64,000 bases of DNA from Thiogranum sp. (GTDB lineage: Bacteria; Pseudomonadota; Gammaproteobacteria; DSM-19610): contig JASBSS010000025.1 in the NCBI GenBank assembly GCA_030148805.1, forward strand, positions 1-64,000, written 5' to 3'. The notes beneath the pieces were generated by a model that had not been told where the DNA came from, did not search any database, and saw only the letters and a list, made by a program, of their open reading frames with translations. The translations under genes and the position numbers were made by a program. This document shows positions 1 to 64,000 of the stretch, one piece after another (positions within the stretch are counted from its first letter, which is position 1; every line of letters begins with the position of its first letter).

Positions 1-1073
<1,073 letters not shown>

Positions 1074-1074
<1 letters not shown>

Positions 1075-2234
1075 CAGGAGGTCCGTGCCTTGGCCGTGCG
1101 GCGCTGGCTTTCGATCAATGCAATGAAACGGTCGAACAGATGTCCGACGTCGTGTGGTCCCGGGCTGGCCTCGGGGTGGCCCTGAAAGCTGAACGCCGGC
1201 TGGTCGGTGCGCTGGATGCCCTGCAGCGACTGGTCGAACAGCGAGCGATGGGTCGCGCGCAGCGTGCTCGGCAGACTCGTTTCGTCGACCGCGAAACCGT
1301 GGTTCTGGCTGGTGATCATCACCGCGCCGCTGTCCAGGTCCTGCACCGGATGGTTGGCGCCGTGGTGGCCGAACTTCATCTTCACCGTGCGCGCGCCGCT
1401 GGCCAGCGCCAGCAGCTGGTGGCCGAGGCAGATGCCGAACACCGGCACGCCGGTCTCGACGATTTCGCGAATGGCGGCGATGGCATAGTCACAGGGCTCG
1501 GGATCGCCCGGGCCGTTGGAGAGAAACACGCCATCGGGATTCAGCGCCAGCACCTCGGCGGCCGGCGTCTGCGCCGGCACCACCGTCAGGCGACAGCCGC
1601 GCTCGACCAGCAGCCGCAGGATGTTGCGCTTGACCCCGTAGTCGTAGGCCACAACGTGGAACGGCAGCTTGCCGGCGTCAGTATCCGCGGGCAGCCCGTC
1701 GGCGAGCGACCACACCCCCTGGCGCCAGCTGTAGCTTTCGCGAGTGGAGACCTCCTTGGCCAGGTCCATGCCCTTGAGTCCGGGGAAGGCCCGGGCCTCG
1801 GCCAGCGCCACCTCGGCGTCGGGATTTTCCGCCGCCAGCAGGCAGCCGTTCTGGGCGCCCTTTTCGCGCAGGATGCGGGTCAGGCGGCGGGTATCGACGT
1901 CGGCGATGGCCACCACGCCCTGTTCGCGCAGATAGTCATCCAAGCTGCGCTCGGCGCGAAAACTGCTCATGCGCGGCGGCAGATCGCGCACGATCAAGCC
2001 GGCGCACTGCACCCCCGCCGACTCTTCGTCTTCGTGATTGACGCCGGTATTGCCAATATGGGGATAGGTCAGGGTCACGATCTGACGGGCATAGGAGGGA
2101 TCGGTGAGGATCTCCTGATAGCCGGTCATGGCGGTGTTGAACACCACTTCGCCCACGCTCTGGCCGGCCGCGCCGATAGACCGGCCGCGGAACAAGCTGC
2201 CGTCTTCGAGGGCCAGTAAGGCCGTTATGCTCAA
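1074..2234 (-). CDS. carA: Carbamoyl-phosphate synthase small (glutaminase) subunit
   Basis: This 386-residue protein has the usual CarA length. The C-terminal class I amidotransferase domain shows the nucleophile elbow GICLGHQ (Cys) and the catalytic GHPEASPGP (His/Glu). It hydrolyses glutamine and channels ammonia to CarB. The start is TTG at 2234, chosen because a strong Shine-Dalgarno GGAGG sits six bases upstream and the product begins at the conserved [13 protein letters not shown]. It is the first gene of carAB, with a sigma-70-like promoter about 95 bases upstream. Confidence 0.97.
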
Positions 2235-2326
2235 GGAAAACCTCCGTCACTGGAGCTGTGTGTTGTCTCAGCGGCGCCGGACTGCCCGCGCCGGCGGCGG
2301 GCGAAAGCTCGCCCGAGCGCAACCAA

Positions 2327-2355
2327 ATTGTACTAGATGTCGCGCCCGCTGCCAA
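2327..2355 (-). promoter_or_regulatory. Predicted sigma-70 promoter of carAB
   Basis: On the reverse strand TTGGCA (2350-2355) and TACAAT (2327-2332) are separated by exactly 17 bases, in the dapB-carA gap, pointing at carA. Both hexamers are near consensus in a GC-rich background. I saw no clear ArgR or PurR operator. Confidence 0.6.
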
Positions 2356-2483
2356 GCTGAAGGCCGAAAAAATCCCCGTTGATTTAAGGACTTGGGGTGA
2401 TTCTCAAACCTGGGTAAATGCGCTCCAGCATTGCAAAAACCGCGCCGCCGTCAGTCCCTCGGGCAACCGTCCGACAGACCTGT

Positions 2484-3296
<813 letters not shown>

Positions 3297-3469
3297 TTAT
3301 CTCGAATCAACAGGGGCGTATTTGAACATATCGTACCGCGCAAGGCACCCACGCGGCGCGTGCCGATGAGCTCAGGCATCCGCGCGGCACATGCCGATGA
3401 AACGAGGCGGGCGCAACGCGAGGGTCGCCGGCACGCGCGCTAGTGGAGTGGCGCTCGCCGGCAGCCGCG

Positions 3470-4603
3470 TCACTCGGTGAAGAATTTCTTCACCCCGTCG
3501 AGCCAGGAATGATGCTGGGGGCTGTGCTTGCCGTTGTGCTTCAGGCTTTCGTCCAGCTGGCGCAACAGCTCCTTCTGCTCGCTGTTGAGTTTCACCGGCG
3601 TCTCGACCACCACCCGGCACAGCAGATCGCCCACCGCGCCGCCACGCACCGGCTGCACGCCCTTGCCACGCATGCGGAACAGCTTGCCAGTCTGGGTCTC
3701 GGGCGGCACCTTGAGCACCACGCGGCCGTCGAGGGTCGGCACTTCCAGTTCGCCGCCGAGCGCCGCGGTGACGAAACTGATCGGCACCTCGGCGTACAGG
3801 TTGGCGTCGTCGCGCTTGAAGATGGGGTGTTCCTTGACCGCGATCTGCACGTACAGATCGCCCGGCGGCCCGCCGTTCTCGCCCGCCTCGCCTTCGTTGG
3901 CCAGGCGGATGCGATCGCCGCTGTCGACGCCGGGCGGCACCTTGACCGACAACGTCTTCTGTTCCTTGATGCGCCCCTGACCGTGGCAGTCGCCACAGGG
4001 GTCGCTGATCACCGTGCCGGTGCCGTTGCAGCGCGGACAGGTCTGCTGCACCGAGAAGAAGCCCTGCTGCATGCGCACCTGCCCGTGACCGCCGCAGGTG
4101 GTGCAGGTGCTGGGCTTGGTGCCCTTCTTGGCGCCGCTGCCGGCGCAGGTTTTGCAGGGGCTGTAGGTCGGTACCCGGATCTTCACCGTGGTGCCGCGCA
4201 CCGCCTCCTCCAGGGTCAGTTCCAGGTTGTAACGCAGGTCCGCGCCACGATAGACGCGCTGGCCGCCGGCACGCGCCCCGCCGGCGCCGAAGATATCGCC
4301 GAACACATCGCCGAAGATATCGCTGAAGCTGGCGCCACCGGCGCCAAAGCCCCCACCCGGTCCACCGCCCATGCTCGGGTCGACGCCGGCGTGCCCGAAC
4401 TGATCGTAGGCGGCGCGTTTCTGCGGGTTGCTGAGGATTTCATAGGCCTCTTTGGCCTGCTTGAACTTGTCCTCGGCGGCGGCGTCGCCGGGATTGCGAT
4501 CCGGATGGAATTTCTGCGCGGCCCGTCGATAGGCCTTTTTCAGTTCCGCGTCGCTGGCGTTCTTGGCCACGCCGAGCACTTCGTAATAATCCTGTTTGGA
4601 CAT
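3470..4603 (-). CDS. dnaJ: Chaperone DnaJ (Hsp40)
   Basis: All four DnaJ regions are present in 377 residues: the J-domain with the HPD motif ([10 protein letters not shown], near residue 33) that stimulates DnaK, a Gly/Phe-rich linker, four CxxCxGxG zinc repeats ([32 protein letters not shown]) and the C-terminal substrate-binding domain. It delivers unfolded clients to DnaK in the cytoplasm. It follows dnaK on the same strand, separated by a likely terminator or attenuator. The ~185-base gap downstream to dapB shows only GC-rich sequence. Confidence 0.98.
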
Positions 4604-4692
4604 GGTTCCCAGTATGCCACTCCCGCCCCGGCGGGAGGCCCTCTAAGGACCCGCCGAGGGGGCGGGGCCTGCGCTCACGCGCTTATCATAAT

Positions 4693-4735
4693 AAAAACGA
4701 CAAAATCCGGGGCCGGCGAGCCGCCCGCCCCGGAT
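4693..4735 (-). terminator. Rho-independent terminator or attenuator between dnaK and dnaJ
   Basis: Downstream of the dnaK stop on the reverse strand, a perfect nine-base stem (ATCCGGGGC / GCCCCGGAT, 4727-4735 with 4705-4713) is followed by TTTTGTCGTTTTT. This should end or reduce transcription before dnaJ, making dnaJ less abundant than dnaK. Confidence 0.7.
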
Positions 4736-4755
4736 CGGTTAACGACCGGCCTGCG

Positions 4756-6705
4756 CTAGGCCTTACTGTTGTCGTCCTTGACTTCCTCGAACTCGGCATC
4801 GACCACATCGTCGCCACCGGCGGTCTTCTCGCCCGCCTCCGCGCTCGCACCGGCGCCGGCGGTCGCGGCCGCCTCCGCCGCGCCTTTGTCGGCATAGAGT
4901 TTCTCGGCCAGTTTACCGGATTTTTCCGCCAAGGCGGTGGTTTTCGCCTCGATCTCGCCCTTGTCGTCGCCCTTCATGGCTTGCTTGAGCGCCTCGATGG
5001 CCTGGTCGATCTCGGCCTTCTCCTCGGCGCTGACCTTGTCCTCGCCCAGTTCCTTGAGCGATTTCTCGGTGGCGTGGATCATGTTGTCGGCGGCGTTGCG
5101 CACATCGGCCAGCTCGTGGAACTTGCGGTCCTCGTCGGCGTGCGCCTCGGCGTCCTTCACCATCCGGTCGACTTCCTCGTCCGACAGGCCGCTGGAGGCC
5201 TTGATGATGATGTTCTGCTGCTTGCCGGTGCCCTTGTCCTTGGCCGAGACATTGAGGATGCCGTTGGCGTCGATGTCGAAGGTCACCTCGATCTGCGGCA
5301 CACCGCGCGGGGCCGGCGGAATGTCGGTCAGGTCGAAACGCCCCAGCGACTTGTTGCCGCTGGCGACTTCGCGCTCGCCCTGCAACACGTGCACGGTGAC
5401 CGCGCCCTGGTTGTCGTCGGCGGTGGAGAACACCTGCTGCGCCTTGGTCGGGATGGTGGTGTTCTTCTCGATCAGCTTGGTCATGACGCCACCGAGGGTC
5501 TCGATACCCAGCGACAGCGGGGTCACGTCGAGCAGCAGCACGTCCTTGACCTCGCCGCCGAGCACGCCGCCCTGGATGGCCGCGCCGATGGCCACCGCCT
5601 CGTCCGGGTTGACGTCCTTGCGCGGCTCCTTGCCGAAGAAGGCCTGCACCTCGCTCTGCACCTTGGGCATGCGGGTCTGGCCGCCGACCAGGATGACGTC
5701 GTCGATCTCGCCCACCGACAGCCCGGCGTCCTTGAGCGCCAGCTTGCACGGCTCGATGGTGCGCGTGACCAGATCCTCGACCAGCGATTCGAGCTTGGCG
5801 CGGGTGATCTTCAGGTTCAGGTGCTTCGGCCCGCTGGCGTCGGCCGTGATGTACGGCAGGTTGACGTCCGTCTGCTGACTCGAGGACAACTCGATCTTGG
5901 CCTTTTCCGCGGCCTCCTTCAGGCGCTGCATGGCCAGCGGGTCGCCGCGCAGGTCGATGCCCTGCTCCTTATGGAAGGTATCGGCCAGATAGTCGATCAG
6001 GCGCTTGTCGAAATCCTCGCCTCCGAGGAAGGTGTCGCCGTTGGTGGAGAGCACCTCGAACTGGTGCTCGCCGTCGACCTCGGCGATTTCGATAATCGAA
6101 ATATCGAAGGTACCGCCACCGAGGTCGTACACGGCGATCTTGGCGTCACCGCGCTTCTTGTCCATGCCGTAGGCCAGTGCCGCGGCGGTCGGCTCGTTGA
6201 TAATGCGCTTGACGTCCAGGCCGGCGATCTTGCCGGCGTCCTTGGTCGCCTGACGCTGCGAGTCGTTGAAATACGCCGGCACCGTGATCACCGCCTCGGT
6301 GACCGGTTCGCCCAGATAGTCCTCGGCGGTCTTTTTCATCTTCTGCAGCACGCGCGCGGAAACCTCCGGCGCCGCCATCTTCTTGCCGTTGACTTCCACC
6401 CAGGCATCGCCATTGTCGGCCTTGATGATCTTGTAGGGCACCAGGTCCAGATCCTTCTGCACTTCGGCGTCCTCGAAGCGCCGTCCGATGAGGCGCTTGA
6501 CCGCGTACAGCGTGTTGGCCGGATTGGTCACCGCCTGGCGCTTGGCCGCCTGGCCGACGAGCACCTCGTCGCCGCTGGCGAAAGCCACGATCGACGGCGT
6601 GGTCCGGTCGCCCTCGCTGTTCTCGATGACGCGCGGCTCGCCCCCTTCCATCACGGCGACACAGGAATTGGTGGTCCCCAGGTCGATTCCGATAATCTTA
6701 CCCAT
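4756..6705 (-). CDS. dnaK: Chaperone DnaK (Hsp70)
   Basis: The 649-residue Hsp70 begins [20 protein letters not shown] with the phosphate-1 loop of the actin-like ATPase. It continues through the second phosphate loop ([13 protein letters not shown]) and the linker [14 protein letters not shown], and ends in an acidic tail ([10 protein letters not shown]). It binds exposed hydrophobic segments in an ATP-driven cycle with DnaJ and GrpE. ATG 6705 has GGGAG upstream. It lies in the order hrcA-grpE-dnaK-dnaJ, so HrcA/CIRCE control of the block is expected. A 585-codon plus-strand ORF over it is antisense noise. Confidence 0.99.
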
Positions 6706-6781
6706 TGTGTTCAGTCTCCCAGATCAGTCATTGCCTAAAAATTTCCAGTTGCCACCTTAAATGGGGGCGGACGCCAGTAAT

Positions 6782-7375
6782 TCAAGCCTGTTCGTCGAGC
6801 GATGCCGTCCCGCCGCGCGAGACGATCACCATCGCCGGCCGGACCAGGCGTTCGTTGAGCAGATACCCCTTCTGGACCACGGTGACGACGGTGTTGGGCG
6901 GCACGTCCTGGCGTTCCTGCATGGACATGGCCTCGTGATATTCAGGATTAAATTGTTCATTTAACGGATTGATTTCTTTTATATTATTTTTCTCCAACGC
7001 GCTCGCAAGCATTTTCAGGGTCAGCTCGCTGCCCTCCTTCAGCCGGGCCACGTCGGCGTTCTCGTCCGCCGCCTGCAAACCCATTTCGAGGCTGTCCTTG
7101 ACCGGCAGCAGCTCGTTGGCGAAACGCTCCAGGGCGAATTTGTGCGCGTTGGCCAGATCGCGTTCATGGCGCTTGCGCAGATTGTCGATCTCGGCCTGCA
7201 GGCGCAGGCACTGGTCCCAGTGCTCGTCGGCCTTGGCGCGCGCATCCGTCAACAAGGCGTGCAGGTCTTCGCCCTCGGCGGCCGCCTCGACTGTCTCCTC
7301 GGGGTTGCCTACCGGCGGGGCATCGGCCTGGTCCTCGAACCCGTCCCCGTTCACTGCCTTCTCCTCGTTGCTCAT
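6782..7375 (-). CDS. grpE: Nucleotide exchange factor GrpE
   Basis: The 197-residue protein has an acidic N-terminus, a long helical region (CLRLQAEIDNLRKRHERDLAN, roughly residues 55-80) and the C-terminal beta-domain with EYHEAMSMQ and the near-terminal PAMVIVSRGG. It releases ADP from DnaK. ATG 7375 is preferred over an in-frame TTG one codon upstream because GAGG lies six bases before the ATG. It has its own predicted promoter in the AT-rich gap after hrcA. Confidence 0.97.
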   Translation of the reverse strand: MSNEEKAVNGDGFEDQADAPPVGNPEETVEAAAEGEDLHALLTDARAKADEHWDQCLRLQAEIDNLRKRHERDLANAHKFALERFANELLPVKDSLEMGLQAADENADVARLKEGSELTLKMLASALEKNNIKEINPLNEQFNPEYHEAMSMQERQDVPPNTVVTVVQKGYLLNERLVRPAMVIVSRGGTASLDEQA

Positions 7376-7421
7376 CAAATACCTCGATTTAACATTCTGT
7401 TACGTTTACTAATTAAACCAA

Positions 7422-7450
7422 ACTATACAATCCCGAGCCACCCCGCGCAA
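7422..7450 (-). promoter_or_regulatory. Predicted sigma-70 promoter before grpE
   Basis: On the reverse strand TTGCGC (7445-7450) and TATAGT (7422-7427) are 17 bases apart in the hrcA-grpE gap, followed by an AT-rich leader. No second CIRCE and no clear sigma-32 consensus was seen here, so grpE-dnaK may have both read-through from hrcA and this promoter. Confidence 0.5.
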
Positions 7451-7494
7451 AAGCGCGCCGAGGCGCCCGCGGGCGGCAGGCCTTTATATGCGGC

Positions 7495-8529
7495 TCAATC
7501 CTGGGAATTCAAGGCGGCGCGCAAAATCCGTGCGGTGGCGTCGACAATGGGGATCACGCGCTCATAGGCCATGCGCGTCGGTCCGATCACCCCGAGCACG
7601 CCGATCACCTTGCCCTTGACCGTATAGGGCGCGGTCACCAGGCTGCACTCGTCGAGCATCTGATAGCCCGATTCCTCGCCGATGAAGATCTGCACGCCTT
7701 CGTTCTCCACGCACTGGTCGAGCAGACCGAGGATCTCCTTCTTCTCGTTGAACGCCTCGAACAGTTGCCGCAGTCGCCCGACGTCGCAGAACTCGGTCAC
7801 CCCCATCAGGTTGGTCTGCCCGGCCAACACATAATCGCTGCCCTGCTCGGCGGTGCCCAGCACCTGGTCGGCCATCTCCAGCGCGGTGGCCATCATGCGG
7901 TCGAGCGTTTCGCGCGTCTCGCGCAATTCCGCCAGCAGTTTTTCGCGCACCTCGTCGAGATCCTTGCCGGCGAATTGCGCGTTGAGGAAATTGGAGAACT
8001 GTTGCAGCTCGGCGCTGCTGTAGTGGCGCGCGGTGTTGAGGATGCTGTTGCGTACCTCCTTGTCGTCGAGCACCAGCACCGCCAGCACCTTCTTTTCCGA
8101 CAGCGGCAGGAACTCCACCCGCTGCAGCGACGAGTGCTTGCGCTGGGGCAGGGTGACGATCCCGGCCAGGCGGGTGACGTCGGACAACAGATTGGAGGCC
8201 TTCTGCACCAGATCCTTGGTATCGGCGGTGGTATCCAGGCTCTGCTTGAGCGCGCCGACCATGGAGTTGTCCAGCGGCTGCACCGACAACAGCGTATCGA
8301 CGAACACGCGGTACCCCGACACCGTCGGCACCCGGCCGGCCGAGGTATGCGGCGAGCGCACCAGGCCCAGCTCCTCCAGGTCGGCGATCACGTTGCGAAT
8401 GGTCGCCGGGCTGAGGTTGAGACCGGCGTCGCGCGCCAGCACGCGCGAACCCACCGGCTGACCGTCGCGGATATAGCGCTCGGTCAGGGCCTTGAGCAGG
8501 GTTTGGGCACGTTCGGTCAGTTCGGCCAA
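7495..8529 (-). CDS. hrcA: Heat-inducible transcription repressor HrcA
   Basis: The 344-residue protein has the HrcA winged-helix start (LTERAQTLLKALTERYIRDG and LSPATIRNVIADLEELG, residues 4-60) and ends with the GAF-like domain of the family (VKGKVIGVLGVIGPTRMAYE). HrcA binds CIRCE and represses chaperone genes; its activity depends on GroEL in characterised bacteria. The start is TTG at 8529; an upstream ATG runs straight into a stop. A perfect CIRCE lies about 40 bases upstream, so it is probably autoregulated. Confidence 0.96.
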   Translation of the reverse strand: MAELTERAQTLLKALTERYIRDGQPVGSRVLARDAGLNLSPATIRNVIADLEELGLVRSPHTSAGRVPTVSGYRVFVDTLLSVQPLDNSMVGALKQSLDTTADTKDLVQKASNLLSDVTRLAGIVTLPQRKHSSLQRVEFLPLSEKKVLAVLVLDDKEVRNSILNTARHYSSAELQQFSNFLNAQFAGKDLDEVREKLLAELRETRETLDRMMATALEMADQVLGTAEQGSDYVLAGQTNLMGVTEFCDVGRLRQLFEAFNEKKEILGLLDQCVENEGVQIFIGEESGYQMLDECSLVTAPYTVKGKVIGVLGVIGPTRMAYERVIPIVDATARILRAALNSQD

Positions 8530-8567
8530 GGTCGATCACATCGTCAAATTCCGGGCAGTTGCCCACT

Positions 8568-8594
8568 TTAGCACTCTGACGGGACGAGTGCTAA
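8568..8594. promoter_or_regulatory. CIRCE operator (HrcA binding site)
   Basis: TTAGCACTC (8568-8576), nine bases, then GAGTGCTAA (8586-8594): an exact match to the textbook CIRCE inverted repeat. It sits in the divergent hrcA/nadK gap, upstream of hrcA and its chaperone block and about 80 bases before nadK. Confidence 0.97.
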
Positions 8595-8638
8595 CAGTGA
8601 TTTCGTCAGAATCCCAAAACAGCCGCCAAAATAGGCAG

Positions 8639-8667
8639 TTGGCGCAACGCCCCGGAACCGATAGCAT
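8639..8667 (+). promoter_or_regulatory. Predicted promoter of nadK
   Basis: TTGGCG (8639-8644) and TAGCAT (8662-8667) are 17 bases apart. The -10 ends nine bases before the nadK ATG, so the transcript would have almost no leader. Confidence 0.45.
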
Positions 8668-8676
8668 AGCCGGCTA

Positions 8677-9546
8677 ATGACCACCCGCTTCACCACCATT
8701 GGCCTGATCAGCAAACCCGACGATCCCGGCGTGACGGACACCCTGGCGCTGCTGTGCCGCGAGCTGCGCCGCCACCAGCGCGAGGTGCTGCTCGATGCGA
8801 GCGCCGCGTCCGGCTTTGCCGAGCCGCCGGCGCCGGTGCTGGAGCGCGAGGCACTGGCCGCGCGTTGCGACCTGGCGATCGTGGTCGGCGGCGACGGCAC
8901 CCTGCTGCACGCCGCGCGCGGTCTGGTCGAGGCCGACGTGGCCGTGCTCGGCGTCAACCTCGGCCGGCTGGGCTTTCTCGCCGATGTCTCGCCCGAGGAG
9001 ATCCCCGAGCGCCTGGCCGAAATCCTCGCCGGCGACTACGAGGAGGAACGGCGCACGCTGCTGCACACCAGCGTCCTGCGCGACGGCGTCGAGATCAGCC
9101 AGGGCGACGCCCTCAACGACGTGGTGGTGCACAAGTGCGACATCGCGCGCATGATCGAGCTGGAAACGCGCGTCGACGACCGGTTGATGCACGTGCTGCG
9201 CGCCGACGGCCTGATCGTGGCCACCCCCACCGGCTCCACCGCCTACGCCCTGTCCGGCGGCGGCCCGATCATCGACCCGGCGCTCAACGCCCTGGTGCTG
9301 GTGCCGATCTGTCCGCACACCCTGAGCAACCGGCCGGTGGTGGTGGCCGACCGGGTGAGCATCGACATCCGGCTGCACGGGCGCGAGGCCCAGGTCACCT
9401 GCGACGGCCAGATCAACTTCCCCCTCGGCACCGAGGACCGGATCCGCATCCGCCGCAAAGACAAGACGCTGCGTCTGATCCACCCCGCCGGCCACGACCA
9501 CTTCGCCATCACGCGCAAGAAGCTGCGCTGGTCGGAACAACCCTGA
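8677..9546 (+). CDS. nadK: NAD kinase
   Basis: The 289-residue protein has the NAD kinase signature GGDGTLLHAAR (GGDGT at residues 71-75), the NDVVV loop and TPTGSTAYALSGGGPI. It phosphorylates NAD to NADP with ATP. It is divergent from hrcA across the CIRCE element and is followed by recN nine bases downstream, a conserved pair. ATG 8677 lacks a clear Shine-Dalgarno, consistent with a very short leader. Confidence 0.97.
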   Translation: MTTRFTTIGLISKPDDPGVTDTLALLCRELRRHQREVLLDASAASGFAEPPAPVLEREALAARCDLAIVVGGDGTLLHAARGLVEADVAVLGVNLGRLGFLADVSPEEIPERLAEILAGDYEEERRTLLHTSVLRDGVEISQGDALNDVVVHKCDIARMIELETRVDDRLMHVLRADGLIVATPTGSTAYALSGGGPIIDPALNALVLVPICPHTLSNRPVVVADRVSIDIRLHGREAQVTCDGQINFPLGTEDRIRIRRKDKTLRLIHPAGHDHFAITRKKLRWSEQP

Positions 9547-9555
9547 GGCGGTGAC

Positions 9556-11256
9556 ATGCTGCTGACGCTACACATCCGCGACTTCGCCATCATCGACTCC
9601 CTGGAGCTGGAGCTCAGCCCGGGCATGAGCGCGCTCACCGGCGAGACCGGGGCCGGCAAATCCATCCTGCTCGGCGCGCTGGGCCTGCTGCTGGGCGACC
9701 GCGCCGACGCCACCGCCATCCGCCACGGCTGCGAGCGCGCCGAGATCGGCGCGGCCTTCGATCTGGCCACCTGCGCCGCGGCCCGCGCCTGGCTGCAGGC
9801 CCACGACATGGACAGCGCCGAGGAGTGCCACCTGCGCCGCGTCATCAGCCGCGAGGGCCGCTCGCGCGCCTATATCAACGGCACGCCGACGCCGGTGGCC
9901 TCGCTGCGCGAACTGGGCGAGCACCTGGTCGACATCCACGGCCAGCACGAGCACCAGTCGCTGTTGCGCCACGATCTGCAACGCCGGCTGCTCGACCGCC
10001 ACGGCAATCACCAGCCACTGCTCGATACCCTGAAGTCGCTGCAACGCCAGTGGAGCGAGACCGGCGAGGCGATGCGCGCCCTGATCGGCAACGACCAGGA
10101 CCGCGACACGCGGCTGGAATTCCTGCGTTTCCAGTTGCAGGAGCTGGAAGCGCTGGCGCCCGAGGCCGACGAGAGCGAATCCCTGCACGGCGAACTGGCG
10201 CGCCTGTCCAATGCCGGGCGACTGATCGAGACCTGCCGCGCGCATCTGCAACGCCTGTACGAGGACGACGCCTCGGCCCACGACCTGCTGGGCAAGGCGG
10301 TGCATGAACTGAGCGAACTGGGCGAACTCGACCCGGCGTTTCGCGAAGCCGGCGAGCTGTTCAACGGCGCGCTGATTCAGTTGCAGGAAGGGATCGAACG
10401 GCTGCGCGATTGCGAAGCGCGCCTGGAGCTGGACCCGGCGCGCCTGCAGTGGGTCGAGCAGCGTCTCGACGCGCTGCACGCCTGCGCGCGCAAGCACCGG
10501 ATCGAGGTGCAGCAACTGGCGCCGTTCCACGCCCGGCTGCTGGAAGACATCGAAACCCTGGAACAGGCCGACGAGAAACTGGCCGCGCTGGAACGCCAGC
10601 GCGTCGAACTCGAAGCGCAGTATCGCCAGGCCGCGCAGAAGCTCCACGCCCAGCGGCGCAAAACCGCCGAGCGCATCGCCAGCAAGGTCAGCGAAAGCAT
10701 GCAGACCCTGGGCATGCCGGGTGGACGCTTCGAAATTCGCGTCACCGCCAACGCCCGCGAGGGTCTATCGGAACACGGCAACGACAGCGTCGAGTTCCTG
10801 GTCAGCGCCAACCCCGGCCAGCCGCTGCTGCCGCTGGGCAAGGTGGCCTCGGGCGGCGAACTGTCGCGCATCAGCCTGGCCATCCAGGTGGTGGCGGCGC
10901 GCGCCACCGAGATACCGACGCTGATTTTCGACGAAGTCGACAGCGGCGTCGGCGGCGCCGTGGCCGAGACCGTCGGCCGGCAGCTGCAGACGCTGGGGCG
11001 CCAGCAGCAGATCCTGTGCGTCACCCACCTGGCGCAGGTGGCGGCGCAGGCGCACAACCATCTTCAGGTCAGCAAGTCACGCGCCGGTGGCAACACCCAG
11101 ACGCAGGTGCGACGTCTGGACACGGCGCAGCGGGTGGAGGAGATCGCGCGCATGCTCGGCGGGCGCAAGATCACCGAGTCGACCCGCCGCCACGCGCAGG
11201 AGATGTTGCTGCTGGCGCCGGCCAATGGCGCCGACGACGCCGCGGCGACGCATTGA
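9556..11256 (+). CDS. recN: DNA repair protein RecN
   Basis: This 566-residue SMC-like ATPase has Walker A GETGAGKS (residues 29-36), a long coiled-coil middle, the ABC signature ASGGELSRISLAIQ, Walker B TLIFDEVDSGVGG and the H-loop VTHLAQVAAQ. RecN acts on double-strand breaks together with RecA. ATG 9556 has GAGG eight bases upstream and the gene follows nadK closely. Its stop faces the fur stop across 13 bases. No clear LexA box was found before nadK or recN. Confidence 0.96.
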   Translation: MLLTLHIRDFAIIDSLELELSPGMSALTGETGAGKSILLGALGLLLGDRADATAIRHGCERAEIGAAFDLATCAAARAWLQAHDMDSAEECHLRRVISREGRSRAYINGTPTPVASLRELGEHLVDIHGQHEHQSLLRHDLQRRLLDRHGNHQPLLDTLKSLQRQWSETGEAMRALIGNDQDRDTRLEFLRFQLQELEALAPEADESESLHGELARLSNAGRLIETCRAHLQRLYEDDASAHDLLGKAVHELSELGELDPAFREAGELFNGALIQLQEGIERLRDCEARLELDPARLQWVEQRLDALHACARKHRIEVQQLAPFHARLLEDIETLEQADEKLAALERQRVELEAQYRQAAQKLHAQRRKTAERIASKVSESMQTLGMPGGRFEIRVTANAREGLSEHGNDSVEFLVSANPGQPLLPLGKVASGGELSRISLAIQVVAARATEIPTLIFDEVDSGVGGAVAETVGRQLQTLGRQQQILCVTHLAQVAAQAHNHLQVSKSRAGGNTQTQVRRLDTAQRVEEIARMLGGRKITESTRRHAQEMLLLAPANGADDAAATH

Positions 11257-11269
11257 ACCGGCGCCGCGC

Positions 11270-11698
11270 TCAGTCCTTTTTCTTTTCCGGGCAATTGGGG
11301 CGGATACAGTCGCCGTAGATGATCAGCGAATGATCGCGGATGTCGAAACCGGCCTTCCTGGCCACTTTCTCCTGACAGCGCTCGATGGTGTCCTCGACGA
11401 ACTCGACCACCTTGCCGCACTGGTTGCAGACGATATGATCGTGGTGATGCCCCTCGTTCATCTCGAACACCGAATGCCCGCCCTCGAAATGATGGCGCGT
11501 GACCAGGCCCGCGGCCTCGAACTGGGTGAGCACCCGATAGACGGTCGCCAGGCCGATTTCCTCGTTGCTGTCGAGCAGCAACTTGTAGACATCCTCGGCG
11601 CTGACATGGCGGGTTTCGCTGGTCTCGAGGATCTCCAGGATCTTCATCCTCGGCAGCGTGACCTTCAGTCCGGCTTTGCGTAAATCGCTGGATTCCAC
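11270..11698 (-). CDS. fur: Ferric uptake regulator Fur
   Basis: The protein shows the Fur winged helix (LRKAGLKVTLPRMKILEILE at the N-terminus, ATYRVLTQFEAAGLV), the metal-binding HHHDHIVCNQCGKVVEF with a CxxC, and a C-terminal Cys pair. I place the start at GTG 11698 (142 residues, normal length) because AGGA lies eight bases upstream and the family homology begins there; a longer frame extends over the bamE promoter. It represses iron-uptake genes with Fe2+. It is divergent from bamE, the usual arrangement. Confidence 0.94.
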   Translation of the reverse strand: MESSDLRKAGLKVTLPRMKILEILETSETRHVSAEDVYKLLLDSNEEIGLATVYRVLTQFEAAGLVTRHHFEGGHSVFEMNEGHHHDHIVCNQCGKVVEFVEDTIERCQEKVARKAGFDIRDHSLIIYGDCIRPNCPEKKKD

Positions 11699-11786
11699 TG
11701 CTTGCGTCCTTTGCGCCCGGCGTAGGAAACAGCCGGCGTTTCGGTTATCATGCCGCCCGTCCGACGGCCTTTCAGACGTGATCTCA

Positions 11787-12260
11787 ATGCGAAAGCTTCT
11801 CATCCTTGTCAGCACCATTGCAAGCCTTTTCCTCGCCGCGTGCAGCAGCGATCCGGTGGTCAACCGCCTGCCGTTCGTCTACCGCATCGACATCCAGCAG
11901 GGCAACGTGATCACCCAGGACATGGTCAATCAACTGCGCCCCGGCATGACCAAGGCACAGGTGCAGTTCATCCTCGGCGCGCCGCTGTTGACCGATCCGT
12001 TTCACGCCCAGCGATGGGATTATGTCTATCTGTACGAGCCCGGCACCCACGGGCGCAGGAAGACCGCCGAGCAGCACATCACCCTGCACTTCGACGGCGA
12101 CACGGTGGATTCGATCAGCGGCACCCTGAAGCCCGACCCGAGCGCCCACAGCCAGCCGGCCAATCGTCAGGTCTCGGTCGTGGTGCCGCCGCAGGAACGC
12201 CGCGACGAAGGCATCCTGTTGCGTTTCTGGCGCTGGCTGGGGTTCGGCAAGTCGGTCTGA
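11787..12260 (+). CDS. bamE: Outer membrane assembly lipoprotein BamE (SmpA/OmlA)
   Basis: Starting at ATG 11787, the 157-residue product begins MRKLLILVSTIASLFLAACS, a lipoprotein signal peptide with lipobox LAAC. The SmpA/OmlA domain follows (QGNVITQDMVNQLRPGMTK, FILGAPLLTDPFHAQRWDY). BamE stabilises the BAM complex that inserts beta-barrel proteins. The in-frame region upstream reads through fur and is not used. The C-terminal ~40 residues after the domain are Pro/Arg-rich and specific to this lineage. Confidence 0.95.
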   Translation: MRKLLILVSTIASLFLAACSSDPVVNRLPFVYRIDIQQGNVITQDMVNQLRPGMTKAQVQFILGAPLLTDPFHAQRWDYVYLYEPGTHGRRKTAEQHITLHFDGDTVDSISGTLKPDPSAHSQPANRQVSVVVPPQERRDEGILLRFWRWLGFGKSV

Positions 12261-12268
12261 GCGCAGTG

Positions 12269-12604
12269 CTAGTCTGGGGGCGCGTCGTCGGCTGGCCCGC
12301 CGCCTTTTTTCATCCGCTTGCCCGCCGCCGCGCGCTGTTTGCGCACTTCCTTGGGGTCGGCGATCAGCGGGCGGTAGATCTCCACGCGGTCGCCCGGCTG
12401 CAACACCTGGTCGGGCTTTTTCAGTTTGCCGAAGATGCCGGCTTTCATCTGTTGCGGATCGATTTCGGGGAAGCGCTGCAGGATGCCGGACTGTTCCACG
12501 GCCTGGCGCAGAGTGCTGCCCGCCGGCAGCTCCACCGGGAGGATGAGTTGTTCCTCGGGACGCGCGTAGGCGACTTCCACGGCGATGGTCTCAACGTCGG
12601 CCAT
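12269..12604 (-). CDS. rnfH: RnfH family ubiquitin-like protein
   Basis: The 111-residue protein has the RnfH/YfjF fold: AVEVAYARPEEQLILPVELP at the N-terminus, then GSTLRQAVEQSGILQRFPEID and the conserved GKLKKPDQVLQPGDRVEIYRPL. The C-terminal tail is basic. The start at ATG 12604 overlaps the end of ratA by 14 bases, the standard ratA-rnfH coupling. Its biochemical role is not established. It converges on bamE. Confidence 0.92.
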   Translation of the reverse strand: MADVETIAVEVAYARPEEQLILPVELPAGSTLRQAVEQSGILQRFPEIDPQQMKAGIFGKLKKPDQVLQPGDRVEIYRPLIADPKEVRKQRAAAGKRMKKGGGPADDAPPD

Positions 12605-13028
12605 AGACTTCCTGGGCGCGCTTCTGAAACGAGTCCACCAGCGAGTTGGCCACCTGACTGAACACGGACCCGACGACCATGCCAAGCACGCGGCTGGAGA
12701 ATTCGAAATCCATGTCGAGCGACACCTTGCAGCCGTTGTCGCCCAGGGGGTCGAAACGCCAGAAGCCGCGCAGGTGCCGGAACGGGCCTTCCACCAGGCT
12801 GACCTCGATCATCTTGTTCTTCTGATTGCGGTTGCAAGTGGTGAAGGATTTTTCCACGCCGCTCTTGGCCAGCGCCAGGGTGGCGCGCACTTCGTCGTCG
12901 CTGCGCTCGAGCACGCGCGCGGCGGTGCACCAGGGCAGGAATTCGGGATAGCGCTCGATGTCGTCGACCAGCGCGAACATTTCCGCCGGCGTGTAGGGCA
13001 CCAGCGCCGATTTGTTGATTGTGGTCAT
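12591..13028 (-). CDS. ratA: RatA-type START/polyketide-cyclase domain protein
   Basis: The 145-residue protein starts MTTINKSALVPYTPAEMFAL and contains DDIERYPEFLPWC, the hallmark of the RatA/YfjG (COQ10-like) family, with a hydrophobic ligand-binding fold. Family members have been linked to ribosome association and to ubiquinone handling; which applies here cannot be read from sequence. It is the middle gene of a symporter-ratA-rnfH run, four bases after the symporter stop. Confidence 0.92.
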   Translation of the reverse strand: MTTINKSALVPYTPAEMFALVDDIERYPEFLPWCTAARVLERSDDEVRATLALAKSGVEKSFTTCNRNQKNKMIEVSLVEGPFRHLRGFWRFDPLGDNGCKVSLDMDFEFSSRVLGMVVGSVFSQVANSLVDSFQKRAQEVYGRR

Positions 13029-13032
13029 AGGA

Positions 13033-14445
13033 TTATCCGGCCAGGCCCAGCAGACCCGAGAAGTCGACCAGACCGGTCACGTTGAGAAAGACAATGATCA
13101 CCGCGATGGGGGTGACATAGCGCACCAGCAAGCGCCAGAGACGATAGGCGAGACCGTCGTCCATCCCCAGTTCGTCCAGACTGTCGCCGCGCTTCATCAC
13201 CCACACACTGAACACGGCGATGAACAACCCGCCCAGCGGCAGCATGATATTGGCGGTCAGATAGTCCAGCAGATCGAACAGCGTGGCGTGGCGGAAAAGG
13301 GAAAGGAAACCTAGCGGCCGGAACTCTGCCCAGATGTTGAACGAAAACACCGTGAGCAGACCGAACAGCCAGGTGGCCACGCCGGCGAGCACGCTGGCGC
13401 GCACCCGCGACATGCCGCGGTTCTCCACCAGCCAGGCGACCGCCGGCTCGATCAGCGAAATCGACGAGGTCCAGGCGGCGAACACCAGCAGGACGAAGAA
13501 CAGCGTGCCGAACACCACGCCGCCGGTCATGTGACCGAACGCGATCGGCAGGGTCTGGAAAATCAGCCCCGGGCCGGCCGCCGGCTCCAGGCCGTTGACG
13601 AACACGATGGGGAAGATGGCCATGCCGGCCAGCAGCGCCACCAGGGTGTCGAGCAGGGCGATGGTGATGCTGGTCTTGGCGATCGAGGCGCGCTGCGGCA
13701 GATAGGAGCCGTAGACCATGATCGCGCCCATGCCCAGGCTCAGGGTGAAGAACGCGTGCCCCATGGCGATCAGCACGCCGTTGGCGTCGATCTTGCTGAA
13801 ATCGGGGTTGAACAGGAACGCCAGCCCCTGGTCGAAGGCGCCGCTGGCCATGGCGTAGCCGTCGAGCAGCAGCAGCAGGACGAACAACGCCGGCACCAGA
13901 AAGCGCACCGCGCGCTCCAGGCCGCCGCGCACGCCGCGCGCCACCACGATCATGGTCATGACCATGAACAGGGTGTGCCAGCCCATCAACCGCTCGGGGT
14001 CGTCGGTCAGGCGCTCGAAAATGCTGGCGATACCGTCAGCCGTGGCGCCGGTGAAGGTGCCGCTGATGGCCCGGAATACATAGGCCAGTGCCCAGCCGGC
14101 GATCACGCTGTAATAGGAAAGAATGAGAAAACCGGCCACCACGCCCGACCAGCCCAGCCACCCCCAGCGGCGGCTGACGCCGGCCTCCTCGGCCAGGGTG
14201 CGCATGCTGTTGATCGGGCTCTGGCGGCCGCGCCGCCCGAGCATGACCTCGGCCATCATGATGGGGATGCCGATCACGGCGATACAGGCCAGGTACACCA
14301 GGACGAAGGCGCCGCCGCCGTGCTCGCCGGTGATGTAGGGGAATTTCCAGATATTGCCCAGCCCGACCGCCGATCCGGTCGCCGCCAGGACGAAGGCCAG
14401 CCGGTTGGACCAGCTGCCGTGGATGGATTTTCTCGCGTTGGTCAT
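13033..14445 (-). CDS. Sodium:neurotransmitter symporter (SNF/NSS) family transporter
   Basis: The 470-residue membrane protein carries the LeuT-fold signature in its first segment ([20 protein letters not shown]) followed by [12 protein letters not shown], with about eleven to twelve hydrophobic segments. It should be an inner-membrane Na+-coupled importer of an amino acid or similar amine; the substrate cannot be told. ATG 14445 is preferred to an upstream in-frame ATG because GGGA precedes it and family proteins begin here. It heads the run into ratA and has its own promoter, divergent from smpB. Confidence 0.9.
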
Positions 14446-14473
14446 GCCGATCCCGCTGCCTTGGACTGGGGGG

Positions 14474-14502
14474 ATTGTCCGCAATATCGCGAAAATGCTC
14501 AA
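14474..14502 (-). promoter_or_regulatory. Predicted promoter of the symporter-ratA-rnfH run
   Basis: On the reverse strand TTGAGC (14497-14502) and GACAAT (14474-14479) have a 17-base spacer and point at the symporter gene. Confidence 0.45.
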
Positions 14503-14519
14503 GTTCTGCGGCGTTTCGG

Positions 14520-14525
14520 TATAAT
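14520..14525 (+). promoter_or_regulatory. Consensus -10 element immediately upstream of smpB
   Basis: TATAAT at 14520-14525 ends six bases before the smpB ATG at 14532. Initiation would fall at or next to the ATG, implying a leaderless mRNA. The matching -35 region is weak. Confidence 0.55.
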
Positions 14526-14531
14526 GGCGGG

Positions 14532-15017
14532 ATGGCGAAACCCAAGGCGAAGAAAAACACCGGTCACGGCGGCAGCACCATCGCGCTGAACAAGAAGGCG
14601 CGTTTCGAGTACGCCCTGGAGGACCGCCTGCAGGCCGGCCTGGCGCTGGAGGGCTGGGAGGTGAAGAGCCTGCGCGCCGGCAAGATCCAACTGGTCGACA
14701 GCTACATCCTGCTCAAGGGCGGCGAGGCCTTTCTCCTGGGGGCGCACATCTCGCCGCTGCCCACCGCCTCGACCCACATCCAGCCGGACCCGGCGCGCAC
14801 CCGCAAACTGCTGCTCCACCGCGAAGAGATCGACAAGCTGATCGGCGCGGTCGAGCGCAAGGGTTATTCGCTGATCCCCACCGCCATGTTCTGGAGCAAG
14901 GGGCGGGCGAAGCTGGAGATCGCCCTGGCCAAGGGCAAAAAGGCCCACGACAAGCGCGCCACGCTCAAGGAGCGCGACTGGCAGCGTGACAAGCAGCGCA
15001 TCCTCAAGCACGGCTGA
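14532..15017 (+). CDS. smpB: SsrA-binding protein SmpB
   Basis: The 161-residue protein has the SmpB core ([36 protein letters not shown]) and the basic C-terminal tail ([20 protein letters not shown]) that enters the empty decoding site. It carries tmRNA to stalled ribosomes. ATG 14532 matches the family N-terminus. There is no clear Shine-Dalgarno and a TATAAT sits just upstream. tmRNA follows 79 bases later, a conserved pairing. Confidence 0.97.
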
Positions 15018-15096
15018 ACGGCCCCGCTGGGGGGATCCGAGCGGCGGCGGCGGGAAACTTTCGGCCGTTTCTGCTATCATAACGACCGTACGACTT

Positions 15097-15460
15097 GGGG
15101 GCGACCTGGCTTCGACGTGGGTTGCAAAACCCGAGGTGCATGCCGAGGGACAGATGACCTCGTTAATCCAGCTGTAAAACCTATAGTTGCCAACGACGAC
15201 AACTACGCTTTAGCCGCTTAAAAACCGGTGTAAAGCCTTCGGCCCGGCGTGTGCCTGTACGCCCGGATCACCGGAGTCATCCCATACAGGATCGCGTGGC
15301 GCGCTTGTCCGGGGCGTAAGCGCTAAAACCCTACCGGAATCGCTGTCGGTCTTCCCTGCCCGTCGGGTAGCCGCCAGCTAAACGCAAAGACGCGGATAAG
15401 CATGTAGAGCCGAGGGCGGAGGACTTGCGGACGCGGGTTCGATTCCCGCCGCCTCCACCA
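15097..15460 (+). ncRNA. ssrA: Transfer-messenger RNA (tmRNA)
   Basis: The 5' end GGGGGCG (15097-15103) pairs with CGCCTCC just before the encoded ACCA end (15457-15460), giving a seven-pair alanine-type acceptor stem with one G-U. The T-arm GGGTTCGATTCCC is intact near the 3' end. The reading frame inside encodes a tag peptide at 15189-15221. The length (364 bases) is normal for one-piece tmRNA. It releases stalled ribosomes with SmpB. No integrase or duplicated 3' end was seen downstream. Confidence 0.97.
15189..15221 (+). other. tmRNA proteolysis tag reading frame
   Basis: Resume codon GCC followed by codons for NDDNYALAA and a TAA stop gives the tag ANDDNYALAA. It differs from the E. coli tag by Asp for Glu at position four and keeps the degradation-directing LAA end. 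Confidence 0.93.
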
Positions 15461-15472
15461 AAATCACACCCG

Positions 15473-15505
15473 ACGGGGCGCGCTTTTCAGTCGCGCCCCG
15501 TTTTT
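15473..15505 (+). terminator. Rho-independent terminator of ssrA
   Basis: A ten-base perfect stem, ACGGGGCGCG (15473-15482) with CGCGCCCCGT (15492-15501), is followed by TTTTT. The next 140 bases hold nothing recognisable before the next gene. Confidence 0.9.
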
Positions 15506-15646
15506 GTTTCGGGGTGCGGTGGCAACGAACGGAAGTGGCCCACCCCAGGATCCCCGGGCCGCGCGTCGCCTACGACGATAGGGGGGTCGCCGTTGGGTCA
15601 CTCGACGCACGGACACGACCGCGCCCCGCCCGCGGGCGTGGGCGCC

Positions 15647-17887
15647 TCAGTTGCGCTGTTCGAGCAGTGGACTTTCGCTGCGCTGCTGCAGCCACAGGGT
15701 GAGGGCCTCGGCCGACTGGGGCCGGGCGAGATAATACCCCTGCCCCTTGCCGCAGCCGCGCGCCAGCAGGCATTGCAGTTGCTGCTCGGTCTCGATGCCC
15801 TCGGCGACGACTTCGAGGCCGAGGCCCTGGGCCATGTGGATGATGGTGGCGGCCAGTTCGGTGTCGTACTTGTCGTGGGGAATATTGCGCACGAACGAGC
15901 GGTCGATCTTGAGCGTGTCGATGGGCAGCTGCTTGAGATAGCCCAGACAGGAGTAGCCGGTGCCGAAGTCGTCGATGGACAGTTTGACCCCCTCGCTTTT
16001 CAGCGCGTCGAGCGTCCTGGACACTTTGTCGCTCAATTGCAGGAAGATGCCCTCGGTGATCTCCAGCTCCAGCTGTTGCGGCCTGAGGCCGGCGGCGCGC
16101 AACGCCGCCCCGACCACCGCCAGGATCTGCCCGTGCTCGAACTGGCGCGAGGAGACGTTCACGGCCATGCGATAGCTTCCCAGCCCGGCCAGCTCCCACT
16201 GGCTCAACTGCCGGCAGGCCTGGTGCAGCGCCCACTCGCCCAGCGGCACGATGAGCCCGGTTTCCTCCGCCAGGGGGATGAAACTGTCGGGCGGCACCAG
16301 GCCGCGCTCGGGGTGTTCCCAGCGGATCAGGGCTTCCATCCCGAGCGCTTCGCGATCGCCCAGGCTGAAGATCGGCTGATAGTGCAGCACGAACTCGTCG
16401 CGCTCCAGGGCCTGGCGCAGACGGGTCTCCAGACTCAGGCGGTTGCGCACGCGCTGGGTGAACTCCTCGTTGTAGAACTGATAGTTGTTGCCGCCTTGCG
16501 CCTTGGCGTGGTACATCGCCGCGTCGGCGTCCTTGAGCAGATCCTCGCCGCTGCGGTCGTCGTCGGGATACACCGCGATTCCGATACTGACGGTGGAATA
16601 GATTTCGGTGACCCCCATGTCGATGGGCGCTTTCAGACAGGCGAGCATGCGCGCGGCCACCTGGTCGATGTCCGACAGCCGGCCAATACCGGGCAGCGTG
16701 GCGACGAATTCATCACCGCCGAAACGATAAAGCGTGTCCTCCTCGCGCAGACACCCCTTCAGGCGCCGCCCCACGTGCACGATGAGTTTGTCGCCGCTGT
16801 CGTGACCTAGACTGTCGTTGACGGTTTTGAAGCGGTCCAGATCGATGAACAGCACCGCGATCTTGTAGCCGCGCCGAGCGGCGCCCGCAATGGCCACCTT
16901 CAGTCCGTCGGCGAACGACACCCGGTTGGGCAGTCCGGTGAGCGCGTCGTAGTGCGCCAGGCGGTCGAGGCGGTCTTGCGTCTTGCGCCGCTCGTCGACC
17001 TCGGCCTGCAGTTCCCGGGTTCTGGCCGCCACCTGCCGGCGCAGCAACACGGTCAACCCGGCCATCACCAACACCACGCCGAGCAGGCCGGGCACCAGCC
17101 AGAAGACCCAGTCGGGAAAGTGGTGCGCGGTCGCGGGGTTCATCCAGCGTTGCAGCGCCTGGTAGTACGGCGAGTCCTTGTCGGCCTTCCAGGCCCGCAG
17201 ATAGCCGTCGATGGCGGCAAGCACCGCGCGGTGACTGCCGCCTGGCGCCGCATAGCGGATGTCGATGGGGTTGAAGACGATCCCGGTTTCGGCCAGATGG
17301 TAGGGCTGGGCATTGAGGGCGCCGAACAGGCGGTTGACCACGCCGGCATCGGCCCGCCCCGCGCGCACCGCCTGCATGACCTGGCTGAAGTTGTCGCACT
17401 CGAGGATCTGCAGCTCGACGGAGAACTTGCGCGCCAGCTCGCGGAACGCGTGGGCGTGGGTGTTGTTGCGCATCACCGCCACCCGCTTGCCCTGCAGATC
17501 GAGCAACGACCCGATGTGGGCGTCCGCGCGAGCGTAGACGATCCCCCAGTTGCTGAGAAAGGAATTGTCGGTATAGCTGAATTTTTCCGCCCGTTTGTCG
17601 GAATAGGCGATGGCGCTCAACAGGTCGATCTTGTGTTGCTCGAGGTTGCTCAGCTGCTGGGCGAACGAGCCGGGCACGAACACCAGCCGCCAGCGCCTTT
17701 CATCGGCGATCGCCCGCAGGGTGTCTACCGCGATCCCCCGCCATTGGCCGTCGGCGTCGCGCAGCACCACGGGCGGGTTCTCCCACACGCCCACCCGCAG
17801 CGTCATCCCGGGCGAGTCGCGCAAGGCATGCGCCGAAGCTTGACCGGTAACCACAACAACCAGCAGGGCAAGGATTAGATTACGCAC
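15647..17887 (-). CDS. Periplasmic-sensing GGDEF/EAL cyclic-di-GMP protein
   Basis: The 746-residue protein has a signal peptide (residues 1-19), an SBP_bac_3-type binding domain (about 28-245), a membrane segment (about 260-283), then GGDEF and EAL domains. GGDEF is intact at 390-394 with an RxxD inhibitory site (REED, 381-384). The EAL domain keeps EALIRW (518-523), DDFGTGYS (639-646) and EGIET (696-700). It could therefore both make and degrade c-di-GMP in response to a periplasmic small molecule, perhaps an amino acid. The start is GTG 17887, directly before the signal peptide. It is monocistronic. Confidence 0.93.
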
Positions 17888-17975
17888 AGCATGGGGGTTA
17901 TCGACCGGTATATTTATATATTGAAAAATAGTTTCAATCGGCTCGCCGGCGCCGGCGCCGGCGCCGCGCTCCCGC

Positions 17976-19283
17976 TCAGGCGAAATCGTCCACCCGCAGG
18001 GCGCGGCCGATGTGCTCGCGGGTGGCCGCCGGCACGCCGGCCGTCTCGGCGAACTCCCGCCAGCGCGACACGCCCGCGCGCACCTGGGCGAGAATGTCCG
18101 GGGCGCGTCCGCGCTTGATCGAGGCGGCCCTGGCGCAGGCGTCGAAGTCCTCCAGGGTGAACTGCTCCCGCTTGCCGTTGAGGGTCATCTGATGGGTGGC
18201 CGTCCAGGCGCCGCCGGGGTTGTAGCTGTAGGTCATGTCGAAGGCCGGCGCCAACGACCACTGCCCGCTCTTGTCCATGAGAAAGGCGATGTTCTTCACG
18301 TGATCGTCCTGATTGCGCGCCAGGATGTTGAACGTCATGCGGCGCAACTGCTCCTCCAGCGAGGCCATCGGCAGGCCCAGGCGACGCATCACCCACAGCG
18401 CCTGTTCGTAGCTGTAGGCGCCGGCGAGGTTGAAGTCGTAGTGCGCCAGCGCCCCCAGCGACTGCATGTGCAGCTTGCCGCCGCCGGGCAGGCGGTCGAA
18501 GCGCCGGGTCATGAAATGGCGCCGGCCGTTTTCCTCGAACAGGCGGCACTCGTTCATGCGGATGCCGCAGGCGCTGGCCATCAGGTAATAGGCGTATTCG
18601 ATCGCGCCGTAACCGCGCGGGTCCTCGAGCTCCTTGTCGCGGTTGCCGCTGACGCCGTCGAACTTCAGCAACCAGTATTCAAAGCCCTCGCCGGCACTGA
18701 TCTGGCCGGAGCGCACTTCGTTGGTGTCCCGGTTCCAGGCGATCACCGCTTTGGCGCGAGCGCCGCCGGCGGAGGTGCCCACGCGCAGGATGTCAGTCAG
18801 CGCCTGATCACCCTCGCTGGCCGCGAACCGGGTCTTGAAGTCGCGCCGTTGGCTCAGGATGCGCGAGGCCAGTTCCACCAGCCGGTCGATCTCGATGCGC
18901 CGGGCTTCGCGCGCGCGCGGGCCAGTGGCCGGGGCGAACTCGAGCGCGCCCATGCCCCGCTCGCCGGTGTAACACAGCCGTTCCACCGCGTTGAGCGAAC
19001 CCGGCGCGCGGCCCTGGGAGACCAGCCAGGCGTCGATCAGCGCGTTACCGAAGCGATCCGGCAGGGCGTCGGAGAGCAAGCCCGGCAGACCGTGGAAAGT
19101 CGCGCGCGCGAGATCGGGAAAGCGATAGACGCGCCGCGCCAGGGGCATGCTCAGCGGCGAGATCTCGATACCACTGGCGGCGAACGCCGGGTCGTATTCG
19201 AACGCCGCCACGTCCTCCCCGGGCGCCAGCGACACCGCGCCGATGGTGCGTCCCCACAACCGGACCTCGGCGACACTGCTCAT
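17976..19283 (-). CDS. hipA: HipA-family serine/threonine kinase toxin
   Basis: The 435-residue protein has the HipA N-terminal subdomain (about 1-110) and the kinase domain. Key positions are the Gly-rich autophosphorylation-type loop [10 protein letters not shown] (Ser171), the nucleotide Lys in WLLKFD (207), the catalytic NQDDHVKN (324-331) and the metal-binding Asp in APAFDM (349). E. coli HipA phosphorylates glutamyl-tRNA synthetase; the target here is unknown. It follows the antitoxin with an ATGA overlap, as in hipBA. All catalytic residues seem present, so it should be active. Confidence 0.92.
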
Positions 19284-19627
19284 GCCTCTTCGTCCCAGCG
19301 CCAGGGCTCGGCGTTTGCGGGTTGGCTGCGGGCGGAGGCCCGGCGCCGGGTCTTGCCCTTGCGCTTGAGCTGCTCCATCGGACTGGGCATGGCCGCCGGC
19401 AGCAGGCGCTCCAGGCCGGGCAGCAGGTCCAGCACCCGCAACAGGCGGATCCAGCTCGACAACTGCCCGGAGGCCCCGGCTTCCAGTCGTTCCACGGTGC
19501 GTTTGGCCACCCCGGCCTGCTCGGCCAGGGCTGCCTGGGTCAGTTGCAGTTCCAGGCGCCGGTGGGCCAGGCGGGCGCCCATTTCGACGAGAACGGCCTC
19601 GTCGGTCGACAAAGCGGATATTTTCAT
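19280..19627 (-). CDS. hipB: HipB-like HTH antitoxin and autorepressor
   Basis: The 115-residue protein has an XRE-type helix-turn-helix at about residues 14-50 (TQAALAEQAGVAKRTVERLE) and a basic tail. It should neutralise the HipA kinase and repress its own operon. ATG 19627 is preferred over an in-frame GTG at 19636, which has no room for a ribosome site. The upstream 150 bases carry four spaced inverted repeats, and the promoter lies between two of them. Confidence 0.88.
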   Translation of the reverse strand: MKISALSTDEAVLVEMGARLAHRRLELQLTQAALAEQAGVAKRTVERLEAGASGQLSSWIRLLRVLDLLPGLERLLPAAMPSPMEQLKRKGKTRRRASARSQPANAEPWRWDEEA

Positions 19628-19776
19628 AGTCGTCACTTCTTACGAGTTAGCGCCAGAAGAGCGCAGATTTTCGCTATTTCTGACGAGTTATATCATAACA
19701 AAAACGATTAATCAACTCGTCTATTTTTACGAATTAATGATAAATTAGCCAATTATTCGTCATTTTTAACGAATTA
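19626..19776. promoter_or_regulatory. Four-operator control region of hipBA
   Basis: Four 24-base inverted repeats share the half-site TNACGARTTA, arranged as reverse arm, four bases, forward arm: 19626-19649, 19667-19690 (weak left arm), 19713-19736 and 19753-19776. Their starts are 41, 46 and 40 bases apart. The first overlaps the hipB start, the second the -10 and the third the -35. E. coli hipBA also has four operators, though of a different sequence. Confidence 0.8.
19687..19715 (-). promoter_or_regulatory. Predicted hipBA promoter
   Basis: On the reverse strand TTGATT (19710-19715) and TATAAC (19687-19692) are 17 bases apart. The -10 overlaps operator 2 and the -35 overlaps operator 3, so bound HipB would block polymerase. 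Confidence 0.65.
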
Positions 19777-19879
19777 TATCGAGAAAGTATCACAGTTCCT
19801 GTTGTCCGACTGACAGGCCGAGGACACCCTGTCGATAATCCCCGCTGCCAGTTCGACTAAGGACAACCTGGGACAACCC

Positions 19880-20458
19880 ATGGGCTTGCGCAGGCGCCTG
19901 AAGGCACTCATCACCTCCCGACGGGTTCTCAGCGGGACTTTCTTCGCCTCCCTGGCAGAATCGACCCTGGTCCCTATTCCCCTGGAGGCGGTGCTGATCC
20001 CGGCCATGCAGGCCAACCGGTCACGCCTGTGGGCGCTGGCCGGCGCCGCCTTGGCGGGGTGCCTCGTCGGTGCGTTGATGGGCTACGCCGCCGGCTATTG
20101 GCTGCTGGATATCTTCGGGCAGCGGCTGATCGCCTGGTTCGGCGATCCGCGGCAGTTCGATCAGGCCCTGGAGGAGATTCGCCGCAACGGGTTCTGGTTC
20201 GTGTTGAGTATCGGCGTGGTACCCATTCCCTTCCAGATCGCCATGCTCGCCGCCGGCGCGGTGCAGTACGCGCTGCCCGGGTATGTCGCGGCCACGCTGA
20301 TTGCCCGCGGCCTGCGCTACTACGGCCTGGCGTGGGTGGTATGGAAATTCGGCGATCAGGCCCAGGCGCTGTATCAGCGTCATCGCGCCGGCGTGTTGGC
20401 GGCGCTCAGCGCTCTGGTGCTCGCCGCCTGGGCGCTGGCAGGCAGGTTCGCGGACTGA
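19880..20458 (+). CDS. YqaA-type small membrane protein (DedA/VTT superfamily)
   Basis: The 192-residue protein has about four to five hydrophobic segments and the VTT-family features: an N-terminal re-entrant region with FFASLAESTLVPIPLEAVLI and FWFVLSIGVVPIPFQIAMLA, each with the conserved Pro-Ile-Pro. Members act in the inner membrane and some DedA relatives translocate lipids; the YqaA branch has no firm function. It is divergent from hipB. Its ATG is preceded by a short direct repeat (GGACAACC) rather than a clear Shine-Dalgarno. Confidence 0.85.
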   Translation: MGLRRRLKALITSRRVLSGTFFASLAESTLVPIPLEAVLIPAMQANRSRLWALAGAALAGCLVGALMGYAAGYWLLDIFGQRLIAWFGDPRQFDQALEEIRRNGFWFVLSIGVVPIPFQIAMLAAGAVQYALPGYVAATLIARGLRYYGLAWVVWKFGDQAQALYQRHRAGVLAALSALVLAAWALAGRFAD

Positions 20459-20570
20459 CCGCGCCCCGGGAGAACCGCGCGCTCGGACCGCTCAGGCGCG
20501 CGCCGCAGACAAGCCGGACCTGCCGGCGCAAACGAATCCCCGGGCGTCGGGGAGATCCGCGCCGAGGCTG

Positions 20571-21614
20571 TCACTGCGCTTTTGCCTCGCGCTCGACTTC
20601 GCGCGCCTCGTCCCAATCCGCGCCCTCGACCACAGGCGGCGACTGCTGCGCCGGCGCCTGCTGCGCATACACCAATTCGAAGAATGCCGGAAAATGATCC
20701 GAGCCCATACGTCCCAGCCGTTTCAGCGCCCGCAAGCGAAAGTGCGCGGAGTGGAACACATGATCGAGGGGGAAACGGACGAGCGGCCATTTGGCGTTGA
20801 AGGTGCTGTACATGCCCCGCCCGATCCGAGGGTCCAGCAACTGGCTGATACGCTGGAACAGGCTGGTGGTGTGCGACCAGGCGACGTCATTGAGGTCCCC
20901 GGCCACCAGCACCGGCCCCTGACAGTCGCGCGCCTCGCGTCCGACCTGGACCAGCTCGGCATCGCGCGGCGTGGTGTCCTGCGTCGGCCGGGGCGGTCGC
21001 GGATGCAGACAGAACAGGGTCACCGCCTGCGCTACGGGGACTTCCACCCGCGCGACGATCGAGGGCACGTCGTCTTCGATCAAATAGCGCACGCGCGCCT
21101 GGTGCAAGGGATAACGCGAGTACAGCAACATCCCGTAGGTGTTGTCCTGCACGGCCTTGACCGTATAGGGCAACGCGGTCTCCACCGGGGCCAACTCACG
21201 CTCCCACCAGGCGTCGGTTTCGACGGCCAGGAACAGATCCGGCGCCTGCTGCTCCAGTTGTTGCCGCAAGGTCTCGGCATGGCGGTTGTCCTGGAGCACA
21301 TTGGCCACCATGACCCGCAGCCGGCCCGCGGACGACTCCCGTGCCCATTGCGTCTGCACGCGATGCAGGCGCGTATAGGGCCAGATACGCCACGCCTGCA
21401 GCGCCAGCGAAGCGAGCAGCGCCGCGGCGAGCAACAGCCCAGCGGGGTCTCGAGGCCCCAACCAGGGCCACGCCAGCAACAGCACCAACGCAATGATTGC
21501 CAGCTGCAGGCGGGGAAAGTCGAAGCCACGCACCCACCAGGCCCGGGAGCGCACCAGCGGCAGCGCGGTGGCGACGATCACCAGCAGCGCCAGCAAGCCG
21601 ATCGCCAATGACAT
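20571..21614 (-). CDS. Membrane-anchored endonuclease/exonuclease/phosphatase family protein
   Basis: The 347-residue protein has three N-terminal hydrophobic segments (residues 1-85) and then an EEP fold: RVMVANVLQDN at the first strand, the metal-binding Glu in FLAVETDAWW, VAGDLNDVAW, PLDHVFHS and GSDHFPAFFEL. The catalytic Asp/Asn/His set is visible. The enzyme domain is probably periplasmic. Relatives cleave phosphodiesters of nucleic acids or lipids; the substrate is not known. It converges with the YqaA gene. Confidence 0.85.
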   Translation of the reverse strand: MSLAIGLLALLVIVATALPLVRSRAWWVRGFDFPRLQLAIIALVLLLAWPWLGPRDPAGLLLAAALLASLALQAWRIWPYTRLHRVQTQWARESSAGRLRVMVANVLQDNRHAETLRQQLEQQAPDLFLAVETDAWWERELAPVETALPYTVKAVQDNTYGMLLYSRYPLHQARVRYLIEDDVPSIVARVEVPVAQAVTLFCLHPRPPRPTQDTTPRDAELVQVGREARDCQGPVLVAGDLNDVAWSHTTSLFQRISQLLDPRIGRGMYSTFNAKWPLVRFPLDHVFHSAHFRLRALKRLGRMGSDHFPAFFELVYAQQAPAQQSPPVVEGADWDEAREVEREAKAQ

Positions 21615-22044
21615 TCGCTTTATCCTTAAAGGCTGAGAGAACAGGAATCCTGGCGCTCACCGCTAGCGACTGGCTACGCGAGCGCACGTTCAAAGCCCAG
21701 AGTAACCCGCCTGATAAGAAGGAAGCAACCGCCTCCAGATTTCACCTCAGTTCACGTGCCGCGCAACCTAGCTGGGCGGTCATTCGCTTACGGCTCACCG
21801 CGGTCGATCCGCCGCGCTATCGCCACCTCATGACGAGATCACGCGTGGCGGAGAAATAAGTCGTGGTAAAAAATGGACCGGGAATCGGCGCTCCCCCTTT
21901 TGGGCACCGACTCCCGGGTTGGCAAAGGGCCAACTGGGCAGGAAATCAATACGCGTTCTACGGGGATATACCTTCCGCCAGTACGATCCCTATGACCCCA
22001 TAGACGTAACGCGTTAAGCACCACCAGCGTCGAACTCTCATTGA
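21615..22044. other. Gene-poor 430-base gap with a hairpin
   Basis: No convincing gene was found. A 61-codon minus-strand frame (21839-22024) has no recognised motif. An imperfect 13-base stem pairs 21878-21890 with 21905-21917 around a loop with CCCCCTTTT. The gap lies between the EEP gene and the end of the metal island and could mark a former junction, but no terminal repeats or transposase were seen. Confidence 0.35.
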
Positions 22045-22365
22045 TCAGTCATCTCCAATCGAATAGGTCTCGCTGATGTCGCTCACGTAGATCCAACCGG
22101 CGTCCGGGCGCCCCGTGCGCCCGTGTTGACGAATGATATTCACCGCCAGGGCAACCCCGACTTCGTCCTGGCACACCAATTCCAGTTTCACTTCGGTGAT
22201 GACGCTGTCGCCGATTTCTATCGAGTAGTCCCGCTCCCTGTTGTCCAGGGCTTTGAGCAAACCCTTGACATCGATAACCGACAGGTTGCGGAAATTCGCC
22301 TGACACAGCTCGCGCACGACGTCTGCGACACGATTGCGATGGATAAACGCCTTTATCTCTTTCAC
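22045..22365 (-). CDS. PII-like signalling protein at the end of the metal operon
   Basis: The 106-residue protein matches the PII fold: MKEIKAFIHRNRVADVVREL at the start and NIIRQHGRTGRPDAGWIYVS at the nucleotide-binding end. The T-loop region is not GlnB-like and lacks the uridylylated Tyr51 context. Such divergent PII proteins are known beside heavy-metal RND pumps. It may sense a nucleotide or metal and bind a neighbouring transporter, which is inference. The start is GTG 22365 with GGGGAG eight bases upstream, 15 bases after the ZIP gene. Confidence 0.85.
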   Translation of the reverse strand: MKEIKAFIHRNRVADVVRELCQANFRNLSVIDVKGLLKALDNRERDYSIEIGDSVITEVKLELVCQDEVGVALAVNIIRQHGRTGRPDAGWIYVSDISETYSIGDD

Positions 22366-22380
22366 GTCGAAATCTCCCCG

Positions 22381-23115
22381 TTAGTCCTGTCCCAGACCCG
22401 CTGAGATCAGGGTAAAAAGCACGAAACCCAGCACCATGGCGAGGACCGAACCGCGCTTGTCTTTTGCGCTTTCGTGCGCTTCGCTGATCATGTCCTCGAC
22501 CGCAGCCACCGTCAGTAAACCGGAGATAAACACCAGCGCACCCACCTGAACCAGCTCGCTCTGATTGCGCAGCAGAAAATAGGCGCCGACCGCCGCGATC
22601 AAGGCCGGAACGGCGAACGCCAGCGACAAGAGCATGCGCCGGCTCTGCGCCACCCCCTTGTCGCGCAGATTGGCGACCGTGGCGAAACCCTCTGGAACAT
22701 CCGCCAACATCTGGCCTAAGGCCAGCAACAGGGCCAAGCCGGTACCGAGGCTGGCACCCACGCCGATCATCAGACCGTCGCTGAACAAATCCACCGCGAC
22801 CGCGATATAGATGACCCACATGCGCGCCAAATCCGTCGCACCCGACGGCTGCGCGCGCAGCGCCAAGGTTTGCAAACCCAGGTAGGCGCTGCCGCCCAAC
22901 CCAAACGCCGTGCCGACCACCCAGCCAGAGGTGCTTTGCAGCGCATGCGGCAGCAGTTCAATCGCCACGATGGCCAATACGATTCCCGCCGAAGCATGCA
23001 ATGCGCGGTTGAGATTGATTTTCGAGGGACGCCATAACTCAGCCAGCATGCCGCCGGCGAAATTGCCGGCGGCGGGCAACAGGGCCAGCGACACGACGGT
23101 GGCCAACTCGCTCAC
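22381..23115 (-). CDS. ZIP family divalent metal transporter
   Basis: From GTG 23115 the product is 244 residues with about eight membrane segments. ZIP signatures are HASAGIVLAIVAIELLPHAL in an early helix and DLFSDGLMIGVGASLGTG then GQMLADVPEGFATV in the metal-binding helices, although the usual second His is replaced by Asp and Pro-Glu in these positions. It probably moves Zn2+ or a similar ion across the inner membrane. GTGA overlaps the stop of the RND gene, showing coupling. Much of the longer open frame upstream is a shadow of the RND gene. Confidence 0.87.
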   Translation of the reverse strand: MSELATVVSLALLPAAGNFAGGMLAELWRPSKINLNRALHASAGIVLAIVAIELLPHALQSTSGWVVGTAFGLGGSAYLGLQTLALRAQPSGATDLARMWVIYIAVAVDLFSDGLMIGVGASLGTGLALLLALGQMLADVPEGFATVANLRDKGVAQSRRMLLSLAFAVPALIAAVGAYFLLRNQSELVQVGALVFISGLLTVAAVEDMISEAHESAKDKRGSVLAMVLGFVLFTLISAGLGQD

Positions 23116-26100
23116 TGGCGCCGTTCCGCCCGGGTTTCGAGCCACTCGTAGATCACCGGCAGCAGCACCAGGGTCAGAAGCGTGGAGGTGATCAGTCCGC
23201 CCACCACTACGGCCGCCAACGGCCGCTGGGTCTCCGCCCCGACGCCGCTGGAAAGCAACATGGGGATCAGCCCGAGAATGGCCACGCTGGCGGTCATCAT
23301 CACGGGACGCAGCCGCAGCTCCGCCCCTTGGCGTACCGCCTCTTGCACACTGAGCCCCTTCTCGCGCTGCTCGTTGATGAACGACACCAGCACGATGCCA
23401 TTGAGCATGGCGACACCGAACACGGCGATAAAACCGATCGCCGAGGGCACCGACAGATACTGACCGCTGATGAACAGCGCCACCAGACCGCCAATGGTGG
23501 CGAAAGGCACATTGGCGATAATCAGGGTCGCGTACTTGATCGAATTGAACGCCGTGTAGAGCAGCACGAAAATGAAGAAGATCGTCAGCGGCACGATGAT
23601 CGACAAGCGCTGCAAGGCCCGCTGCTGATTCTCGAACGCCCCACCCCACTCGATCCAGTACCCCGGTGGCAGTTCCACCGCTTGCTCGATCGCCGCGTTG
23701 GCGTCTTTGACAAAACCGTCGACGTCGCGCCCGCGAACGTCCATCTGAATCACGGCGTAGCGCTGCAGTTGTTCCCGGCGCACAAAGGAATAACCCTCGG
23801 CGGTCGAGACTTCGGCGACCCGCGACAGCGGCACGATGGCGTCGCTGGCCGTACGCAACGGAATATTGCGGATCGACTCCACGGAAGCCTTGGACGCGTC
23901 GTTGATCCGCGCGGTGATGTCGAAGCGCTTAACGCCGTCGATCAGCGTCGAAACCGGTTGGTTGCCGATACCCGTTCTGACCACCGTCAGCACATCGTCG
24001 GCATTCAACCCATAGCGCGCCAGGGAATCGCGATCCACCCTGATCCGAATCTGCGGCTTGCCGATATTGGCCTCGAGCGACAAATCGGCCACGCCCGGCA
24101 CGCCGGCCACCGCGTTCTTGATCGCGTTGCTCAGCCGGTCGAGTTCACCCAGATCCTCACCATAGAGTTTGGCCGCCAGGGTAGCGCGCACCCCGGAGAT
24201 CAACTCCTCGACCCGCATCTGAATCGGCTGGGTGAAGGCGATGACCGCCGTGGGAACGGTGCGTTCCAGCTCCTCGCGCATGGCGTCGGCGAGCTCTTCG
24301 ATCGAGCGAGACCAGGTATCCTTGGGCTTCAAGCCGGTATAGATCTCCATATAGTTCACGTCCGCCGTCTCGCCCTTTTCGGCGCGCCCGATCATGGCGA
24401 TAGTGGTTTCAACTTCGGGAAACTTTCCCAACGTCTGCTCGATACGTTTGGAGATTTCTATCGACTGGTCCAACGAGGTCGACGGAATGGAGGTGACCCG
24501 CCACATGATCGACCCCTCCTGCAACGTCGGCATAAATTCCTTGCCGAGCAGCGGAAACAGCGCTAGGCTGCCGAGCAGCAGAACCACCGCCGAGATGACC
24601 ACCGTTTTGCGATGCAGCAGCGACCAGGCCAGCAACGGCAGGTAGCCGCGCTTGATCCAGCGCACCAGCAACGTGTCGCGCTCTTCCTTCGGCTTTAGGA
24701 TCAGCGCGGCCAACACTGGAATGATCGTCAGCGTCAACAACAACGAGCCGGCCATGGCAAAGCTGATGTTGAAAGCCATGGGCTTGAATAGCTTGCCTTC
24801 CAGACCCTGGAGACTGAACAGGGGCAGGAACACCACGATAATGATCATGATGGCGAAGGTGATGGGGTTGGCGACTTCGCGCGCCGCGCTCAACACCGCG
24901 GCGCTGCGGTCTACCCGTTCACCCTTCTCGCGCCGCTCGGCCATGATGCGAAACGCGTTTTCCGTCATCACGACGGCGCCATCGACCATCATGCCGATAC
25001 CGATCGCCAGCCCGGCCAGCGACATGAGATTGGCCGACAGACCCACCTGCTCCATGAAGATGAACGCGATCAGCATGGCCAGCGGCAGCGCCGCGATAAC
25101 CACTATCGCCGAGCGCAGCTCGCCGAGAAAGAGAAACAGCACCACAGCCACCAGGATCGAACCTTCGATCAATGCCCGCTCGGCGGTGGCGACCGCTTTC
25201 TCAACCAGCTCGGTACGCTCGTAAACCGGCTTGATTTCCACATCCTCGGGTAAGGCCGATTGCGCGGTGGCCACCTTCTGCTTGACCGCCTCGACCACAT
25301 CGGCGGCGTTGGTGCCGATGCGAGCCAAGGCCATGCCCAGCACGACTTCTTTGCCGTCACGCGTGACCGCGCCGAAGCGCAGCGCCGGTGCCTGCTCGAT
25401 GCGGGCCACGTCGCGCAGGTACACCGGGGTGCCGTCGACCACCTTGACCATGATGTTGCCGATATCGCGCTCATCGGCGACCAGTCCCAGGCCGCGCACC
25501 AGATATTGCTCCGGCCCCAGGTTGACATACTGCCCCCCCACCTGGCGATTGTTGGCTTCGATGACCGCCATGACGTCCTTGTATCCCAGACCGTACTTGA
25601 TCAGCCGCAGCGGATCGATCACCACCTGAAACTGACGCTCCTGCCCGCCCCAGGACATGACATCGTCGACGCCGGGCGCGGTGCGCAGGATCAGGCGCAC
25701 GGTCCAGTCCTGAACCGTGCGCAGATCCATGTCGCTGAGACCGCCCTTGAGCTTCTCGTCGGCGCGCTCCACCGTATACCAGAACACCTGACCGAGCCCG
25801 GAGGTGTTCGGACCCATCTCCGGCTGACCGTATTCCTTGGGCATGCGGTTACTGACTTCCTGCAGCCGCTCCATCACCAGCCGGCGGGCGAAATAGATGT
25901 CCATGTCGTCCTCGAAATACACCGAGACATACGACAGACCGAACAGACTCACCGAGCGGATCTGAGTCACGCCGGGAAGACCCGCCATGCCCGACTCGAC
26001 CGGGAAGGTCAGCAACTGCTCCACATCTTCGGCCGCCAGGCCGGGTGATTCGGTGTAGATATTGACCTGCACCGGCGTGACATCGGGAAAAGCGTCGATG

Positions 26101-26204
26101 GGGATGGTGGTCACGGCCCGCCAGCCGAGAAAACCGATCACCAGGAAGGCGATGATCACCAGGAATTTGTACCGCAGCGAGGTTTCAACCAGTTTGTTCA
26201 ACAT
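23112..26204 (-). CDS. Heavy-metal efflux RND pump (CzcA/CusA family)
   Basis: The 1030-residue protein has the RND layout: the first helix at about 10-30, a large periplasmic loop beginning IPIDAFPDVTPVQVNIYTES, a helix bundle, and a second repeat. In helix 4 it reads IGIGMMVDGAVVMTEN. This differs from both the Czc form (DFG first) and the Cus form (DAAxxMIEN), and the three methionines of CusA are not all present. It exports metal with the adaptor and outer-membrane genes upstream. ATG 26204 has GAGGA eight bases before it. The substrate is unresolved; Zn/Co/Cd/Ni seems likelier than Cu. Confidence 0.93.
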   Translation of the reverse strand: MLNKLVETSLRYKFLVIIAFLVIGFLGWRAVTTIPIDAFPDVTPVQVNIYTESPGLAAEDVEQLLTFPVESGMAGLPGVTQIRSVSLFGLSYVSVYFEDDMDIYFARRLVMERLQEVSNRMPKEYGQPEMGPNTSGLGQVFWYTVERADEKLKGGLSDMDLRTVQDWTVRLILRTAPGVDDVMSWGGQERQFQVVIDPLRLIKYGLGYKDVMAVIEANNRQVGGQYVNLGPEQYLVRGLGLVADERDIGNIMVKVVDGTPVYLRDVARIEQAPALRFGAVTRDGKEVVLGMALARIGTNAADVVEAVKQKVATAQSALPEDVEIKPVYERTELVEKAVATAERALIEGSILVAVVLFLFLGELRSAIVVIAALPLAMLIAFIFMEQVGLSANLMSLAGLAIGIGMMVDGAVVMTENAFRIMAERREKGERVDRSAAVLSAAREVANPITFAIMIIIVVFLPLFSLQGLEGKLFKPMAFNISFAMAGSLLLTLTIIPVLAALILKPKEERDTLLVRWIKRGYLPLLAWSLLHRKTVVISAVVLLLGSLALFPLLGKEFMPTLQEGSIMWRVTSIPSTSLDQSIEISKRIEQTLGKFPEVETTIAMIGRAEKGETADVNYMEIYTGLKPKDTWSRSIEELADAMREELERTVPTAVIAFTQPIQMRVEELISGVRATLAAKLYGEDLGELDRLSNAIKNAVAGVPGVADLSLEANIGKPQIRIRVDRDSLARYGLNADDVLTVVRTGIGNQPVSTLIDGVKRFDITARINDASKASVESIRNIPLRTASDAIVPLSRVAEVSTAEGYSFVRREQLQRYAVIQMDVRGRDVDGFVKDANAAIEQAVELPPGYWIEWGGAFENQQRALQRLSIIVPLTIFFIFVLLYTAFNSIKYATLIIANVPFATIGGLVALFISGQYLSVPSAIGFIAVFGVAMLNGIVLVSFINEQREKGLSVQEAVRQGAELRLRPVMMTASVAILGLIPMLLSSGVGAETQRPLAAVVVGGLITSTLLTLVLLPVIYEWLETRAERRQ

Positions 26205-26214
26205 GCCCAATTCC

Positions 26215-27393
26215 TCAATGACCGTGGCCTTCGCCCATTTGCGATTTGAGCGCCAGCGATTTCAATAAAAAGGCGCCTTTGACCACCACCTCGTCGCCGG
26301 CCATCAGACCGGATTTGATTTCGGTCCAGCCGCCGCGGCTGACACCGGTCTCGACCGGCTGGGAATGCAGTTCCTCGCCTTCGACCCGGAACACCGTCTG
26401 GCTGCCCTGCATCAACACCAGGGCGTCCCCAGGGACAGCGAGAACGGCCTGCGACGCTGCCGTCTGCAAGGCCACGTCGACGTAATCGCCGGCTGTGAGC
26501 CGGGCGTCGCCGCCATCCACTTCGATGCGCACCGGATGCGTGCGCGTACTGGTGTCGACGCGGGAATACCGTTGAATCACCCGCCCATCCAACCACTGAC
26601 GTCCGTCGCGGCTGACACGCACCGGCGTACCGACGCTGACTTTGTCCGCGTCCTGGGGATTGAGCTGGGCTTCGACCCAGGGTTTACTGAGGTCGGAAAT
26701 TTCAAACAGCACCTTGCCGGGGGTCACATATTCGCCCAGCACAAAAGCATCGCTGATCACTCTGCCGGCCTGGGGCGAAAACAGATCGAACTCGCCGGTC
26801 GCACGCGCGCCGTCCGCCCCCTTGACCAGGACGGCGATCTGTTTATCGGTCATGCCATAGGCACGCACCGCCGCATACGCCCGTTGGCGCGCCACCTGCG
26901 CGGCGATATAGCGCTTTTCCGAGACCACCTTGCGTCCCAGCTGTTTCACCCGGCGCCATTCCTGATCCGATTCGATCAGATCGCCCTGCGCCTGCGCGAC
27001 TTCGACGCTGGAGAGCGTCACCAGCGGTTGTCCAGATTCCACCTCGTCGCCCAGGCGGGCATGGCGCGCAACGATCTGGGCGCCGACTCGCGGCGTTATC
27101 TGCGCCGAGCGATAGGCGTTCAACTGCACCTCCCCCGGCGCGGTCAGCGTTTCGCGCAGCGGCTGGGCCGTTACCGGCGCGGTTTCAATCCCCTGTGCGC
27201 GACGCTGCGCGGCGGACAGTTTGATACCGCCCTCCTCGTGAGCGCCTTGCTCTTGCGTACCTTCCTCGTGCGAAGCCTTTGCCGCGACGCCGTTCGCCGG
27301 GTTTTGCTGTTGGGCGGCCAGCACACCTGGCGGCAAGGTTGCGCCAAGGCTGATAAGGCCGACTAACATTGCCTGGATAACTAGTAAGTTCAT
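26215..27393 (-). CDS. RND efflux periplasmic adaptor (CzcB/CusB-like)
   Basis: The 392-residue membrane-fusion protein has a signal sequence (MNLLVIQAMLVGLISLGATL, cut near residue 27), a Glu/His-rich stretch, a lipoyl domain (APGEVQLNAYRSAQITPRVG), a helical hairpin, and beta-barrel and proximal domains. It ends GEGHGH, a possible metal site. It bridges the pump and the outer-membrane channel. ATG 27393 is chosen for GGAG nine bases upstream and the signal peptide right after it; an alternative ATG at 27438 overlaps the channel gene's stop. Confidence 0.9.
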   Translation of the reverse strand: MNLLVIQAMLVGLISLGATLPPGVLAAQQQNPANGVAAKASHEEGTQEQGAHEEGGIKLSAAQRRAQGIETAPVTAQPLRETLTAPGEVQLNAYRSAQITPRVGAQIVARHARLGDEVESGQPLVTLSSVEVAQAQGDLIESDQEWRRVKQLGRKVVSEKRYIAAQVARQRAYAAVRAYGMTDKQIAVLVKGADGARATGEFDLFSPQAGRVISDAFVLGEYVTPGKVLFEISDLSKPWVEAQLNPQDADKVSVGTPVRVSRDGRQWLDGRVIQRYSRVDTSTRTHPVRIEVDGGDARLTAGDYVDVALQTAASQAVLAVPGDALVLMQGSQTVFRVEGEELHSQPVETGVSRGGWTEIKSGLMAGDEVVVKGAFLLKSLALKSQMGEGHGH

Positions 27394-27434
27394 TCGTTGA
27401 ATCTCCGCAAATAGATCGTGGGTATCGGGACGCG

Positions 27435-28700
27435 TCATGGCGAAACCGCTGGGTCGAGCCAGGCAGCCACCTGTCCGCTGGCGACCAGCCAATCAGCCCA
27501 GGCCTGCCATAAGCGGCGCTGCACGTCCAAGGCGTTGGCGCGGGTGTCGAGTGTCTGATTGAGTTGCAGCAGATAGTCGGCGGTACTCATTTCCCCGGCG
27601 CGCCAGATGCGCTCCAGAAGATCGATCTGACTACCCAGGCTGGCCTGACCACTGCCCTGCCACACCTCCCACGCGCCGCGGCTCAGACGATAGCGATCGG
27701 CGGCCGACAGCAGGCGCGCCCGCGCCCGGCGGTAGTTGTCTTGCAGTGACTCCTGCGCCTGCGTCAACTCGGCCGCGGCGACGTCGACTTCGGCGCGAAA
27801 GTTGTTGCGCAGATATAGGGGAATGCTCAGCGTCACACCGGCCAGATTGAAACGGTCGTCGTTGCCGTTGCGAAATGCCTGTTCCTGGCCGGCGCGAACG
27901 CCGATGGTGGGGTCCGGGCGACGCTCGCGGCGGCGCAATTCGACGGCGGCGCGAGCGGCATCGACGCCTGCCCGTAGCGCCTGCAACTGCGGCAAACGCT
28001 GGAGCAGGGTGTCGGCTTCGAAGGCTTGCAGCGGGGGAATGTCTTGCGGCAATGCCGGCCAGTCGCTACTCAGGTTTCCACTTAGCGCCGCCAATGCCTG
28101 TTGCGCTTCGATGCGATCGGCAGCGGCCTGCGAGAGCTGCAAGCGCGCCCGTGTCTGCGCCAGGCTCGCCAGGTCCAGCTCGACCTGGTTGAGATCGCCG
28201 GCACGGCGGCGCTTGTCAGCCAGGTCAAAAAAGCGCTGCATCAATGTCAGGCGCTCTTGGGCGAGCCGATGCACTGCCAGCGCTGTCTGCCAGGTTCCCA
28301 GACCAGCGAGCAGCTCGCCCACCAGTTGCTGGCTGAGCGCCGCATACTGGGCGCGCGCCGCCGCCAGTTCGGCGTCGGCGACATCGCTGCGGGCGCCGCG
28401 TTTATCGGTCCAGTCGAGCGTCTGGCTTAAACCGATGGAACCGGCACGAGTCTCGGCCTGTTCGGCGTCCAACTCGAGCGCGGGATTATACAGCGGACGC
28501 CCGGCGCCCCTGAGGCGCGCCTCAGCGGCGTCCACCGCCGCGCGCGCGGCGCGTACCGCGGGGTTTTGCGCCAAAGTCTGACGGATCAGATCATTCAGCG
28601 CCGGATCGGCCGCGGGCTGCGCCGCCGCCGACAGACTCGCCAGCGCGAGCCAGGCAGCCAGGCAGGCTGAGGCCGGCCGCCGGAAGAAAAAGGGTCCCAT
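27435..28700 (-). CDS. TolC-family outer membrane efflux protein (CzcC/CusC-like)
   Basis: The 421-residue protein has a signal peptide (cut after about residue 27) and two outer-membrane-efflux repeats of long alpha-helices (NPAVRAARAAVDAAEARLRG and related heptads; second half from about residue 210). It should form the exit duct of the metal pump. It is the first of the channel-adaptor-pump trio. Its ATG has only a distant GGAG. Confidence 0.9.
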   Translation of the reverse strand: MGPFFFRRPASACLAAWLALASLSAAAQPAADPALNDLIRQTLAQNPAVRAARAAVDAAEARLRGAGRPLYNPALELDAEQAETRAGSIGLSQTLDWTDKRGARSDVADAELAAARAQYAALSQQLVGELLAGLGTWQTALAVHRLAQERLTLMQRFFDLADKRRRAGDLNQVELDLASLAQTRARLQLSQAAADRIEAQQALAALSGNLSSDWPALPQDIPPLQAFEADTLLQRLPQLQALRAGVDAARAAVELRRRERRPDPTIGVRAGQEQAFRNGNDDRFNLAGVTLSIPLYLRNNFRAEVDVAAAELTQAQESLQDNYRRARARLLSAADRYRLSRGAWEVWQGSGQASLGSQIDLLERIWRAGEMSTADYLLQLNQTLDTRANALDVQRRLWQAWADWLVASGQVAAWLDPAVSP

Positions 28701-28780
28701 GAATCATTAGTCTCCACACAACACAGGTCAAGACACGCCACCGCATAAACGGCGCGCACAAGGTGCCTAACGGAAGAGAC

Positions 28781-29125
28781 TTAGATGTTTGGGGGAGGAA
28801 GCGGAGGTTCTTTGTCGCGCGAACTCAGCGCGGCGGCGACCGGTAGGAAAACACTACAGTTCTCGATGGACAATGCCGAGAGAAGCTGCGGCGTCAACCC
28901 AACGTAGTGCGCGCTGCCGTGACAACAATGATCACAAGGAACCGTATGCAGATCACCGCTATCGGGAGCGCAGCCATCGTCAAGGTGTTCGGCGTGCGGA
29001 TCGGCGGCCACGGACAGCACCTGATCATCCGCATGCGTCACACCTGCCTCGACCAAATCGGCCGCCCACGCCAGATTGGCGAAGAGAATGAAAAAGACCA
29101 GGAACTTGGCGATCAGCTGACGCAT
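28781..29125 (-). CDS. Small exported Cys/His-rich protein (CzcI-like)
   Basis: From ATG 29125 (AAGG upstream) the 114-residue product has a signal peptide (MRQLIAKFLVFFILFANLAW) and a mature part with HADD, PHAEHLDDG and the cluster VPCDHCCHGSAHYVGL. Small proteins of this type precede czc/cnr-type pump genes and are thought to bind metal or modulate induction. No enzymatic motif is seen. It is 80 bases upstream of the channel gene. The name is by context and composition, not by a diagnostic domain. Confidence 0.6.
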   Translation of the reverse strand: MRQLIAKFLVFFILFANLAWAADLVEAGVTHADDQVLSVAADPHAEHLDDGCAPDSGDLHTVPCDHCCHGSAHYVGLTPQLLSALSIENCSVFLPVAAALSSRDKEPPLPPPNI

Positions 29126-29205
29126 AAGTGGCAACCTTAACCCGTCAGGCGACGAAGATCAACGGATGCCGCCGGCCAATGCAGGGGTGCCCGCCGCCAC
29201 CGACT

Positions 29206-29694
29206 TCATTTCGATGGCTTGGCATTACGCTTATTGCGGTTATCCAAATCGTCGATAATGGGGCACCCGGCGGCCGCGCCGCGACAGAGATTCACCAGTA
29301 GCGACAATTCCTTGCGCAAGGCGTCCAGGGTTTCCATATGGGCTTCGACTTGTTTGAGCTTGTGGCGCGTCAACTCCCGCACCTCGTCGCGCGCCGCCTG
29401 CGGCGCGGCGCGCATCTCCAACAAGCGGGCGATTTCCTCCAGGGAGAAGTTCATCGTCTTCGCCCGCTGGATGAAACGCAGGCGCGACAAATCGCTCTCA
29501 CTGTAGCGGCGGGCACCGGAAGCCGCCCGCCCCACCCTGGGCAACAGAGCGATCTTTTCGTAGTAACGCAGGGTGTCGGCGCTGAAACCCGTCAGCTCGA
29601 TCACTTCTCCGATACGATAACCGCGCGCCGGAGTCTGCCCCTGCCCCCGGGCCGATGTCCGACGTTTAGTATGGGATGAAGAAGAAATACTCAT
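29206..29694 (-). CDS. MerR-family metal regulator, CueR-like
   Basis: The 162-residue protein has a ~24-residue Ser/Arg-rich extension, then the MerR DNA-binding domain (YRIGEVIELTGFSADTLRYY) and dimer helix. The metal loop is LCRGAAAGCPII, with Cys137 and Cys144. It has no Cys at the ZntR Cys79 position (RAAPQAARDE) and ends in CPII like CueR, suggesting a monovalent sensor, although loop spacing differs by one. Its start overlaps the end of the CcdA-like gene by 29 bases. It sits inside the operon it may control. Confidence 0.85.
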   Translation of the reverse strand: MSISSSSHTKRRTSARGQGQTPARGYRIGEVIELTGFSADTLRYYEKIALLPRVGRAASGARRYSESDLSRLRFIQRAKTMNFSLEEIARLLEMRAAPQAARDEVRELTRHKLKQVEAHMETLDALRKELSLLVNLCRGAAAGCPIIDDLDNRNKRNAKPSK

Positions 29695-30971
29695 TCAGTA
29701 AATACAATCCGGTGACAATCAGCGTGACTCCAGCCACGGATTCTAACGCTTTTTGATGCCGCGAAAGTATCCGTAACGATTCCAACCAGCCCATGCTCCA
29801 GGCGCCCAACAAAATGGGAATGCTGCGACCGAGTGCAAACGCGAGCAACAGGGCGAACCCAAAGGCCATCGAACCGAGCGCGGCACTGGCGGTCAGCGCC
29901 ACCAGCAGCGCCGGGGTGCAAAACGGGCAGACGGCCAGTGAAAAGGGAATTCCCAGCGCAAAGGCACCGCGACCCCGGTGACCTTTCGAGCGCGGAGCGC
30001 GAGCCACGGCAGGCGCAGTTTCAACCAGCCCGGCCACATCAATCCCAGCAATACCAGCAACGGGCCCAGAAACAGGCCCCATTCGCGCCCCAGCAGCCCC
30101 TTGACCCATTCGCCGCCGAGCGCCGCGGCCATGCCCAGGCTCACGTGCGTCAGCAGCATGCCGAGGACAAAGGCGCCACCGAGCGACAGCGCGCGCCGCT
30201 TTTCCTCCGCCTTGGTGACATAGGCCAGTACCACCGGAATGGAGGCGAAGGAAACCGGGTTGAAGCTGAACACGAACCCCGCCGCGAAGCCCACAGCCCG
30301 ATCGCCGTCGGGCCAGCCTGTTGCAGCGTCGCCTTGAGGCTCTCGGCGCTCAGATCGAGGCCCGGCAACAGCAGCACCAGCGCCGTGGCGAACAACAGCA
30401 AGGCGGTAAGATAGGGGCTGCCTTCGGCGGCGCGGGCAAGCAGGTCGCGGCCGTCGGCGTGCACACCTTTTAGCGACGCGAACACCAGCGGCGCGGTAAA
30501 GAAGCTGGCGAACAGCAGCCCCGCGAGCAACGCGAACAACAACGAGTCGGCCGCCGCCGCCAGCCCGGCCACTACCACAAACAGCGGGAGCGTACAGGCC
30601 GGTAGGGTCAGGCCCAGCTGGATGGCGAACGGCAGCGATTGCCCGCCCGGCAACACCCTGGCGAAGGCCAGATGCGGCACCGGCAAATAAGCGAAACGCG
30701 ACACCAGATACAGCGTCGCCATTAGCGAAAGCATCAGGCTCGGCAGCCACGCAGGCCAGCTCGGCGCCGGCGTGAGCGCCACCACGGCCAGCAGCAGTGT
30801 GCAGCACAAGGCGCTGCGCGCCAGCCAGACCGCCATCAGGCTCCGGCAACAACCGCGGCGCGCCGTCTGGTGGGCGCGCGCGGAAAACAAGGTATGCGTG
30901 GCGATGGTGCAGGGCTCGAAAAAAGCCAACAGACCCAGCAGCGAAGCGCTCAACAGCAGCGCGGTATTCAC
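29666..30971 (-). pseudogene. Tandem CcdA-like membrane protein with two frameshifts
   Basis: From GTG 30971, frame one gives a CcdA-like protein (LGLLAFFEPCTIATHTLFSA, LPACTLPLFVVVAGLA) to about 30289. Homology then continues in a second frame (FAAGFVFSFNPVSFASIPVV) to about 29969 and in a third (GAFALGIPFSLAVCPFCTPA) to the stop at 29666. Each break is a one-base loss; restoring both yields one 435-codon frame of two CcdA-type halves with paired-Cys motifs (EPC, PAC, CPFC). CcdA-like proteins pass electrons across the inner membrane to periplasmic thiols. It is either a pseudogene or carries sequencing errors. Confidence 0.75.
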
Positions 30972-31240
30972 AGCGGTTGCGCCGTCAGCCGCCGCTCGAG
31001 TTCGCCGCGCAACCTGCGCACCGACGGCAGGCCGGTAAACACCAGCATGCCGTCGATGGCGATCGCGGGCGTGGCGAGCACGCCGAGATCGACCGCGTAA
31101 TCGAGCTCCTCGAGGACATTGACTTCGCGCCACTGCACCCGGCCGGCACCGAGTTCCGCGCTCAGCTTACGCAGCACTTCTTTGGCCTGCCCGCACTTGC
31201 CGCAGCCAGGCGAGGCGAAGACTTCCACTTTGATCGTCAT
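30968..31240 (-). CDS. Small thioredoxin/glutaredoxin-like protein (CxxC)
   Basis: From ATG 31240 (AGGAG seven bases upstream) the 90-residue product has a thioredoxin fold: MTIKVEVFASPGCGKCGQAK with redox CGKC (Cys13, Cys16), then VLATPAIAIDGMLVFTGLP with the cis-Pro. There is no signal peptide, so it acts in the cytoplasm, where it could feed electrons to the CcdA-like protein encoded next (GTGA overlap). Confidence 0.85.
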   Translation of the reverse strand: MTIKVEVFASPGCGKCGQAKEVLRKLSAELGAGRVQWREVNVLEELDYAVDLGVLATPAIAIDGMLVFTGLPSVRRLRGELERRLTAQPL

Positions 31241-31263
31241 CACGGGCTCCTGTTCGAAACGCA

Positions 31264-31662
31264 TTAAAAGTCCAGCCATTGACGCAGCGGCAAGGCCAGA
31301 TAGGCAGCGGAAAATCCCACTACCCAGATCACCACCGCGCTCCAGAAGATCCGCCGGTTCCAACGCTGCGCCCGGCGGCAGAGCTCGCCGGTGGCGGTAT
31401 CTGCGGGACAGACACGACCTGCGCGATAAAGCGTCCAGGCGGTGATGGCGAGCATCAGCGCGGAGAAGGCGAACACCCAGACCTTATGCTGACTGAGGAC
31501 AATCAAAAACGGCAACGCACTGGTAAGCGAGACGACCGCCGCGCCCAGACCCAGCGTCACCAGCATGATGGGCAAGGCACAACAGACCAGCGTTCCCGTG
31601 GAAGCCAACAGGGTCAGCCAGCTCACGCCGGCCTCGCGCCGATAGTCCTGCCTCGGGTTCAC
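31264..31662 (-). CDS. MerT-like membrane protein
   Basis: From GTG 31662, coupled to the MerP-like stop by GTGA, the 132-residue protein has three to four membrane segments. The first carries the vicinal pair of MerT (STGTLVCCALP, Cys27-Cys28); a loop has VCPADTATGELC, resembling the second Cys pair. MerT takes Hg(II) from MerP and passes it inward. No mercuric reductase is nearby, so the transported metal and direction are uncertain. Confidence 0.78.
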   Translation of the reverse strand: MNPRQDYRREAGVSWLTLLASTGTLVCCALPIMLVTLGLGAAVVSLTSALPFLIVLSQHKVWVFAFSALMLAITAWTLYRAGRVCPADTATGELCRRAQRWNRRIFWSAVVIWVVGFSAAYLALPLRQWLDF

Positions 31663-31952
31663 AGGGGAGCCTTGCGCATGCTGCGGAAGGTAAAGCCGGC
31701 ATCGTTGAACAGCTTCTTCATCTGCGCGTCGCTCAGCTCGACATCCTCGGCGGTCTGCACCTGCACCACTCCACTGTTGAGGTCGATGTCGATGTTGCGC
31801 ACACCGTCGATCTGCTTGAGTTTCTTCTCGATGCCATAGGCACAATACGGACAGGCGAGACCATCGACCCGCATGGTGTATTGCGTGCCCGCGGCCAGGG
31901 CCACGCCGGTGAAACTCAGCGCCAAGAGCACGGTGTAGAGAAATGTCCTCAT
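31659..31952 (-). CDS. MerP-like periplasmic heavy-metal-associated protein
   Basis: From ATG 31952 (GGAGG seven bases upstream) the 97-residue protein has a signal peptide (MRTFLYTVLLALSFTGVALA) and one HMA domain with VDGLACPYCAYGIEKKL, so the metal motif is CPYC (Cys34, Cys37). It should bind a soft metal ion in the periplasm and hand it to the MerT-like protein, whose start overlaps this stop. Confidence 0.88.
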   Translation of the reverse strand: MRTFLYTVLLALSFTGVALAAGTQYTMRVDGLACPYCAYGIEKKLKQIDGVRNIDIDLNSGVVQVQTAEDVELSDAQMKKLFNDAGFTFRSMRKAPL

Positions 31953-31980
31953 ATCTTGCCTCCTTGACCCCAGGGGCCGG

Positions 31981-32811
31981 TCATAGATGAAATTCAAGTT
32001 CCAGGGTCGCGCGGTAGTCGCTGTCAACCTGAGCGCCGTTGAGATTGCTGGCCACCGGGATCTGGACCCCGGTTTTCACCGCCACGTTGCGGTAGGTCCA
32101 CATCAGTCCGGGGCTGACGAACCACTCACTGCCGCCGCTGTCAGCGATCTTCACGCCGTTACGTTGCGCGCGCTCGCTGTATTCGCCGTTGAGTTCGACC
32201 ATCCAGACCCAGTCTGGTTGCAGATACCCGGTGGGTTTGAAGCGGATACCGCCGACCAGATCGAACAACAGCTTGTCGCCGCGTTGCAGCCCTTGGTCGC
32301 CATCACCGTTGTGGCGGTAGCGCAGCGCCGCCCAGCGATACCATTTGCGGCCTTCGTACCCATAGGTCAGTCCGCCGATGACATCGGTAGCGCCGGCACC
32401 CAGCCGCTCGTTGGCCGCCGTGTCCAGCACGCCGGCCAAGGACAGCGCCGCACTCTCCTGCACCCCCGGCCTGTCGTCGCGCCAAAAGCGGTACTTGGTC
32501 GTCACGGCGGCGTCACCGCGCCCCGCACTACTGACCCCCGGACCGCTAAGATCCAGATAAGGCACAGCGACACCGATGGTCCAATCACTGGTGATGCCAT
32601 ACTTCAGTTGTGCCAAGTAAGCGTTGGCGCTGCTGGCGCCGGCCTTTTCGCGACTGGCGCCGAGGTGGATCTCGTAACCGCCCTGAAACAGCGTATGCGG
32701 ACCGAGCCCGAACACCGGGTCGTGCGCCTGCACCGTAGCCCCCAGAAAGGGGACACAGGCGATGGTCCCACGAACGACATGCATCGTGCCTGCTCTTACC
32801 GTTAACGCCAT
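31981..32811 (-). CDS. Outer-membrane beta-barrel protein, first gene of the metal operon
   Basis: The 276-residue protein has an N-terminal signal (cut near HDPVFG) and alternating amphipathic strands typical of the MetA/phenol-degradation transporter-like barrels (DWTIGVAVPYLDL, YRWAALRYRHNG, NVAVKTGVQIPVA), ending in LELEFHL. It may let a small solute or metal complex through the outer membrane. ATG 32811 has GGGAG nine bases upstream. A MerR-type promoter and an 18-base palindrome lie in front of it. Confidence 0.75.
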   Translation of the reverse strand: MALTVRAGTMHVVRGTIACVPFLGATVQAHDPVFGLGPHTLFQGGYEIHLGASREKAGASSANAYLAQLKYGITSDWTIGVAVPYLDLSGPGVSSAGRGDAAVTTKYRFWRDDRPGVQESAALSLAGVLDTAANERLGAGATDVIGGLTYGYEGRKWYRWAALRYRHNGDGDQGLQRGDKLLFDLVGGIRFKPTGYLQPDWVWMVELNGEYSERAQRNGVKIADSGGSEWFVSPGLMWTYRNVAVKTGVQIPVASNLNGAQVDSDYRATLELEFHL

Positions 32812-32852
32812 CTCGCTAATCTCCCGCGCCGGTGTCTTCGCCTTTACGACAT

Positions 32853-32870
32853 CCTGGAGTCGACTCCAGG
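32853..32870. repeat. Perfect 18-base palindrome in the leader of the metal operon
   Basis: CCTGGAGTCGACTCCAGG is fully symmetric and closely matches the operator in the promoter 44 bases upstream. It lies between the predicted -10 and the ribosome site of the barrel gene, with no obvious promoter hexamers around it. Confidence 0.75.
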
Positions 32871-32904
32871 TTCCTTTTCAGGCTAAAAAAATTGGTTGCG
32901 ATCT

Positions 32905-32935
32905 AGCCTACTACTTGGAGCTGACTCCAGGTCAA
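32905..32935 (-). promoter_or_regulatory. MerR-family promoter with 19-base spacer
   Basis: On the reverse strand TTGACC (32930-32935) and TAGGCT (32905-32910) are separated by 19 bases, the overlong spacing that MerR-family activators need. The spacer contains the dyad CTTGGAG...CTCCAGG (32914-32931). It drives the barrel-MerP-MerT-thioredoxin run. Confidence 0.8.
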
Positions 32936-33101
32936 GCCCTGGGGAACGCGCCCGCCGCACCGCGGCCAGAACGCGGGGCAGTTCCCCTGGGGCGATCCCC
33001 GCCAGCCGCCCTTCCCGGCCGCCTTTGCGCTGCATCTTTAAGGCTCTGCTTCGAGCGGCTATGCTGAGGGGGTGGATGAACCATGCCGGAGCGATTCGCC
33101 G

Positions 33102-33311
33102 ATGACCCAGCAAGAACCACAACACCTGTTACGTTGCCCGCGTTGTCGGGGGCGGTTCCCCGCCCCGGGGATCGCGCAGCGCGGCAAAATCTATTGTTGC
33201 GACCAATGCGCGGCCGGCCCCCGTGCCATGCTGCCGAAAATGCTGCCGCGCATGCTGGCCGCGGCCACCCTCCTGGTGACCCTGGGTGCGCTACTGGGCG
33301 CCCGGAATTAG
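33102..33311 (+). CDS. Small zinc-ribbon membrane protein, unknown role
   Basis: The 69-residue product has a Cys-rich head (CPRC at 12-15, YCCDQC at 31-36, together a zinc-ribbon-like knuckle pair) and a C-terminal hydrophobic helix ([16 protein letters not shown]). GGAG lies ten bases before ATG 33102 and a TATGCT -10-like box at 33060-33065. It sits between the metal-operon promoter and merR, transcribed with merR. I do not recognise a family; it may bind metal at the inner membrane. Confidence 0.55.
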
Positions 33312-33338
33312 CGACGCAAGGCCGGTTGACTGGCACGG

Positions 33339-33483
33339 TGACAGGTGTGACAGGTGTGACAGGTGTGACAGGTGTGACAGGTGTGACAGGTGTGACAGGT
33401 TTGACAGGTTTGACAGGTTTGACAGGTTTGACAGGTTTGACAAGTTTGACAAGTTTGACAGGTGACAGGTGACAGGTGACAGG
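33339..33483 (+). repeat. Tandem 9-bp/7-bp repeat array abutting merR
   Basis: Six TGACAGGTG, five TGACAGGTT and two TGACAAGTT nonamers (33339-33455) are followed by four TGACAGG heptamers (33456-33483). The ATG of merR begins at 33486. The AGG in each unit means the last repeats themselves supply the Shine-Dalgarno. There are no unique spacers, so it is not a CRISPR. Confidence 0.95.
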
Positions 33484-33485
33484 TG

Positions 33486-33920
33486 ATGTACGCGATCGAC
33501 CCCACCGCAAAGACCTCCGCACCACTGACGATCGGCCAGTTGGCGAAAGCCGCCGGCGTGAACGTCGAAACCATCCGTTATTATCAGCGCATCGGGCTGC
33601 TCGCCGAACCCCCCAGGCCGGCGCAGGGCTACCGGCGCTATCCTGCGACGGCTTTGACCCGACTGCGTTTCATCAAACGCGCCCAGGAAGTGGGCTTCAG
33701 CCTGCAGGACATCGGTGATCTGTTGGCGCTCGATGCAGCCGATTGCCATCAGGCGCAGGCGATCGCCGAACAGAAAAACCGCCTCGTTCGGCAGCGCATC
33801 GAGAAACTGCGGAGCATCGAGCGCGAACTGCGCCAGCTAATCGCCGCCTGCCGCGAACCCGGCATGGACGGGGAGGATTGCGCGCTGATGAGCGCCCTGG
33901 GTCGCCCGCGGCGGGATTGA
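33486..33920 (+). CDS. merR: MerR-type mercury-responsive regulator
   Basis: The 144-residue protein is close to classical MerR: LTIGQLAKAAGVNVETIRYY for DNA binding, and the three metal cysteines in place, Cys87 (AADCHQAQ), Cys122 (AACREPG) and Cys132 (GEDCAL). These three form the Hg(II) site of MerR. ATG 33486 directly follows the repeat array. It probably acts on the 19-base-spacer promoter of the opposite-facing operon about 550 bases away; the gene between them is unusual for mer loci. Confidence 0.88.
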   Translation: MYAIDPTAKTSAPLTIGQLAKAAGVNVETIRYYQRIGLLAEPPRPAQGYRRYPATALTRLRFIKRAQEVGFSLQDIGDLLALDAADCHQAQAIAEQKNRLVRQRIEKLRSIERELRQLIAACREPGMDGEDCALMSALGRPRRD

Positions 33921-33978
33921 CGCCTTTTCGCCGCTTCCCCGAGGGAACCGCCCGCGCGGATCCGTCCGGGATGCGCGT

Positions 33979-34449
33979 TCAGTCAGCCTGTGGCTGCTTT
34001 TCGCCCTGTTTCCTCAGTAGCGCCTGCAACCGCTCGGTGACCACGGCCACGTGCTCGGCGAGCGCGTCGACCAGTTCGCGGCAATCGTCGTCGAGCCCGG
34101 CGCCGCGGGCGTCGGCCGCCAGCCGGGCGAGGTGTTGTTCCGCGGCCAGGCGTTGTTCCAGCACCGGGGCGACGCGCGCGTGCGCCATGGCCGCGTTCAG
34201 GTGCTGCGCCAGCTTCTCCAGACTCTGGCGCTCGGGGTCGGGCACCGAGGGGCGCTCGCCCAGACTCCGCAGGGCGCGATCGAAGCGGGCGGCGAGTTCC
34301 TGGCGCTGATCGCCGATCCACTGCATGACGGCGGCCACCGCCGCGACGTCAAGAAATTCCGCCGCGTCGTAATACTTCTCCGCGCTGTCCTCGATGGCGA
34401 CCAACAGGTCGTCGATGGCGACCTGGGCGTCGGTACGTAACAAGCTCAT
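33979..34449 (-). CDS. Four-helix-bundle protein (DUF2383/PA2169-like)
   Basis: The 156-residue protein is all helical (DDLLVAIEDSAEKYYDAAEFLD, EQRLAAEQHLARLAADAR) and resembles the ferritin-like DUF2383 group, although the Glu/His iron ligands are not clearly complete. It has no signal peptide or membrane segment. ATG 34449 overlaps the upstream lipid-kinase stop (ATGA), so the two are coupled. The function is unknown. Confidence 0.55.
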   Translation of the reverse strand: MSLLRTDAQVAIDDLLVAIEDSAEKYYDAAEFLDVAAVAAVMQWIGDQRQELAARFDRALRSLGERPSVPDPERQSLEKLAQHLNAAMAHARVAPVLEQRLAAEQHLARLAADARGAGLDDDCRELVDALAEHVAVVTERLQALLRKQGEKQPQAD

Positions 34450-35363
34450 GAGGGTTTTCTCTCCGCTGGTTGGGCACCCCGGGTTGCACGCGGCACGTAG
34501 ACTTCTATGGCCTGTTCGACGACCTCGAAGACCGCCGGGGTCTGGGTGACCGGCTCGCCGTCGGCGTCGACCTCCCTGGGCCGTGCCGTGTGCAGTTCAA
34601 TATGGCGTGCGCGGGTGTTGAAGGTGCGCTCGCTCTGGTAGTGCCGCCCGTCGCGCAACAAGGGGGCCAGGGTCAGCAGTTCCCACAGCGACTGGGGCCG
34701 GATGCTGTAGAGCGCCAGTCGACCGTCGTCGATATCGGCCTGGGCATCGATCAGGTTGCCACCGCCATAGTAGCGGCCGTTGCCGACGGCGAGCTGGATC
34801 GAGCGCAGACGATACGTCCGCCCGTCGACCGTCAGGTTGACGCTAAACCCCCTCTCCTTGGAAAGTGCCGTGGACAGGGCCTTCAAATAGCTGAACACAC
34901 CGAAATACTTCTTCGCCTTCGGCGTCAGTTCGTGGGTGATGCGCACACCCAGCCCGATGTTGGCGACATTGAAGAAATAATGACCGTTGACGCGCCCGAG
35001 GTCGATCTTCTTGCGCGCACCCTGCACGATCACCTCGCAAGCGGCCGCCACCTCCGTGGGAATCCCCAAGGTGCGCGCCAGATCGTTGGCCGTGCCCAGC
35101 GGCAGCAGTCCCAACGGCAGACCGCAGCGCACCAACGCCTCGGCGGTGGAACTGACCGTGCCGTCGCCCCCGGCGACGATCACCCGCGCGACCCGGTCGC
35201 GATGCTCGGCGATCACCCGCGCGGTCTGCTCGCGGCCCTCCGGCCGCACCTGGATGATGTCCTGTCCCGCCTGGCGCAGGCGTTCCAGGCCGGCCTCGAG
35301 GTCCGCCTCGCCGGCGCTGCGGGCCCGCGGATTGACGATGAGCAAGGAGGCTGACGGCGTCAC
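34446..35363 (-). CDS. Diacylglycerol/lipid kinase (YegS/DagK family)
   Basis: From GTG 35363 (AGAGG seven bases upstream) the 305-residue protein has the lipid kinase catalytic domain: LLIVNPRARS at the start, VAGGDGTVSSTAEAL, LPLGTANDLARTLGIP, and the C-terminal VDADGEPVTQTPAVFEV. It phosphorylates a lipid such as diacylglycerol at the inner membrane face. The open frame continues 157 codons upstream, but that part is a shadow of the DUF1206 gene. Confidence 0.92.
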   Translation of the reverse strand: MTPSASLLIVNPRARSAGEADLEAGLERLRQAGQDIIQVRPEGREQTARVIAEHRDRVARVIVAGGDGTVSSTAEALVRCGLPLGLLPLGTANDLARTLGIPTEVAAACEVIVQGARKKIDLGRVNGHYFFNVANIGLGVRITHELTPKAKKYFGVFSYLKALSTALSKERGFSVNLTVDGRTYRLRSIQLAVGNGRYYGGGNLIDAQADIDDGRLALYSIRPQSLWELLTLAPLLRDGRHYQSERTFNTRARHIELHTARPREVDADGEPVTQTPAVFEVVEQAIEVYVPRATRGAQPAERKPS

Positions 35364-35374
35364 CGACGGACCTC

Positions 35375-36175
35375 TCAGACGTCCGAGAACGACACGTCGA
35401 CGCGGCGATAGACCGCTTCGAGCAGGCTGTAGAGGCCGAAGGCGAACAGCCCCGCGGCCACCACCCCCAACAGCCAGGGCCCGAAACTGGTCGAGCGCAA
35501 CGTCTCCAGCGCCGCGGCCATGCCGCGCACGTCGCCGCCGCGCGCCAGCCAGGCCGACTCGATCAGGAAGGCGCCGACCATGCACCAGACTACACCCCTG
35601 GCGATCAAGCCGAAGCGGCATACTGGCGTGGTCCAAATCCGTTTTTGTCTCGGCACGTCCATGTAACGCTCGAAGCGCGCGGTCCAGCCCTTGTAGATAT
35701 GTGCCAGACCGGCGCCAACCACGGCGACACCCACCAGCCCAAACACCGCTTGTCCCCAGCCAGAGGCCATCAGCGGCTGCGAGCCGCTGTTCGAGCCGCC
35801 GAGACTCACGCCCGCCAGCATGCCGATCGCCCAAAGCGCGAGCAGACTGTGAGTGACGGCGCTGACCAGCAGCCCGGCGCGCACTGCCAGCCCCTTGCCG
35901 GAGGTGCCGTGCTCATCGGTATCCTTGACCGCCTGCACCAGCCGCCAGGCGGCATAACCGAACAGACCGACAATCAATACCACCAGGATCACATCGCCGA
36001 ACGGCTGGCTCATGATTTTCACCAGGGCGCCCTTGCTGTCGGTGGTCTCGCCGCCACCTTTTCCCGCCGCCGCCAGCAGCGCCAGGCCGCCGACGGTCAG
36101 ATACACCACGCCGCGCGCCGCGTAGCCCAGGCGCGCCAGCTTGGCGAACGGCTTTCCCGCTGTGATCTCCGTCAT
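35375..36175 (-). CDS. DUF1206 membrane protein
   Basis: From ATG 36175 (AGGAG ten bases upstream) the 266-residue product has six membrane segments in three DUF1206 repeats, each with the family's aromatic-Arg-Gly pattern (LGYAARGVVYLTVG, GWGQAVFGLVGVAVVG, RFGLIARGVVWCMVG). The function is not known. The lipid-kinase gene begins 11 bases downstream and the two are likely cotranscribed. Confidence 0.9.
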   Translation of the reverse strand: MTEITAGKPFAKLARLGYAARGVVYLTVGGLALLAAAGKGGGETTDSKGALVKIMSQPFGDVILVVLIVGLFGYAAWRLVQAVKDTDEHGTSGKGLAVRAGLLVSAVTHSLLALWAIGMLAGVSLGGSNSGSQPLMASGWGQAVFGLVGVAVVGAGLAHIYKGWTARFERYMDVPRQKRIWTTPVCRFGLIARGVVWCMVGAFLIESAWLARGGDVRGMAAALETLRSTSFGPWLLGVVAAGLFAFGLYSLLEAVYRRVDVSFSDV

Positions 36176-36262
36176 GCGCCGCGTTCTCCTGTTAGTTTTG
36201 CACGACACGATTCCCGCCCGAGCGCCACTGACAACCGACCGCCGTCGTGCGGCGGCGGCGCG

Positions 36263-37048
36263 TCAGTCGGCCGCGCTGTCGTCCTGCGTTTCCACCTGAC
36301 CGTGGCGTTGCAACCAGCGGGCCAGCAACCAGCAGCCCAGCGCCCAACCCGATCCGGCGGCCCACCCGGCGAGCACGTCGGTCGGCCAGTGAACGCCCAG
36401 ATAGACCCGGCTCAAGCCGACCAGCAGCGTGACCAGCACCGCGAGCAGCAGCAGATAGGCCTTGATGCGCCGGCGTCGCTGCACCCGCGCCAGCAGCGCG
36501 CCCAGGGTCAGGTAGGTACTGGCCGCGAGCATCGAGTGCCCGCTGGGAAAGCTCGCGGTGTAGACCCGGGTTTCGTGCGGCACCAGATCGGGGCGCGGCC
36601 GGTCGAAGGTCTGTTTGAGCAGCGTGCTGGCACCCAGCGCGCCGACGGTTGCTACCAGCACCACCACGGCCACCCGGCGCTTTGCGTCGAGCAGCAGATA
36701 GCCGACGACGCCCAGGGTCACCAGGCTCAACACCGGAATACCGCCGAGCGCGGTGAAATCGCGCCCGGTCTCCTCGACCCAGCCGGGCCCGATGGGGTTG
36801 CTGTGATCGCCGGGCTCGCGCATCGCCAACAACACGCTGCGATCGAAGGCACCGGTGTCTCCCTCTAGCACCTCCTCGGCAAGCTCGACAAAGGCCCAGA
36901 AACTGGTCAGCAGCGCGAACAACACGATCAACACCGACAATTCGCGCCCGCCGATCCATTGCAAGGCGCGCGCCCAGGCCGAAGGCGCCGCTGGCGCTGG
37001 CCGCGCCCGCGCGCGGGTATGTGCTGGCTGATGCTCTCCGGAAACCAT
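36263..37048 (-). CDS. PAP2-family membrane phosphatase
   Basis: From ATG 37048 (GGGAG upstream) the 261-residue membrane protein has the three PAP2 motifs: KQTFDRPRP, SFPSGHS and SRVYLGVHWPTDVLAG, with catalytic His in motifs two and three. It removes phosphate from lipid phosphates such as undecaprenyl or phosphatidic/phosphatidylglycerol phosphate at the periplasmic face. It neighbours DUF1206 and a lipid kinase, suggesting a lipid-phosphate theme. Confidence 0.92.
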   Translation of the reverse strand: MVSGEHQPAHTRARARPAPAAPSAWARALQWIGGRELSVLIVLFALLTSFWAFVELAEEVLEGDTGAFDRSVLLAMREPGDHSNPIGPGWVEETGRDFTALGGIPVLSLVTLGVVGYLLLDAKRRVAVVVLVATVGALGASTLLKQTFDRPRPDLVPHETRVYTASFPSGHSMLAASTYLTLGALLARVQRRRRIKAYLLLLAVLVTLLVGLSRVYLGVHWPTDVLAGWAAGSGWALGCWLLARWLQRHGQVETQDDSAAD

Positions 37049-37284
37049 TCCGGTCTCTCCCTGGCAGATGCGGACGCGGCCCTGCGCCACTAGGGTGAAC
37101 GTCTGCGCTGTGCTTGTCTGTCGGCGGCTACCTACAGTGTGATTATGGCTGAGAACCCACCCCCTGCCAGTTAACTTTTGCAATAGGCCCCTCGCTGGCT
37201 TTGCGGTATCTCTGTGCGCACCAACTCAGCGCCATTCTTGCAGCGTGGCATCTCAATCCATCATCACTAATCGGGTACCCAATC

Positions 37285-39369
<2,085 letters not shown>

Positions 39370-39494
39370 TTGTTTTTATTGATAAATAAATCGCATCCGG
39401 CAAGCCCGGCAGGGGCTTCGCCGGGGGCGCGGGAAGCGCCCTAACAGGGGCGACCGTCCGCCCGCGGCCGCCGGCCCGCGGCAACGCGAGAGCG

Positions 39495-39584
39495 CGCTTG
39501 TCCTTTGCCGAGCGGCAAACTGATAAACGCTTGTTATGCGCCCGGCGGCAGACTGAGAAACCGCTTGTTATTTGCCCAGGCGAC
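39495..39584 (+). repeat. 33-base tandem repeat in the leader of the cold-shock gene
   Basis: Two full copies (39495-39527, 39528-39560) and a partial third (39562-39584) share CGCTTGT...GCGGCA-ACTGA-AAA. Copy one contains a perfect hairpin TTTGCC-GAGC-GGCAAA and copy two a degenerate one. The array lies in the otherwise gene-free 400 bases between katE and the cold-shock gene, which are AT-rich toward 39660-39770. Confidence 0.75.
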
Positions 39585-39771
39585 GGATATTCTTAATCGC
39601 AATCAGACGGCAAGCCAACAGACAATACCGTGTGCCGTGCCCCGTCTGAGTCACAAATTAGTTGCCAGTCCTTTAAGTCTGCTCAGAAACCCTCTTGGTA
39701 TCTCCTGCACTCCGTCTTTATTGAGATTTGCAATTGATTCGGCATTTATTTTTTTCAAAGGTAATTATTCA

Positions 39772-39975
39772 ATGACGACAGGTACCGTAAAGTGGTTCAA
39801 CGAATCCAAGGGTTTTGGTTTTATCTCCCCCGCCGATGGTAGCGCCGATGTGTTCGTGCACTTCTCCGCCATCCAGGGCGGTGGCTTCAAGACCCTCATG
39901 GAAGGTCAGTCGGTGAGTTTCGACGTGGAGAAAGGCCCGAAGGGGCTGCAAGCGGCAAACGTCACCGCGGGCTGA
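39772..39975 (+). CDS. Cold-shock protein (CspA family)
   Basis: The 67-residue beta-barrel has RNP1 KGFGFI and RNP2 VFVHF after the standard [14 protein letters not shown] start. It binds single-stranded RNA/DNA and melts structure in the cytoplasm. A weak AAGG lies about 10 bases before ATG 39772. The frame extends upstream into the leader but that is not family sequence. A strong terminator follows. Confidence 0.97.
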
Positions 39976-40000
39976 ACGCCTCGGGCGTGCTCAGCAGGAG

Positions 40001-40028
40001 AACCCCGCCGCTGGCGGGGTTCTTTTTT
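40001..40028 (+). terminator. Rho-independent terminator of the cold-shock gene
   Basis: AACCCCGCC (40001-40009) pairs with GGCGGGGTT (40013-40021) around GCT, followed by CTTTTTT. Confidence 0.93.
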
Positions 40029-40183
40029 GCGCGCACCGAAATATTGCGCGCGCCACGTCGCTGCACCAAATAATAACCTCACACTCCCGGCCCCATCCGC
40101 ACGGGGATTTCGACGCACAGCCCCGCGTTCCTGAATTATACTAGCCGCCAATCCCCCGCTAAGATCAGGACGGTTGACCCACG

Positions 40184-42688
40184 ATGCAGACTGACTCCCC
40201 CAACGTCTTCACCCCTCACCCGAAGCTCACCGAACTGCCGCCCCTGGCAATGGACAAAGCGACTCTGGACGAGGACTTTCTGCGCTATTACAACCGCACC
40301 CTCGGACGGGACAAACAAAACTGCACGGCCCATTACCTGTACGAAGCACTGGCCTATACCGTTCGCGACCGGTTGATGGAACGCTGGAAGGAGACGCGTT
40401 TCGCCTACGAGGAAAAGGATGCGCGACGCACCTGTTATCTGTCGCTCGAGTTCCTCATGGGCCGGACCTTGAGCAACGCCATGCTGAATCTGGGCGTGAC
40501 CGACACGGTGCAGCGCATGCTCCACGACTACGGCATCGCGCTGGAGGAAATCGAGCAGGCCGAGCACGACGCGGGCCTGGGCAACGGCGGCCTGGGACGC
40601 CTGGCGGCCTGTTTTCTCGACAGCTGCGCCACGCTGCAGCTGCCCGTGCTAGGTTACGGCCTGCGTTACGAATACGGCATGTTCCGCCAGGAGGTGCTCA
40701 ACGGCTACCAGGTGGAGGAACCGGATCACTGGCTGCGCGACGGCAACCCCTGGGAACTGGAACGGCCCGAATACACCCAACGCATCCATTTCGGCGGCCA
40801 CACCGAGCACTATCGCGATGAAAACGGCGCGCTGCGCATCCGCTGGGTGAACACCCACGATGTGATCGCGGTGCCTTACGATATCCCGGTACCGGGCTAT
40901 CGCAACAACACCGTGAACAGCCTGCGGCTGTGGAAGTCCACCGCCACCGACGAATTCGACCTCGACGAGTTCAACGCCGGCGACTACTCCGAGGCCGTCG
41001 CCGCCAAGAACGCCGCCGAGCACATCACCATGGTGCTCTACCCCAACGACGCCAGCGAAAACGGCAAGGAACTGCGTTTGCGCCAGCAGTATTTCCTCGC
41101 CTCGGCGAGCCTGAAAGACGTGCTGCGCCGCTGGATGCGCCTGCACGGGCGCGACTTCGACGCGCTCGCCGAAAAGCACTGTTTCCAGCTCAACGACACC
41201 CACCCGAGTATCGCCGTGGCCGAGCTGATGCGCCTGCTGGTGGACGAACACCGCCTCGACTGGGACAAGGCCTGGGCCATCGTCAGCAACGCCATGGCCT
41301 ATACCAATCATACCCTGCTGCCCGAGGCGCTGGAGAAATGGCCGGTGCACATGTTTCAGAACCTGCTGCCGCGGCTGCTGGAAATCATCTATGAGATCAA
41401 CGCGCGCTTTCTCGCCGAGGTCTCGCAGCGCTGGCCCGGCGACACCGATCGCCTGCGGCGCATGTCGATCATCGAGGAAGGCGACACCCCCATGGTGCGC
41501 ATGGCCTATCTGGCGATCGTCGGCAGCTACTCGGTCAACGGCGTGGCGGAGCTGCATTCGCGGCTATTACAGGAAGGGCTGTTCCGCGATTTCCATCAAC
41601 TGTGGCCGCAACGTTTCAACAACAAGACCAACGGCGTCACCCAGCGGCGCTGGTTGTCGCTGTGCAACCCGGGCCTCTCGGCGCTGATCAGCGAACAGAT
41701 CGGCGAGGGCTGGCTGACGCAGCTCGACGAGCTGAAACAACTCGCCCCCCTGGCCGACGACGCCGGGTTCCGCCGCCGCTGGCAGGAGACCCGGCTGGAG
41801 AACAAGCAACGCCTGGCCGATCTGGTGGAGCGCGACTGCGGGGTCCGCTTCGACACCGCCGCGCTGTTCGACGTGCAGGTCAAACGCATCCACGAATACA
41901 AACGCCAGCTGCTCAACGTCCTGCACGTCATCCATCTCTACAACCGCATCAAGCATGGCGACACCGCCGACTGGACGCCGCGCTGTGTGTTGATCGGCGG
42001 CAAGGCCGCGCCCGGCTATGCCATCGCCAAGTCGATCATAAAGCTGATCAACAACGTCGCCCGCGTGGTCAACGGCGACCGCGCCGTGGGTGACCTGCTG
42101 AAAGTCGCCTTTCTGCCCAACTACCGGGTCTCGGCGATGGAGGTGATCTGTCCCGGTGCGGATCTGTCCGAGCAGATTTCCACCGCCGGCAAGGAAGCCT
42201 CCGGCACCGGTAACATGAAATTCATGATGAACGGCGCGATCACCATCGGCACGCTCGATGGCGCCAACATCGAAATCCTCGAGGAAGTGGGCGCGGAGAA
42301 TTTCTTCCTCTTCGGACTCAACGCCGAGCAGGTCGCCGAGACCCGCCGCGACTATCGGCCCGAGGAGATCATCGCCGCCGACCCCGATCTGCAGGCGGTG
42401 ATGCAGTTACTGCAATGCGGGCACTTCAACCGTTTCGAGAAGAACCTGTTCGACGGCCTGATCGCCGCGATCACCAATCCGCACGATCCCTGGCTGACGG
42501 CGGCCGATTTCCGCAGCTTCGTCGATACCCAGGAGCAGGTCGCCGCGGCCTACCGCGACCCGCAACGCTGGACCCGCATGAGCATTCTCAACAGCGCCCA
42601 CAGCGGGCGCTTTTCCACCGACCGTACCATGCTGGACTACAATCGCGAGATCTGGGCGTTGCCGCAGATCGCGCCGCCGCCGCTGTAG
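40184..42688 (+). CDS. glgP: Glycogen/starch phosphorylase
   Basis: The 834-residue protein has the GT35 core: YLSLEFLMGRTLSNAML near the N-terminus, AGLGNGGLGRLAACFLDS, KRIHEYKRQLLN, and the PLP-site EASGTGNMKFMMNG with Lys679. It releases glucose-1-phosphate from glycogen. ATG 40184 is the first plausible start; a TATACT -10-like box lies at 40137-40142. No other glycogen genes are in the window. Confidence 0.97.
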   Translation: MQTDSPNVFTPHPKLTELPPLAMDKATLDEDFLRYYNRTLGRDKQNCTAHYLYEALAYTVRDRLMERWKETRFAYEEKDARRTCYLSLEFLMGRTLSNAMLNLGVTDTVQRMLHDYGIALEEIEQAEHDAGLGNGGLGRLAACFLDSCATLQLPVLGYGLRYEYGMFRQEVLNGYQVEEPDHWLRDGNPWELERPEYTQRIHFGGHTEHYRDENGALRIRWVNTHDVIAVPYDIPVPGYRNNTVNSLRLWKSTATDEFDLDEFNAGDYSEAVAAKNAAEHITMVLYPNDASENGKELRLRQQYFLASASLKDVLRRWMRLHGRDFDALAEKHCFQLNDTHPSIAVAELMRLLVDEHRLDWDKAWAIVSNAMAYTNHTLLPEALEKWPVHMFQNLLPRLLEIIYEINARFLAEVSQRWPGDTDRLRRMSIIEEGDTPMVRMAYLAIVGSYSVNGVAELHSRLLQEGLFRDFHQLWPQRFNNKTNGVTQRRWLSLCNPGLSALISEQIGEGWLTQLDELKQLAPLADDAGFRRRWQETRLENKQRLADLVERDCGVRFDTAALFDVQVKRIHEYKRQLLNVLHVIHLYNRIKHGDTADWTPRCVLIGGKAAPGYAIAKSIIKLINNVARVVNGDRAVGDLLKVAFLPNYRVSAMEVICPGADLSEQISTAGKEASGTGNMKFMMNGAITIGTLDGANIEILEEVGAENFFLFGLNAEQVAETRRDYRPEEIIAADPDLQAVMQLLQCGHFNRFEKNLFDGLIAAITNPHDPWLTAADFRSFVDTQEQVAAAYRDPQRWTRMSILNSAHSGRFSTDRTMLDYNREIWALPQIAPPPL

Positions 42689-42704
42689 CCAGACCCGCCG
42701 GCGA

Positions 42705-43118
42705 CTAGGTGGGCGGATATTCCGCGTAGACCGGCAGATCGCCGGCCGCGCACGACCACTCGGCGCGCGAATCCCAGAAGATGCGGGCCTGCGGACTCAG
42801 CTCGGGTATCTCGTCCAGCGAACCGGCGGGAACCACCACCATCCCCAAGGCCGGCACCTCGCGCGGCAGCGGGCTGCCGCAGTTCCTGCAAAAGCAGGTG
42901 GAGAAGCGCTCCGCCTCGGGCACCTTGTAACGGCCCACAAGCGGTTCGCCCTGCGTCCAGCTCAGCTGCCCCGGCTTGAGCATGATGTTGCTGGCGTGAC
43001 CGGTACCGGTGGCCTTGCGGCAGCGGCGGCAATGACAATGGTAGAAGCGCACCGGCTCGCCGCTGAGTTCAAACTGAACCTCTCCGCATAAGCACCCGCC
43101 GGACAGTCGTATTTCCAT
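42705..43118 (-). CDS. GFA (glutathione-dependent formaldehyde-activating/CENP-V) family protein
   Basis: From ATG 43118 (AGGAGG six bases upstream) the 137-residue protein has the zinc-binding GFA fold: GGCLCGEVQFEL, HCHCRRCRKATG and CFCRNCGSPL, seven Cys of the usual pattern. Family members were named for formaldehyde-glutathione adduct formation but most have unknown substrates. It is convergent with glgP, 16 bases away. Confidence 0.9.
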   Translation of the reverse strand: MEIRLSGGCLCGEVQFELSGEPVRFYHCHCRRCRKATGTGHASNIMLKPGQLSWTQGEPLVGRYKVPEAERFSTCFCRNCGSPLPREVPALGMVVVPAGSLDEIPELSPQARIFWDSRAEWSCAAGDLPVYAEYPPT

Positions 43119-43279
43119 GGTCAACCTCCTGGGCTAAACGCCCTGGCCGCGATAGAGGGACAGGGTCGGCGACGGGAATGGCACCGTCGCCACACCCGCG
43201 GCCGCTTATCATGACACAGGCCGAAGCCGGCGCGGAAGATCACCACGGACCGCGGCCGGCCGGCGGGGGCCCGCCCTCA

Positions 43280-44683
43280 CTAGCTCGCCGCGCCCAGCTG
43301 GCGGACACAATCGAGCGCGGCGTCCTTGTAGCACTGCGCCAGGGTGGGATAGTTGAACATGGTCCGCGCCAGGGCATCGACGTCAGCGCCACAATTCATC
43401 GCCATCTGACCGACGTGCACCAGCTCGCTGGCCGACTCGCCGATGATGTGGATGCCCAGGATCGCGCGCGCCTCGCGCGCCACCAGCAGCTTCATGAAAC
43501 CCCGCTCGGCGCCGATGATGCCGCCGCGCGCGCTGTCGGCAAAGCGCGCCCGCCCGACCACATAGGCGCTGCCCTGGGCGCGCAGCTCGCGTTCGGTGAG
43601 GCCCACATAGGAGAGTTCCGGAATGGTGTAGATGGCCATCGGCAGCAATCCCGGCGACGGCGAACCCCGCTGACCGAAGGCATGGGCGGCCGCCGCCCGT
43701 CCCTGCTCCATGGCCGTGGAGGCCAGCGACGGGCGCCCGGCCAGATCGCCGACAATATAAATGTGCCCCTGGGAAGTCTGGTGGTGGGCGTTGAGCCGCA
43801 CCCAGCCGTTGTCATCGGCGCTGAGTCCGGCGGCCGCCAGCTCCAGCCCGGCGTAGTTGGGCTCGCGACCCAGGGCGTACAACAACATGTCCGCCTCCAG
43901 GCGCTGCCCCTGCGCGGTGATGAGCGCCACCCGCTCGCCCTCGCGGCGAACGCTCTCCACGGGGGTGCGCATATGCAGCCGCACGCCCATTTCCAGCATT
44001 TCCGTTTCCAGGATCTGCTGGATGTCCGCGTCCAGATACGCCAGCAGATGGTCATGGGCATCGACCAGCTGCACCTCGACGCCCAGCGGCGCGAACAGGG
44101 TGGCGAACTCGCAGGCGATCACGCCGCCGCCGACCACCAGCAGCTGGCGCGGCAGCTGGCGCAGCTTGAGGATCGACGAGGAATCCAGTACCCGCGTCTT
44201 GTCGAAGGGCACCTCGGGCGGGCGGCGCGGACGCGAGCCGGTGGCCAGAACGATCACCGCCGCGCGCACCTGTTGCCGGGTGCCGTCCGGGCGCGTGATC
44301 GTCAGGGTGTGCGGGTCGGCGAAGGCCGCCTCGCCGGGCAACAGATCGACGCCGGCGGCCAACAACCGCTGCAACAGCAACGACTCCTGGTTGTCGACCA
44401 CGGCCTGCTTGCGGGCGACCGCGTCGGCGAGGAACCCGCTGTCGATGGCCGCGCGCGGCGGCCGCGTCTGGCGCATGCCGCGCGCGGCGAAGCGCGAGGC
44501 CAGCCAGGCCGCCTCGCGCAACGCCTTGCTGGGAATGGTGCCGGTCTGCAGACTCACGCCGCCGATGTACGGCTTGCGCTCGATCAGACCCACGCGTTTA
44601 CCCAACTCCCGCGCCTGCAGCGCGGCGCTCTGACCGCCGGGACCGGAGCCGACCACCAGCAGATCGTAATCGTGGACTTCCAT
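43280..44683 (-). CDS. sthA: Soluble pyridine nucleotide transhydrogenase (SthA type)
   Basis: The 467-residue flavoprotein starts at ATG 44683 with the FAD loop (LLVVGSGPGGQSAALQA). Where dithiol reductases have CxxxxC it reads GGVSLQTGTIPSKALREA, without the redox cysteines, the mark of SthA. Later it has the NAD(P) motif VVGGGVIACEFATLF and the dimer domain with IPELSYVGLTE. It equilibrates NADPH and NADH in the cytoplasm. A mercuric reductase or dihydrolipoamide dehydrogenase is excluded by the missing Cys pair. Confidence 0.92.
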   Translation of the reverse strand: MEVHDYDLLVVGSGPGGQSAALQARELGKRVGLIERKPYIGGVSLQTGTIPSKALREAAWLASRFAARGMRQTRPPRAAIDSGFLADAVARKQAVVDNQESLLLQRLLAAGVDLLPGEAAFADPHTLTITRPDGTRQQVRAAVIVLATGSRPRRPPEVPFDKTRVLDSSSILKLRQLPRQLLVVGGGVIACEFATLFAPLGVEVQLVDAHDHLLAYLDADIQQILETEMLEMGVRLHMRTPVESVRREGERVALITAQGQRLEADMLLYALGREPNYAGLELAAAGLSADDNGWVRLNAHHQTSQGHIYIVGDLAGRPSLASTAMEQGRAAAAHAFGQRGSPSPGLLPMAIYTIPELSYVGLTERELRAQGSAYVVGRARFADSARGGIIGAERGFMKLLVAREARAILGIHIIGESASELVHVGQMAMNCGADVDALARTMFNYPTLAQCYKDAALDCVRQLGAAS

Positions 44684-44846
44684 CGGGGATCGTGCCTCTT
44701 CGCGTTGCCCTTTCCGCCCCAGCAGCCCAGCCGGGCCGAAAAGGCATGCAGACGCCAAGCTTGAGCGAGCGGCGCCCGCCAGTCAATCGGCGCCGGCGCG
44801 CACCAGCGCTACACAGCGCCCCCGGATTGCTGCTAACCTTAGCCCC

Positions 44847-46085
44847 ATGACGGCATCCAACAGGTTCGCCCGCCAGGGCGACAAACAAAATTCGGCTTTT
44901 TTCGAGGATTACCTGGAGCGCCTGCTGGGCGAGCGCGACCGCACCGGCCTGACCGACATGATCGGCGAAATCGACGCCATCATGATCACCGTCGACCCCG
45001 GCCACTCTATTCGCTATATCGGCGAGCTGGCGCTGATGACGCCCTATCACTATCTGGTCACGCTGGAGAGCGAGAACCACTGGACGCATGTGTTGCGGGT
45101 GGATCAGGACGTGCCCGATTTTCTCGTGCGCGAAGTCAAGGACGCCAGCATCCGCGGCATCTTTCGCAGTCTCAACGAGGTCTATCCGATCGGCGCGTGC
45201 AAGCCCAACAGCCGCTACATGGGCGAGATTCTGCGCGTCGACGACCTGCACAGCGTGGTCGACTGCCAGCAGGCACGCGGGTTTCGCTTCTTCTCCCAGG
45301 ACCAGCTGCGCAAACTGGAGCTGCCGGGCAACCTCGCCGTCAGCAAACCCTCGCCCTACACCCACAACATCGTCGGCTACCTGGAGCGCCCGGGCGACGA
45401 GCCGCGCGTCTACGCGCTCGGCTTGAGCGAAATCCGCGACGACATCCAACAGGTCTATCAGGCGGCCAAGGACCTGCAGCGACAGCTGCGCATCGACGAC
45501 CTGATCCTGCCCATCGATCACCTGGCCACCCGGGTCTACTGCCAGAACCGCGAGGTGGCCATTCTCGAATGGCTGTCCCTGTCCAGTTACTACTATTGGG
45601 GCTCCTACGACATCAAGGACCAGAACTCCTCGACCAATGTCACCAAGAATGTCCACCACCAGAGCGAGCGGCGCAGCCCGGCGAAGGTGTTCACGGCCAA
45701 CAACACCCCCTATTTCGTCAATCACCTGGAACAGCTGCCCTCGCCGACCGAGACCTTCGTGCGCAACTACGGCCCGCGGCTGCACCACATCGCGCTGGCG
45801 GTGCGCGACGGGGAGACCGACGGGCGCGAGAACATCGAACACGTGGTCAGCCAGATCGCCGCGCAAGGGCGCGATTTTCTGCTCGATGTGATCGGCTCCA
45901 AGGCCCAGGGTCTGAAACAGATCTTCTCCAGCGCCTCGGAACATTCCTCGTTGATCATCGAGTACGTGCAACGCTTCGGCGATTTCGACGGCTTTTTCGC
46001 CAAGGACAACGTGGCCGAACTGACCCACGCCGCCGGTCTCGAGGAGGAGTTGCTGGAACTTCAGGCCAGGTCGCGGGTCGACTGA
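44847..46085 (+). CDS. HPPD-like VOC-superfamily protein with an intact H-H-E metal triad
   Basis: The 412-residue protein has an unrecognised N-terminal half (1-210) and a C-terminal half with the iron-ligand pattern of 4-hydroxyphenylpyruvate dioxygenase: IDHLATRV (His225), LHHIALAV (His314) and SLIIEYVQR (Glu372), with QIFSSASEHSS before the Glu. It could be a non-haem Fe(II) oxygenase, but the HPPD substrate-contact regions are not clearly shared, so the substrate is open. corA follows 19 bases downstream. ATG 44847 has no visible Shine-Dalgarno. Confidence 0.6.
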   Translation: MTASNRFARQGDKQNSAFFEDYLERLLGERDRTGLTDMIGEIDAIMITVDPGHSIRYIGELALMTPYHYLVTLESENHWTHVLRVDQDVPDFLVREVKDASIRGIFRSLNEVYPIGACKPNSRYMGEILRVDDLHSVVDCQQARGFRFFSQDQLRKLELPGNLAVSKPSPYTHNIVGYLERPGDEPRVYALGLSEIRDDIQQVYQAAKDLQRQLRIDDLILPIDHLATRVYCQNREVAILEWLSLSSYYYWGSYDIKDQNSSTNVTKNVHHQSERRSPAKVFTANNTPYFVNHLEQLPSPTETFVRNYGPRLHHIALAVRDGETDGRENIEHVVSQIAAQGRDFLLDVIGSKAQGLKQIFSSASEHSSLIIEYVQRFGDFDGFFAKDNVAELTHAAGLEEELLELQARSRVD

Positions 46086-46104
46086 GAATCACAGGAGCCG
46101 ATCG

Positions 46105-47178
46105 ATGGCGTTGTTCCCCAAACGCTACCACCCGCCGGGCACCCCGCCGGGCACCCTCTTGTCCGGGCGCGACACCGGCGCCGGGGTGCGCATCACCCTG
46201 GTGGACTACACCGCCGACAGCCTGCGGGTGGCGGTCGATGCCGATGCCGAGCAATGCAAGGCGGCGATCAACGCCGACACGGTCACCTGGATTCGCGTGC
46301 AGGGCCAACCGAGCGCTGAACTGATGCGCCAGTTGGGCGAAACCCTCGACCTGCATCCCCTGGCGCTGGAAGACGTGCTCAACGCCGGCCAGCGCCCCAA
46401 GCTCGAGCCCTACGACGGACAACTGTTCCTGGTCATGCATCTGCCGGTGACCGGTGACGAGGAAATCGCCATCCACCAGATCAGCCTGTTCCTGCACGAA
46501 CATTATCTGGTCACCTTCAGTCCGTGCGAGGAAGAGACCTTCGAGTCCATCGTCAAGCGGCTCGAGGTTTCCGGCACGCGCCTGCGGCGCCAGGGCATCG
46601 ACTATCTGTTCTATACCCTGATGGATCTTATCATCGATCAGGGTTTCCCCCTGCTGGAGGATCTGGGGACGCAGATCGAGCTGCTCGAAGAGGCGGTGGT
46701 GAATTCGCCGGATCAGTCGGTGCTCGCCCGCATCCACGACATCAAGCGCACCATGATACTGCTGCGGCGCAGCATGTGGCCGCAGCGCGAAATGGTCAGT
46801 CGGTTGTTGCGCGACAACGACGAGTGGATCACGCCCTCGACGCGGGTCTATCTGCGCGACTGCTACGATCACACGGTGCAGATTCTGGATCTGGTCGAAT
46901 CCTATCGCGACATGAGCGCGAGCCTGCTGGATATCTACATGTCCAGCGTCAGCATGCGCCTGAACGAGGTGATGCGCGTGCTCACGGTGATCGCCACCAT
47001 CTTCATGCCGCTGACCTTCATCACCAGCATCTATGGCATGAATTTCGTCGACAACAGCAACAGCCCCTGGGCGATGCCGGAACTGCACTGGTATTTCGGT
47101 TATCCGCTGGTGTGGTTGCTGATTGTGGTCGTGGTGGTCGTGATGCTCGCCTGGTTCCGTCGCAAACGCTGGATATAG
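46105..47178 (+). CDS. corA: CorA-family magnesium/cobalt transporter
   Basis: The 357-residue protein has the cytoplasmic CorA domain (SLFLHEHYLVTFSP, HDIKRTMILLRRSMWPQREM) and two C-terminal membrane helices with the selectivity motif YGMNF between them (FITSIYGMNF). It forms a pentameric Mg2+ channel. AGGAG lies eight bases before ATG 46105. It is probably cotranscribed with the HPPD-like gene. Confidence 0.95.
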   Translation: MALFPKRYHPPGTPPGTLLSGRDTGAGVRITLVDYTADSLRVAVDADAEQCKAAINADTVTWIRVQGQPSAELMRQLGETLDLHPLALEDVLNAGQRPKLEPYDGQLFLVMHLPVTGDEEIAIHQISLFLHEHYLVTFSPCEEETFESIVKRLEVSGTRLRRQGIDYLFYTLMDLIIDQGFPLLEDLGTQIELLEEAVVNSPDQSVLARIHDIKRTMILLRRSMWPQREMVSRLLRDNDEWITPSTRVYLRDCYDHTVQILDLVESYRDMSASLLDIYMSSVSMRLNEVMRVLTVIATIFMPLTFITSIYGMNFVDNSNSPWAMPELHWYFGYPLVWLLIVVVVVVMLAWFRRKRWI

Positions 47179-47227
47179 GCGGGCCGCGCAAGCGGGCCTG
47201 GCCGCGCGGGGACGCCGCCCGGGCGCG

Positions 47228-48313
47228 TCATTCCTTCAGCCGCTTGTTCTCCTCGTACGCGGCCAGATATTCGGCCTCCATCGCCGCAAAGCGCTTTTCC
47301 AGCTCCGCGTAGGCTTCGCGCTGGGCGTGCAACTGCCGCTCCATCTCCTCGTGCGAGTCCTCGAGCTTCTTCTCGTCCTCCAGTTCCTGGGTCAGGAGGG
47401 CGGAGATCTGCTCCTGGAGGAAATTGTTCTCCTCCTGCAACTGACCAATGGCGTTCATCAGGTCGGTGTTTTTCTCGTTCAACGCCGCGGTCATCTCGGA
47501 CAGACGCTGTTTGTCGGCCAGCTCGAGCTTCAGTTCGTCGATGACCCGGTTGAGCTCCTCGATCTGTTGTTGCCGGGCATGCAGCAGATCGTCGATCTCG
47601 GCGATGTCCTGCTCCGCCGCCTCGCCCTGATCGCGCGCCGCCGGCGAGGGTTTGTGCGCGGCGGCGGTCTCCAGGTTGAGCATAATCGCGTCGAACTCCC
47701 GCTCCACCAGCGACAGTTTTTCCACCAGCCTGGCGTTCTCCTCCTTGAGCGCCGCCATCAGCTCGCCTACCTGAGGCTGCTCCGCGGCGGGCAGGGCGCT
47801 GTTGACCTGGGCTTCGAGCTGTTCCCCCAGGTTCGCCGTTTGCTCGCACAGCTGCTTGAAATCACCAAAATTCTTGCGCAGCTGTTCGGCCTCCGCGCGG
47901 ACCGTTTCGCCATCGGGTGGCGGATCGGCGGCGGGCGCCTGCGCCGCGGGCGGCAGCAGCGGCGTCATCTGCTCGGCCACGCTGCGCCAGAACCGATCCC
48001 GGTCGGCGCCGCCGTGCTCGGCGGCGTGCAATTCCGCGCGCAGCAGCGACAGGCGCAGCGCCAGCGATGCCTGGAAGCGAGAGTCATCCCCACCCCCCTG
48101 CGCCGTCTCCGCCAGCTTCGCATCCGTGTCGAGGATCTGCTGCTGCAAGACCTGGATATACTGGTCGAGCGGCAGCTCCGGCTCGCCGGCGGCATTGAGC
48201 GCGGCGATGCGGCGCTTCAAGCGCCGGTTGACCCGTCGGAGATAGAGCGCGTACAGGCCGACGACGACCAGGAGCTCCAGCAGGACAAAGACCCAGAGTC
48301 CGCTATAGGGCAC
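47228..48313 (-). CDS. Membrane-anchored coiled-coil protein, unknown function
   Basis: The 361-residue protein has one N-terminal membrane helix (LWVFVLLELLVVVGLYALYL, residues 6-25), a basic stop-transfer stretch (RRVNRRLKRR), a Pro/Ala-rich linker near 120 and long heptad-repeat coiled coils from about 145 to the end (rich in E, L, Q, K). I recognise no family. It may scaffold at the inner membrane. It lies three bases downstream of the DUF302 gene on the same strand, so the two are an operon. Confidence 0.7.
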   Translation of the reverse strand: MPYSGLWVFVLLELLVVVGLYALYLRRVNRRLKRRIAALNAAGEPELPLDQYIQVLQQQILDTDAKLAETAQGGGDDSRFQASLALRLSLLRAELHAAEHGGADRDRFWRSVAEQMTPLLPPAAQAPAADPPPDGETVRAEAEQLRKNFGDFKQLCEQTANLGEQLEAQVNSALPAAEQPQVGELMAALKEENARLVEKLSLVEREFDAIMLNLETAAAHKPSPAARDQGEAAEQDIAEIDDLLHARQQQIEELNRVIDELKLELADKQRLSEMTAALNEKNTDLMNAIGQLQEENNFLQEQISALLTQELEDEKKLEDSHEEMERQLHAQREAYAELEKRFAAMEAEYLAAYEENKRLKE

Positions 48314-48316
48314 GAA

Positions 48317-48706
48317 TCACGTCGCCAGGGCGTCGCGCACGCGCTCGAGCCGCGCGCGCACGTCCTCGCCGAGCTGATGGAGTTCCGGTCGCTCGACCAG
48401 CCCCAGAACCGCGGCCGGATCCATGAAACCCACCACCACCGAACCGTCGTCGGCCTCGCGCACCACCACATTGCACGGCAGCAACAAACCGATATCCGGC
48501 TCGGCCTCGAGCGCCTGGTTGGCGAGTTTGGGATTGCAGGCCCCCAGGATCTTGTAGGCGGGACGGTCCAGATCGAGTTTTTTCTTCAGCGTCGCCTTGA
48601 CATCGATTTCCGTCAGCACGCCGAAACCCTCCTGCTGCAGAGCTTCGGTGACACGCTCGACCGTGTCGTCGAACCCGCCACTGACATTCACCGTGAATCC
48701 ATACAT
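48317..48706 (-). CDS. DUF302 protein
   Basis: From ATG 48706 (AAGGAG six bases upstream) the 129-residue protein has the DUF302 core: FDDTVERVTEALQQEGFGVL, LGACNPKLANQALEAEP, and LLLPCNVVVRE. The fold is small alpha-beta; the family function is not established, with suggested links to sulfur metabolism and nitrite-stress loci. It is the first gene of a two-gene operon. Confidence 0.88.
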   Translation of the reverse strand: MYGFTVNVSGGFDDTVERVTEALQQEGFGVLTEIDVKATLKKKLDLDRPAYKILGACNPKLANQALEAEPDIGLLLPCNVVVREADDGSVVVGFMDPAAVLGLVERPELHQLGEDVRARLERVRDALAT

Positions 48707-48795
48707 ACACAACTCCTTCACTAACCAGAAATTTTCACCTGTCGGCGCTGCGCCTGGGCAGCCTCCGGGGCCAGTCTAACATGATTTTTCCCCCT

Positions 48796-48847
48796 ATCAG
48801 GACGCCGCGGCTGGCGCGGCAGTCGCGGCGTCCTGATCCGCCGGTCC
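48796..48847. repeat. 14-bp perfect inverted repeat in a 400-base intergenic region
   Basis: ATCAGGACGCCGCG (48796-48809) and CGCGGCGTCCTGAT (48834-48847) are perfectly complementary around a 24-base loop. No T-run follows on either strand, so it is not a simple terminator. It lies between the divergent DUF302 and kinase genes; the rest of that gap is GC-rich with weaker palindromes. Confidence 0.75.
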
Positions 48848-49103
48848 GGGGGAGCGGAAAACCCCGGGTGGCACCCGGCCGCGACCGCTCCCACGCGCCG
48901 CTGGCGGCTCGCCGCGGCGACGCGAGGACGGTGCCGCGGCAGACGAGCGGCGGGCGGGAGCGCGCGGCCACGTCCGCGGCGCAGACGCTCAACTCAGCCG
49001 GCGCCGGGATCGCGCACAACCCCGCGTCGCGCGGTTTTACAAGGCCGCGCGGCGTGACATAACATAGCGCGTGTCGGGCGGGACTCTGAGAACAACAAGA
49101 CCC

Positions 49104-49847
49104 ATGGGAAAATCCTCATACAGCGGCAGCCGGGTGATCGACAGTTTCGATTTCAAGCCCGGTCGCATCCTGGCGCGCAAGTACGAGGTCATCAAGCCGC
49201 TCGGCGCCGGCTGGGAAGGCGAGGTGTTTCTGGTGCGCGAACGGGCCACCGACATCGAGCGCGCAGTCAAGCTGTTCTATCCGCACCGCAACGCCGGCGA
49301 CCGCACGGCCAATTTCAACGCCCGCAAACTGCACAAGCTGCGCCACTGTCCGATCGCCATCCAGTACCACACGCGCGAGAGCATCACCTATCGCGCCACG
49401 CCCATCACCTTGCTGGTCTCGGAGTTCGTCGAAGGGGAGCTGTTGTCGAACTTCCTGCGTCGCCAGCCGGGCCGCAGGCTCACGCCCTTCCAGGGGCTGC
49501 ATCTGTTGCACGCGCTGACCACCGGCATCGAATGCATCCACCAGATGAAGGAATACCACGGCGACCTGCACACCGACAACATCATCGTGCGCCGCTACGG
49601 CCTGGGCTTCGACCTGAAACTGCTGGATTTCTATCATTGGGGCGCGCCCCGGCCGGAGAACATCCACGAGGACGTGCTCGATCTGATCCGCCTGCTCTAC
49701 GAAGCCCTCGGCGGACTCAAGCACTACAAGCACCAGCCGCCCGAGATCAAGGCCATCTGCCGCGGCCTGAAGCGGTCCCTGATTCTGAAGAACTTCCGGA
49801 CCGCCGGGCAGCTGCGCCAGTACCTGGAAACCATGGCATGGCAATAG
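49104..49847 (+). CDS. Serine/threonine protein kinase with DFY in place of DFG
   Basis: The 247-residue kinase has a Gly-loop (LGAGWEGEVFLV, 33-44), the ATP Lys in AVKLFYP (56), the catalytic loop YHGDLHTDN (Asp154, Asn159) and the metal Asp in LLDFYHWG (175), where DFG is DFY. It has no membrane segment and no sensor domain. Its stop overlaps the start of a PP2C phosphatase by 10 bases. It should phosphorylate unknown partners that the phosphatase resets. Confidence 0.85.
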   Translation: MGKSSYSGSRVIDSFDFKPGRILARKYEVIKPLGAGWEGEVFLVRERATDIERAVKLFYPHRNAGDRTANFNARKLHKLRHCPIAIQYHTRESITYRATPITLLVSEFVEGELLSNFLRRQPGRRLTPFQGLHLLHALTTGIECIHQMKEYHGDLHTDNIIVRRYGLGFDLKLLDFYHWGAPRPENIHEDVLDLIRLLYEALGGLKHYKHQPPEIKAICRGLKRSLILKNFRTAGQLRQYLETMAWQ

Positions 49848-50653
49848 CACTGGACAAGCCCCGGCTCTATCTCGGCGCCGATTGCGCGGACATCGAAAGC
49901 TACGCCATCGCCGGCGGCCACGTGTGTCTCTACACCCATCGCGCGCCCGACAAGGCCAGCGACAACGAAGACTCGATCGGGCTCATCCCGCGCGCCGACG
50001 GGCGCGCCGTGCTGGTGGTGGCCGACGGGCTGGGCGGCCTGCCGGCGGGCGACCAGGCCTCGTCCACGGCGGTGCGGCAACTGAGTCGCCAGGTCGGCGC
50101 CGCCGACGGCGAGGCGCCGGGGCTGCGCGAGGCGATTCTCGATGCGATCGAACAGGCCAACCGGCTGGTGATGGCGCAAGGACTCGGTTCCGGCACCACC
50201 TTCGCCGCGCTTGAAATCGACCGGGGCGCGGTGCGCCCCTACCACATCGGCGATTCGGAAATCCTGATCACCGGGCAGCGGGGCCGGATCAAGTACCAGA
50301 CCATCTCGCACTCGCCCGTGGGCTACGGGTTGGAGGCCGGGCTGATCGAGGCCGACGACGCCATTTTCCACGCCGAGCGCCACCTGGTGTCCAATATCAT
50401 CGGCAGCCCGGCGATGCGGGTGGAGATCGGGCCGCGCATCGCGCTGGCGCCGCGCGACACGCTGGTGCTGGCCAGCGACGGCCTGTTCGACAACATTCCC
50501 ATCGACGAACTGGTCAATCTGGTGCGCATCGGCCCGCTGCCACGGGCGGCACGTCACCTGCTGGAGATCTGTCAGGCGCGCATGCTGCAATCCTCGGAAG
50601 TCCGCCCGCACAAACCCGACGACCTGAGTTTCATCCTGTTTCGCCCCGCCTGA
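49838..50653 (+). CDS. PP2C-family protein phosphatase
   Basis: The 271-residue protein has the PP2C metal motifs: SDNEDSIGLI, VVADGLGGLPAGDQAS, HIGDSEILI, LASDGLFDN and the C-terminal DDLSFILF. It should remove Ser/Thr phosphate using Mn2+/Mg2+. ATG 49838 lies inside the kinase gene's last codons, so the two are translationally coupled. The frame extends upstream but that part is a kinase shadow. Confidence 0.92.
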   Translation: MAIALDKPRLYLGADCADIESYAIAGGHVCLYTHRAPDKASDNEDSIGLIPRADGRAVLVVADGLGGLPAGDQASSTAVRQLSRQVGAADGEAPGLREAILDAIEQANRLVMAQGLGSGTTFAALEIDRGAVRPYHIGDSEILITGQRGRIKYQTISHSPVGYGLEAGLIEADDAIFHAERHLVSNIIGSPAMRVEIGPRIALAPRDTLVLASDGLFDNIPIDELVNLVRIGPLPRAARHLLEICQARMLQSSEVRPHKPDDLSFILFRPA

Positions 50654-50683
50654 GCGCCTTCGCGGCGCTCGTGCAATATTTTT
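50652..50683 (+). terminator. Probable terminator of the kinase-phosphatase operon
   Basis: GAGCGCC (50652-50658) pairs with GGCGCTC (50664-50670) around a TTCGC loop, followed by an AT-rich run with TTTTT at 50679-50683. The stem overlaps the phosphatase stop codon. Confidence 0.6.
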
Positions 50684-50781
50684 GATCGTCGCGATCGATA
50701 TATTTCACTTTAATCCGCACGCCACAGCCCCTATATGTCTGCGCGTACGCCCCGCTCCCGTGGGCCCAACGAGTAGTCAGC

Positions 50782-51036
50782 ATGCCTAGAGTAAACACCA
50801 CGGAAACCCGCAACCGCAGGGACAAGAAACCCCGCACCGACGACGACGCGCTGCCGGCATCGGTCGACGAGAGTTGGGACGAGGACTATGACGACGGCTG
50901 GCTGGCGTCTGTTTCCCGGGAAAAGGAAAGCAGCCGCATCCAACGCCAGATGCGCGCCCGGCGCGAACTGGAACGCCTGCGCGACGAAAAACACCTGCGC
51001 CAGCAGATGGCCGACTGGCCGTTCGACGACTACTAG
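50782..51036 (+). CDS. Small charged protein, PA3496-like
   Basis: The 84-residue protein is acidic in the middle (SWDEDYDDGW) and has a basic amphipathic helix (RIQRQMRARRELERLRDEKH), ending WPFDDY. It resembles the PA3496 family, annotated as putative envelope-integrity proteins on weak evidence. There is no membrane segment. It converges on a LysR regulator gene with a four-base overlap. Confidence 0.65.
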   Translation: MPRVNTTETRNRRDKKPRTDDDALPASVDESWDEDYDDGWLASVSREKESSRIQRQMRARRELERLRDEKHLRQQMADWPFDDY

Positions 51037-51881
51037 GCGCCCGCGGCCGACAGCCACCCCAGGATCTTGTCGATCACCGGCTGGTGCGCGCCATTGACGG
51101 GGTAGACCGCGCTGGCCACCCGCTCGATCACCGGCGCGGCTTCCACCCGGTGGAGTCGACCGTCGCGCAGCTCCCGACGCACCATCGGCTCGGCCAGATA
51201 GGCCGAGCCGCCCTGGTCCAGCAGCAAGGCCCTGGCCATGCGCCCGAGTCCGACCCGGGCGCGCGGCGTGGGGATGTCGGGAAAGTGCTGCGCGTGGGTG
51301 ATGGCAAACGCGGTGCCCCAGTCGACCATCACGTAATCGCGCTCCAGCGCCTGGCGCGCCCCCAGCCCCGCCTGGGTCGAGACCATGATCAACGGCACCG
51401 GCAGCACCTGGATGACGTTCAGCGTGGGGCTATGCGGGGCATCGAACAGAAACGCCAGATCCAGCGTGCCGGCCTGGAGTTTGCGCAGCAGCGTCTCGGC
51501 GTCGTGGGCCTCGGCCACCAGGCCGATGTCCGGGCATTCGGCATAGACCCGGTGGGCCCATTCCTGCAAGGCGATATCCCACAGGCTGGGCAGCGCCGCC
51601 ACCGACAGCAGTTGCGGACCGCCTTCGCCCATGGCCATCTCCTGGCGCACCTGATTCCACGACGTGGTGATGTTCTCGGCGTGGCGCAACAGCTTCTGGC
51701 CGGCCGCGGTGAGTTGGATGTTGTTCCGATCGCGCGTGAACAGGCTTACCCCCAACGCCTCTTCGAGCAGCCGGATCCGTGCGCTGACCGCTGACTGGCT
51801 CAAGTGCAGGTTGCGCGCCGCCTGACCGAAGTGGCGGGTGCGGTGGATCTCCAGAAAGGTCTTCAGTAATTGGGTGTCCAT
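51033..51881 (-). CDS. LysR-family regulator, HdfR-like
   Basis: From ATG 51881 the 282-residue protein closely matches HdfR at its N-terminus (MDTQLLKTFLEIHRTRHFGQ, then LSQSAVSARIRLLEEALGV) with the winged helix at about 17-60, and a LysR effector-binding domain from about 90. HdfR represses the flagellar master operon in E. coli; no flagellar genes are here. The open frame upstream is a shadow. Confidence 0.88.
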   Translation of the reverse strand: MDTQLLKTFLEIHRTRHFGQAARNLHLSQSAVSARIRLLEEALGVSLFTRDRNNIQLTAAGQKLLRHAENITTSWNQVRQEMAMGEGGPQLLSVAALPSLWDIALQEWAHRVYAECPDIGLVAEAHDAETLLRKLQAGTLDLAFLFDAPHSPTLNVIQVLPVPLIMVSTQAGLGARQALERDYVMVDWGTAFAITHAQHFPDIPTPRARVGLGRMARALLLDQGGSAYLAEPMVRRELRDGRLHRVEAAPVIERVASAVYPVNGAHQPVIDKILGWLSAAGA

Positions 51882-51883
51882 GG

Positions 51884-53071
51884 TCACTCGAGGCGCGCGG
51901 CGGCGCCAGGATCCAGCGCCAGGAGACGTTCGGGCGCCGCCAGCGCGCCGATGCGCTCCGCTTGGGCGTAAAAGGCCGGCCAGTCGCCGTGCAGGCGTTC
52001 GAGCATAGCGCGAAACGCTTCCACGTAGCCATGGTAGACCGCCAGGGAACCGAGACCGGCGTTGTTCGTCAGCGCCTGCCGATCGGTTTCGGGAACCCGT
52101 TGCCCGCCCCACAACGCCTGCAGGGCGTGCCGACTGTCCTCGAGGATCCGCCGCTTGGCCGCGCGCATGGCCGCCGGCGGCAGATCGCTGGCGTACAGGC
52201 GTTGCAGGCGCGCGCGGCTGCGCTGCGCCAGCTGCGCCAGCCCGGCCTGGCGTTGCCGCGCCCGCCGGTAGACGGCCAGGCCCGCGTCATCGCCGCGGTG
52301 CGCCAACCACAGCTCGACCCCGGCCTGTTCCACCGCGGTGGCGAAGGATTCGTTGAAGGCGGTGTCGCCGGGTACGTACACCCGCGCATGCGCCAGTTCG
52401 TGAAAGATCAGACCGGCGAGTTGCGCATCCGGCCAGTCGATGACGGTGTTGAGCAGCGGGTCGTCGAACCACCCCAGGGTGGAGTACGCCGGCACCGGCG
52501 CGACGAAGACATCATAGCCCGCGGCGCGCAGCCGCCCGGCCTCGCGCGCCAGCATGGCGCGATCGAAATAACCGCGGTAGGCCACGCAACCGGCCACGGG
52601 GTAGCACCAGGTCTTGAGCTCGACGGAAAACTCCGGCGCGGCGTACAGGGCCATCAGCGCGTAGTCGCGGCCGAGATCGGCATAGTAGGTGAAACTGCCC
52701 GCGGCGGGCAGCGCCAGGACCCGACGGGCAAAGCCTCTGATCTCTCCGACCCGGGTCAGGCGCGCGCGCAACTCGGTGTTGCGGCTGTCGTCGGCCAGCA
52801 GATCGTCGATCGCCTGACGCCGGCTGACGATATCCATCTGGCCGAGCGCCGACTGACGATAATAGGCCAGCTCCGCGCAACCGGTCAGGCCGAGCGCCAG
52901 ACACCCGCCCAGGAGCACCCCCACCCGCCGCCGCGGTGGCCTACAAGTGCGCCGTGGCCAGGCGCGCCACAGCGGCCGCCCGGCTTGGGCAACGGCGCCT
53001 GGGCTGGAGCTTGCAGGAGAACGCGGTGGCGACATGCGGCGAGTCTGCACCGAAGATCGGAGTGAGGTCAA
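51884..53071 (-). CDS. Putative lipoprotein aminopeptidase (PF10023-like)
   Basis: The frame encodes up to 395 residues. A lipobox (LALGLTGCAE) near residue 65 follows an Arg-rich stretch, so the true start is downstream of ATG 53071, perhaps a GTG near 52924 or a start a little before it. The body carries the zinc-peptidase motif GLIFHELAHARVYVP (HExxH) with a downstream Glu in FNESFATAVEQ. It is probably a periplasmic-face membrane-anchored metallopeptidase. It lies two bases upstream of the LysR gene. Confidence 0.8.
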   Translation of the reverse strand: MTSLRSSVQTRRMSPPRSPASSSPGAVAQAGRPLWRAWPRRTCRPPRRRVGVLLGGCLALGLTGCAELAYYRQSALGQMDIVSRRQAIDDLLADDSRNTELRARLTRVGEIRGFARRVLALPAAGSFTYYADLGRDYALMALYAAPEFSVELKTWCYPVAGCVAYRGYFDRAMLAREAGRLRAAGYDVFVAPVPAYSTLGWFDDPLLNTVIDWPDAQLAGLIFHELAHARVYVPGDTAFNESFATAVEQAGVELWLAHRGDDAGLAVYRRARQRQAGLAQLAQRSRARLQRLYASDLPPAAMRAAKRRILEDSRHALQALWGGQRVPETDRQALTNNAGLGSLAVYHGYVEAFRAMLERLHGDWPAFYAQAERIGALAAPERLLALDPGAAARLE

Positions 53072-53097
53072 ACGCGCCGGTCAGAGCCCCGAAAAGC

Positions 53098-53123
53098 CAC
53101 GCCCCCGCGTGGGCGGGGGCGTG
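53098..53123 (-). terminator. Possible terminator of adk
   Basis: CACGCCCCC (53098-53106) pairs with GGGGGCGTG (53115-53123). On the reverse strand the stem is followed by GCTTTTC, a short T-run, 30 bases after the adk stop. Confidence 0.5.
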
Positions 53124-53152
53124 CAGGGATCGATGGCGAAAACCGCTCGGGG

Positions 53153-53788
53153 TTACAGATTGTCCTTGATGGTCTGCACCACGACATCGCTGGAGGTCGC
53201 GTTGATGTCGATCAGCTTGCCCTCCTTGCGGTAGTAGTCGACCAGCGGCGCGGTCTTCTCGTTATACACATCCAGACGATTGGAGATGGCTTCCTCGGCC
53301 TCGTCGTCGCGCTGCACCACTGCGGCGCCGCATTCATCGCACACACCCTCGACCTTGGTGGGCTTGCTCTTCACGTTATAAATCGCGCCGCAGCCGGTGC
53401 AGGTACGGCGGGTCGTCAGACGGTCGAGGATGACCTCGCGCGGCACGTCCAGATTCACCGCCATGTCCAGCTCGATACCCAGGCGCGCCAGCAGCGCCTT
53501 GAGCGCCTCGGCCTGGGGGATGGTGCGCGGGAAACCGTCGAGCAGAAAACCGTTGGCGCAGTCGGCCTCCTGCAGGCGCTCTTCCATGATGCCCATGATC
53601 AGATCGTCGGGCACCAGATCGCCGGCGTCCATGAAGGCCTTGGCCTTCTTGCCCAGGTCGGTTCCAGCGGCCACCGCGCCGCGCAGGATGTCACCGGTGG
53701 AGATCTGCACCGAACCGTCGACCTCGGTCAACATTTTCGCCACCGTGCCCTTGCCGGCCCCCGGCGCACCCAAAAGAATCAATTTCAC
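53153..53788 (-). CDS. adk: Adenylate kinase
   Basis: The 211-residue enzyme starts at GTG 53788 (GGAG eight bases upstream): VKLILLGAPGAGKGTVAKML with the P-loop at 7-15. It has GFLLDGFPRTIPQAEAL and a zinc-type lid (RRTCTGCGAIYNV and VCDECGAAV), four Cys rather than the E. coli hydrogen-bonded lid. It interconverts ATP, ADP and AMP. The frame upstream of the GTG is not used. Confidence 0.97.
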   Translation of the reverse strand: MKLILLGAPGAGKGTVAKMLTEVDGSVQISTGDILRGAVAAGTDLGKKAKAFMDAGDLVPDDLIMGIMEERLQEADCANGFLLDGFPRTIPQAEALKALLARLGIELDMAVNLDVPREVILDRLTTRRTCTGCGAIYNVKSKPTKVEGVCDECGAAVVQRDDEAEEAISNRLDVYNEKTAPLVDYYRKEGKLIDINATSSDVVVQTIKDNL

Positions 53789-54012
53789 GAAATCTACTCC
53801 TCTGATCAGTAAGAAAAATCCGCGGCAGCGCCCCACCCGCGACAGCGCCGGCCAAAGGGCGCTATTCTGCGGCACTCACACGGCGCAATCAATTGCCTGT
53901 TCAAGCCGTTAAAAATAAAGTAAATTTACCCCAGCAACAAAAACCCGTCTCAGACTCCAGTGCGTCTAGGCAAGGAATCCACCGCCAGCGAGCAGAAAAC
54001 AAACAACATCCG

Positions 54013-55452
54013 ATGCAAGTCTCCACCCATACCAAGCTGTTCTTCAGCCATCTGCTCGCCGTGGTTCTGGTCTCGGGCAGTATCGGCACCTATTTCTACG
54101 CCTCGGCGATCGACAACCTGCGCTACAGCCTGCAATCGCGCCTGCTCAACAGCGCGGCGATGCTGAGCGAAGTGTTTTCCGCCGCCGATCTGGCCCCGTT
54201 GCGCAGCGAGGCCGACACCGCCCTGCCGGTCTATGCCCGGCTGACCGAGCGGCTGCGCAAGCTCGCCAACACCAACCCGGACATCGCCTTCGTCTACATC
54301 ATGCGCAAGGTCGGCGACCAGGCGGTGTTCGTGCTCGACTCCGACCCGGCGCAACCGGCGCTGCCCGGCGAGGTCTATCAGCAGCAACTGCCCGCCCTGA
54401 TGCGCGGCTTCGACCGGCCGTCGGTCGATGCCCAGATCACCACCGACAAATGGGGCAGCTTCCTCTCGGGCTATGCGCCGCTGCACGACGGCCGGGGCGA
54501 ATATCTCATCGGCCTGGACATGAAAGCCGACGAGGTGGCCGGCAAGATGTATCAGCTCAAGCAGGCCGGGGTGATCTCGCTGGTGGTCTCGCTGCTGCTG
54601 GCAGTGTTGTTTTCCGGCCTGCTGGCGCGCCATTTCAATTCGCGTATCCACAAGCTGATGAAACGCTGCAACGAAATCGCCCGCACCCAGCTCAGACCCA
54701 GCGGCGTTCAGCGCAGCGGCGACGAGCTCTACCGCCTCGGCCAGACCGTCGAGGCGATGGCCGAGCATCTCGAGCGCAGCCGCCAACAAAGCGAACAGGT
54801 CCAGCGCGAACTCGAAGCCAGCCAGCAGGAGCTGGAGGCGCGGGTGCAACAGCGCACCGCGGAGCTGCTCACCGCCAACGAGAAACTGCGCGAGGAGATC
54901 CGCGAGCGCGAACGCATCGAGGCGGTGCTGCAACAGACCGCCCGCACCGACTATCTGACCCAGCTGCCCAACCGACGGGCGATGATCCAGATGCTGGACA
55001 AGGAAGCGGCCCGCTACGAACGCTCGCCCAACCCCTTCTCGCTGGTGTTGCTCGATATCGACCACTTCAAGCATATCAACGATTCCTTCGGTCACGACGG
55101 CGGCGACGAAGTGCTGGTGAACATCGCCGAGCGGATGCGCGCCTGGATGCGCGAGAAAGACGTGCTGGCGCGCTGGGGCGGCGAGGAGTTCCTGATCCTG
55201 CTGAGCGACACCGACGTCGACCGCGCCAGCGATCAGGCCGAGCGCCTGCGCGCCGCCATCGAGGCGGAGACCTTCGTCCTGCAGCAGGGCGAGACCCGCA
55301 TCACCGCCAGCCTGGGCGTGGCCGGCTATACCCCGCAACAGGAGATCGACGGGTGCATCAAGGACGCCGACGTGGCGCTGTATCGCGCCAAATCCAGCGG
55401 CCGCAACCGGGTGGTCACCCATCGTCCGTCGGATATCCCCTATGGCACCTGA
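54013..55452 (+). CDS. Membrane diguanylate cyclase
   Basis: From ATG 54013 the 479-residue protein has a membrane helix (about 10-32), an extracytoplasmic sensor region, a second helix (about 190-210), a HAMP-like linker, a coiled coil and a GGDEF domain. The active site reads WGGEEF (GGEEF, 389-393) with an RxxD inhibitory site five residues earlier (REKD, 380-383). It makes cyclic-di-GMP. The start is uncertain (no strong Shine-Dalgarno; the frame opens at 53893). Confidence 0.92.
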   Translation: MQVSTHTKLFFSHLLAVVLVSGSIGTYFYASAIDNLRYSLQSRLLNSAAMLSEVFSAADLAPLRSEADTALPVYARLTERLRKLANTNPDIAFVYIMRKVGDQAVFVLDSDPAQPALPGEVYQQQLPALMRGFDRPSVDAQITTDKWGSFLSGYAPLHDGRGEYLIGLDMKADEVAGKMYQLKQAGVISLVVSLLLAVLFSGLLARHFNSRIHKLMKRCNEIARTQLRPSGVQRSGDELYRLGQTVEAMAEHLERSRQQSEQVQRELEASQQELEARVQQRTAELLTANEKLREEIRERERIEAVLQQTARTDYLTQLPNRRAMIQMLDKEAARYERSPNPFSLVLLDIDHFKHINDSFGHDGGDEVLVNIAERMRAWMREKDVLARWGGEEFLILLSDTDVDRASDQAERLRAAIEAETFVLQQGETRITASLGVAGYTPQQEIDGCIKDADVALYRAKSSGRNRVVTHRPSDIPYGT

Positions 55453-55478
55453 GACGGAGCGCGTCCATACTGCCTAGC

Positions 55479-58040
55479 ATGATGCTCTCGCGCCGCTCCG
55501 CCCAGATCCTGCTGCTCGTCGTCGTCCTGCTCGCTGGCCTGCTGTTTCTCGCCACCCCGCTGCTGATCAAGCATTTCGCGCTCCAGTGGCTGCGAGACAA
55601 CGGCGGCGAGCAGGTCAGCGTCGAGGCCGTCGCGCTCAACCCTTTCACCGGCCGCCTGGAGCTGCGGGGCCTGGAGGTCAAGGTCGACGACACCACCACC
55701 CTGGCCTTCGACTCGGCCGAGGTCAACGCCGCCTGGTGGCCCCTGCTGCACAAACAGCTGGAACTGCAGTCACTGGCACTGCACGAGCTGACCCTTGTGA
55801 TCGACCGGCGGGCACCACAGCCGCGCATCGGCGGCATCCGCCTGCCCGAGCCCAAGGACGAGCCCCAAGCGGACAACCCCTGGAGCGCCGGCCTGGACAC
55901 CCTGGTGTTGCACGACGTCAAGCTGCGCTACCTCGACGACCAGCTCGACCTGACGCTGGATCTGAAGCAGCTGCAACTCGATCGCCTGGCCCAGTGGACG
56001 CCGGAAACCGCCACCCCGATCGAGGCGCAGGGATCGCTCAACCAGGCCAGCTTCCAGTTGCGCGGCGAGATCGCGCCGTTGGCGAAACGGCCGCGCTACG
56101 ACCTGCGGCTGCAACTCGATGCCCTGCCGCTGGCGCCCTTCGCCCGCTTGCTGGCGCAACCGACCGAGCGCCTCGCCGGCGCCCTGTCCTACGATGGCAA
56201 ACTGCACTACGAGCAGCAACCAGGCGACGGGTTCGAGCTGCGCCACAGCGGCGCGCTGCGCCTGCAGGCACTGGATCTGGCGCTGCGCCAGCCGGCGCTG
56301 GCGATCAAGACCCAGAGCGCGCGCCTGGACAGCGAGCTGGCGGTGACGCGCACGTCGCAGGCACAGTTTCAACTCAGCGGCGAGGTGCAGGCCGAAGGCC
56401 TCGACGTGGCCACGCTCGACGGCGCCTTGCAGTTGCTGGCCAGCGACAAGCTGCGCATCGCCGGCCTGAAGGTCGCCGCGGCCGACGACCTGAGCTTTGA
56501 GAAACTGGAGGCCGACCAACTCACCCTGGCGCACCAGCCCGGCAAAGTGCCCGTGACCCTGCTTCGGGCCGGCAAGCTGGATCTCGGCAAGCTCGCCCTG
56601 AAAGATCGGCGCCTGCGAATCGACACCATCAGGTTGAAGGAGATGACCAACCAGCTGTACCGCGACGCCGACGGCACCTGGCAGGCGGTGGCCATCGGCA
56701 AGCGCATCAGCGCCCTGGGCGAACCGGCGGCGAAGGTCAAGGCCGAAGTCGACGCGGCGGTGACCACACCCAAGGAGGCCGCGCAGGGAGAGGGAGAGTC
56801 CGGGGCGACCGATGCGGCGGCCGGTGAAGCCAGCGACGACTCAACCCCGCCACAAGGCGCAACGCAGCAACAGACACCAGCCGGGGAACCGCAACCGACA
56901 ATGACCTTTCGTATCGGGAAGATTGCGGTCGAAGGCGAAAGCCACGTCAAATTGCGCGACGACGCGATCAAGCCGGGCCTGGATACCGATATCGCCATCA
57001 AGACCCTGCAACTGGAATCGCTGGACTCCGGCGCGCCCGAACAGCCCAGCCCGTTCGAGCTGAAAGCCACCGTGGACACACGGACCGACCTGTCCGTGCA
57101 GGGCACGCTGCGGCCGTTCCTGCGGCCTCCCGGTGGCGACCTGGAAGCGCGCATCCGCGCGCTCGACCTGCCGCCGCTGTCGCCCTACGCACGCGCAAGC
57201 CTGGGCCTCAACCTGAAAAGCGGCACCCTCGACGCCGACATCGACCTGAAAAGCGACAGCGACAAGCTCGACGGCCGGATCAAACTCGACCTCTACCGCC
57301 TGGGGGTGGAAAACACCGGGGGCGACAACAGCCTGCAAAGCCGCCTGCCGGTACCGATCAATGTCGCGCTGGACACCTTGCGCGACGGCAACGACACCAT
57401 TTCGCTGAAGATCCCCGTCAGCGGCAACCCGGCCAAACCCGACTTCGACATCGACAACCTGATCGCCAAGGCGCTCGCCGACGGTCTGCAGAAAGGCACC
57501 CTCACCTATCTGACGTTGGCACTGCAGCCGTATGGCGCGATCGTCATGGCCGCGCGCTATGCCGGCGAACAGATCAACAAGGTGCGCCTCAACCCCGTGA
57601 CCTTCGCCGCCGGCAAGAGCGACCTCGACGACCAGGCGCGCGATTATCTGTCCAAGGTCGCCAAGGTGATGGATGACCGCCCCAAGCTGACGGTGAAAGT
57701 GTGCGGCGTGGCGGTGAACGACGACCTGGCGTATCTGAAACAACAGAACGCAGCGGCCGCGCAGAACCCGAGCACCGGCAGCCCTGGCGCCAACCCCAGC
57801 GTCGGAGGCAATACGACCGGAGGCGCCAACCCAGACGCCACCGCCAACTCGCAGCAGGTCACTCCCGCCGAAGCCTACCAGGCCCAGTTGGGCAAGCTGG
57901 CGGAACGCCGCGCCAACAGCGTGCGCGACTATCTGGTCAACAAATACAAGACCAAGGCCAGTCATCTGGTGAGTTGTCAGCCGCGCATCGAAACCGCTAC
58001 CGAGGGCGCCTCGAAACCGCGCACCGACCTGCTGCTCTGA
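55479..58040 (+). CDS. Large AsmA/DUF748-type envelope protein with OmpA-like end
   Basis: The 853-residue protein has one N-terminal membrane helix (about 9-28) followed by AsmA-like repeats (VEAVALNPFTGRLELRGLEV). A Thr/Gly/Gln-rich linker lies near 425-460. The C-terminus (FAAGKSDLDDQARDYLSKVA, RRANSVRDYLVNKY) is OmpA-like, interrupted by a Gly/Asn/Pro-rich insert around 760-790. Relatives bridge inner and outer membranes and help lipid transport. ATG 55479 is 26 bases after the cyclase. Confidence 0.85.
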   Translation: MMLSRRSAQILLLVVVLLAGLLFLATPLLIKHFALQWLRDNGGEQVSVEAVALNPFTGRLELRGLEVKVDDTTTLAFDSAEVNAAWWPLLHKQLELQSLALHELTLVIDRRAPQPRIGGIRLPEPKDEPQADNPWSAGLDTLVLHDVKLRYLDDQLDLTLDLKQLQLDRLAQWTPETATPIEAQGSLNQASFQLRGEIAPLAKRPRYDLRLQLDALPLAPFARLLAQPTERLAGALSYDGKLHYEQQPGDGFELRHSGALRLQALDLALRQPALAIKTQSARLDSELAVTRTSQAQFQLSGEVQAEGLDVATLDGALQLLASDKLRIAGLKVAAADDLSFEKLEADQLTLAHQPGKVPVTLLRAGKLDLGKLALKDRRLRIDTIRLKEMTNQLYRDADGTWQAVAIGKRISALGEPAAKVKAEVDAAVTTPKEAAQGEGESGATDAAAGEASDDSTPPQGATQQQTPAGEPQPTMTFRIGKIAVEGESHVKLRDDAIKPGLDTDIAIKTLQLESLDSGAPEQPSPFELKATVDTRTDLSVQGTLRPFLRPPGGDLEARIRALDLPPLSPYARASLGLNLKSGTLDADIDLKSDSDKLDGRIKLDLYRLGVENTGGDNSLQSRLPVPINVALDTLRDGNDTISLKIPVSGNPAKPDFDIDNLIAKALADGLQKGTLTYLTLALQPYGAIVMAARYAGEQINKVRLNPVTFAAGKSDLDDQARDYLSKVAKVMDDRPKLTVKVCGVAVNDDLAYLKQQNAAAAQNPSTGSPGANPSVGGNTTGGANPDATANSQQVTPAEAYQAQLGKLAERRANSVRDYLVNKYKTKASHLVSCQPRIETATEGASKPRTDLLL

Positions 58041-58172
58041 CGCTGATCGATCGCTTTCCTGTCGCCCCGCCCGACGGCTGGCAGCGCGCTTCGCCACCGC
58101 TCGCTGCCAGGGCCATGGCGCGAGGCAACATCTTTTGTTAGTTCATACACCGGCGCGCACCTCTATCATCAT

Positions 58173-58200
58173 GCCACGGGATCCCCGCCCGCCCCGTGGC
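58173..58200 (+). repeat. Hairpin upstream of the octanucleotide array
   Basis: GCCACGGG (58173-58180) pairs with CCCGTGGC (58193-58200) around an 12-base loop. No T-run follows, so termination is unlikely. It is 25 bases before a tandem array. Confidence 0.5.
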
Positions 58201-58225
58201 CCAACGGCTCAGGAGGTCGCCACCT

Positions 58226-58329
58226 CGGCTGTTCGGCTGTTCGGCTGTTCGGCTGTTCGGCTGTTCGGCTGTTCGGCTGTTCGGCTGTTCGGCTGTTCGG
58301 CTGTTCGGCTGTTCGGCTGTTCGGCTGTT
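58226..58329 (+). repeat. Octanucleotide tandem array, 13 copies of CGGCTGTT
   Basis: Thirteen uninterrupted copies of CGGCTGTT span 58226-58329 (104 bases), followed by a partial unit. Eight is not a multiple of three, and each plus-strand frame reads through the array as repeats of AVRLFGCS. It lies 77 bases before the next gene's start. Confidence 0.97.
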
Positions 58330-58405
58330 CGGCGGGTCATCGTACGCAGACGTCGCCGGCGGGCGAACCTATCCCCGGCGGCACGCAACTTTGGGAAAAT
58401 GAACC

Positions 58406-59401
58406 TTGGATTCGGTCACCCAATTGCTATTGGGCGCCGCGGTGGGCGAAGCCACGCTGGGGCGCAAAGTCGGCCACCGCGCCATGCTGTGGGGGGCGAT
58501 CTGCGGCACCCTGCCCGACCTGGACGTGCTGGCCAAGTTCGACGACGCGGTCAAGCACGCCACCTTTCACCGCTCGGCGCTGCACTCGCTGTTCGTACTG
58601 GCGCTGCTGGCACCGCCCGTGGCCTGGCTGATCGCGCGCCTGCACCCGCACACCCGCGAACATTTCCGCACCTGGATCGTACTGGTCTATGCCGTGTTCG
58701 CCACCCACGTGCTGCTCGACGCCATGACCGTGTTCGGCACCCAGATTTTCTGGCCCTTTGGCAAGGAGCCGGTCACCTGGGGCACCATCTTCATCATCGA
58801 CCCGCTCTACACCCTGCCGTTGCTGATCGGCGTGATCGGCACCCTGCTGAGCAAACGCTCGGACGCCGTCGCCCGCCACTGGAACACCGTCGGCCTGACC
58901 CTGTCCAGCGCCTACCTCGCCTGGACCCTGGTGGCCAAGCTGTACGTCAGCGAAGTGGTGCAGATCGACCTGGCGCGTCAGCAGATCGACTACGACCACC
59001 TGGTGATCATGCCCGCGCCGTTCAACTCGGTGCTCTGGCGCATCGTGGTGACCGACGAGACGAACTACCGCATCGGCTACTACTCGCTGTTCGACCAGGA
59101 ACCGCGAGTCCAGTACACGACCCAACCCCGCCACACCGAACTGCTCGGCGGCCTGGAGGAGCACTGGCCGGTGCGGCGCCTGTTGTGGTTCACCAAGGGC
59201 TTCTACAGCGTGCGCCGGGAAGGCTCGGACATCGTCATCATTGACCTGCGCGCCGGCCTCGAACCCGATTTCGAATTCCGCTACAAGGTCGGCGAAGCCG
59301 GCAACCCGCGCCCCCATCCCGTGACCTCGCAACGGCTGGAGATCCAGCGCAACTGGTCGCGGCTGCGCTGGTTGTGGGGCCGGATTTTCTCCTCGCCGTA
59401 A
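58406..59401 (+). CDS. YdjM-family membrane-bound metal-dependent hydrolase-like protein
   Basis: The 331-residue protein starts at TTG 58406 with the strongly conserved family N-terminus MDSVTQLLLGAAVGEATLGR, then ICGTLPDLDVLAKFDDAV and HRSALHSLFVL. It has four to five membrane helices and His/Asp residues that suggest a metal site, then a soluble C-terminal domain. The reaction is unknown. The 360-base gap before it holds a hairpin and a 13-copy octamer array. Confidence 0.88.
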   Translation: MDSVTQLLLGAAVGEATLGRKVGHRAMLWGAICGTLPDLDVLAKFDDAVKHATFHRSALHSLFVLALLAPPVAWLIARLHPHTREHFRTWIVLVYAVFATHVLLDAMTVFGTQIFWPFGKEPVTWGTIFIIDPLYTLPLLIGVIGTLLSKRSDAVARHWNTVGLTLSSAYLAWTLVAKLYVSEVVQIDLARQQIDYDHLVIMPAPFNSVLWRIVVTDETNYRIGYYSLFDQEPRVQYTTQPRHTELLGGLEEHWPVRRLLWFTKGFYSVRREGSDIVIIDLRAGLEPDFEFRYKVGEAGNPRPHPVTSQRLEIQRNWSRLRWLWGRIFSSP

Positions 59402-59406
59402 GCCTG

Positions 59407-60954
59407 TCATTTGCACGGATAGTCGAAGCCCGAGTATTTCACGCCGGACAGCCAGGCCATTTCATGCTGCCAGGTAGCGAGATCCGTCTTGGTGAAAGCG
59501 TTCAAGTGATGGTGTCCGCAGGCGCGCGCCATGACCTGCATGAGTTCCACACTGGCGGCAAAAAACCGCTGTAACTGGTCGGCGGATTTTTCTATATCCA
59601 ACCGCTTGCGCAAGGTTTCATTCTGCGTCGCGATGCCGGCGGGGCAATTGTTGGTATTACACATTCTGGCACCGACGCAACCGATCGCCTGCATGGCGCT
59701 GTTGGAAAGCGCGACGCCGTCCGCGCCCAGCGCCAGCGCCTTGACAAAATCCGTCGGCACCCGCAACCCGCCGGTGATGATCAACGTCACCCGGCCGCTG
59801 GCGCCCTGGTGGTCGAGATAACGCCTCGCTCTGGCCAGCGCGGGAATGGTGGGCACGCTGATATGATTTCTGAACATTTCCGGCGCGGCCCCCGTGCCGC
59901 CACCGCGGCCGTCCAGAATGATGTAGTCGGCGCCGGCATCGAGCGCGAACTGAATGTCACGTTCTATGTGATTAGCGCTGAGCTTGAACCCTATCGGAAT
60001 GCCGCCACTGATTTCCCGCACCCGATCGGCGAACTTCCGGAAATCAGCGGTGGAAACAAGGCCCTTGAAAGTGGGCGGCGATATCGCCGGTTGACCGGCG
60101 GGGATCCCCCGCACCTGGGAGATCTTGCCGATGTTCTTGCTCCCGGGCAGATGGCCGCCGGTGCCGGTCTTGGCCCCCTGCCCGCCCTTGAAGTGAAACG
60201 CCTGCACCTGTTTCAGCAAGTCCTCGCGGTAGCCAAAGCGCGCGCTCGCCAGTTCGTAGAAATAGCGGCTGTTGGCGGCTTGCTCTTCCGGCAACATACC
60301 GCCTTCGCCCGAACAGATGCCGGTGCCGGCGAGTTCGGCGCCCTTGGCCAGCGCCACCTTGGCCTCTTCCGACAGCGCGCCGAAGCTCATATCCGAGACC
60401 AGCAACGGGATCGCCAGCCGTAGCGGCTTTTTCGCCTCCGGCCCGACAATCAGCTCCGTGCCGACCTCGGCGTCTTCCATCAGCGGCTTGGTCGCCATCT
60501 GCGCGACCATGATCTGCAAATCGTCCCAGTGCGGCAAGGTGTGGCGCGGTACCCCCATCGACGTCATCGGCCCGTGATGACCCAGCTTGGACAAGCCCTC
60601 CCTGGCCAACTGGTGAATGAATTCCACCGTCGGCTCCTCGCGGGTGTTGACGGCGACGGGAACAGCGGAAACCGTCGGCTGCAACCCCGGGCCTTCGTGC
60701 CCGACCTGATCGTCGCTGAACCGTTGATGGGTCCCGTCGCAGAACGGCGCATTGCCGGTATGTTTACAGGCGCAAAGGTAAGCGTCTCCGTCCGTGTCCG
60801 CCACCATCACTTTCGGGGTAAAGGACGTCCCCACGTGCGAGCCGTCGCAGAAGGGCTGGCTCTTCGATCGACCACAGGTGCAGAAATGATATTCCTGCCC
60901 CTTGGCCAGGCTGACTTTCGCCGGCTTGTTGTCGGCGATAACAGGATGGCTCAT
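59407..60954 (-). CDS. CDGSH-type iron-sulfur/glutamate synthase FMN-domain fusion
   Basis: The 515-residue protein begins with two CDGSH iron-sulfur motifs, CTCGRSKSQPFCDGSH (Cys25, 27, 36, His40) and CACKHTGNAPFCDGTH (Cys61, 63, 72, His76). The rest is the glutamate synthase alpha-subunit FMN domain: GEGGMLPEEQ, KGGQGAKTGTGGHLPG, DGRGGGTGAAPE, and the 3Fe-4S triad GCVGARMCNTNNCPAG. It likely moves electrons between clusters and FMN; no glutaminase domain is present, so the substrate is unknown. It ends five bases from the YdjM-like gene, convergently. Confidence 0.9.
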   Translation of the reverse strand: MSHPVIADNKPAKVSLAKGQEYHFCTCGRSKSQPFCDGSHVGTSFTPKVMVADTDGDAYLCACKHTGNAPFCDGTHQRFSDDQVGHEGPGLQPTVSAVPVAVNTREEPTVEFIHQLAREGLSKLGHHGPMTSMGVPRHTLPHWDDLQIMVAQMATKPLMEDAEVGTELIVGPEAKKPLRLAIPLLVSDMSFGALSEEAKVALAKGAELAGTGICSGEGGMLPEEQAANSRYFYELASARFGYREDLLKQVQAFHFKGGQGAKTGTGGHLPGSKNIGKISQVRGIPAGQPAISPPTFKGLVSTADFRKFADRVREISGGIPIGFKLSANHIERDIQFALDAGADYIILDGRGGGTGAAPEMFRNHISVPTIPALARARRYLDHQGASGRVTLIITGGLRVPTDFVKALALGADGVALSNSAMQAIGCVGARMCNTNNCPAGIATQNETLRKRLDIEKSADQLQRFFAASVELMQVMARACGHHHLNAFTKTDLATWQHEMAWLSGVKYSGFDYPCK

Positions 60955-61022
60955 GAATTGCGCTCCCGCGCGTTGCTAAGGGGTGGCGATAGCATTGCCA
61001 CTATCGCGAGTGATCCGGTTTA

Positions 61023-61424
61023 TCAATTTTTCTCATTCCAGAACGTGGCTTCGATTTTGTTTCCGTCCAGATCCCTGATGAAACAACCGTAGTAGGCGTC
61101 CCCGTAATCCGGCCTTGGCCCGGGCGCCCCGTCATCCACCCCGCCCAGGCTGAGCGCCGCCTCATGAAAGGCATGCACCGCGGCCTTTGTGTCCGCCACA
61201 AAACCAATATGTGCGCCGTTGCCGGTAGTGGCCGCCTGACCATCGTATGGCGTTTGCACCCAGAACTCGGGGAACGCTTTACCGTAGGCAACCGCGCCGG
61301 GATGTTTCATGATCTGTTTGCATCCCAGCGTGGAGAGCACCTTGTCGTAGAACTCGACCGCCCGCTCAAAATGATTGGTGCCGATGGAAACATGCGAAAT
61401 GATACTGGGATTATCTGAACTCAT
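61023..61424 (-). CDS. VOC-family (glyoxalase-like) protein
   Basis: The 133-residue protein has the paired VOC modules: ISHVSIGTNHFERAVEFYDK, then GAHIGFVADTKAAVHAFHEA and the terminal RDLDGNKIEATFW with the metal Glu. It probably binds a divalent metal and a small substrate. AGGA lies nine bases before ATG 61424. It is ahead of the CDGSH-fusion gene on the same strand. Confidence 0.88.
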   Translation of the reverse strand: MSSDNPSIISHVSIGTNHFERAVEFYDKVLSTLGCKQIMKHPGAVAYGKAFPEFWVQTPYDGQAATTGNGAHIGFVADTKAAVHAFHEAALSLGGVDDGAPGPRPDYGDAYYGCFIRDLDGNKIEATFWNEKN

Positions 61425-61435
61425 TGCGGGTCATC

Positions 61436-62260
61436 CTATTTGAACGCATACACGTAGTACAGGGTGCTATCATTCCAAACACCTTTATCCGTCTTCAACT
61501 CCTGCAATCTCGCCAGGTACTCTTTTTCGCAAAGCGCCAAGGTTTCCGGAGACACATTGCGGACCGGATGAGGATATTGCCCGGGAGCAAAGTCGTCGAT
61601 CGAGATCCATGAGTCCCTGGCGCGTTCCCAGGGCACATAATAGCCATGTTCTTCTTCCCTTATTTTTACCCTGTCGAATCCCGCCTGTTTCAAAAGGCTA
61701 GCGGTCTTCTCCATGTTTGCTGTAGGCGTGTTCAACAGGTACCGGATGCCATGACTATACAGAACCTCCCGAGCCATCGACACCCAGAAATACGCAGTCT
61801 CTGGCAATGCATGCAGCGCCAGACTACCACCGGGGGCAAGTAGACCGTGCCAGTGCTTTAAGGTGGCTAGCGGATTCAACGCACAAAAGAATGCAGAAGC
61901 GCAATACAGGTGATCGATGCTGTTGTCAGGTAGCTCCAGATGCTCCATATCGCCCCGCAGAAATTCGATATTTTCCAGACCCGAATCCGCCAGTTTAACG
62001 TTTGCCTGGTTTAGCATACCTTCGGACAGATCCACCCCGATGACTTTGCCTTTGCTCCCTACAAGAGTGGCGGCATGGAAAGCGATAAAACCCGTACCCG
62101 TACCGATATCCAAGACCGTGCCGCCAACCCGCGGCGGCATTTCCTCAACGAGTTTTAGCGCCGTTTTCCGGTGCCATTCACTATTATCGTGATTGACGCT
62201 TCTCTCGTCATACGTATCGGTTACGTGTTTATGATAATCGTGCAAATCCTCGCGCTTCAT
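61436..62260 (-). CDS. Class I SAM-dependent methyltransferase
   Basis: From ATG 62260 (an in-frame TTG four codons upstream is also possible) the 274-residue protein has the SAM motif VLDIGTGTGFIAFHAA, the acidic loop VIGVDLSEGM and post-motif FLRGDMEHLELP. It methylates an unknown small molecule in the cytoplasm. It is 11 bases before the VOC gene and likely in the same operon. Confidence 0.88.
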   Translation of the reverse strand: MKREDLHDYHKHVTDTYDERSVNHDNSEWHRKTALKLVEEMPPRVGGTVLDIGTGTGFIAFHAATLVGSKGKVIGVDLSEGMLNQANVKLADSGLENIEFLRGDMEHLELPDNSIDHLYCASAFFCALNPLATLKHWHGLLAPGGSLALHALPETAYFWVSMAREVLYSHGIRYLLNTPTANMEKTASLLKQAGFDRVKIREEEHGYYVPWERARDSWISIDDFAPGQYPHPVRNVSPETLALCEKEYLARLQELKTDKGVWNDSTLYYVYAFK

Positions 62261-62282
62261 CGAATCAACCAACGGTTTATCG

Positions 62283-62702
62283 CTAGGGACGCCAATACTT
62301 ATACCCTTTCATCTGCAGCCGAATCACTTCGGGAGCCCCGGCGGGAACAAACTCCACCTCCAGGGGGAACTGATCGTCCGTCAGCCCCCAGGCGCGCATG
62401 CTGATACGACACGCCTCGAAGACCACACCCCGATTAGCCAACTTGGTCACCAGTTGCGAGGTCTCCTTGTTGTTCGCCAACAGCGCATGGATACCGTCCT
62501 CATAGGCGACGACGGTGATTTTCACCTGATTTTCGCCCAAGTCATCCAGCACCTTGTCGATCTGCAGCAAAGCCCGCCGATGGCCGTAGTTGTCGCCCGG
62601 GCGCGTCAACTGCATGACAAACGGGGTGGGTGCCGGCTCAGCGGCCCGCACCGGTATCGCCACAATGCAGACCAGAAGCAGAACTATCGCTGATTTAATC
62701 AT
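62283..62702 (-). CDS. Exported DsrE/DsrF-like protein
   Basis: From ATG 62702 (GAGGG five bases upstream) the 139-residue protein has a signal peptide (MIKSAIVLLLVCIVAIPVRA) and a DsrE-like fold (FVMQLTRPGDNYGHRRALLQ, ISMRAWGLTD). It has one Cys in the mature part (FEACRISMRA), at the position where such proteins bind sulfane sulfur. It may carry sulfur in the periplasm. Its stop is 22 bases before the methyltransferase ATG, so it likely leads that operon. Confidence 0.85.
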   Translation of the reverse strand: MIKSAIVLLLVCIVAIPVRAAEPAPTPFVMQLTRPGDNYGHRRALLQIDKVLDDLGENQVKITVVAYEDGIHALLANNKETSQLVTKLANRGVVFEACRISMRAWGLTDDQFPLEVEFVPAGAPEVIRLQMKGYKYWRP

Positions 62703-62785
62703 CTCGACCCTCGGTGACCGGCAGTAATCATTGAAGGCTTCATAAGTCATGCGAAATGATGCCTGGATTTTCCGAATTCAACGTA

Positions 62786-62811
62786 TGTCATACTAAATGC
62801 CGGGTATGACA
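62786..62811. repeat. Inverted repeat upstream of the DsrE-like gene
   Basis: TGTCATAC (62786-62793) and GTATGACA (62804-62811) form a perfect eight-base dyad with a 10-base spacer, about 85 bases upstream of the DsrE-like start. It could be an operator; the 200-base gap around it holds nothing else recognised. Confidence 0.5.
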
Positions 62812-62902
62812 CAACTGTATCCCCGGCTCGGGGCCACGCACCCGCTCGTTACAAACACGCTCATCACGTACGCCATGTTAGACGCCATGCTTATATTTTT
62901 GA

Positions 62903-63190
62903 CTACTCTGAGATTGCTTTAATAACCGCCTTTGGGTTCTTTTGCACAACTTTGAGTAAAACCCGCGCAGCCCCTCTAGGGCTTCGCAAGCCTTGCTCCC
63001 AATGACGTAGGGTACCCAGCGAGATCCCAAAAGCCGCGCAAAATCGTTGCTGGCTCATGCCGGTTTTTTCACGTATAGCCTTCACGTTTATTGCTTCCGG
63101 CGTATGCTCGACGACTTTACTTTTTTTTCCCTTGGAATGACTGATCGCATCGGTTAAACCTTCCTGTATTTCATCAAATGCTTTACCCAT
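62903..63190 (-). CDS. HTH antitoxin (NadS/HigA-like)
   Basis: The 95-residue protein has an XRE-type helix-turn-helix at about 38-75 (IREKTGMSQQRFCAAFGISL, TLRHWEQGLRSPRGAARVLL). It sits four bases after the RelE-type toxin, toxin first, as in higBA and nadS systems. It should neutralise the toxin and repress the shared promoter. Confidence 0.88.
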   Translation of the reverse strand: MGKAFDEIQEGLTDAISHSKGKKSKVVEHTPEAINVKAIREKTGMSQQRFCAAFGISLGTLRHWEQGLRSPRGAARVLLKVVQKNPKAVIKAISE

Positions 63191-63194
63191 CTCT

Positions 63195-63524
63195 CTAACT
63201 CCAGAAACTCACCAGCTCTTTAACGAGCCCCGACAACACCTGCTTTTCCTTCATAGAAATATTGGCCTTTTCATTCTTCCCAAAAACAGTGAGAAGATAG
63301 AGAGGCATTATTTCGCTATGGAAATAGTAGATAACCCTTACACCACCGCTTTTCCCTGCGCCACTCCGAGCCCATCGGAGCTTGCGGATGCCCCCGGTAT
63401 TCTGGATAAGGACACCGCTTTGCGGATTTTCCGAAAGATAAGCAATCAGATCCGATTTTTCCTCTTCGGAAAGGAGCTGATTCGCTTTTCTTAGAAACGT
63501 CCCTGTTTCTGCGACGGTAATCAT
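63195..63524 (-). CDS. RelE/HigB-type toxin
   Basis: From ATG 63524 the 109-residue protein has the RelE-superfamily core IRKLRWARSGAGKSGGVRVI then YLLTVFGKNEKANISMKEK. It should cut mRNA on ribosomes. A GTG seven codons upstream (63545) would lie within the promoter, so ATG 63524 is preferred. It precedes the antitoxin by four bases. Confidence 0.9.
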   Translation of the reverse strand: MITVAETGTFLRKANQLLSEEEKSDLIAYLSENPQSGVLIQNTGGIRKLRWARSGAGKSGGVRVIYYFHSEIMPLYLLTVFGKNEKANISMKEKQVLSGLVKELVSFWS

Positions 63525-63533
63525 GTAGGACGA

Positions 63534-63566
63534 AGAATACTCCACTGGAGTACTTAGTCAAGTACT
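63534..63566 (-). promoter_or_regulatory. Toxin-antitoxin promoter with overlapping palindromes
   Basis: On the reverse strand TTGACT (63556-63561) and TATTCT (63534-63539) are 16 bases apart. Two palindromes overlap them: AGTACTT-AGTC-AAGTACT (63549-63566) and TACTCC..GGAGTA (63538-63552). Initiation would be at about 63527, three bases before the toxin ATG. Confidence 0.65.
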
Positions 63567-63685
63567 AAAACAGGCGTTTGTTTCAAAAAATAATGTTACG
63601 AGCGCCGGTCAAAGTAGATTGGCCGTTCCATCTAAAGATCGACCTCGCCGTGAACCACCTTCACGACGTCGCCTGAAAGCGGCAG

Positions 63686-63961
63686 TTAGGCTGCACTTGC
63701 GGCAAGCCAGGTGATCGCCGCCACTATGGACAGCGCAATCCACCCCGGATGCCGACCCTTGGTACCGACAAGCACAAGGACCGCGCCGGCAAAGTAGGCG
63801 AGTACGATAACGCCAACGCTGAACGAATGAAGCGAGCCACGCTGTGGCACAAAGGCCAGCCACAATAAGACTGCGGCGAGCGCCCAACCGAAGACGGTGA
63901 CCAGATGCCAGCTAGCCCAGAGGATGCGGATGTTCCGCTCCCGCAACGGGGGCGCGCTCAT
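63686..63961 (-). CDS. Small four-helix membrane protein, unknown
   Basis: From ATG 63961 the 91-residue product has three hydrophobic segments (about 17-40, 45-66 and 72-90) after a basic head (RERNIRILWASWH). I recognise no family. It is on the minus strand and the window ends 30 bases upstream, so its neighbour is not visible. The 140 bases between it and the toxin hold nothing recognised. Confidence 0.55.
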   Translation of the reverse strand: MSAPPLRERNIRILWASWHLVTVFGWALAAVLLWLAFVPQRGSLHSFSVGVIVLAYFAGAVLVLVGTKGRHPGWIALSIVAAITWLAASAA

Positions 63962-64000
63962 GGAGGGCACAAGGCCGCCCTTTCGCAGGTGTCGAAAGAT

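Follow-up and report, generated by a model that had tools for sequence, protein, structure and literature searches.

Arrays of several operators in front of hip modules are already known from E. coli and Legionella (PMC10653801) and have been noted in Caulobacter (PMC7029023). The E. coli hipBA module has four operators, O1 to O4, of the type TATCC-N8-GGATA, with half-sites 8 bp apart (PMC3376134, PMC3920265), and cooperative binding together with a 70-degree bend is a feature of this E. coli array. In the Legionella HipBST system, evenly stepped inverted repeats (O1 to O3) lie over the promoter and are conserved in 28 species (PMC10653801), and the kinase, HipT, has no N-subdomain (PMC8262856). 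For the hipBA1 and hipBA2 modules of Caulobacter crescentus, a series of identical inverted repeats has been described, with a spacing said to suit a higher-order complex like that of E. coli (PMC7029023).

The locus analyzed here lies in a 64,000-nucleotide stretch of Thiogranum sp. DNA (hereafter, the window) and is a two-gene operon with hipB upstream, the hipB stop and the hipA start overlapping as ATGA. At the hipB start (ATG at 19627-19625, minus strand) there are four 24-bp palindromes, successive starts being 41, 46, and 40 bp apart, exactly at the positions and spacings given in the original prediction. The features are as follows:

17976..19283, minus strand: hipA, encoding a 435-aa HipA-family kinase toxin (Pfam HipA_C, 168.7 bits; Couple_hipA, 68.8 bits)
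19280..19627, minus strand: hipB, encoding a 115-aa XRE/Cro-type antitoxin-repressor (Pfam HTH_31, 32 bits, above cut-off)
19626..19649: O1, near putative operator of the proximal pair, ATAGTCGTCACTTCTTACGAGTTA; matrix score 21.6; nearly all relatives have a counterpart at -17 to -20
19667..19690: O2, far putative operator of the proximal pair, ATTTTCGCTATTTCTGACGAGTTA; matrix score 21.8; nearly all relatives have a counterpart at -57 to -60
19713..19736: O3, near putative operator of the distal pair, CAACTCGTCTATTTTTACGAATTA; matrix score 23.9; class A relatives have a counterpart at about -104/-105 and class B relatives at -86/-87 (see below)
19753..19776: O4, far putative operator of the distal pair, TTATTCGTCATTTTTAACGAATTA; matrix score 28.2, the highest of the four; counterpart at -144/-145 in relatives
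19687..19692, minus strand: predicted -10, TATAAC, overlapped by O2
19710..19715, minus strand: predicted -35, TTGATT, with a 17-bp spacer to the -10
19880-20458, plus strand: divergent VTT-domain gene, about 100 bp from O4, with a sigma-70-like promoter at 19810-19839

The TCGT-N8-ACGA core of the palindromes (19630-45, 19671-86, 19717-32, and 19757-72) is perfect in three of the four sites, the second, O2, having a single mismatch (TCGC). The right arms, read on the plus strand, are stronger than the left ones, and the half-site initially proposed, TNACGARTTA, fits these right arms best and the left arms less well. The DNA upstream of the hipB ATG is AT-rich (33% GC vs 64% for the window). 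As had been anticipated, the array extends over the start codon, the -10, and the -35: O1 overlaps the hipB ATG and a weak Shine-Dalgarno sequence (AAGAAG, 19641-19636), O2 overlaps the predicted -10 and the probable transcription start, and O3 shares three bases with the predicted -35, with O4 lying further upstream. Directly downstream of hipA, a minus-strand gene (15647-17887) encodes a protein with SBP_bac_3, GGDEF, and EAL domains.

Gene order and domain content are those of a type II toxin-antitoxin hipBA module, i.e., hipB coupled upstream of hipA, both HipA domains in the toxin, and a Cro/XRE helix-turn-helix and a C-terminal tryptophan in the antitoxin. In the HipA alignment, the E. 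coli motifs TDGHAKN and TPFYDI match NQDDHVKN and APAFDM of the window. Two HipB tryptophans, W109 and W111, are retained in 90% or more of the members, neither being the last residue, unlike in E. coli, and the protein scores below the NCBIfam couple_hipB cut-off (37.3 vs 71.65 bits). The locus shares with Legionella HipBST a helix-turn-helix protein with several inverted repeats over its own promoter, but the Legionella repeats are three in number, with 53-bp gaps and another motif. Nor is it a HipBST module by gene content, since it encodes a full-length HipA with Couple_hipA in a two-gene arrangement, with no separate HipS or truncated HipT. The likeness to Caulobacter is in the repeat series, as described by those authors in their discussion, and that to the Shewanella oneidensis HipB-HipA-operator complex (PDB 4pu4, 4pu3) is in the HipB fold.

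E. coli hipBA is similar in layout, with four N8 palindromes before hipB and over the promoter in both systems. The original prediction, that the E. coli architecture is kept with an unrelated operator sequence, holds for the number of sites, the half-site separation, and the sequence (TATCC vs TCGT/ACGA), but not for the steps, which are 28/39/28 in E. coli and 41/46/40 in the window. In addition, the start codon is left uncovered in E. coli, where the nearest site begins at -39, whereas O1 of the window overlaps the ATG, and the E. coli HipB is shorter (88 vs 115 aa; 28% identity over 40 residues).

Support for the sites was obtained from 65 distinct related loci encoding HipBs 47 to 67% identical to that of the window; many of these relatives are metagenome bins, the taxon names of which may be wrong. 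With a symmetrized matrix built from 146 perfect-core sites of the relatives, the window's own locus being excluded, the four sites scored 28.2, 23.9, 21.8, and 21.6, and the next best position in the 64 kb scored 5.0. When the 230-bp region of the locus was shuffled 5,000 times, the best score per shuffle had a median of -6.6, a 99.9th percentile of 15.3, and a maximum of 23.6. The regions upstream of the 65 relatives contained 191 matches vs 0.55 expected from shuffles, with an approximate operator consensus, derived from the relatives, of TAATTCGYCATNNATGRCGAATTA. By these scores, a chance origin of the four sites can be considered excluded. Taken by itself, the locus gives weak palindrome statistics, with just two sites, O3 and O4, standing out by symmetry; the case for the sites rests on conservation and not on symmetry. 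A loose-pattern search found no other strong array in the same genome; single near-matches elsewhere in it were no commoner than in the reversed control, and the other near-matches were mostly two-mismatch, GC-rich palindromes.

Comparison of the related loci, in which absence of the array would have counted against the original prediction, showed that it is kept: at least one pair of sites 40 to 41 bp apart was found in 61 of the 65. Four sites, in two pairs, were present in 27 relatives, two sites only in 23, as a rule the proximal pair, and fewer than two in three, which indicates that four sites are not required. Among the relatives, 90 of 128 neighbor steps were 40 or 41. In the 27 four-site loci, the step between the pairs was 26-28 (nine loci), 35 (one), 40-41 (two), 43 (two), 46 (eleven), 48 (one), or 50 (one), and it keeps no helical phase. 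Because the 40/41 step is fixed while the gap between the pairs varies from 26 to 50, the array is, from its pattern across relatives, one of two pairs. The sites are thus not "evenly spaced," as had been stated; what stands is that there are four of them, arranged in the two 40/41 pairs seen in relatives and here 46 bp apart. Even where a pair is displaced by some 25 to 30 bp further from the ATG, the step is 40 (L045, -88/-48; L052, -87/-47; L077, -82/-42).

The distal sites define two classes: in class A they lie around -102 to -109 and -142 to -150, and in class B at -85 to -87 and -125 to -127. A deep split in the HipA+HipB tree (SH-aLRT 99%) separates the two classes. Pair-only loci are scattered across both sides of the tree, a pattern that repeated loss of the distal pair would produce. 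The array-bearing hipBA family occurs in several bacterial phyla, and this distribution, together with its patchiness, suggests horizontal spread. Within the window's genus, the family (L010-L093) was present in one of the two other genomes sampled.

Several observations bear on which protein reads the sites. In 64 of the 65 relatives, HipA is encoded next to HipB and in the same orientation. In the predicted HipB model, a monomer of low confidence after about residue 70 that resembles the HipB structures 9u9g, 8ezt, and 4pu4, the recognition helix comprises residues 42-49 (KRTVERLE; pLDDT about 95 there), of which K42, R43, T44, E46, R47, and E49 show no variation across the 32 members aligned. 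This helix is unchanged in relatives with a TCGY..RCGA operator and altered in two that lack one. One of them, L054, has KST in the helix and CG-less sites, TTCATCAT..ATGATG, 41 bp apart, read partly by eye, a motif-agnostic search having ranked a different repeat first; the other, L022, has NRTMAR and sites of the form GACAAA..GGCG, also 41 bp apart and read partly by eye (p about 0.25). With two such single-locus exceptions plus one sister clade (see below) as its basis, the tracking of operator changes by helix changes provides modest independent evidence that HipB itself may read the sites. Among the most distant HipBs, a motif-agnostic search placed the 41-bp lag first or second in L022, L027, L029, and L131.

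The sites could instead bind another regulator or control the divergent VTT-domain gene, given that O4 is only about 100 bp from this gene and its sigma-70-like promoter. However, the array accompanies hipB-hipA across phyla while the VTT gene is beside it in none of the 65 relatives, the register of the sites tracks the hipB start codon and promoter, and the operator sequence changes along with the HipB recognition helix. We consider this explanation very improbable and rejected it. The role predicted at the outset is strongly supported by the conservation and register of the sites and by their link to a single HipB type, and the four palindromes are, on this comparative evidence, very probably autoregulatory operators of the HipB antitoxin.

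The predicted promoter accords with such operators. In the 14 loci with the 46-bp between-pair step, including that of the window, a TTGxxx at -87 to -89 followed 17 bp on by TATAxx was the best promoter match in 12, so that the 46-bp step fits the promoter exactly between O3 and O2. In class B relatives (e.g., L086, L088, and L091) there is a possible -35 at -37 and a -10 inside O1, with the start at about the ATG. Class B promoters, with their 27-bp step, may possibly lie one site further down and give a leaderless mRNA, an arrangement seen in 5 of 12 loci. The position of the predicted promoter also bears on whether the repeats might be hairpins of the leader RNA, acting as an attenuator or Shine-Dalgarno switch, and not DNA operators. 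The transcript probably includes O1 as well as part of O2, with the Shine-Dalgarno sequence overlapped by O1, but O3 and O4, at or upstream of the -35, would be untranscribed from the predicted promoter and yet have the same motif and spacing. This explanation, the least probable of those considered, was likewise rejected, and we retain the HipB operator interpretation.

HipB dimers, alone or with HipA as a putative co-repressor, would bind with one recognition helix per TCGY/RCGA half-site, the half-sites being about one helical turn apart. The two complexes on each pair, separated by 40 to 41 bp or about four helical turns, would then occupy almost the same face of the helix. O1 and O2, the proximal pair, would cover the -10, transcription start, Shine-Dalgarno sequence, and start codon, and O3 and O4, the distal pair, the edge of the -35 and upstream DNA, both pairs together shutting off hipBA when antitoxin is plentiful. 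The E. coli work (PMC3376134, PMC3920265) makes cooperativity within the pair, and DNA bending, plausible by analogy.

The spacing also persists where the operator sequence has changed. In a sister HipB clade (L116-L129; about 38% identical to the window HipB; helix LSLNAIKSLE), the operators are TAATAGCC..GGCTATTA, with N8 between five-base half-sites, and are unrelated to TCGT/ACGA. This clade keeps the proximal pair (-20/-61) and, in 10 of 14 loci, a second 40-41 pair 38 to 61 bp beyond, in line with the notion that the architecture can outlast the sequence. Among its neighbor steps, 25 of 40 are 40 or 41 (22 of these, 41), as counted with a matrix scored on the loci it was trained on (seed motif, 20 sites vs 0.47 expected in shuffles).

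Two further hipBA modules are present in the same genome as the window. The second (contig C21, L115/L170; hipB start L115:788) encodes an 82-aa HipB and has four palindromes, TATnCG-N6-CGnATA, with steps of exactly 27/27/27 bp; together with its relatives, which have varied half-sites, 27 or 28 was the value in 27 of 30 neighbor steps, counted from positions obtained with one seed motif, several matches being at its threshold. The third (contig C23, L112; hipB start 824) carries two palindromes, both near-perfect (AAATATG..CATATTT) and spaced by 31 bp. Operator sequences and spacings all differ between the three modules. In the families sampled, the step, as judged from these sequence counts, goes with the HipB type, short HipBs having 27-28 bp and long ones 40-41 bp.

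Spacing, and not sequence, may accordingly be the conserved trait of hipBA promoters, falling into discrete classes by HipB type as the imprint of two HipB-HipA assemblies, a proposition to which we give even odds. As a refinement, the 40/41 step may reflect protein contact across the pair, with HipB-HipA complexes touching through HipA-HipA, and the higher-order complex on the pair would both repress and keep the kinase inactive, each pair acting independently; these two elements taken jointly stand about evenly between right and wrong. A protein contact is consistent with the step being fixed within pairs and free, out of helical phase, between them, the latter also in the sister clade (38-61), and with short HipBs having a different fixed step (27-28). 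It is also consistent with the E. coli two-operator structures 4yg1 (HipB-O1-O2, 28 apart) and 5k98 (HipA-HipB-O2-O3, 39 apart), the latter offering, by analogy, a natural template for the 40-bp pair of the window. However, a fixed step could come from HipB-HipB contact or DNA bending alone, and the promoter geometry, with O2 on the -10 and O1 on the start codon, could fix it too. We did not find the pair rule or its split by HipB type described within the limited literature searched.

If the spacing classes do reflect two assemblies, the complex that long-HipB systems form on pairs of 40-41 bp is predicted to be a distinct one, and the retention of spacing across unrelated operators would provide a sequence-only test of assembly geometry. 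Since the three modules of this genome differ in operators and spacings, the data also suggest how several hipBA modules may coexist in one genome without cross-talk. At stake is the extent to which the E. coli model of HipBA-promoter assembly, used to explain heritable antibiotic tolerance, would apply across the many diverse hipBA modules.
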